This document shows, piece by piece, positions 1 through 22,801 of a stretch of DNA of 22,801 nucleotides (positions are counted from its first letter, which is position 1; the number at the start of each line of letters is the position of its first letter). The DNA lies in the IMG/VR virus record IMGVR_UViG_3300031806_000086, positions 1 through 22,801 of that record; one strand, given 5' to 3'. Under the pieces are notes generated by a model, which saw nothing but the letters and a program-made list of their open reading frames with translations, made no database searches and was not told the origin of the DNA. The translations under genes were made by a program, and so were the position numbers. This DNA is from a virus.

Positions 1-156
1 TCGAAATTCGTTGCTGCCGTAAGTCGAATATAGCCTAATGATGAGGTCTGTTTGTCTCGTTTTAGTCTGATGTCGAAGCTGAAAAGAATAATAGATAACA
101 CCTGCCACAACGCTTGCAGCTGCAATAACTATCGAAAGCGTTGATATATCAACCAT
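1..156 (-). CDS. Membrane-anchored hypothetical protein, N-terminal part (cut by window edge)
   Basis: An open frame runs on the minus strand from an ATG at 154-156 off the left edge, giving the first 52 residues. It begins MVDISTLSIVIAAASVVAGV, a single N-terminal membrane helix, followed by a charged stretch (QLRHQTKTRQTDLII) that should lie in the cytoplasm. Small archaeal proteins with this layout are common and have no known function. A GAGGTG ribosome site lies 7 bases before the ATG, which supports the start. It follows the winged-helix gene (stop at 185-187) by 28 bases on the same strand, so the two are probably co-transcribed. The rest of the protein is outside the window. Confidence 0.7.
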   Translation of the reverse strand, partial: MVDISTLSIVIAAASVVAGVIYYSFQLRHQTKTRQTDLIIRLYSTYGSNEFR

Positions 157-184
157 TTTCGCCACCTCTTTTCTTAATCGCCAA

Positions 185-517
185 TTATTTCATCTCAAGT
201 TCTACTAAAGATTTAGGAAAGAGTTCGGTGAGGGCGCGTCCTTTCTCGGTGAGGCGGTAATACTTGGCTGGAAGGAAACCCCTCTCAGCAATGTGGTCAA
301 TTTCGATAAGATTGATGGCTAAGCAGTATCTTAGGTATCGATAAACCTTCTTGACTTCAAAGCGTAGGCTGCTGTGGTAGATTTGATAAACGTTTTTTGC
401 CTCCCTCCGAAACAAATTGAGGAACCTAAGGACTTCTAAGAAATCGCAGTGTCTAAGTCCCTTCGGACGCCCTCTACGCAACTCCAACACCTTTGCCGAG
501 ACGTTAATCCAACCCAA
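185..517 (-). CDS. Winged-helix DNA-binding protein
   Basis: A 110-residue basic protein. Residues about 23-95 look like an archaeal winged helix: helices (FLEVLRFLNLFRREA, EVKKVYRYLRYCLAINLIE) followed by a wing (FLPAKYYRLTEKGRAL) with the YRLTEKG pattern typical of the wing/last helix. It would bind DNA as a local transcription regulator; the target is unknown. The frame opens with TTG directly after a stop codon, and a GGGAGG site lies about 20 bases before it, which is too far. The real start may therefore be internal (GTG at codon 9) or the 5' end may be altered. It shares the TEKG wing pattern with the winged-helix protein at 8236-8478, but they are not close copies. Same strand and probably same transcript as the membrane protein to its left. 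Confidence 0.65.
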   Translation of the reverse strand: MGWINVSAKVLELRRGRPKGLRHCDFLEVLRFLNLFRREAKNVYQIYHSSLRFEVKKVYRYLRYCLAINLIEIDHIAERGFLPAKYYRLTEKGRALTELFPKSLVELEMK

Positions 518-661
518 TTATCTTGTTAGCCACTATCCTCCCAAAGGAAAAATACGCGAAAACGCTATCAAGTTTTTTAACGCTTCCATGCAACCTATGC
601 TCCTTGCCAGAAATTTTACTCAGCAAGAAATGTGACTAGGCGAAAAATCTTTCTTCAGCCA

Positions 662-672
662 GATATTTAAAT
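662..672 (-). promoter_or_regulatory. Candidate TATA box for the leftward gene pair
   Basis: On the minus strand this reads GGATTTAAATATC, a good archaeal TATA-like element. It is the best candidate for transcription of the winged-helix and membrane genes. It implies a leader of about 120 bases, which contains an 18-codon ORF (533-589, minus) that could be a leader peptide or chance. The rest of 518-758 shows no other gene that I can support. Confidence 0.35.
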
Positions 673-758
673 CCAAAACACAATTTTTTGCTAAAACTGC
701 CGTTACATGCTAATGTTTCAAGGAGATTTAGTCGAGCAAAAATGGGCATTTTTCTTCT

Positions 759-977
759 TCAAGAAACGTTTTCTCCGTGTGGATTTTCAAGTTTTGGAGT
801 TAACGTGATATTTAACTTACTTCGTTCGTGTTGAACTTCCATGTCTAAGTCTTTATCCAAGAAGGTTTGCAAAAGCTCATGAAACCTTTTAGGGACATTC
901 AGCGAATAAACGGCGTACTGATAAACTGATTTACCATAGTACCTCTTCTTCACGAGCCTCTTTTGTATCCGAACCAT
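759..977 (-). CDS. Small basic hypothetical protein
   Basis: A 72-residue protein rich in Lys, Arg and Tyr at its N-terminus (MVRIQKRLVKKRYYGKSVYQ), followed by NVPKRFHELLQTFLDKDLDM and a short beta-rich end. The layout (basic strand, Y-rich strand, then a V/I-P-K helix) resembles small archaeal proteins in which a beta strand-helix unit follows a K/R-rich start, but I do not recognise the family. It starts at an ATG 40-48 bases from a TATA-like element (1017-1025), the same spacing as other promoters here, and no obvious ribosome site precedes it, which suits a nearly leaderless archaeal message. It stands divergent to the small gene at 1127. Function unknown; DNA or RNA binding is possible from its charge only. 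Confidence 0.5.
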   Translation of the reverse strand: MVRIQKRLVKKRYYGKSVYQYAVYSLNVPKRFHELLQTFLDKDLDMEVQHERSKLNITLTPKLENPHGENVS

Positions 978-1016
978 CGCTTACTCAACACTATAGACTT
1001 TCATATCTCAAATCAC

Positions 1017-1025
1017 GTTTTAAAG
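1017..1025 (-). promoter_or_regulatory. TATA-like element for the 759-977 gene
   Basis: The minus strand reads GGCTTTAAAACG here, 40-48 bases before the ATG at 977. Position and composition fit an archaeal promoter. It forms one arm of a divergent promoter region (978-1126). Confidence 0.4.
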
Positions 1026-1075
1026 CCTATGAAGATTAGTATTCCTGAATAGTGCACTGTGCTGAGTGAAACTGA

Positions 1076-1088
1076 AACTTTTAATTGG
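1076..1088 (+). promoter_or_regulatory. TATA-like element for the 1127-1321 gene
   Basis: AACTTTTAATTGG lies about 45 bases before the ATG at 1127, giving a short leader that carries a GGAGAG ribosome site at 1111-1116. It is the rightward arm of the divergent region. Confidence 0.4.
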
Positions 1089-1126
1089 TCAAAAGACCCA
1101 AAAGCTGAAAGGAGAGCTGATTAGAA

Positions 1127-1321
1127 ATGAAAGAGTTGGAGATCAAAAAGTGGCTGGAAAGCATCCTTGAGGCTTGGGAAGACTTTAAGGAGTTGGAGAA
1201 GGAAACGAACCCTGACAAGCTTGTTCAGGAAATTTGTAGGTTATACAAGAAGAAGGACCTTGCTAGGGCTCTGTTGATTTTGAAACCCCTTAAAAAGCCA
1301 GAGCGAAAATACCATATTTAA
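1127..1321 (+). CDS. Small helical hypothetical protein
   Basis: A 64-residue, highly charged protein (MKELEIKKWLESILEAWEDF at the start) predicted as two or three amphipathic helices with no cysteines or membrane segment. A clear GGAGAG ribosome site 10 bases upstream and a TATA-like element about 45 bases upstream support both the gene and the start. The C-terminus is basic (LKKPERKYHI). I do not recognise the family. Size and charge would fit a small regulator, antitoxin-like or adaptor protein, but nothing in the sequence decides this. Confidence 0.5.
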   Translation: MKELEIKKWLESILEAWEDFKELEKETNPDKLVQEICRLYKKKDLARALLILKPLKKPERKYHI

Positions 1322-1327
1322 CAATAA

Positions 1328-1411
1328 TTAAATTATAAAATTGTTTGACACGTGTGCGTTTTTTTTTCCTTTGAGGTCGTCAATGAATCTTTTCATTTGG
1401 TCTTGAGTCAT
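1328..1411 (-). pseudogene. Possible C-terminal gene fragment
   Basis: The minus strand carries an open frame ending in TAA at 1328-1330. From its only ATG (1409-1411) it reads MTQDQMKRFIDDLKGKKNAH and on to NNFII. The frame is open a further 14 codons upstream (NVEKPRYNARE) until a stop. The residue pattern looks like a true protein end rather than chance, but there is no promoter, ribosome site or full-length gene. Most likely it is the remnant of a decayed gene; chance cannot be excluded. Confidence 0.25.
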
Positions 1412-1513
1412 TTCTCTTGCATTGTATCTGGGTTTCTCGACATTAAGCAGACCTTAGAAAGTTTTATAGTTACTAACTTCTTCTGTTTAATCAAACATTG
1501 GTGGTCTTTCGTA

Positions 1514-2994
1514 ATGCTTCAATATGTGGATGTTATGAGAGATCCTATTCATGATTACATTCATGTTACTGAAATAGAAGAGGCTGTGATTAATTCTCCA
1601 TTTTTCCAAAGGTTACGATTATTGAAACAAACGCCTGGCGCTTCTTGGGTTTATCCTGGGGCAAATCATACACGATTTGAACACTCTTTAGGCGTTATGC
1701 ACCTTGCGGGCGAGTTAGCAACAAAACTATTGAATGAGGAAAAATCTTGGCGAGAGTTACCCGAAAACGAAAAACTTAACCGCATTCAAAAAGTCAGACT
1801 CGCTGGACTGCTACACGATGTCGGCCACGGACCTTTTTCGCATGTATTTGAAGAATTTTTACGCAGGATAGATTCTAAAGTTACCCATGAACAAATTAGC
1901 GAGAGGTAATTATACGAGAAAAAGCATCTCCAATTGTACTGAGAAATGCTTCAACTAATCAATGGAGGTCAGAAGACATTGAAGACATTGTAGGATGGTT
2001 AAATGAAAAGCGATATGGAATAGGTTCAGTAATAACAGAATCCATAAACGTTGACACGCTAGACTATCTCGTTAGAGATGCTTACCATACAGGCACCTTA
2101 GAATATGGTCTTGTTGACATAAAAAGGATAATTGAGAATATCAATGTTATTCGATTATTTCCGGAAGAGTTGGAGAATTTAAAGGTAATAGGGACTATCA
2201 TAATAAAAGAAAAACCAGAACGCGAAAAAATAGAAGATAAAGACATAATTCTTGCAATCAACGAAAGAGCCATAATCGCGGTAGAATCGTTTTTTATATC
2301 CAGGTTAGAGATGTATAAAGCAGTCTACTATCATCGGACTGTTAGGGCCATTGAATCTGGATTAATTAGTAGCATGCACGAAATAATGGAAGAGATGCCT
2401 GGTCTTAAAATGTTTGATAAGATGGCGCCTGAAGACCTAAAGTCGGAGGCTCAAAATAGGAAGTTTAAATTTGACGATTTTCTTTGTCTTAACGATTATC
2501 TTGTACTTGCCAAAATTATGGAAAAGAACTGCAAAGATTTTGATAAAATTCTACAAAGGAAACAGAAAAGAATGGCGTTAGAAAAGCCTGAGGCTGTAAC
2601 ATCAGACGAAATAGCGGAGTATACTTTGCGCTGGGATCGCCGACATGAAGTGGAAGAAAAAATTCGCCTGCGATTGTCGGAAAATGGATTCCCAAAAGAA
2701 GTTTGTGAGAGTATAATGCTAGATGTCCCCTTTCCTCTGCTCATGGTCAAGATTGGAAAAATTTACATCAAATATCGAGAGAATGGTGTAGACAAAATAT
2801 CAAATCTTAGCGATTATGGCAAAAAAGTGGAGAAATGTCCACCTATCCTAAAATTAATGATAAAGAATGATATGCTTCGAATGATTGAACAAAAAGTTTT
2901 TGCTGATACAGATGATGACAAAACTTTAGAAAAAATAGGGGGAATTGCGCGAGAAGTTTTAGGCGGTGGAGGGACCTACCCTCTCCATATTTAG
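1514..2994 (+). pseudogene. HD-domain phosphohydrolase (COG1078/dNTPase-like), split by a one-base frameshift
   Basis: Two overlapping frames make one HD phosphohydrolase of about 493 residues, a normal length for COG1078. The first part (1514-1909) starts MLQYVDVMRDPIHDYI and carries HTRFEHSLGVMHLA and the HD core LLHDVGHGPFSH. After a stop at 1907-1909 the next frame continues without a gap as VIIREKASPIV, with the distal metal ligand region DTLDYLVRDAYHTGTLEYG and the C-terminal helical domain, ending at 2994. Adding one base near 1903-1906 (GAGAGG to GAGAGGG) restores a single protein, so this is a G deletion or a sequencing error. All metal ligands (H, HD, D) are present across the two halves. 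Family members hydrolyse dNTPs or related nucleotides (SAMHD1 and dGTPase superfamily). The start at 1514 fits family N-termini; an upstream extension to 1352 does not look like this family. Confidence 0.85.
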
Positions 2995-3411
2995 CAGATT
3001 CTTTAATTCTTTAATTCCTAATTTATTTCGCTGATTGTTGTTTTCTATTAAACTATAGTGGCAATGAAGAGCAAGTTCTCTCATTTCATAGAAACTCTTG
3101 TGTTTTAGTTCTTCTAGGATTTCTTTGAAATTTTCAGTTTGGGTATATTCCTTTTTAAGAAAGTATTCTCGGTACCCCTTTTGCTCTATTCCAACCCAGT
3201 CTTCTTGCGCCAGTTTTAACATAACAACTTCCCATTCTAAAGAGTATGGATCGCCTTGAGAAAGTCCTATTCGACCTGCATCTACTTCTCCTAAGCAATG
3301 AAATATGGTAACAATGAGGTTTATGAAATTCTCGTTGAGACGTCCAAATACACTTAAGGTTTCAAGCATTAATATCTTGAAGCGTTCATCAGAACGACCA
3401 ACAGCGTTCAT
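2959..3411 (-). CDS. Hypothetical protein, convergent to the HD gene
   Basis: A 150-residue soluble protein, mostly helical (RFKILMLETLSVFGRLNENF, then EWEVVMLKLAQEDWVGIEQK and ENFKEILEELKHKSFYEMRE). A GGTGAT ribosome site sits 5-6 bases before the ATG. Its last 12 codons overlap the end of the HD gene tail to tail by 36 bases, which suggests rearrangement or compact convergent packing. Just upstream, another minus-strand frame ends in a TGA that overlaps this ATG (ATGA), a layout typical of translational coupling. I do not recognise the family and see no catalytic motif. Confidence 0.55.
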   Translation of the reverse strand: MNAVGRSDERFKILMLETLSVFGRLNENFINLIVTIFHCLGEVDAGRIGLSQGDPYSLEWEVVMLKLAQEDWVGIEQKGYREYFLKKEYTQTENFKEILEELKHKSFYEMRELALHCHYSLIENNNQRNKLGIKELKNLLNMERVGPSTA

Positions 3412-3611
3412 TTTTCATCACCAATTTTCAGTACCAAAGAAAACAGTAAGTGCGAAATTAAAATATAAGACTTGCCTAAGAAAGAATTTCCAAAAAGCAG
3501 AGAGATCAAGAAAAGTAATAAACTGCGCACTTTATTGACTTCTTCGTAGATTAGCTTGAAAATCTCATCAAATGGTTTAACTTCGACAAGCTCATCATTT
3601 TTTCTCTTTAT
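3408..3611 (-). CDS. Possible small membrane protein with a non-standard start, or gene remnant
   Basis: On the minus strand a frame runs from an upstream TAA to a TGA at 3408-3410 that overlaps the ATG of the next gene by four bases. Its first half reads KRKNDELVEVKPFDEIFKLI and on to YEEVNKVR, which looks coded. The second half is hydrophobic (SLLLFLISLLFG, then YILISHLLFSLVL) and could form two membrane helices. There is no ATG; an ATA at 3609-3611 gives 67 residues, and a GTG inside gives 40. It could be a real gene with an unusual start, a decayed gene, or chance. The ATGA overlap is the main reason to list it. Confidence 0.25.
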   Translation of the reverse strand: MKRKNDELVEVKPFDEIFKLIYEEVNKVRSLLLFLISLLFGNSFLGKSYILISHLLFSLVLKIGDEK

Positions 3612-3738
3612 ATTTAGCCTGGGTTTTGCAAATTAGAAACTTACTTATTCAAAGCTGGTTTTAAAGCAAAATATGTTTTTCACGATAATTTCTTCTTTTT
3701 AGGAGCAACCCTCCTAGTTTCTTCGGTGAGACTTTCAA
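3412..3738. other. Stretch left of the head module without a firm gene
   Basis: A/T-rich DNA between the unrecognised minus-strand gene and the protease. Apart from the doubtful ORF above it holds a TATA-like element (3607-3617, minus), a small hairpin TAGGAG-CAACC-CTCCTA at 3700-3716, and on the minus strand a 25-codon open stretch ending at 3680 that reads KAIESLTEETRRVAPKKKKL. That lysine-rich tail looks like the end of a real protein cut off near 3757, where the plus-strand protease gene begins. GGTGA at 3725-3729 is the protease ribosome site. Confidence 0.4.
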
Positions 3739-4836
3739 TTGCCTTTTGGTAAGTGGGCTAGCTTCGAGGATTGCGTTCAAGACATGATGAAGACGCAGAA
3801 TTACGATGAGGAAACAGCTAAGAAGGTTTGTGGGAAGTTACAGGCTCAACTCGAGAAAGAAAGCTTCAGCTGGGTCGGCAACATCAAACCTTTTGGCAAG
3901 TTAATTCGTGGAAAGGCTCTTCATCCTCTGAAGACGGAGCACCCGGAAGAGTGGCCAAGCGTCCGCGTCTACCTTGAAGAGGAACTGCAGAAAAGCGCCC
4001 ACACACTTGCTGGAAAACCTTTACTCATTGACCACATGCATCCCTTAAGTGGCGAAGTTTTGACCGCAGAATACGAGGACGGAGCCATTGAATACATTGC
4101 TAAACTTGAAGACCAGAACGTGCTTAACAAAATCCGAGACGGAGAAATTCGCCACTGCAGCGTGGAGTTCGAGTGGAAAAGCCTTGAAAATGTGGATGGA
4201 GTCGCGCCGAGAGGCATCGATTTTACGGCTCTCAGCCTTCTAGAAAATTTTCAGCCTGGCGACCCACTCAGCAGTGTCGAGGTTTGGGAAGCCATAGTTA
4301 AGCAGTTGAAAGAAGCTAAGGATGTACGTCGCGACGTACATACGAGGGAACAGGCTGAAACCCAAGAGTTTATTCTTTACCAAATCCGCGATCCAGCTGC
4401 TTTTCTTGAGGAACGTTTCTCCACAGCATGGATAGATCAGACAAACGGAATTCAGGGCATTTACGGTCGCTTACGCAGTGATTCTGAGAACCCCCAGCCC
4501 ATGGCGCTCCTTTTCATGAAAGCCAAAAACTGGACCCTTGAAAAGATGAGGGACTGGCTTAATAACCATCCGCAATATTTGAGAGCCCCAAGCGAACCAG
4601 CTGCTGCCGTAGGCGTTGAACCAGCACAGCCAGCTGGTGAAAGGAAGCCTTTAGGTGAGGCGATCATCAGCCCCTCTGAGCCATCACCATCCGATTTGGT
4701 CAGCAAGCAGGAAATCCTAAGTTTTTTGCCTGAAGAATGGATTGTCCGTGCCTGGAGCTATGGACCTCAGCTACTCGTTCGCCAGTTAAGGCATAAACTT
4801 GAGTCAAAGTCATCTGGCAACAGTGACCGGGAGTAG
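3739..4836 (+). CDS. Prohead (capsid maturation) protease with C-terminal accessory domain
   Basis: A 365-residue protein acting in procapsid assembly, where it cleaves scaffold or capsid proteins. It begins with a short motif seen at the start of many phage head proteins (MPFGKWASFEDCVQ, with YDEETAKKVCGKL at 22-34). Residues about 50-190 fit an HK97-type (S78-like) prohead protease: LLIDHMH gives the likely catalytic His (99 or 101) and RHCSVEFEW gives Ser141. A linker (190-205, coded by a 20-bp palindrome) leads to a second domain (about 207-282, FILYQIRDPAAFLEE to WTLEKMRDWLNNH), which recurs fused to phage head proteins, then a Pro/Ala-rich tail. TTG start with GGTGA nine bases upstream, just after an in-frame stop. 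It lies before the decoration and capsid genes as usual, but no portal gene precedes it. Confidence 0.85.
   Translation: MPFGKWASFEDCVQDMMKTQNYDEETAKKVCGKLQAQLEKESFSWVGNIKPFGKLIRGKALHPLKTEHPEEWPSVRVYLEEELQKSAHTLAGKPLLIDHMHPLSGEVLTAEYEDGAIEYIAKLEDQNVLNKIRDGEIRHCSVEFEWKSLENVDGVAPRGIDFTALSLLENFQPGDPLSSVEVWEAIVKQLKEAKDVRRDVHTREQAETQEFILYQIRDPAAFLEERFSTAWIDQTNGIQGIYGRLRSDSENPQPMALLFMKAKNWTLEKMRDWLNNHPQYLRAPSEPAAAVGVEPAQPAGERKPLGEAIISPSEPSPSDLVSKQEILSFLPEEWIVRAWSYGPQLLVRQLRHKLESKSSGNSDRE
4322..4341. repeat. 20-bp perfect palindrome inside the protease gene
   Basis: ATGTACGTCG followed at once by its reverse complement CGACGTACAT. It codes the linker between the protease and accessory domains (DVRRDVH). 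Its half CGACGTACAT recurs at 19451-19460, and GATGTACGTCGCG recurs at 22039-22051. Confidence 0.8.
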
Positions 4837-4882
4837 GTAAGGATGAACTTGCTGAAACCGCATCAAAATTGGAGGAAGTTGA

Positions 4883-5302
4883 ATGGCTGACTTATGGCCT
4901 GATGCAGAAGTTGGGGAAATGATAAGCGATGGAGTAGTGCACAGCTTTGAGGCTGCTACAGCGATCACGAAGGGCGATTTGGTTTACCTCAGTGCTGATA
5001 TGAAGGTCAGCAAATGTTCTGCAGCTACGCAGTTCGCCATTGGAGTTGCACTGAAAACCGTTGCAGCCGGAGAGTTCTGTTCCGTTTGTGTTCGAGGCGT
5101 GGTAAAGGTTACGGCTGGAGGAATCATTGACCGTGGCAAAGCAGTTCAGACAGACGCCAACGCAAGAGTGATAGTGCTGGCTGACGGCTCAGCTACCTAC
5201 ACTGCTGGAGACATTCCCGACAGAATCGCTAGAGCGGTTGGCATTGCTCTACAAACCTTTGCCAGCGGCGACACGGGACTAATCCACGTTGACAAAGCAT
5301 AG
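4883..5302 (+). CDS. Capsid decoration/stabilisation protein (DUF2190-like)
   Basis: A 139-residue beta-rich protein. The repeating pattern ITKGDLVYLSADMKVSKC, FAIGVALKTVAAGEFCSVCV and RGVVKVTAGGIIDRGKAVQT is characteristic of DUF2190-like capsid decoration proteins, which bind the outside of HK97-fold capsids and stabilise them. A strong GGAGGAAG site precedes the ATG. Position between the prohead protease and the capsid gene agrees. It has three cysteines (CS, CSVC), which could matter for stability in a reducing or hot host but are not a clear metal site. Confidence 0.75.
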   Translation: MADLWPDAEVGEMISDGVVHSFEAATAITKGDLVYLSADMKVSKCSAATQFAIGVALKTVAAGEFCSVCVRGVVKVTAGGIIDRGKAVQTDANARVIVLADGSATYTAGDIPDRIARAVGIALQTFASGDTGLIHVDKA

Positions 5303-5311
5303 GTGACAGCA

Positions 5312-5377
5312 ATGAAATGTTCAAAGTGTGGTTTCGTAGCAAATTCCGTAAAACTGAAAAAGGTAAAGAAGGGATGA
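5312..5377 (+). CDS. 21-residue CxxC ORF just ahead of the capsid gene
   Basis: ATG at 5312 with GGTGA four to five bases before it opens a 21-codon frame, MKCSKCGFVANSVKLKKVKK then G and stop. It has one CxxC knuckle and a basic tail. Its TGA (5375-5377) overlaps an ATG of the capsid gene as ATGA. It may be a tiny real gene, a leader that couples capsid translation, or the remnant of a zinc-ribbon domain. The capsid frame is also open from an ATG at 5317, which could share the same ribosome site, so translation of the small frame is unproven. Confidence 0.35.
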   Translation: MKCSKCGFVANSVKLKKVKKG

Positions 5378-6300
5378 TTATGCCCAAACTTTTCGAAGCA
5401 ATCATAAAGGATCCAGAATACCAGCCTATCCTACCCGATATTCTCAAAAGGGCTAAGTCAAACCTCATGGTGAACGCTGTCATGAGGGAGGCACTCCTCA
5501 GTGACGCGGCTGGAGCCCTTGGAAGGATGCATGACGTCGTGGTTGAAGCGGCAAAACCAGCCTTGATCGGAAGAGAAATCGTTTGGGTCTTACCAACCAC
5601 CGAAACCCTAGTGAGATTTCCAAGGGCTAAGCTTGGTAAAGCCCACAGAACCGCTGAGCTTTCGCAAATTTGGATCACTCAGGAAAAATATGACACAGTA
5701 GACATCAAAGCAGACATGGAAATCAAGGCGGGCGCAGAGTATTCCAAGAAGTTTTTCGAGGATGCATCATGGGGCGTTATGGAAAGGCAAACAGCAGAAG
5801 TGGGTAGAGCCATTGGAGAACTGGAAACTGAAAGGGTTTTGGCTCTATACGACGGCATCGCTGCAGGCGACCTCGCCGGAGGAGGCACATACAACGGCGC
5901 TGGAACCCTAGACTGGGCTGGTCTAGTCGGGTTCTGGAACAGGGTAAAGGCGGAAAACTTCAACGCCAAAGTTTTGGTTATTAACCCTAAACAACTCGCT
6001 GACTTGTGGCAACAAGATCAATTCATCCATAGCTTCTATTTCGGAGGCATGGCTGACATCCGCCGAGGCATTCTAGGCGAAACCTACCTAGGCATGAAAA
6101 TCGTTGTCAGCACCAAAGTGACGGATGGAACCGTGTACTGCATTGACACAGACGTTGCCGCCGTCATGCTTCTGAGACGAGACATTCTAACCGAACCCTT
6201 TGAAAACCCCAAAACAGACCGTTACGGCATCGTAGCCTCGGAGCGCATCGGACTTGGCGCACTGAGAAGCAAAGCAGTTGCACGAGGCTCTGGCTGGTAG
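5374..6300 (+). CDS. Major capsid protein, HK97 fold
   Basis: About 308 residues from the ATG at 5374 (MIMPKLFEAI). It forms the icosahedral shell. Visible features: an N-terminal helical arm (DILKRAKSNLMVNAVMREAL), an E-loop-like region (VLPTTETLVRFPRAKLGKAH), the DTVDIKADMEIKAGAEYSKK strand and spine region, the helix EVGRAIGELETERVLALYDG, and an A-domain with LVINPKQLADLW, FGGMADIRRGILGETYLGMK and ERIGLGALR near the end, all typical of archaeal and bacterial HK97-type capsid proteins. The frame extends back to an ATG at 5317, but that adds a very basic stretch. The ATGA overlap with the CxxC ORF favours 5374; an ATG at 5380 with AGAAGGG upstream is also possible. It follows the protease and decoration genes. 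Confidence 0.9.
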   Translation: MIMPKLFEAIIKDPEYQPILPDILKRAKSNLMVNAVMREALLSDAAGALGRMHDVVVEAAKPALIGREIVWVLPTTETLVRFPRAKLGKAHRTAELSQIWITQEKYDTVDIKADMEIKAGAEYSKKFFEDASWGVMERQTAEVGRAIGELETERVLALYDGIAAGDLAGGGTYNGAGTLDWAGLVGFWNRVKAENFNAKVLVINPKQLADLWQQDQFIHSFYFGGMADIRRGILGETYLGMKIVVSTKVTDGTVYCIDTDVAAVMLLRRDILTEPFENPKTDRYGIVASERIGLGALRSKAVARGSGW

Positions 6301-6350
6301 TTTGTCTGTCGCTTTCACAACCCAGCTTCCCATTTTTGTGGTGACCACAA

Positions 6351-6584
6351 ATGGTTGAATGGGGTAACTACGCGGAAGCATACAAAGCCATTCACGATGC
6401 GATTAGAAGCAGCTTGACTAATGCGCCTGAAGGAAAATCCATAACGAAAATAGGTTTTTGGGAAGACGTGAACGGCAATATTAAATATATAAAATTCTAT
6501 GATGGCGCAGAACTGCTTTTCACGCTAACCCTTAGTAACGCCGGAGAAGCCACTTCGGAGACGTGGAGCATAACGAGGAGTTAA
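6351..6584 (+). CDS. Small structural-module protein, unrecognised
   Basis: A 77-residue protein starting MVEWGNYAEAYKAIHDAIRS, with GGTGA seven bases before the ATG. The second half (KIGFWEDVNGNIKYIKFYDG, then LLFTLTLSNAG) is a beta-rich unit of a kind often seen near fibre proteins in tailed viruses. Its stop is two bases before the fibre ATG, so the two are likely translated together. It could be a fibre-attachment or chaperone protein; no motif settles this. Confidence 0.55.
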   Translation: MVEWGNYAEAYKAIHDAIRSSLTNAPEGKSITKIGFWEDVNGNIKYIKFYDGAELLFTLTLSNAGEATSETWSITRS

Positions 6585-6586
6585 GC

Positions 6587-7921
6587 ATGGCTGAAGCAAC
6601 ACACTTATTGGACTTACCATTAAAGCATAAGCCTAAAGACATTAAACCGCAGGGAAGCGGAAGTGGGTTAGACGCAGATAAGGTTGACGGGTTGCATGCT
6701 TCCGAATTAGGGGGTGGTGGACCGCATGCAGCCATCCATGAAACTGGCGGCGGCGATAAAGTTCATTTTGCAGATTTAGAGAGAGGTGAACTTGACGCAA
6801 CACTACATGATGCTTTCACAGGGACGCCACATATCAGTCAAACTGAAAAAGACAAAATTCATGATAGACTACACGCTTTAGACTCAACTTTAGACCATTC
6901 AGGAGTCATTACAGACGCTCAACATGGAACCAAAACAACCATACCAGACGCCCATCATCGTAAGTGGAGCTGGGCAGATGAGCAGGGATGGAACCGAGAA
7001 ATCGTTGTTCCTCTGACGGGGAAAAGGATGTCTCCTGGCGGTGGTGGTGGAGGAGGGTGGACCCGAATAGGGCAAGTTTTAGGTTTAGGAGCCTCTGGGA
7101 CATGGGACGCTCTCCATGTAGAGCCCGCCTCTGCCCTTAAGGTAGGTAATGAAATCTTCCTTTATTATACGGGGCGAAACAGTACGGGAACCTATCGCTG
7201 TGGACTAGCAACAAGCGTTGATCCAAAAGGAACATTTACACGGTATGCTGGAAACCCAATTATTGATTTGGGAGGAGCAGGTGCTCCAGATGAAGTATGC
7301 GCCGCATGTCCAACTGTCGTTTATGATAGGGCTGAAAACATTTTTAAATTGTGGTACATTGGAGCGAGCGCCGCATGGGCTAACCGTTATCTTTGCTACG
7401 CAACTTCTAATGATGGAAAAAGCTGGACTAAGCGTAGTCCACCAAACGTTTACACTTTTCCCGGTTCTCCCAGTACAGATTGGGGACCTGTTGTGATTAA
7501 GGTTGGGAAATACTACTTCTGTGGTTACAGAGACGGAACCAGCGGCAATATCTATCTTCTCGCAAGCAACGATGGGATCAACTGGACAAATGAAGGTTCG
7601 ATTTTGAGTTTGGGCTCTGCCGGACAGTGGGATGACACCAATCTTAACTACATTGGGCTATTTTGGAATTTGGGAATTTGGTATTTAACATACACTGGAC
7701 GAAACAGTGCGGGAAATTCGGGGGTGGGGATGGCTACAAGCGTAGATGGATTCAACTTTACTAAATGGCGATACAACCCCATTTACTACAACAGTGCCAG
7801 CGGATTTGACAGCCAACGAGTGTATTGGGCAATCTTGCTGATGATTGATGATGTGTTTTACATGTACTATGGCGGTTTCAACGGAGTAAACATAACGATA
7901 GGCGTTGCTACCTTGCCGTGA
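6587..7921 (+). CDS. Tail fibre / receptor-binding protein with beta-propeller head
   Basis: 444 residues. The N-terminal part (about 1-150) is fibre-like: GLDADKVDGLHASELG is a common phage tail-fibre repeat motif, followed by His/Asp-rich low-complexity sequence and a poly-Gly hinge (SPGGGGGGGW). The C-terminal part (about 155-444) looks like a five-bladed beta-propeller of the GH43/GH32/GH130 type. Repeated units share a pattern such as IFLYYTGRNSTGTYRCGLAT, FKLWYIGASA and WYLTYTGRNSAGNSGVGMAT, each followed by S-x-DG. Such propellers bind or cut sugars, so this is the likely host-recognition protein. I could not assign catalytic acids with confidence. GAGGAG precedes the ATG at 6587. The protein sits unusually early, right after the capsid module rather than after the hub. 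Confidence 0.75.
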   Translation: MAEATHLLDLPLKHKPKDIKPQGSGSGLDADKVDGLHASELGGGGPHAAIHETGGGDKVHFADLERGELDATLHDAFTGTPHISQTEKDKIHDRLHALDSTLDHSGVITDAQHGTKTTIPDAHHRKWSWADEQGWNREIVVPLTGKRMSPGGGGGGGWTRIGQVLGLGASGTWDALHVEPASALKVGNEIFLYYTGRNSTGTYRCGLATSVDPKGTFTRYAGNPIIDLGGAGAPDEVCAACPTVVYDRAENIFKLWYIGASAAWANRYLCYATSNDGKSWTKRSPPNVYTFPGSPSTDWGPVVIKVGKYYFCGYRDGTSGNIYLLASNDGINWTNEGSILSLGSAGQWDDTNLNYIGLFWNLGIWYLTYTGRNSAGNSGVGMATSVDGFNFTKWRYNPIYYNSASGFDSQRVYWAILLMIDDVFYMYYGGFNGVNITIGVATLP

Positions 7922-7936
7922 TTGGGAGTTAAGGAA

Positions 7937-8239
7937 ATGACTGCTAAAGTCGGTTACGCTGAAGGAAAATGCCCTGTTTGCGGAAAACTGTTGATTAGGA
8001 AGCGCCCCGCCAATCTAGCAGTCTGCGACTGCTACGAGTATTGTCCTCTCTGCGGAGCGAAGATGACGCCATTCACGCCAGACTTGACGCCCAGCACTTA
8101 TCGGGCTGAAGAATCTCACGCTTTGAAGGGGCAAACTGTGGAGGATGTGGAAGCTGGCATCAAAACCATCATGGTATGCAACAACCACACGCCGCCCTAC
8201 CCTTCTAAACAGAAGCCAGTGGAGGTGAGGTTGACTTGA
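7937..8239 (+). CDS. Zinc-ribbon protein
   Basis: About 100 residues with two paired-cysteine knuckles: KCPVCGKLL, then VCDCYEYCPLCGAK, enough for a four-cysteine zinc site plus extra cysteines, followed by a Pro/Thr-rich stretch (TPFTPDLTPSTYRA) and a late VCNNHTPPYPSK. It probably binds zinc. The target is unknown; this type follows fibre genes, so it may be a virion or assembly factor rather than a transcription factor. A TTG at 7922 is also in frame, but GGGAG at 7924-7928 points to the ATG at 7937. Its stop overlaps the TTG start of the next gene by three bases. Confidence 0.65.
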   Translation: MTAKVGYAEGKCPVCGKLLIRKRPANLAVCDCYEYCPLCGAKMTPFTPDLTPSTYRAEESHALKGQTVEDVEAGIKTIMVCNNHTPPYPSKQKPVEVRLT

Positions 8240-8478
8240 CTATACTTAACGAGAAGATTCGTTTGGCAGAGGTTGTTTTGAAGGTTTTGGAGAAGGCCCC
8301 CTTACGTTACACGCCTTTGCTGAAGAAGTGTATGATTTCTTGTGGGTCGCCACACAAGTTTAACTACCTACTGAAATGGCTTAAGGAGAAGGGCTACGTT
8401 GAACCAGTCTTAATTAAGAAGAAAAAGCACTGGAAGCTAACCGAAAAAGGACTAAAGTTTCTGCGAGGACTAATTTAA
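8236..8478 (+). CDS. Winged-helix DNA-binding protein
   Basis: An 80-residue protein with the full archaeal winged-helix pattern: helix 1 IRLAEVVLKVLEKAP, helix 2 YTPLLKKCM, recognition helix KFNYLLKWLKEKGYV, wing KKKKHWKLTEKGLKFL. TTG start at 8236 overlapping the previous stop (TTGA), with a strong GGAGGTGA site seven bases upstream. It is likely a transcription regulator made with the fibre operon, perhaps controlling late or cargo genes nearby. The target is not visible. Confidence 0.75.
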   Translation: MTILNEKIRLAEVVLKVLEKAPLRYTPLLKKCMISCGSPHKFNYLLKWLKEKGYVEPVLIKKKKHWKLTEKGLKFLRGLI

Positions 8479-8621
8479 CGACTCTGAAAGTTAAGCGTGA
8501 TGCTTGCCATGAAGTTCGGAAAGTTATTGAAGCAAAAGCGAAAATGTTAGCAACTTTCCAAAAAACTGAAATAATGTAACGCCGATAAATGGTGCCTATC
8601 AATTGAAGGAGAGGAGAAGAA

Positions 8622-9791
8622 ATGAAAAGAGTTTTGTTGACAGTACTTCTCTTATCGATTCTGGTAATGGCGGTAGCCCCGATAAAGATGACGACTTCAC
8701 GAGACACTTCAGTTAAACTGTCTGTGGTGGCGTTAGCGCAAGGGCGAGGCAGTGGAGATCCGCCGGACTTAACCCTATCATCTGGAGATATTGGTTTCAC
8801 GCCCTCAGAACCTGTTGTAGGAAAGATTGTTACCATAACCGCAACCATCCACAACATTGGATATACAAACGCAAAGGATGTGCTGGTAAACTTCTCCGCT
8901 AACTCTACCTCTATAGGGGAAGACGGAATAGAGGTGATTCCAAAAGGGCAAAGCAGATCAGCTAAGATCGATTGGATTCCTAAGGATGCAGGAAAATACA
9001 TAATCCGTGTCGTAGTTGATCCAAAGAATACGATAGCAGAATCTAATGAAGGAAACAACGAGGCGCCTAAGACCGTAGCAGTCCTCGAAGCGGCACCACC
9101 TCCACATGCCCCGCCTCCGCCAGCCATCGAATACGAACTTTTCATCGAAATAGATTACATAGAGGGACACGTACCGACACCAGAGGTCTTAGAATACATT
9201 GAATGGTACTACATGGGCAACAATCCAAGCGGAGAGTCAATCAAAGTGACGTTCTACGTTGACGACGTTGTGCCGCTGGATCAAAGCGTATCACACACAG
9301 ATTTTTGGGCTATTGAAGTGGCCTATAACAATATGGGCGATGATGCTTATGGCACAGGAGATCCTATTTTCGGTACGAGCGGAGTGTACTCTTCTAAGTG
9401 GAAGTGGGTTCTATTCGGCACCGTAGTTGAGGGGCAACCTGGCGTGGTAGGGTATTGTTACATAGTGAAGCAAAGAATCGGCCAGTGGCGGTGGGATCTG
9501 TTGGCTGGAAACTACATGTTCATAGCAGATGAGGCTGCTGACAATTGGGCGACAAAACAAGACCCACAGATAGAACCCTATGGAGCAGAGGCAGTAGCCT
9601 TAATGCACGAGATGGGACATAGCATAGGCATAGCCAAACTAGACTCAAGCGGAAAAGAGGTCTATGACCCCGACCGAGGCAGCGTCATGAGTTACCTATC
9701 GACTGCTAACGCAAAGCTATATGGGGCATGGTACTACAGCGACCAATACTGGGCCACAAGAAACCTAGAATATTATAGACCTGAGCCATAG
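8622..9791 (+). CDS. Secreted CARDB-metzincin-like metalloprotease
   Basis: 389 residues. Residues 1 to about 40 form a signal peptide (MKRVLLTVLLLSILVMAVAP). About 48-152 is a CARDB adhesion domain (VTITATIHNIGYTNAKDVLV, ending AESNEGNNEAPKTVAVL), a family typical of archaeal surface proteins. A proline hinge (APPPHAPPPP) leads to the catalytic part (about 170-389) with HEMGHSIGI (His329, Glu330, His333) and a Met-turn-like GSVMSY (Met356). The usual third ligand of metzincins at HExxHxxGxxH is Lys339 here; Asp341 might serve. It should act outside the cell on protein substrates. A strong GGAGAGGAG site precedes the ATG. It is not a virion assembly gene and looks like cargo placed between structural operons; the 106-bp terminator/promoter repeat follows it. 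Confidence 0.8.
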   Translation: MKRVLLTVLLLSILVMAVAPIKMTTSRDTSVKLSVVALAQGRGSGDPPDLTLSSGDIGFTPSEPVVGKIVTITATIHNIGYTNAKDVLVNFSANSTSIGEDGIEVIPKGQSRSAKIDWIPKDAGKYIIRVVVDPKNTIAESNEGNNEAPKTVAVLEAAPPPHAPPPPAIEYELFIEIDYIEGHVPTPEVLEYIEWYYMGNNPSGESIKVTFYVDDVVPLDQSVSHTDFWAIEVAYNNMGDDAYGTGDPIFGTSGVYSSKWKWVLFGTVVEGQPGVVGYCYIVKQRIGQWRWDLLAGNYMFIADEAADNWATKQDPQIEPYGAEAVALMHEMGHSIGIAKLDSSGKEVYDPDRGSVMSYLSTANAKLYGAWYYSDQYWATRNLEYYRPEP

Positions 9792-9921
9792 AAACTTCTC
9801 AAACTCCTTTTTTAAATTTCCATTTACCTTAGTTTATAACCTCGCTTTTGACTTGAATCATGGAAAACTTTACTAGAGGACCCCCGCGTTCTAGGAGCAC
9901 CGCTTCAGCGTTTAAATACTT

Positions 9922-10027
9922 CGCTTTTTCCGCCTTAATTTTTCTAAACCGCTTTTTTCCATCCGTTTTTTGCGTAAAACTGCTTAAATAAGCTTGTTTT
10001 CTTTAAATCTTCATAGAGCGTGGCTGA
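9922..10027 (+). repeat. 106-bp terminator/promoter repeat, copy A
   Basis: This segment matches 13891-13996 with no gaps, ending at the start codon in both copies. A run of 61 bases (9935-9995) is identical. It contains several T-runs (TTTTTC, CTTTTTTCC, GTTTTTTGCG) of the kind that end archaeal transcription, then a TATA box. It closes the metalloprotease transcript and starts the neck operon. Confidence 0.85.
9983..9991 (+). promoter_or_regulatory. TATA box for the neck operon (copy A)
   Basis: CTTAAATAA in the context CTGCTTAAATAAGC, 45 bases before the ATG at 10028, with the same spacing as in copy B. A second TATA-like box, GTTTAAATAC at 9910-9919, lies upstream outside the repeat. The gene has no clear ribosome site, consistent with a short leader. 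Confidence 0.6.
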
Positions 10028-10381
10028 ATGGCTAGCGTTTCACCCGACGACGTTAGAGACGTGATCAACGTTTCCTCAGTTGAAGTTCCAGACGCTAAGG
10101 TTTTGAAGATGATTAAGCGGGCTGAGGTTACGCTGGAGTTGGAGACTGGTCGAGAAATCGATTACAGCAACTGTACGGACGCTGAGAAAGAGTTCATCAC
10201 TGTTCTCGCCGCTGTCTACGTTATATGCTACCTCACAGGAGGTTCAGCTGTCGGCCTAAGCTTCTCTGTTGGAGATCAGAACGTAAGCGTGCTTGGTAGG
10301 GCTCCTCCGCTTGAGGTTTTGCAAGCTGAGCTGGAGCGCATGTTAAAGAAAATGCGGGGGCCAGCCTTAGGGAGGGTTTAG
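10028..10381 (+). CDS. Head-tail adaptor (gp6-like connector)
   Basis: 117 residues, all-helical: VSPDDVRDVINVSSVEVPDA, KVLKMIKRAEVTLELETGRE, then DAEKEFITVLAAVYVICYLT and a C-terminal helix (LEVLQAELERMLKKM). This is the usual pattern of head-tail connector proteins (HK97 gp6 / SPP1 gp15 type), which form a ring under the portal and join it to the neck. It is the first gene after promoter copy A and is followed after two bases by the head-closure gene. Assignment rests on fold pattern and position. Confidence 0.7.
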   Translation: MASVSPDDVRDVINVSSVEVPDAKVLKMIKRAEVTLELETGREIDYSNCTDAEKEFITVLAAVYVICYLTGGSAVGLSFSVGDQNVSVLGRAPPLEVLQAELERMLKKMRGPALGRV

Positions 10382-10383
10382 AA

Positions 10384-11799
10384 ATGGGAATGGTTCCAAC
10401 CAGTTATTACCAGTTCATCATCGACTACGCCCCATATTTCTATTACATTCCAGGCACAGGCGTTGACACGGAGTGGGGGAGGGGTCCGGCTCCAGCAGCC
10501 CACGCAATTGACTTTCTCTACGAAGCCTATTACGACAGCCAATTTGAAAGCAAAAAGACAGAAATCTACAATAAGATCGTCTCATTAGCTGACTTCCTAG
10601 TTTCACAGCAGTACGTTGCTGACCCTGCTAAACTGGCTTATGGCGGTTTCAAAAGCACAGAAACTAGCACCTACTATTATAGCATTGACGCCATTAGAGC
10701 TATTCCAGCCCTCTTGAAAGCTTACGACTTAACTGGAACCGCTGGATATTTGGATGCTGCCAAGCTGGCCGGCGGAACCTTCCTCTACAACATGCAGCAC
10801 AAACCAAGCGAGTTAGGCCAGCATGACAAGTATTATGGGGGATTTGCCCAAGCAGCCACCACAGCAGACGCTTGGCTCCCAAACATGCACATCATAGATC
10901 TCTACGGTCTGATCGGACTAAAAATGTTGTACGACCGCACCGAGGAGCCAGAATACAAGGCAATGATTGACGACGCCCTTGCCTTTTACCGCGAAGGGTT
11001 CAAGGACCTCTATCTCTATTATAAGCCTCCCCCAAGCGGAGACGGAAAGTGGCACAGGATAGGCTTGTCGGAAAACGAAATCTACGACGACGACTTCAGC
11101 TACGCGTTAAACGCTCTCTTCTGTTACGAAGGGTGGAGCGAAACGGTTGAGAAAGTTTACAACCTCATCAACACGATCGGTCCAAGCGTCGATTACCCAG
11201 CGTACAATCCAGCCGTCTGCTGGGCAGGCTACATCGACGTTGCTGGCAGAAAACCAGCCTGCGAATACTACGACGCTGTAACATCAGGGATATTGTGGCG
11301 GGTCAGGGCTGACTATGACGCCTTATCCCTAGAGTTCAGCGTCAAAGTAATCGGTTTACACCAAGACGAGTTCATGTACTGGGGTCCAAAATTTAATGAC
11401 TACAGCCCCATGGAAAACAAGAAGGCAACCGTCACCGTGTCATGGCTCTCCCTTCTCTTCCTCAAATACAATGCTGTTTTGACACCGTTCACAAGAATCT
11501 TGCGAAAACAGGGTGAAAGGGTGACTCTCTACCCGGTTAGAGAAGCTAGAGAATCTGTTTCTTACGGCGAAGAGCTCATCATTGAGGCTATTGTGAGCCA
11601 AGCTAGGCCAGATGAGATCATCATTGAGCCCGGCTACATCGTGAACGATTACATCACCATCCACGTTTTCTCAGCGATCCGGCACCACGACAAAATTGAG
11701 CGACAGGGCATAGCCTACGAAGTTGGCCCCGTAGAGGATTTCCGTTTTCAAGGAAAAACCATGTACCGCAGAGCCGTTTGCAGGAGGCTAATTGGCTAG
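10384..11799 (+). CDS. Head-closure protein fused to an alpha/alpha-toroid (glycosidase-like) domain
   Basis: 471 residues, about four times the length of a normal head-closure protein. Residues about 1-355 are a series of helical hairpins with aromatic loops (AAHAIDFLYEAYYDSQ, SIDAIRAIPALLKAYDLTGT, AKLAGGTFLYNMQHKP, LYGLIGLKMLYDRTEEPEYK, DDDFSYALNALFCYEGW), the look of a six-hairpin (alpha/alpha)6 glycosidase or lyase fold. Residues about 360-471 (TPFTRILRKQGERVTLYPVR, ELIIEAIVSQARPDEIIIEP, FSAIRHHDKIERQGIAYEV) are a small beta-barrel like head-closure or joining proteins (SPP1 gp16 / HK97 gp7 type). GGGAGGG precedes the ATG. The enzyme-like domain probably decorates the neck and may bind or cut surface glycans; catalytic residues cannot be assigned by eye. 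Confidence 0.7.
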   Translation: MGMVPTSYYQFIIDYAPYFYYIPGTGVDTEWGRGPAPAAHAIDFLYEAYYDSQFESKKTEIYNKIVSLADFLVSQQYVADPAKLAYGGFKSTETSTYYYSIDAIRAIPALLKAYDLTGTAGYLDAAKLAGGTFLYNMQHKPSELGQHDKYYGGFAQAATTADAWLPNMHIIDLYGLIGLKMLYDRTEEPEYKAMIDDALAFYREGFKDLYLYYKPPPSGDGKWHRIGLSENEIYDDDFSYALNALFCYEGWSETVEKVYNLINTIGPSVDYPAYNPAVCWAGYIDVAGRKPACEYYDAVTSGILWRVRADYDALSLEFSVKVIGLHQDEFMYWGPKFNDYSPMENKKATVTVSWLSLLFLKYNAVLTPFTRILRKQGERVTLYPVREARESVSYGEELIIEAIVSQARPDEIIIEPGYIVNDYITIHVFSAIRHHDKIERQGIAYEVGPVEDFRFQGKTMYRRAVCRRLIG

Positions 11800-11853
11800 A
11801 TGCCTGAAATTGAAGACCCAACTACAACGCTTGTTCGCCTTCTTTCTTATTAA
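11800..11853 (+). pseudogene. Broken 5' copy of the tail-terminator gene
   Basis: The ATG at 11800 directly follows the head-closure stop. The first 44 bases match the start of the intact gene at 13997 with one mismatch (protein MPEIEDPTTTLVRLL in both), then the frame runs into a stop at 11851. This marks where the tail-terminator gene originally began before the cassette at 11844-13996 separated it from its operon. Confidence 0.85.
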
Positions 11854-11872
11854 AGAAAAGAGCCTCTTTTCT
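11854..11872 (-). terminator. Hairpin terminator of the PKD surface-protein gene
   Basis: AGAAAAGA-GCC-TCTTTTCT forms an eight-pair stem with a three-base loop. Read on the minus strand it follows the cargo gene stop (11908) and is itself followed by TTTAATAAG. It would stop the cargo message from running into the head-closure gene. Confidence 0.5.
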
Positions 11873-11907
11873 GGGGAATGAATATGAAGGGTGAGAAAGG
11901 GAAGGAT

Positions 11908-13728
11908 TCATTGTTTCTTTTTCTTGAGTTTTATGAAGACCACTGTTGCAATCAATGGGACTATGATTGTTGATAGCCATATCAAAGGATTAGGCAATTC
12001 AGGATTATTCATTGGTATGTTTATTGGGATTGCTTTACCACCAACTGGGGGTGGTGGAGGAGCTGGCACGTATACGGCTGTCCATGTGGTGCCCGGTAGG
12101 GTGATTGTTTTAATTCTGCTGGTGTCTCCATCTTCAAGCCAGTGGAACCAGACGTATCGGTTGTGAGTTTGTGGCATCTCGAGCACATAGGAACCTTCAG
12201 GTAATATTTCACTGTGCGGTGTTATCCTTTTCGATCCATTTATGGTGTATGTTACTCCGCTTATAGGTGAAGAAGCAACAGTTAATTCATAGAATGGTGA
12301 CGTTATCCTAAGGTCAACATAAATCGTACTATTACCTCCGTTTTCACTAGACGCTGTTATGTTTCCATTGTACCAACCAATTGGCAAACTTACTGGTGCG
12401 TGAAATGTCACCGTTACATTTGTGTACATTCCTTTTGGTATTGTAATCCCGTTTTTGTTGAACGTCACATTGCCAGAGGATATAGTATAGTTATCGGGGT
12501 TTTTCAAGTCAGATGCCTGAAAAGCCACGCCATACAAGTCTGTTTGGTTAAGACTTTCTCCGGCTAGGAACTCTGTAGTCGCATATTGCCCACTTTGTAC
12601 ACTTATCTCTAAATGGTCTGGAATGACTCTCAATTTTGCCGTAACCGCAAGCTGCACATTAACAGTTTGAGTGATGTTGCTGGTGAGGTCGTCATTATCT
12701 GTTACCTTTAATGTCACGTTGTAACTACCAGCAGTATTGTAGATGTATCTAAAGGTCTTCGTTGTTCTCTGGTCACCATCTCCTAGCCACCATTGATGTG
12801 TCGTGATAAACCCGTCTGGGTCAAAACTGGTTGAGGTGAAGACGACTTCTTCACCAGCAATTGGTTTGATTGGTGTCCAGTAAAACAAAGCGCTAGGCGG
12901 TTTTTCTGGAGGAGAAGGTGGTATACGTGAACAAATCCAATGCGCGTCATAGCAGGTAAACCACACAATCCGATACACACCCCATGGTGTCCACACGTCG
13001 GTATATACCTCGTGTTCCTCTATTTCCCACCAGCTTTTGCTGGTTGCGACGTAATAATGACCATCTAGCACTAGCCCGACGTGATACCAAAAGGGCAAGT
13101 AAGGAATGTAAAAATCAAATGACCCCAAATGGTAATGATCTGGTGGATATCCATAAGGCGTGTGTGTACCAGTGTCGTCATCATTACTATCAGTTCTTAG
13201 CAAGGTATACAAAACATAGGGAATAGACGCCCAAACAAAGGGAGCTTGATTTAGTAATACACTTAATAGATACTCTGAAATTTCCTCGAGGATCATGTAA
13301 ACTTGAATAATTATCGTGGCGATTATGACTATGGGCAGGATCCAGTAAACGAGATATTCAACGACTTCCTCTAGGAAGTGGAAATGAATAGCCTTAACTA
13401 CACCAATATATGGGTGGTCAGTAAGTGTATCAGGTATTGTTGCCGATGCTAGGATTGTAACGTTGTGTGGGTTAATAAGGGTAGCAGTGAGGTTGATTAA
13501 AGTCTCGTTACCAACAACTGTAATATTCGCTGTCACCAAGATATGGTAAGTGTCTTCGCTTGTGATTATTACGAAAAGTGTCTCTTTGTAATAAGGTTCG
13601 TCAATTAATTTAGTGATTGAGATGTTTTGGACTCGGGCATGAGCAACACCGATCGGTAAGCAACAGGTCGCAATCAGAACCACGAAAATCATAACGAAAG
13701 TAACATAACGCTTTTTGGAAAACTTCAC
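11908..13728 (-). CDS. Secreted, membrane-anchored PKD-domain surface protein (cargo)
   Basis: 606 residues. Signal peptide 1-31 (KKRYVTFVMIFVVLIATCCL). A beta-rich region with several N-x-S/T sites (about 33-110) is followed by hydrophobic helices (about 124-148, YLVYWILPIVIIATIIIQVY, and about 153-177). An aromatic-rich segment (190-262) leads to a PKD domain (about 279-360: FTSTSFDPDGFITTHQWWLG, DGDQ, YNTAGSYNVTLKVTDNDDLT). Two further beta-sandwich segments, a Pro linker (PAPPPPP) and an NPELPNP motif precede a C-terminal membrane anchor (581-600) ending LKKKK. It would sit in the host envelope with its domains outside. GTG start with AAGGAGAGGAGA upstream, a leader like that of the metalloprotease at 8622. 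It is encoded against the structural genes; possible roles include surface exclusion or adhesion, not shown by sequence. Confidence 0.8.
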   Translation of the reverse strand: MKFSKKRYVTFVMIFVVLIATCCLPIGVAHARVQNISITKLIDEPYYKETLFVIITSEDTYHILVTANITVVGNETLINLTATLINPHNVTILASATIPDTLTDHPYIGVVKAIHFHFLEEVVEYLVYWILPIVIIATIIIQVYMILEEISEYLLSVLLNQAPFVWASIPYVLYTLLRTDSNDDDTGTHTPYGYPPDHYHLGSFDFYIPYLPFWYHVGLVLDGHYYVATSKSWWEIEEHEVYTDVWTPWGVYRIVWFTCYDAHWICSRIPPSPPEKPPSALFYWTPIKPIAGEEVVFTSTSFDPDGFITTHQWWLGDGDQRTTKTFRYIYNTAGSYNVTLKVTDNDDLTSNITQTVNVQLAVTAKLRVIPDHLEISVQSGQYATTEFLAGESLNQTDLYGVAFQASDLKNPDNYTISSGNVTFNKNGITIPKGMYTNVTVTFHAPVSLPIGWYNGNITASSENGGNSTIYVDLRITSPFYELTVASSPISGVTYTINGSKRITPHSEILPEGSYVLEMPQTHNRYVWFHWLEDGDTSRIKTITLPGTTWTAVYVPAPPPPPVGGKAIPINIPMNNPELPNPLIWLSTIIVPLIATVVFIKLKKKKQ

Positions 13729-13778
13729 GATTCTCTCCTCTCCTTTCTCCGTTCAGCATTCAAAAATAGGCAATTCAA

Positions 13779-13787
13779 ATATTTAAT
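13779..13787 (-). promoter_or_regulatory. TATA-like element of the PKD gene
   Basis: On the minus strand AGCATTAAATATTTG lies about 50-60 bases before the GTG at 13728, followed by the leader with the GGAGAGGAG ribosome site. The cargo therefore has its own promoter, independent of the tail operon. Confidence 0.45.
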
Positions 13788-13890
13788 GCTTAAGGAACAT
13801 TCTTCTATTGAATCAAATACGATCATAGTAAAAACATAACGAATGTAAACGTTTGATGAAAGTATTTTCATAGAACTGTTTCTAACACTC

Positions 13891-13996
13891 CACTTTTTTA
13901 GCTTTAATTTTTCTAAACCGCTTTTTTCCATCCGTTTTTTGCGTAAAACTGCTTAAATAAGCTTATTTACTTTAAATCTTTCCAGAGTGTGGCTAA
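13891..13996 (+). repeat. 106-bp terminator/promoter repeat, copy B
   Basis: Ungapped match to 9922-10027. Differences cluster in the last 45 bases and at the first 13. It carries the same T-runs and the TATA box CTTAAATAA (13952-13960), again 45 bases before an ATG (13997). It drives the tail-terminator gene and probably the tail operon behind it. Confidence 0.85.
13952..13960 (+). promoter_or_regulatory. TATA box for the tail operon (copy B)
   Basis: CTTAAATAA at the same place within the repeat as in copy A. Spacing to the start codon is 45 bases in both copies, although the bases just before the start differ. Confidence 0.6.
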
Positions 13997-14974
13997 ATGC
14001 CTGAAATTGAAGACCCAACTACAACGCTGGTTCGCCTTCTGGACAAAAACGTGAGGGTAATGAAGGAAGATGGGTCCCTAGCCAGCATTCACGTCAGCGC
14101 CGAGTGGTACGACCGCGAACTCCTCAAGGATTATGACGGCCAGGTGACGGTTGGTCTCGACCGCAGCGAAGATCAAAAGCTTGGGCTTTCAGCAACAAGC
14201 CGGAGACGCGTTGGCTACTCACGAATAAACGTCTGGGTGATTGATAAACCGGGCAGCGTTGTTGGCAGAGACTTGCGGAACAAGCTTCGTGAGGAGGTTA
14301 ACCGCGTCATAAGGGAGAAGAGGACGAAGCCAAACGAAACCAGCTACAATTTTTTGGGTGTTGGACAAGCCGCTGAGACTCATAAAGCCTATCACGCTGG
14401 GTCGGCTGGCGAACTGGCTCCAGGAGACGCAGGCTGGACTGAGCTCACGAACACTGAGTATGAGAAGCTCTGGTACAGCGACGACAGCCGCTTCAGCCGC
14501 TTAACTTCTGTCAACCTAAACTATGCTCAGCTGCTTTTCAGATTCAAGGTGGACCTGGATGAGAAGGTTGTCAAAAAGATTGTGTTGAAGTTTGAGGGTT
14601 ATGGAACCGCTCCAACTGGAAACGGAGTTACAATTAAGGTTTGGAATTTTACGGCTTCAGCTTGGCAAAACGCCCAAGCTGGCACAGGTGGAGAAGACGA
14701 AACAATCACAATCACGTTAACATCATCCTTAACCGACTTCATCGATGCTGAAGGCTACGTGTACCTGCTTGCGAGAACCACCAACCCAAGTAATGGTGCG
14801 ACACCAGCCGCAATTTACTGCGACTATTCTGAGTGTGGGATAACGGTTGAAGGCATAGCCTATGCAGACATTGTTTCTTATCGAGACGAAGATGAGGTGC
14901 GGGTTAAGCCGTTTTTGTGGCGCACCGAGTTCACAGTCAAAACCTGGCTGTTTGAAAATGTCACGGTCATGTAG
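13997..14974 (+). CDS. Tail-terminator/completion protein with inserted beta-sandwich domain
   Basis: 325 residues. Residues about 1-112 match the pattern of tail-terminator proteins: TTTLVRLLDKNVRVMKEDGS, a short strand region, then RRVGYSRINVWVIDKPGSVV and the helix LRNKLREEVNRVIREKRTKP. The closing strand of that fold, VKPFLWRTEFTVKTWLFENV, appears only at the C-terminus (about 303-322). Between them (about 125-293) lies a jelly-roll-like domain (NYAQLLFRFKVDLDEKVVKK, IVLKFEGYG, TIKVWNFTASAWQNAQ, TSSLTDFIDAEGYVYLLART), similar to carbohydrate-binding or adhesion domains. The protein caps the tail tube and joins it to the neck; the insert would project outward. It follows promoter copy B. 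A broken copy of its start lies at 11800. Confidence 0.7.
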   Translation: MPEIEDPTTTLVRLLDKNVRVMKEDGSLASIHVSAEWYDRELLKDYDGQVTVGLDRSEDQKLGLSATSRRRVGYSRINVWVIDKPGSVVGRDLRNKLREEVNRVIREKRTKPNETSYNFLGVGQAAETHKAYHAGSAGELAPGDAGWTELTNTEYEKLWYSDDSRFSRLTSVNLNYAQLLFRFKVDLDEKVVKKIVLKFEGYGTAPTGNGVTIKVWNFTASAWQNAQAGTGGEDETITITLTSSLTDFIDAEGYVYLLARTTNPSNGATPAAIYCDYSECGITVEGIAYADIVSYRDEDEVRVKPFLWRTEFTVKTWLFENVTVM

Positions 14975-14991
14975 GAGAGGTGAGAAAAATA

Positions 14992-15834
14992 ATGGCTACA
15001 CCAGTGTATGGCGCGCATGAGGCAAAAGTCTACTATGTGGAAGAAGCAACGTACGGAGTAACTCCAGCCACCCCATCAATGTTGGGCATCGCAACAGCGG
15101 AAAACGTGGAACCAGCGCTGAATCCGGGGCTTATTAAGGTTCGAGGCGTCGGGTCGAGAGACCTAAACGTTATCAAGAGGGGATTGAGGCAGGTGGAGCT
15201 CAAAATAGCGTATGCGATTCCTAGCGACGCTTCCATCGACTTTCTCCAGCACATCCAAACATTGAAGTCGCTGAGCATCGAAGTTTTCTATGAGAAAACA
15301 AGCGGCATCATTGATCTGCTGCATAAGGGTTGCAGATTCAACCGCTTAACAGTTGAATGTTCTGTGGAGGACGTTTTGAAAGCAGCAGCCGAGTTGATAG
15401 GTCAAGACATGGCTGTGGGAACAGCTAAGATCAGCGGCGCAACGTACAGTGACTATGTAGGAGCTGTGCCTTTCTACGAAAGCTATGTTAAGAAGGGTGC
15501 AACAACGCTGGAACGTGTAACCGACTTCAGGTTTGTGATTGAGAATAACCTGAAACGTGTTCCTGTCATCAGGACTACCAGTGGATACTTGCTCAAGTAC
15601 CTTCCAGAGCGACACCGAAACTGCAGCGGCGAGGTTACCTTTGAATTTGAGAGCAAAGAGGAGTTTGACAATGTCATCAACGACACGGAGTTCAACCTAG
15701 AGTTTGGGTTAGGAGGCGCCCGCAAGGCTGTTTTCAGCAACTGTAAGTGGGAAAACGTTGGAACACCAACACGCATAGAGGACCTAGTTGCTTTGAAAGC
15801 TCCCTTCGTCGCCAAAACTGTAGCAATCAGTTAG
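14992..15834 (+). CDS. Major tail tube protein
   Basis: 280 residues from the ATG at 14992 (MATPVYGAHEAKVYYVEEAT), with AGGAGAGGTG 11 bases upstream; a GTG at 14980 is also in frame but overlaps this site. The opening YYVEEATYGVTPATPSMLGI and repeated beta strands (ELKIAYAIPSDASIDFLQ, RVTDFRFVIENNLKRV, EVTFEFESKEEFDNVIND) resemble tail tube proteins of siphoviruses, which stack as rings to make the tail. It lies directly before the tail assembly chaperones, as in most long-tailed viruses. Confidence 0.75.
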   Translation: MATPVYGAHEAKVYYVEEATYGVTPATPSMLGIATAENVEPALNPGLIKVRGVGSRDLNVIKRGLRQVELKIAYAIPSDASIDFLQHIQTLKSLSIEVFYEKTSGIIDLLHKGCRFNRLTVECSVEDVLKAAAELIGQDMAVGTAKISGATYSDYVGAVPFYESYVKKGATTLERVTDFRFVIENNLKRVPVIRTTSGYLLKYLPERHRNCSGEVTFEFESKEEFDNVINDTEFNLEFGLGGARKAVFSNCKWENVGTPTRIEDLVALKAPFVAKTVAIS

Positions 15835-15846
15835 AGGTTGCTGAGA

Positions 15847-16191
15847 ATGAAAACGGAAACCCTTCAGCTTGACGACCGGTTCGGAGAGGAATACGCTGGC
15901 AAATACATTTTTCAAGAGGTCTCTTGGGCTAAACGCAGTCGCATAATCCAAAAACACACGAGGTATCATCCGGTGACAGGACAGGTTCTCAGCAGCGATT
16001 TTGTGGCGGTCCAAGCGGAGACCATCTGGGCTAGTTTGAAAGAGCAGCCAGAAGACAAGCCGATCACTTTAGAGAGGTTGCTAAGCGAAGAAGACGGCAT
16101 TCCCACAGGGCTTGGAGAACTTTTCAGCCAAGTTGTTAATCGACTGTGCAGCGTAACCGTGGAGGAGACAAAAAACTCGTCCGGGCGATGA
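15847..16191 (+). CDS. Tail assembly chaperone, short form (G-like)
   Basis: 114 residues from the ATG at 15847, with GAGGTT eight bases before it (a TTG at 15838 is also in frame). It starts MKTETLQLDDRFGEEYAGKY, then EVSWAKRSRIIQKHTRYHPV, a small helical protein of the type that binds the tape measure during tail assembly. It is the usual gene between tube and tape measure. Its end carries an A-AAA-AAC slip site, 12 bases before the stop, and a second frame follows, so it also yields the longer GT-like product. Confidence 0.75.
   Translation: MKTETLQLDDRFGEEYAGKYIFQEVSWAKRSRIIQKHTRYHPVTGQVLSSDFVAVQAETIWASLKEQPEDKPITLERLLSEEDGIPTGLGELFSQVVNRLCSVTVEETKNSSGR
16170..16176 (+). promoter_or_regulatory. 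-1 ribosomal frameshift site A-AAA-AAC
   Basis: In the zero frame the codons are ACA AAA AAC, so the last A of ACA plus AAA AAC makes the classic X-XXY-YYZ heptamer. A one-base backward slip moves into the frame that reads KKLVRAMRRGKPHP and stays open to 16379. Possible stimulating hairpins follow: CTCGTC-CGGGC-GATGAG (16176-16192, one G-U pair) and GTGG-CAAA-CCAC (16195-16206). Confidence 0.8.
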
Positions 16192-16379
16192 GACGTGGCA
16201 AACCACACCCAAGCCTCACCGATTTCCGGCTTTGCAAAGAGTTTGGCTGGACACCTTTGCAGCTTGCACGTCAGCCCGCGAAAACAATTGAGGAGTTCAT
16301 CGTCATCCTCAACGAGATGGACAGGCAAACTGAGGAGGAGATGAAAAGGACGGAGCGAGGTGTTAGGCGTGTCCGTTGA
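16176..16379 (+). CDS. Tail assembly chaperone, T-like extension made by -1 frameshift
   Basis: This frame is reached from the G-like gene by the slip at 16170-16176, giving a fusion of about 177 residues. The T part reads LVRAMRRGKPHPSLTDFRLC, KEFGWTPLQLARQPAKTIEE, FIVILNEMDRQTEEEMKRTE. The pattern (F/W)G-W-T-P-x-x-L followed by two helices ending in charged residues is typical of the C-terminal chaperone part in siphoviruses, which carries the tail tube contacts. It has no strong start of its own (first ATG 16188 without a good ribosome site), which favours the fusion. It overlaps the next gene by 11 bases. Confidence 0.75.
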   Translation, partial: LVRAMRRGKPHPSLTDFRLCKEFGWTPLQLARQPAKTIEEFIVILNEMDRQTEEEMKRTERGVRRVR

Positions 16380-16740
16380 AATGGATATGCACATAGAAGG
16401 AGTTCCAGAGTTGAGGGAGAAGCTGAGCCGGCTAGACGACGACATGAAACGCAACGTCCAAGACGCCATGAGATTCGAAGCAGAAGCCATGAAAAACGTT
16501 GCTAAGGCGAGTTGTCCAGTTCGAACCGGTCGTTTGAGAGACAGCATCTATGCAGAAGTTGAGGAATGGATAGTTAAGTTTGGGGCAACTGCACCATACG
16601 CAGTTTACCAGGAGTTTGGAACCCGTTACGTCCAGCCTCGCCGTTTTCTGAGCAACGCCGTTGAATCGAAGATGCAGAGCCTAGTCAACCGAATCAGTGG
16701 AGCCATTAGGCAAGCTATCGGGGAGGCGTCCACAACATGA
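16369..16740 (+). CDS. HK97 gp10-like tail/neck protein
   Basis: About 123 residues. The stretch CPVRTGRLRDSIYAEVEEW, then FGATAPYAVYQEFGTRYVQP and RRFLSNAVE is the hallmark of the HK97 gp10 family (PF04883), a minor head-tail joining or tail-completion protein. Starts at 16360, 16369, 16381 and 16387 are in frame; GAGGTG at 16357-16362 best suits the GTG at 16369. In most siphoviruses this gene lies between head closure and tail terminator; here it comes after the tail chaperones, so gene order is changed. Its stop overlaps the next start (ATGA). Confidence 0.75.
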   Translation: MSVEMDMHIEGVPELREKLSRLDDDMKRNVQDAMRFEAEAMKNVAKASCPVRTGRLRDSIYAEVEEWIVKFGATAPYAVYQEFGTRYVQPRRFLSNAVESKMQSLVNRISGAIRQAIGEASTT

Positions 16741-17282
16741 GTTTCCATGAAATGGTCATTACGGTGAGGGCTGTCAACAGGGCGAGTGCACAGTTCAGCC
16801 GCATTCAGTCCGACGCTGAAAGCTTGACTACTCGCGTTAAATCCCTTGGCTCCGCACTCGCTGGGATTGGTGCCACAGGCGTTGCTATAGGTCATATTGC
16901 CCACCAGTTTGGCATTCTCAGTGCTGAACAGGCTAGGGCTTTTGATTCTGCGATGATGGTTGTCTCTGCCATGGGCTTGTTTATGAGAACAAGTTGGGGT
17001 GTGGCTGTAGCCCAAAAAGTCTATGCGGCTGCTTGCTGGATTGCCACCGCAGCTCAAAACGCCTTGAACATTAGCTATGCAACTTTCCTAGCTTTAACCG
17101 GCGTTGGCATAGCTGTGATTGTTGCGGCTGCTGCTGCCATGTGGCACTTCGCATCTCAGATGAAAGCGGCAACTGCCAGTGTAAAAGAATACAATGCTGC
17201 TGTGGTTGAGACGCCGGGCTATGCTCGTAGCATTCGGAGGGTTGGGGAAGAAGAGTATCGCCGGAGAGGAATCGAGTATTGA
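16737..17282 (+). CDS. Very short tail tape-measure protein
   Basis: 181 residues. It begins with an amphipathic region (ITVRAVNRASAQFSRIQSDA, ESLTTRVKSLGSALAGIGAT) and continues with Ala/Gly/Ile-rich helices (ALTGVGIAVIVAAAAAMWHF) of the kind found in the central membrane-active part of tape measures. Its place between chaperones and hub is diagnostic. Tape measures usually run from 500 to over 1000 residues; by the rule of about 0.15 nm per residue this one predicts a tail of only some 27 nm. The sequence ends with a charged tail (YRRRGIEY) and a stop overlapping the hub start. It may be truly short, or a core piece of a formerly longer gene. Confidence 0.7.
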   Translation: MSFHEMVITVRAVNRASAQFSRIQSDAESLTTRVKSLGSALAGIGATGVAIGHIAHQFGILSAEQARAFDSAMMVVSAMGLFMRTSWGVAVAQKVYAAACWIATAAQNALNISYATFLALTGVGIAVIVAAAAAMWHFASQMKAATASVKEYNAAVVETPGYARSIRRVGEEEYRRRGIEY

Positions 17283-18871
17283 GCGTGGCTTTGCCAGTCG
17301 TCGCCCTAGTTTTCGGTTCCGTCACCCCTCCACAGGGTGATGCTAGGGAACTGCGAATCCATCTGGGATGCACAGACGAGGTTTCAAGCTTCGACTGCCT
17401 ACTCGCCAATTTCGACAAGAAATACACGGCGACCTACCCAATCAATGTTGGCGATGACGGAAGCATAAGCATTGGTAGAGGGGGCAACTGCCCTTTAATA
17501 GCCACTGTTCGAGTCGAGGAAATCCAATGTGAATCAACGCCAGTTGAAAACTACATTAGGGTTCGAGGTCGATGCTGGGGCGAGCGGCTATTCCGGCGAC
17601 AGGTCACGAAGACCTATGAAAACAAGAAGGGCGAGGAAATCGTTAAAGACCTGATTGACAACTACGTGGGCCTCAGCCATGTCCGCAACTCAACCGAGCT
17701 GATAGAGAACACAGATACCACGTATACGCTTCTGGAATATGAAAACACCCCGGTCTTCGACATCCTAAAATACATTGCTGGAAGCGCTGATAAGGCAGGA
17801 GTAATCGGCTTCGACTTCCGAGTTGAGCAAGACGCAAAATTCGCTTTTTTCCCCAAAAACAGCAAAACCTCATCCGTAAGCCTATCCGAACGCATCGAGG
17901 TTTCAGAATACCGCAAGGACATCCACAGGGTTCGAAACAAAGTCACAGTTTACGGCGCCGCGGAAAAGGCAAGACCAACCGACAAGGATGCTTGGACAGA
18001 ATCCTTAACGCCTACTGACGGAGTTTGGAGTGCCTACGGCGGGGGGTCAACCCTCTCCTTAGATAGCACCGACAAAGTTGTGGGGGCATACAGCATTAAA
18101 ACTTCTGGAGGAACAGGCACAGGCCTCGTCTTCACTTTCAACGCTGGCAAAGAACAGGACTGCAACCTACACCCAAGCCTAACTTTTCAGGTTAAAACAG
18201 CGTCGGGATATCCAGATTTAACCGTTGAACTTGAGGACACGGCTGGGATGATAGTTCGCAGGTATGAGAGGGTTCGAGACGGCAACTGGGTTCTCCAGAG
18301 CTTTCCAGTTGGAAGGAAGAACAGCGACCAGTGGCAGCACAGCGTGTTTAACACTCAACCCTTCAACTGGACCAATGTAAAAAAGGTAAAGTTCGTTGTG
18401 AGTACAACAGTGGGGGTTGACCTACGCGTTGACAACCTATTCTTCAACAAGTGCCGATGGAAAGCCCCCCAAGAGGATGCGGCTAGCCAAACCGCTTATG
18501 GTTTGCGTGAACTTGTGGAAGTTGACGAGGAGCTTCACAGCGACAACGAGTGTACCCTGCGAGCTAAAGCCCTGCTGGCACACCTAAAAAATCCAGCAGA
18601 ATACATAACGGCTCGAAGCGACGTCATCGACTATGGCACTAACCAGCTATTGCCAGGAGACAAAATCCACGTTACGCTTCCAAACGAAAACATAGACGCG
18701 GATTACCGCATCCTAAGCGTTGAATATAGCGTTGTTGCTGCGGAGCAAACTCTTGAGATTACGCTGGAGCTTGGAAAGGAGCCCTCTCTGCTCGCCGATT
18801 ATCTTTACGCATTAAGGAGCAAAACAGGAAGCCTAAGTCGCTACAAGGGTGGACGCTACGAAGCAGTCTAG
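17279..18871 (+). CDS. Tail hub / baseplate protein with inserted carbohydrate-binding-like domain
   Basis: 530 residues. The first part (about 1-235) resembles the hub fold of gp27/GpD-like tail proteins: FGSVTPPQGDARELRIHLGC, SFDCLLANFDKKY, IRVRGRCWGERLFRRQVTKT, EEIVKDLIDNYVGLSHV, FDILKYIAGSADKAGVIGFD and RKDIHRVRNKVTVYGAAE. The end (about 405-530: LRELVEVDEELHSDNECTLR, ALLAHLKNP, LLPGDKIHVTLPNENIDADY) completes that fold. Between them (about 240-400) is a beta-sandwich like a carbohydrate-binding module (KVVGAYSIKTSGGTGTGLVF, WVLQSFPVG, VKKVKFVVSTTVGVDLRVDN). TTG start overlapping the previous stop, with GGAGAGGA eight bases upstream. It forms the tail tip under the tube and may contact surface sugars. 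Confidence 0.7.
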   Translation: MSVALPVVALVFGSVTPPQGDARELRIHLGCTDEVSSFDCLLANFDKKYTATYPINVGDDGSISIGRGGNCPLIATVRVEEIQCESTPVENYIRVRGRCWGERLFRRQVTKTYENKKGEEIVKDLIDNYVGLSHVRNSTELIENTDTTYTLLEYENTPVFDILKYIAGSADKAGVIGFDFRVEQDAKFAFFPKNSKTSSVSLSERIEVSEYRKDIHRVRNKVTVYGAAEKARPTDKDAWTESLTPTDGVWSAYGGGSTLSLDSTDKVVGAYSIKTSGGTGTGLVFTFNAGKEQDCNLHPSLTFQVKTASGYPDLTVELEDTAGMIVRRYERVRDGNWVLQSFPVGRKNSDQWQHSVFNTQPFNWTNVKKVKFVVSTTVGVDLRVDNLFFNKCRWKAPQEDAASQTAYGLRELVEVDEELHSDNECTLRAKALLAHLKNPAEYITARSDVIDYGTNQLLPGDKIHVTLPNENIDADYRILSVEYSVVAAEQTLEITLELGKEPSLLADYLYALRSKTGSLSRYKGGRYEAV

Positions 18872-18889
18872 AAAACTTTGGTGACAGCC

Positions 18890-19300
18890 ATGAATAAGGA
18901 CTTGCTGAAGCAAATTAAACGCCTGCGAATAGGCGACTACGTCCAAGTAGACTGGCACGACGCCTACAAAGGTGAAATCCGCATAGACCAGCAATCGGAC
19001 AATGCCAAGGCGCAGTTCGAGGTTCCAGTCACGTCCTGGGGCGTCTATGTAGGCAATGTTGGACAGAAAAAATACGTTGTTTTAATGCGAGACCGCTTCA
19101 ACCTCAATGAGCTAGCTGGAATAGACGACATTGACCATAACGGCATCCCAGTCGGCATGATCGACGAAGTCACCGTTCTAGGCCACATAACCTTGCCGAA
19201 AACCTTCACTTTGAGACTCAAACACTGGCTGGCTAAGGCTAGAGTGAGAAAGAGGAAGGGACGGCTAATCATTCCGGCAGAAAAGGAGAATCTAAATTGA
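18890..19300 (+). CDS. Small tail-module protein, unrecognised
   Basis: 136 residues from the ATG at 18890, with GGTGA five bases before it (TTG 18878 and GTG 18881 are also in frame). An N-terminal helix (DLLKQIKRLRIGDYVQVDWH) is followed by beta strands (EVPVTSWGVYVGNVGQKKYV, VLMRDRFNL) and a basic C-terminus (WLAKARVRKRKGRLIIPAEK). The middle looks like a small SH3-like barrel. It follows the hub gene after 18 bases and precedes the holin-like gene with a TTGA overlap. It could be a tail-tip accessory protein; no motif proves it. Confidence 0.55.
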   Translation: MNKDLLKQIKRLRIGDYVQVDWHDAYKGEIRIDQQSDNAKAQFEVPVTSWGVYVGNVGQKKYVVLMRDRFNLNELAGIDDIDHNGIPVGMIDEVTVLGHITLPKTFTLRLKHWLAKARVRKRKGRLIIPAEKENLN

Positions 19301-19554
19301 AAGATCTGATACGCAAAGCATTGACTAAAACGATTTCGGTGAAAGAGGGCCGCAAGAGAGCTAAGCAGATTCGGATAGCGCCCAGTGACCGCCTCGTCTA
19401 CGGAATGTACTTCGCCATCATCGCGCTGATCTGCATGACCATCCTCGAAGCGACGTACATATATGTACTCCGCAACTTCAGCAACGAAATCTTCGCAGCC
19501 ATCACCCTAGTCATAGGCACAATCCTAGGCGCATTCTTCGGACAAAAGGCGTGA
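19297..19554 (+). CDS. Holin-like two-helix membrane protein
   Basis: 85 residues: a basic N-terminus (RKALTKTISVKEGRKRAKQI), a first membrane helix (VYGMYFAIIALICMTILEAT), a short loop, and a second membrane helix (IFAAITLVIGTILGAFFG) ending GQKA. Two helices, small size, charged cytoplasmic ends and a place at the end of the tail operon fit a holin or a small virion membrane protein. TTG start with AAGGAGA eight bases upstream, overlapping the previous stop. No lysin gene lies next to it, so the lysis role is only suggested. Confidence 0.55.
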   Translation: MKDLIRKALTKTISVKEGRKRAKQIRIAPSDRLVYGMYFAIIALICMTILEATYIYVLRNFSNEIFAAITLVIGTILGAFFGQKA

Positions 19555-19560
19555 CTGTCC

Positions 19561-20013
19561 ATGGCTAGAGGCAAACGATGGACACAGGAAGAAAACGAGC
19601 TTCTACTTGAAATGGTTGAGAAAGGCATGACGCTGGATAATATTATCAAATCAGGTAAATTCCCAGATCGCACGCCAAAAGCTTTAGGTAAACAAATTGA
19701 AAGGCTTGGGTCTTTTGTCGGACAAAAGAAGAAATCTATTGTCGAACAAATCAGAGAGGCTGAAATCGTTGGACTGGAAAAAATCGTTAAACGGTATGTT
19801 GATGCCTTCAACAAGATTTGCGACATAACCGAGTATAATAAAACCGACCTAGAACGTTTCCGCATCATTTTCACGGCTGCTTGGAAGTACCGCGACCTTT
19901 TCGCAGAATATGAGAGGTTGAAGCAGGTTGAGGAAGAAATTTCGGAACTTCGTAAGGCTATGGAAGAAATTAAGGCGCAGCTTACAAGAACAGCTGAAAC
20001 CAATCAAGGCTGA
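19561..20013 (+). CDS. Probable small terminase subunit
   Basis: 150 residues. The N-terminus is a Myb/SANT-like DNA-binding helix-turn-helix (RWTQEENELLLEMVEKGMTL, PKALGKQIERLG), and the C-terminal half is helical and ends in a likely coiled coil (LKQVEEEISELRKAMEEIKA). This layout and its position just before the large terminase match small terminase subunits, which bind the packaging start site as a ring and hand DNA to the motor. Its end overlaps the region in which the large subunit frame is already open, suggesting coupling. Confidence 0.75.
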   Translation: MARGKRWTQEENELLLEMVEKGMTLDNIIKSGKFPDRTPKALGKQIERLGSFVGQKKKSIVEQIREAEIVGLEKIVKRYVDAFNKICDITEYNKTDLERFRIIFTAAWKYRDLFAEYERLKQVEEEISELRKAMEEIKAQLTRTAETNQG

Positions 20014-20056
20014 GCTTGATAAACTGCGGAAATCCGAGCAACTGAACTATGCTAAA

Positions 20057-21313
20057 ATGGATACCCTACAGTTTTGTTCAAAAGTTTTAGGGATAAAGCC
20101 GTTTCTATACCAAGCTAAGCTTTTGTGCAATAGCCACAAGCGCCTTGTGGCATGTATGGGTCGTCAAAGCGGAAAAACTACAACCATCGCAATAAAAGCC
20201 ATCGATTTCACCATCAAAAACGATGGTGTAACTGTTTTAATTACAAGTCCTTCACTTCGCCAATCGATGATTATGTTCAACCGCATTTGTAACTTTGTTT
20301 TCACCTCAGCGCTTAGAAGTCGAGTAATCCGATCTACACGTACCATCATTCAGTTCAATAATCGAAGTGAAATTATCGCTTTGCCTTGCAGCGAGAATCT
20401 GCTTAGAGGATACACGGCGCACATGGTTATAGTAGATGAGGCAGCATTCATTCCAGAAGAAATTATCATTAATATTTTGTATCCGATGCTGGCCACAACC
20501 AACGGTAGTTTGATTTTACTGAGTACACCTTGGGGCAAGGATCACTTTTTCTATCGCGCGTTTATGGATCCCGACTTCAGCGTCCACAGAGTCAAGTCCA
20601 GTGAATGTCCGTTGATTCCGAAGAGTTTTCTGAAAAAGCAACAGCAACTTATGACAGCTGAAACGTATCGAATGGAATATGATGCTGAGTTCGTTGAGGC
20701 GGCCACTAGCTACTTCACGCAGGACCTTATCCGCTCGTGCATCGTCCCCGATCTTGAACTGCAACATGATCTAGAAGCGGTACCCCCTTATACAGGGGGC
20801 GAGTTTTACGCGGGCTGCGATCTCGGCAAGTTTCAAGACTACAGCATCCTCACTGCAATGAAGAAAGAGGGTCAAACCCTTCAACTTACATTTTTGAAAG
20901 AGTTCCCACTTGAGACACCTTACAGCCATGTCATCGGCTTCATGGTCCGAGCCAACGAAAAGTTCCGATTCCGGAAGATTCTAGTCGATAAAAGCGGCGT
21001 TGGAGAAGTCGTTGCAGAGGAAATCACAAATCAGGGACTAATGAATGCGGAAGGCCAGTCGTTCACCGTTCAAAGCAAGGAAGAGATGTTAGGGTATCTA
21101 AAAGTGAAAATGCAGCAAGGACTACTGAAAATGCCTTATGATCGCCGGCTCTGTGAACAAATTAATGAACAACGCTACGAATACACCAAATCCGGCCAAC
21201 TGAAATTCTGGCACCCAACCAGCTCACATGATGATCAACTCTGGGCACTAGCTCTAGCTTGTTTTGCAGCTAAAGAAACCGGGCCTCCAGGAGAACTTGT
21301 GAGGGCGTACTAG
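20057..21313 (+). CDS. Large terminase subunit (packaging ATPase/nuclease)
   Basis: 418 residues from the ATG at 20057. The ATPase part shows Walker A GRQSGKTT (35-42), the LITSPSLRQS strand, Walker B MVIVDEAAF (123-131) and the coupling motif LLSTPWG (154-160). The C-terminal RNase-H-like nuclease shows the acidic residues CDLGKFQDYS (Asp255), LVDKSGVGE (Asp311) and SSHDDQLWALA (Asp392/393). All key residues are present, so it should be an active motor that cuts and pumps DNA into the procapsid. The frame is open back to a TTG at 19928, inside the small-subunit gene, with GAGAGG ten bases ahead, so a longer form is possible. It is directly followed by the ABC-ATPase fusion. Confidence 0.92.
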   Translation: MDTLQFCSKVLGIKPFLYQAKLLCNSHKRLVACMGRQSGKTTTIAIKAIDFTIKNDGVTVLITSPSLRQSMIMFNRICNFVFTSALRSRVIRSTRTIIQFNNRSEIIALPCSENLLRGYTAHMVIVDEAAFIPEEIIINILYPMLATTNGSLILLSTPWGKDHFFYRAFMDPDFSVHRVKSSECPLIPKSFLKKQQQLMTAETYRMEYDAEFVEAATSYFTQDLIRSCIVPDLELQHDLEAVPPYTGGEFYAGCDLGKFQDYSILTAMKKEGQTLQLTFLKEFPLETPYSHVIGFMVRANEKFRFRKILVDKSGVGEVVAEEITNQGLMNAEGQSFTVQSKEEMLGYLKVKMQQGLLKMPYDRRLCEQINEQRYEYTKSGQLKFWHPTSSHDDQLWALALACFAAKETGPPGELVRAY

Positions 21314-22801
21314 ATGCGACGCAGAGAAGTATTTATCATAACTAAATTTGCAAGAAGATACGACAAAACCACAGGCACCTTCAAAATTAACATAAGCTAC
21401 AAAACGAAAACCGACATAACCGATCGAACCATCGCTGTCTCAGAGGCTTTTGGACTTGGCGTTGATGACTATCGAGATTTCACTATTTATGACAATGTAG
21501 AATTAAAGATTTCACCTGCAGACATCGTCTACATAACAGGGGATTCTGGATCAGGCAAGAGTGTTCTGCTGAAGGCGTTGGAGGAGGACCTGGGGTTCCA
21601 AGCGATCAACATAACCAGCACGACTGTGGACCCAGATAAACCCCTCATCGACACCGTTGGCGAAACACTTGAAGAGGGTTTGGAGTTTCTAAGTCGAGTA
21701 GGCTTAAACGATGCTTTCCTTTTTGTGCGTCGTTACAACCAGCTGAGCGATGGACAGAAGTATCGCTACAGAATCGCAAAAATGATTGAGGCTGGGAAGC
21801 AGTATTGGGTCATGGACGAATTCTGCAGCACACTGGATCGGGACACCGCGAAAGTCGTAGCGTTTAATGTTCAGAGACTGGCGAGACAAGAGGGCAAGGC
21901 TGTTCTGGCGGCAACCACCCACACAGACCTCTTTGAGGATCTAAAGCCTTCGGTTCACGTCCACAAGAGGTTTGGTAGGGAAATTGAGGTCAGGTATTTT
22001 CCTAACGAAGTCAACAAAGCCTGCTCTTTTGTTAGGGAGATGTACGTCGCGGAGGGGTCTAGACGAGACTATGAAAAGTTGGCTGGGTTCCATTATAGGG
22101 ATGCTAGAGGCTTGGCTGCCGCCCAAAAGATTTTCGTTTTGAAGCGAAGGGATGAAACTGTTGGCGTTATTGTTTACAAGTATCCTCCTATCACAACCTT
22201 TGGGAGACACAAAGCCTTTGGCAGAAGCCTCTCCGTTGAGGAGATAAACCGTAACCTATCGTTAATCTCACGTGCAATTGTCCATCCGAAATACCGCACA
22301 ATCGGACTGGGCGTCAAGCTGGTCAAGGAAACACTGCCCTTAGCAGATAAGCCCTACGTCGAAACAGTTGCGGTGATGGCGAAGTACAACCGCTTCTTCG
22401 AGAGAGCAGGAATGGAGAAGATTGCAGAATCAACGCCGTCAAAATATGTTTTAGAGGCTATTGAAAAACTGCGATCCTTAGGGTTCAACCCAATCCTGCT
22501 TTCAAGCGAGAAAACCAACATGCGAAGGCTAAAGAAAATGCCGAAGAAGGAGGTTGAAGAGGTAAAAACCGTCTTAAAGACTTTGTGTAAACGAGAACGG
22601 GGATATGGAAGGCGCCTGTTAAAGACTAAGAGCGTCTTTCCGAAGCCAGAGGAAGCAGGGAAGGTGATAGACGAAACTAGCTTAGAGAAGCTGGCGAAAA
22701 CCCTTAGAATTTTAAGCTTCCTAGCTCAAACGAAAGTCTATTTAATTTGGAGGAAAAAGCTAAGGACGAGTCGAAATGATTCTTTAGCCCAAATGTTGTA
22801 G
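21314..22801 (+). CDS. ABC-type ATPase fused to a GNAT acetyltransferase domain (COG2401-like)
   Basis: 495 residues, complete; its TAG is the last codon of the window. Residues about 1-225 are a soluble ABC ATPase: Walker A GDSGSGKS (76-83), a signature LSDGQ (144-148), Walker B YWVMDEF (164-170) and the switch His203 (THTD). There are no membrane helices, so it is not a transporter. Residues about 228-380 form a GNAT-like domain with the acetyl-CoA motif AIVHPKYRTIGLGVKLV (321-337) and MAKYNRFFERAGM near its end; the rest is charged and helical. This pair of domains defines COG2401, seen mainly in archaea and of unproven function. It begins two bases after the terminase stop codon's first base-pair set (TAGATG), so it is in the packaging operon and may act in packaging, DNA handling or modification. 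Confidence 0.85.
   Translation: MRRREVFIITKFARRYDKTTGTFKINISYKTKTDITDRTIAVSEAFGLGVDDYRDFTIYDNVELKISPADIVYITGDSGSGKSVLLKALEEDLGFQAINITSTTVDPDKPLIDTVGETLEEGLEFLSRVGLNDAFLFVRRYNQLSDGQKYRYRIAKMIEAGKQYWVMDEFCSTLDRDTAKVVAFNVQRLARQEGKAVLAATTHTDLFEDLKPSVHVHKRFGREIEVRYFPNEVNKACSFVREMYVAEGSRRDYEKLAGFHYRDARGLAAAQKIFVLKRRDETVGVIVYKYPPITTFGRHKAFGRSLSVEEINRNLSLISRAIVHPKYRTIGLGVKLVKETLPLADKPYVETVAVMAKYNRFFERAGMEKIAESTPSKYVLEAIEKLRSLGFNPILLSSEKTNMRRLKKMPKKEVEEVKTVLKTLCKRERGYGRRLLKTKSVFPKPEEAGKVIDETSLEKLAKTLRILSFLAQTKVYLIWRKKLRTSRNDSLAQML

What the first reader, a model, noticed from the sequence alone, without database searches (positions are those of the whole stretch)
11800..14040. Cargo cassette inserted between two neck genes, leaving a broken gene start and a 44-bp direct repeat
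The first 44 bases of the tail-terminator gene occur twice (11800-11843 and 13997-14040, one mismatch). The first copy sits exactly where the gene should follow head closure, then runs into a stop; 2.15 kb later the intact gene begins. The cargo gene lies on the opposite strand with its own promoter and hairpin terminator. No transposase is present and 44 bp is too long for a usual target duplication. Recombination with a related virus whose terminator gene already stood behind promoter copy B would explain it.
Basis: partly seen in the sequence, partly recalled or inferred. Interest (0 to 1): 0.72.

Follow-up and report, generated by a model that had tools for sequence, protein, structure and literature searches.

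The report
Swappable cargo slot in archaeal virus
In a tailed virus of Bathyarchaeota (uncultured archaea), an extra gene sits between two virion-assembly genes that touch in 51 of 54 junctions examined; the repeat noticed is a leftover copy of the downstream gene's start, and three close relatives carry three different genes in that slot, so it looks like a recombination-made cargo slot that adds a second promoter rather than a transposon insertion.

Summary
The repeat is real: 44 nt with one mismatch, extending to 51 nt with two. Copy A abuts the upstream gene's stop and dies after 17 codons; copy B starts the intact downstream gene. A 119-nt promoter block before the connector gene is also duplicated before copy B (88%). 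Of 54 junctions examined, 51 have the two neck genes abutting or overlapping (gap -7 to +5 nt), including an 85%-identical provirus in a Bathyarchaeota chromosome. Only the window and two ~86-90% relatives carry an insert (2197, 703, 688 nt). These hold three different cargos but share promoter B and copy A, so the slot is older than the present cargo. Copy A has decayed in both relatives but is near-perfect here, and the insert lies in a mosaic tract (~11775-14199) closer to one relative inside a background closer to the other (permutation P = 0.004). Best reading: a moron-type cargo slot, created by overlap recombination that duplicated gene start and promoter, then refilled by recombination between related viruses. 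No recombinase was recognised. One relative's cassette also sits in a bathyarchaeal chromosome without a detected provirus of this type, as part of a 1131-bp insert. Mechanism is inferred.

The parts
8622..9791 (+). Cargo of the upstream slot: secreted CARDB-domain protein with HExxH motif (metalloprotease-like)
   Evidence: PF07705 CARDB E 6e-22; HEMGH read from sequence; the same place holds an unrelated minus-strand 158-aa membrane protein in L054
9915..10033 (+). Promoter block A, in front of the connector gene; likely the parent of promoter block B
   Evidence: 88% repeat of 13884-14002; also present in L003 and in cargo-free L054
10028..10381 (+). Connector/adaptor-like gene (117 aa), first gene after promoter A
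   Evidence: conserved in position in nearly all relatives; no Pfam match, so the name is from gene order
10384..11799 (+). Head-closure-like gene: N-terminal alpha/alpha-toroid (sugar 2-epimerase / GH76-like fold) plus C-terminal beta domain
   Evidence: model pLDDT 79, Foldseek to 2-epimerases; PF06662 E 2e-4; PHROG virion structural protein E 0.011 at the C-terminus
11775..14199 (.). Mosaic tract around the insert: flanks L004-like, surroundings L003-like
   Evidence: segment scan of parsimony-informative sites, 12 of 14 sites, permutation P 0.004
11793..11843 (+). Copy A: stranded first 44 nt of the terminator gene plus 7 nt before it; 17-codon ORF ending at 11850
11853..11873 (-). Hairpin past the cargo stop, terminator candidate
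   Evidence: 8-bp stem in RNA fold; z -1.0, not exceptional
11908..13728 (-). Cargo gene, 606 aa: signal-like N-terminus, internal hydrophobic segments, PKD domain, C-terminal hydrophobic anchor with basic tail
   Evidence: PF18911 PKD_4 E 7e-15; hydrophobic segments read from sequence; only domain-level matches in bathyarchaeal genomes; no relative found in viral contigs
13884..13996 (+). Promoter block B; TATA-bearing core TTTTTGCGTAAAACTGCTTAAATA at 13936-13959
   Evidence: copy of block A; present behind three different cargos in window, L003 and L004 and in G052; CTTAAATA kept in all seven copies
13990..14040 (+). Copy B: start of the intact terminator gene
   Evidence: the first 44 coding nt are identical to L004
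13997..14974 (+). Tail-terminator-like gene (325 aa) with an inserted jelly-roll domain (about 120-284)
   Evidence: AlphaFold2 model pLDDT 90.8; some relatives match only residues 1-112; jelly-roll / CBM-type fold hits

Best explanation
This is a moron-type cargo slot in a tailed virus of Bathyarchaeota. Ancestrally the head-closure-like and terminator-like genes touched and were presumably transcribed together. In the ancestor of the window, L003 and L004, an illegitimate, overlapping recombination joined a genome broken about 44-46 nt inside the terminator gene to DNA carrying a cargo gene followed by a copy of the virus's own upstream promoter fused at the terminator ATG. The upstream gene thus keeps a useless stub of the next gene (copy A), while the intact gene restarts from promoter B, so a cargo of either orientation can sit between without silencing the tail genes. 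The cargo has since been replaced at least twice. In the window virus a cassette (cargo + promoter B + gene start) appears to have arrived by recombination with an L004-like virus, which also renewed copy A. Shown: absence in 51 of 54 junctions, three different cargos, shared promoter B, decayed versus fresh copy A, mosaic tract. Inferred: order and chemistry of the events, promoter activity, cargo function (probably a host-surface or membrane protein expressed from the provirus).
For: Junction survey: 51 gaps of -7 to +5 nt against 688, 703 and 2197 nt. L054 provirus with contiguous genes and promoter A but no promoter B. L003 carries a PaREP1/HEPN-like gene (E 2e-4, below Pfam's cut-off) and L004 an unrelated 97-aa gene plus a 28-nt perfect remnant of the L003 cargo start. 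Carriers form one clade downstream of the slot (support 0.99) and promoter B copies group together (support 0.85). Copy A versus B: 1 of 44 differs in the window, about 15% plus gaps in L003, about 27% plus gaps in L004. Fourfold-site divergence of 20-33% between these viruses makes a one-mismatch old copy unlikely (rough Poisson estimate below 0.01). Mosaic tract 11775-14199 (P 0.004). Similar leftovers flank cargo at the connector slot of distant proviruses: L062 (connector leader and start duplicated around a MazE-like/PIN pair) and L055 (three promoter copies and two copies of an upstream gene end interleaved with cargo).
Against: Only three carriers, all assembled viral contigs. The mosaic tract rests on 14 informative sites, and mosaicism is common along these genomes, so a breakpoint near the slot may be coincidence. 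In the gene upstream of the slot the tree does not keep the three carriers together. Window promoter B is no closer to L004 than to L003 (84% each). Copy A carries one base found in L003 rather than L004. The proposed microhomology at the promoter-ATG join (TGGCT-AATG) is short and could be chance.
Confidence: 0.68

Rival explanations
1. The cassette (cargo + promoter B + gene start) is itself a mobile unit: recombination between the two 44-nt copies excises it cleanly and restores the ancestral junction, and the excised circle can re-enter any genome carrying the gene start, by homologous or trans-acting site-specific recombination.
For: Copy A sits exactly where the ancestral gene start would be, so A x B recombination would restore the operon. 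Fresh copy A in the window. Three cargos between the same repeats. A bathyarchaeal chromosome (G052) carries the L003-type cargo (93% aa) + promoter B + about 14-19 nt of the gene start as part of a 1131-bp insert in a gene intact in related genomes, with no terminator gene of this type found in that assembly.
Against: No recombinase in any slot. Copies in L003 and L004 have decayed. The chromosomal copy has the gene start on one side only; its other 550 bp are unrelated to any virus found; its ends show an imperfect 8-bp host repeat or a 5-nt microhomology (AGATC), which fits illegitimate capture as well. One case only.
Confidence: 0.17
2. Transposition or integration of a cargo element with a 44-nt target-site duplication.
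For: Direct repeat flanking a foreign gene; the host-chromosome copy has an imperfect 8-bp flanking repeat.
Against: 44 nt is far longer than ordinary target duplications. No terminal inverted repeats or transposase seen. The right boundary of the supposed element would be promoter B, yet the chromosomal copy continues into the gene start. Promoter B is a copy of the virus's own promoter A. The left boundary differs between the window (CTTCT/TTC) and L003/L004 (CTTCTGG/TRGTTGAG).
Confidence: 0.05
3. Copy A was simply homogenised by gene conversion from copy B; the cargo swap and the fresh repeat are unrelated.
For: Copy A carries B-lineage states (GAAGACCCAACT) not seen in L003/L004 copy A.
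Against: Copy A ends at a different position from L003/L004 and runs straight into DNA of the new cargo, so the cargo side changed too.
Confidence: 0.08
4. Assembly artefact joining two strains.
For: All three viral carriers are assembled contigs and reads were not available.
Against: The same architecture with different inserts is present in two other viral contigs, which carry different metagenome identifiers.
Confidence: 0.02

Closest known systems
Morons of lambdoid and other tailed phages
   Same: Extra gene with its own candidate signals between two genes contiguous in relatives; PMC3029335 and PMC6316719 describe morons in these terms, including insertions inside late gene modules
   Different: Here the insert carries a copy of the virus's own promoter that restarts the downstream gene and leaves a stub of that gene's start; the same slot holds different cargos in close relatives
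Mobile regulatory cassettes / PeSL motifs of T4-type phages (Arbiol 2010; Comeau 2014)
   Same: Repeated promoter motifs next to small exchangeable genes, proposed to mediate modular shuffling (from titles cited in held papers, and memory)
   Different: Those papers were not held and could not be read; here the repeat is one late promoter duplicated once plus a coding-gene start, with no promoter-plus-stem-loop unit demonstrated
Start-associated sequences (SAS/ESAS) of cluster K mycobacteriophages
   Different: SAS are conserved 13-bp motifs before many genes; here a single long duplication including coding sequence that decays in relatives
Conserved boundary sequences between mosaic phage modules
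   Same: Homologous recombination at short shared sequences exchanges the module between them (mechanism summarised in PMC3029335)
   Different: The shared sequence here is a direct repeat produced by the insertion, not an ancestral linker

Membership tests
Moron (phage cargo insertion) | Inserted between two genes that are contiguous in relatives | tested here: met
   51 of 54 junctions contiguous, L054 at 85% identity
Moron (phage cargo insertion) | Present in one genome, absent from close relatives | tested here: met
   three different cargos in three relatives; the window cargo was not found in any other viral contig
Moron (phage cargo insertion) | Own promoter and terminator | tested here: inconclusive
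   TATA-like stretch and 8-bp hairpin only; hairpin z -1.0
Moron (phage cargo insertion) | Expressed from the integrated virus, not needed for growth | not testable with these tools
   no culture or expression data
DNA transposon / insertion sequence | Transposase in or near the element | tested here: not met
   no such Pfam match among the window genes scanned; none in the L003 or L004 slot genes
DNA transposon / insertion sequence | Same element ends at each insertion | tested here: not met
   left ends differ between window and L003/L004; the chromosomal copy extends into the gene start
Integrase-type integrative element | Recombinase plus attL/attR core | tested here: not met
   a 44-nt repeat is present but no recombinase in the slots; the repeat has decayed in L003 and L004
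PeSL mobile regulatory cassette | Promoter plus stem-loop unit repeated at several sites with exchangeable genes | tested here: inconclusive
   promoter block at two sites in the window and L003, three promoter copies in L055; no conserved stem-loop tested; source papers not held

The most novel reading that the evidence does not exclude
A self-contained exchange cassette (cargo + copied late promoter + first bases of the next gene) that uses the duplicated gene start as its recombination arm, so that it leaves and enters the neck-gene junction without damaging either gene, and that also reaches host chromosomes.
Probability: 0.18. Interest if true: 0.62.

Novelty: new variant of a known kind. 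Interest (0 to 1): 0.42.

Why it matters
How phage morons first enter tightly packed late operons without silencing the genes behind them is rarely caught in the act. Here the ancestral junction, the stub of the broken gene, the copied promoter that would rescue transcription, and three different fillings can all be seen among relatives 85-90% alike, in archaeal viruses that appear uncultured. It gives a concrete, testable route (copy your own promoter, leave a stub, swap the filling) and a signature, gene-start leftovers next to promoter copies, that can be searched for in other viruses.

Tried and rejected
Relatives of the window cargo among viral contigs: none; in eight bathyarchaeal genomes only domain-level matches, mainly the PKD stretch. 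Whether slot-2 cargos occur in slot 1 of relatives: none do, so the two-step model (tandem duplication of slot 1, then deletion of the connector and closure copies) is not directly supported. Gene-start duplication as a general feature: significant at the connector in L062 and at the terminator only in the three carriers, plus repeated promoters in L055; absent in most loci. PADLOC: no defence match for the slot cargos; an HD-domain gene at 1352-1909 matches a dGTPase model. Fold searches of the two neck proteins returned the accessory domains (carbohydrate-binding-like jelly-roll; sugar-epimerase toroid), so neck identity stays by gene order. The core papers on PeSLs and one review of morons are not held.
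Full report
OBSERVATION. The 44-nt repeat at 11800-11843 and 13997-14040 exists with one mismatch and extends to 51 nt with two. Copy A follows the TAG of the upstream gene immediately, reads about 16 codons and stops; copy B starts a 325-codon gene. A second, longer repeat (119 nt, 88%) links 9915-10033, the AT-rich block in front of the connector gene, with 13884-14002, the block in front of copy B. Self-comparison gives E 2e-17 and 5e-38 for these repeats. The window is a 22.8-kb viral record.

SURROUNDINGS. Gene order is that of a tailed-virus morphogenesis module: major head protein (5317-6300, PHROG major head protein E 1e-8), connector-like (10028), head-closure-like (10384), terminator-like (13997), tail tube (14980, Phage_tube_2 E 8e-21), neck/tail completion (16360, PHROG E 5e-25), terminase (19928, E 2e-15). 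The closure-like protein has an N-terminal alpha/alpha toroid resembling sugar 2-epimerases and GH76 mannanases; the terminator-like protein carries an inserted jelly-roll. Both neck names are by position and weak matches.

RELATIVES. Searches with the terminator-like and closure-like proteins gave about 50 viral contigs and 11 loci in bathyarchaeal genomes. Of 54 usable junctions, 51 have the two genes touching or overlapping; only the window (2197 nt), L003 (703) and L004 (688) have an insert. The nearest cargo-free relative, in the chromosome CP070759.1 (L054), is about 85% identical along most of the module, has promoter A but no promoter B, and reads ...ATTGGCTAAATGCTTGAAATTG..., closure stop and terminator ATG joined.

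CARGO TURNOVER. L003 has a plus-strand PaREP1-type gene in the slot (E 2e-4, below Pfam's cut-off; PaREP1 belongs to the HEPN superfamily, PMC3710099). L004 has an unrelated 97-aa gene and, further on, 28 nt identical to the start of the L003 cargo, the stub of a lost gene. The window has a minus-strand 606-aa PKD-domain protein with signal-like and anchor segments. All three share promoter B with common diagnostic bases (TTCCAGAGTGTGG), and L003 and L004 share the join CTTCTGG/TRGTTGAG after copy A. The slot is therefore older than any present cargo. Carriers are one clade downstream of the slot (support 0.99); the promoter tree puts B copies together with support 0.85. In the gene upstream of the slot the three do not form a clade, because L003 is there closer to L054, a further sign of recombination.

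AGE OF COPY A AND MOSAIC TRACT. Fourfold sites in the terminator gene differ by 20-33% among these viruses. Copy A has decayed in L003 (about 85% with gaps, E 6e-10) and L004 (73%, E 0.004), but in the window it differs from copy B at one of 44 sites and carries B-lineage bases. A scan of informative sites found a segment from 11775 to 14199 in which the window matches L004 (12 of 14), between L003-like segments 10959-11710 and 14786-15180; after removal of a stronger L004-like block at 10600-10740, such a segment arises in 0.4% of permutations. Such mosaic blocks are common along the genome, so recombination between co-occurring relatives is ordinary here. The parsimonious reading is that cargo, promoter B and gene start came in together from an L004-like virus.

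ORIGIN OF THE SLOT (inferred). Promoter B is derived from promoter A, since A is in L054 and B is not. Both blocks end at the start codon within a shared TGGCT-AATG. One route is a tandem overlap: a genome broken 44-46 nt into the terminator gene joined to DNA upstream of a cargo-promoter pair, followed by loss of the redundant connector-closure copy at that short homology. I could not find slot-2 cargo in slot 1 of relatives, so this remains a proposal. The upstream slot itself is hypervariable: from the winged-helix gene to the connector, 0.14 kb in L031 to about 5.7 kb in L063 (coordinates). Analogous leftovers occur there: in L062 the leader and start of the connector gene are duplicated (E 5e-7) on either side of a MazE-like/PIN pair, and L055 has three promoter copies and two copies of an upstream gene end interleaved with cargo.

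A CASSETTE IN A HOST CHROMOSOME. A search of 257 genomes of the class found, in one assembly (G052), PaREP1 at 93% aa to the L003 cargo, followed by promoter B and the beginning of the terminator gene. The 19-nt gene-start pattern occurs in no other of the 257, and no terminator gene of this type was found in that assembly (no positive control in that search). Five related genomes have the site empty: the 1131-bp insert interrupts a gene that reads as 247 aa in G071. The flanks are AGAACTTC and AGATCTTC, either an imperfect 8-bp duplication or, since AGATC also occurs at that point of the terminator gene, a 5-nt microhomology join. About 550 bp of the insert matches nothing found. There is an ambiguous base further along this contig, so its wider structure should be treated with care. 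This shows that the cassette can leave the virus, not how.

MECHANISM AND RIVALS. The most likely account is a moron-type slot created by overlapping illegitimate recombination and refilled by recombination between relatives. Ordinary transposition fits poorly: no transposase, no constant ends, a 44-nt duplication, a promoter of viral origin, and a chromosomal copy that runs past the supposed end. A cassette that cycles through its 44-nt repeat is not excluded: A x B recombination would restore the ancestral operon. Gene conversion alone does not explain why the DNA next to copy A also changed.

KNOWN KINDS. PMC3029335 describes morons as DNA inserted between genes contiguous in other phages, typically an ORF flanked by promoter and terminator, and PMC6316719 describes morons between late genes of SPP1. 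The window meets the positional criteria; promoter and terminator were seen only as sequence. Repeated promoter motifs that shuffle genes in T4-type phages (Arbiol 2010; Comeau 2014) and the start-associated sequences of cluster K mycobacteriophages (PMC3203893) are the nearest analogies; the first two papers could not be read. Bathyarchaeia tailed viruses and proviruses have been catalogued (PMC10848311, PMC11705971); a term search found no mention of morons in either, nor of cargo in the latter.

LIMITS. Three carriers, few informative sites, no reads, no expression data, metagenome collection closed.

Noticed in passing
L081 (G052:C3), reverse-strand insert, L081 8720-9851: A 1131-bp insert in a bathyarchaeal chromosome carries the L003-type PaREP1 cargo, promoter B and about 14-19 nt of the viral terminator gene, plus a minus-strand 130-aa membrane protein gene; five related genomes have the empty site.
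   Followed up: partly
L055 1-5400: Connector slot with three promoter copies and two copies of an upstream gene's 3' end interleaved with membrane, DUF4258-type, GNAT and HAD-like cargo, as if slot contents of several viruses had been strung together.
   Followed up: partly
L062 3033-4431: Leader and start of the connector gene duplicated around a MazE-like/PIN toxin-antitoxin-like pair, the same anatomy as the window at another slot.
   Followed up: partly
L054 (CP070759.1) and flanks L083, L084: The bin28 element is about 19 kb of head, tail and terminase genes between housekeeping genes; the nearest integrase match is about 66 kb away and no replication gene was recognised by eye: a defective provirus or possibly a gene-transfer-agent-like element.
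   Followed up: partly
window 6563-7921: Gene after the head protein has a conserved N-terminus but a C-terminal part (GH32/43/130-like beta-propeller matches) replaced by an unrelated domain in L003.
   Followed up: no
window 10384-11799 and 13997-14974: Both neck genes carry accessory carbohydrate-enzyme-like or carbohydrate-binding-like domains; some relatives match only the first 112 residues of the terminator-like protein.
   Followed up: partly
L051 5892-7976: Head-closure-like gene is interrupted by about 490 bp near residue 165 and about 170 bp near residue 20.
   Followed up: no
window 21314-22801: Gene at the right end fuses an ABC-type ATPase to a GNAT acetyltransferase domain and is conserved next to the terminase.
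   Followed up: no
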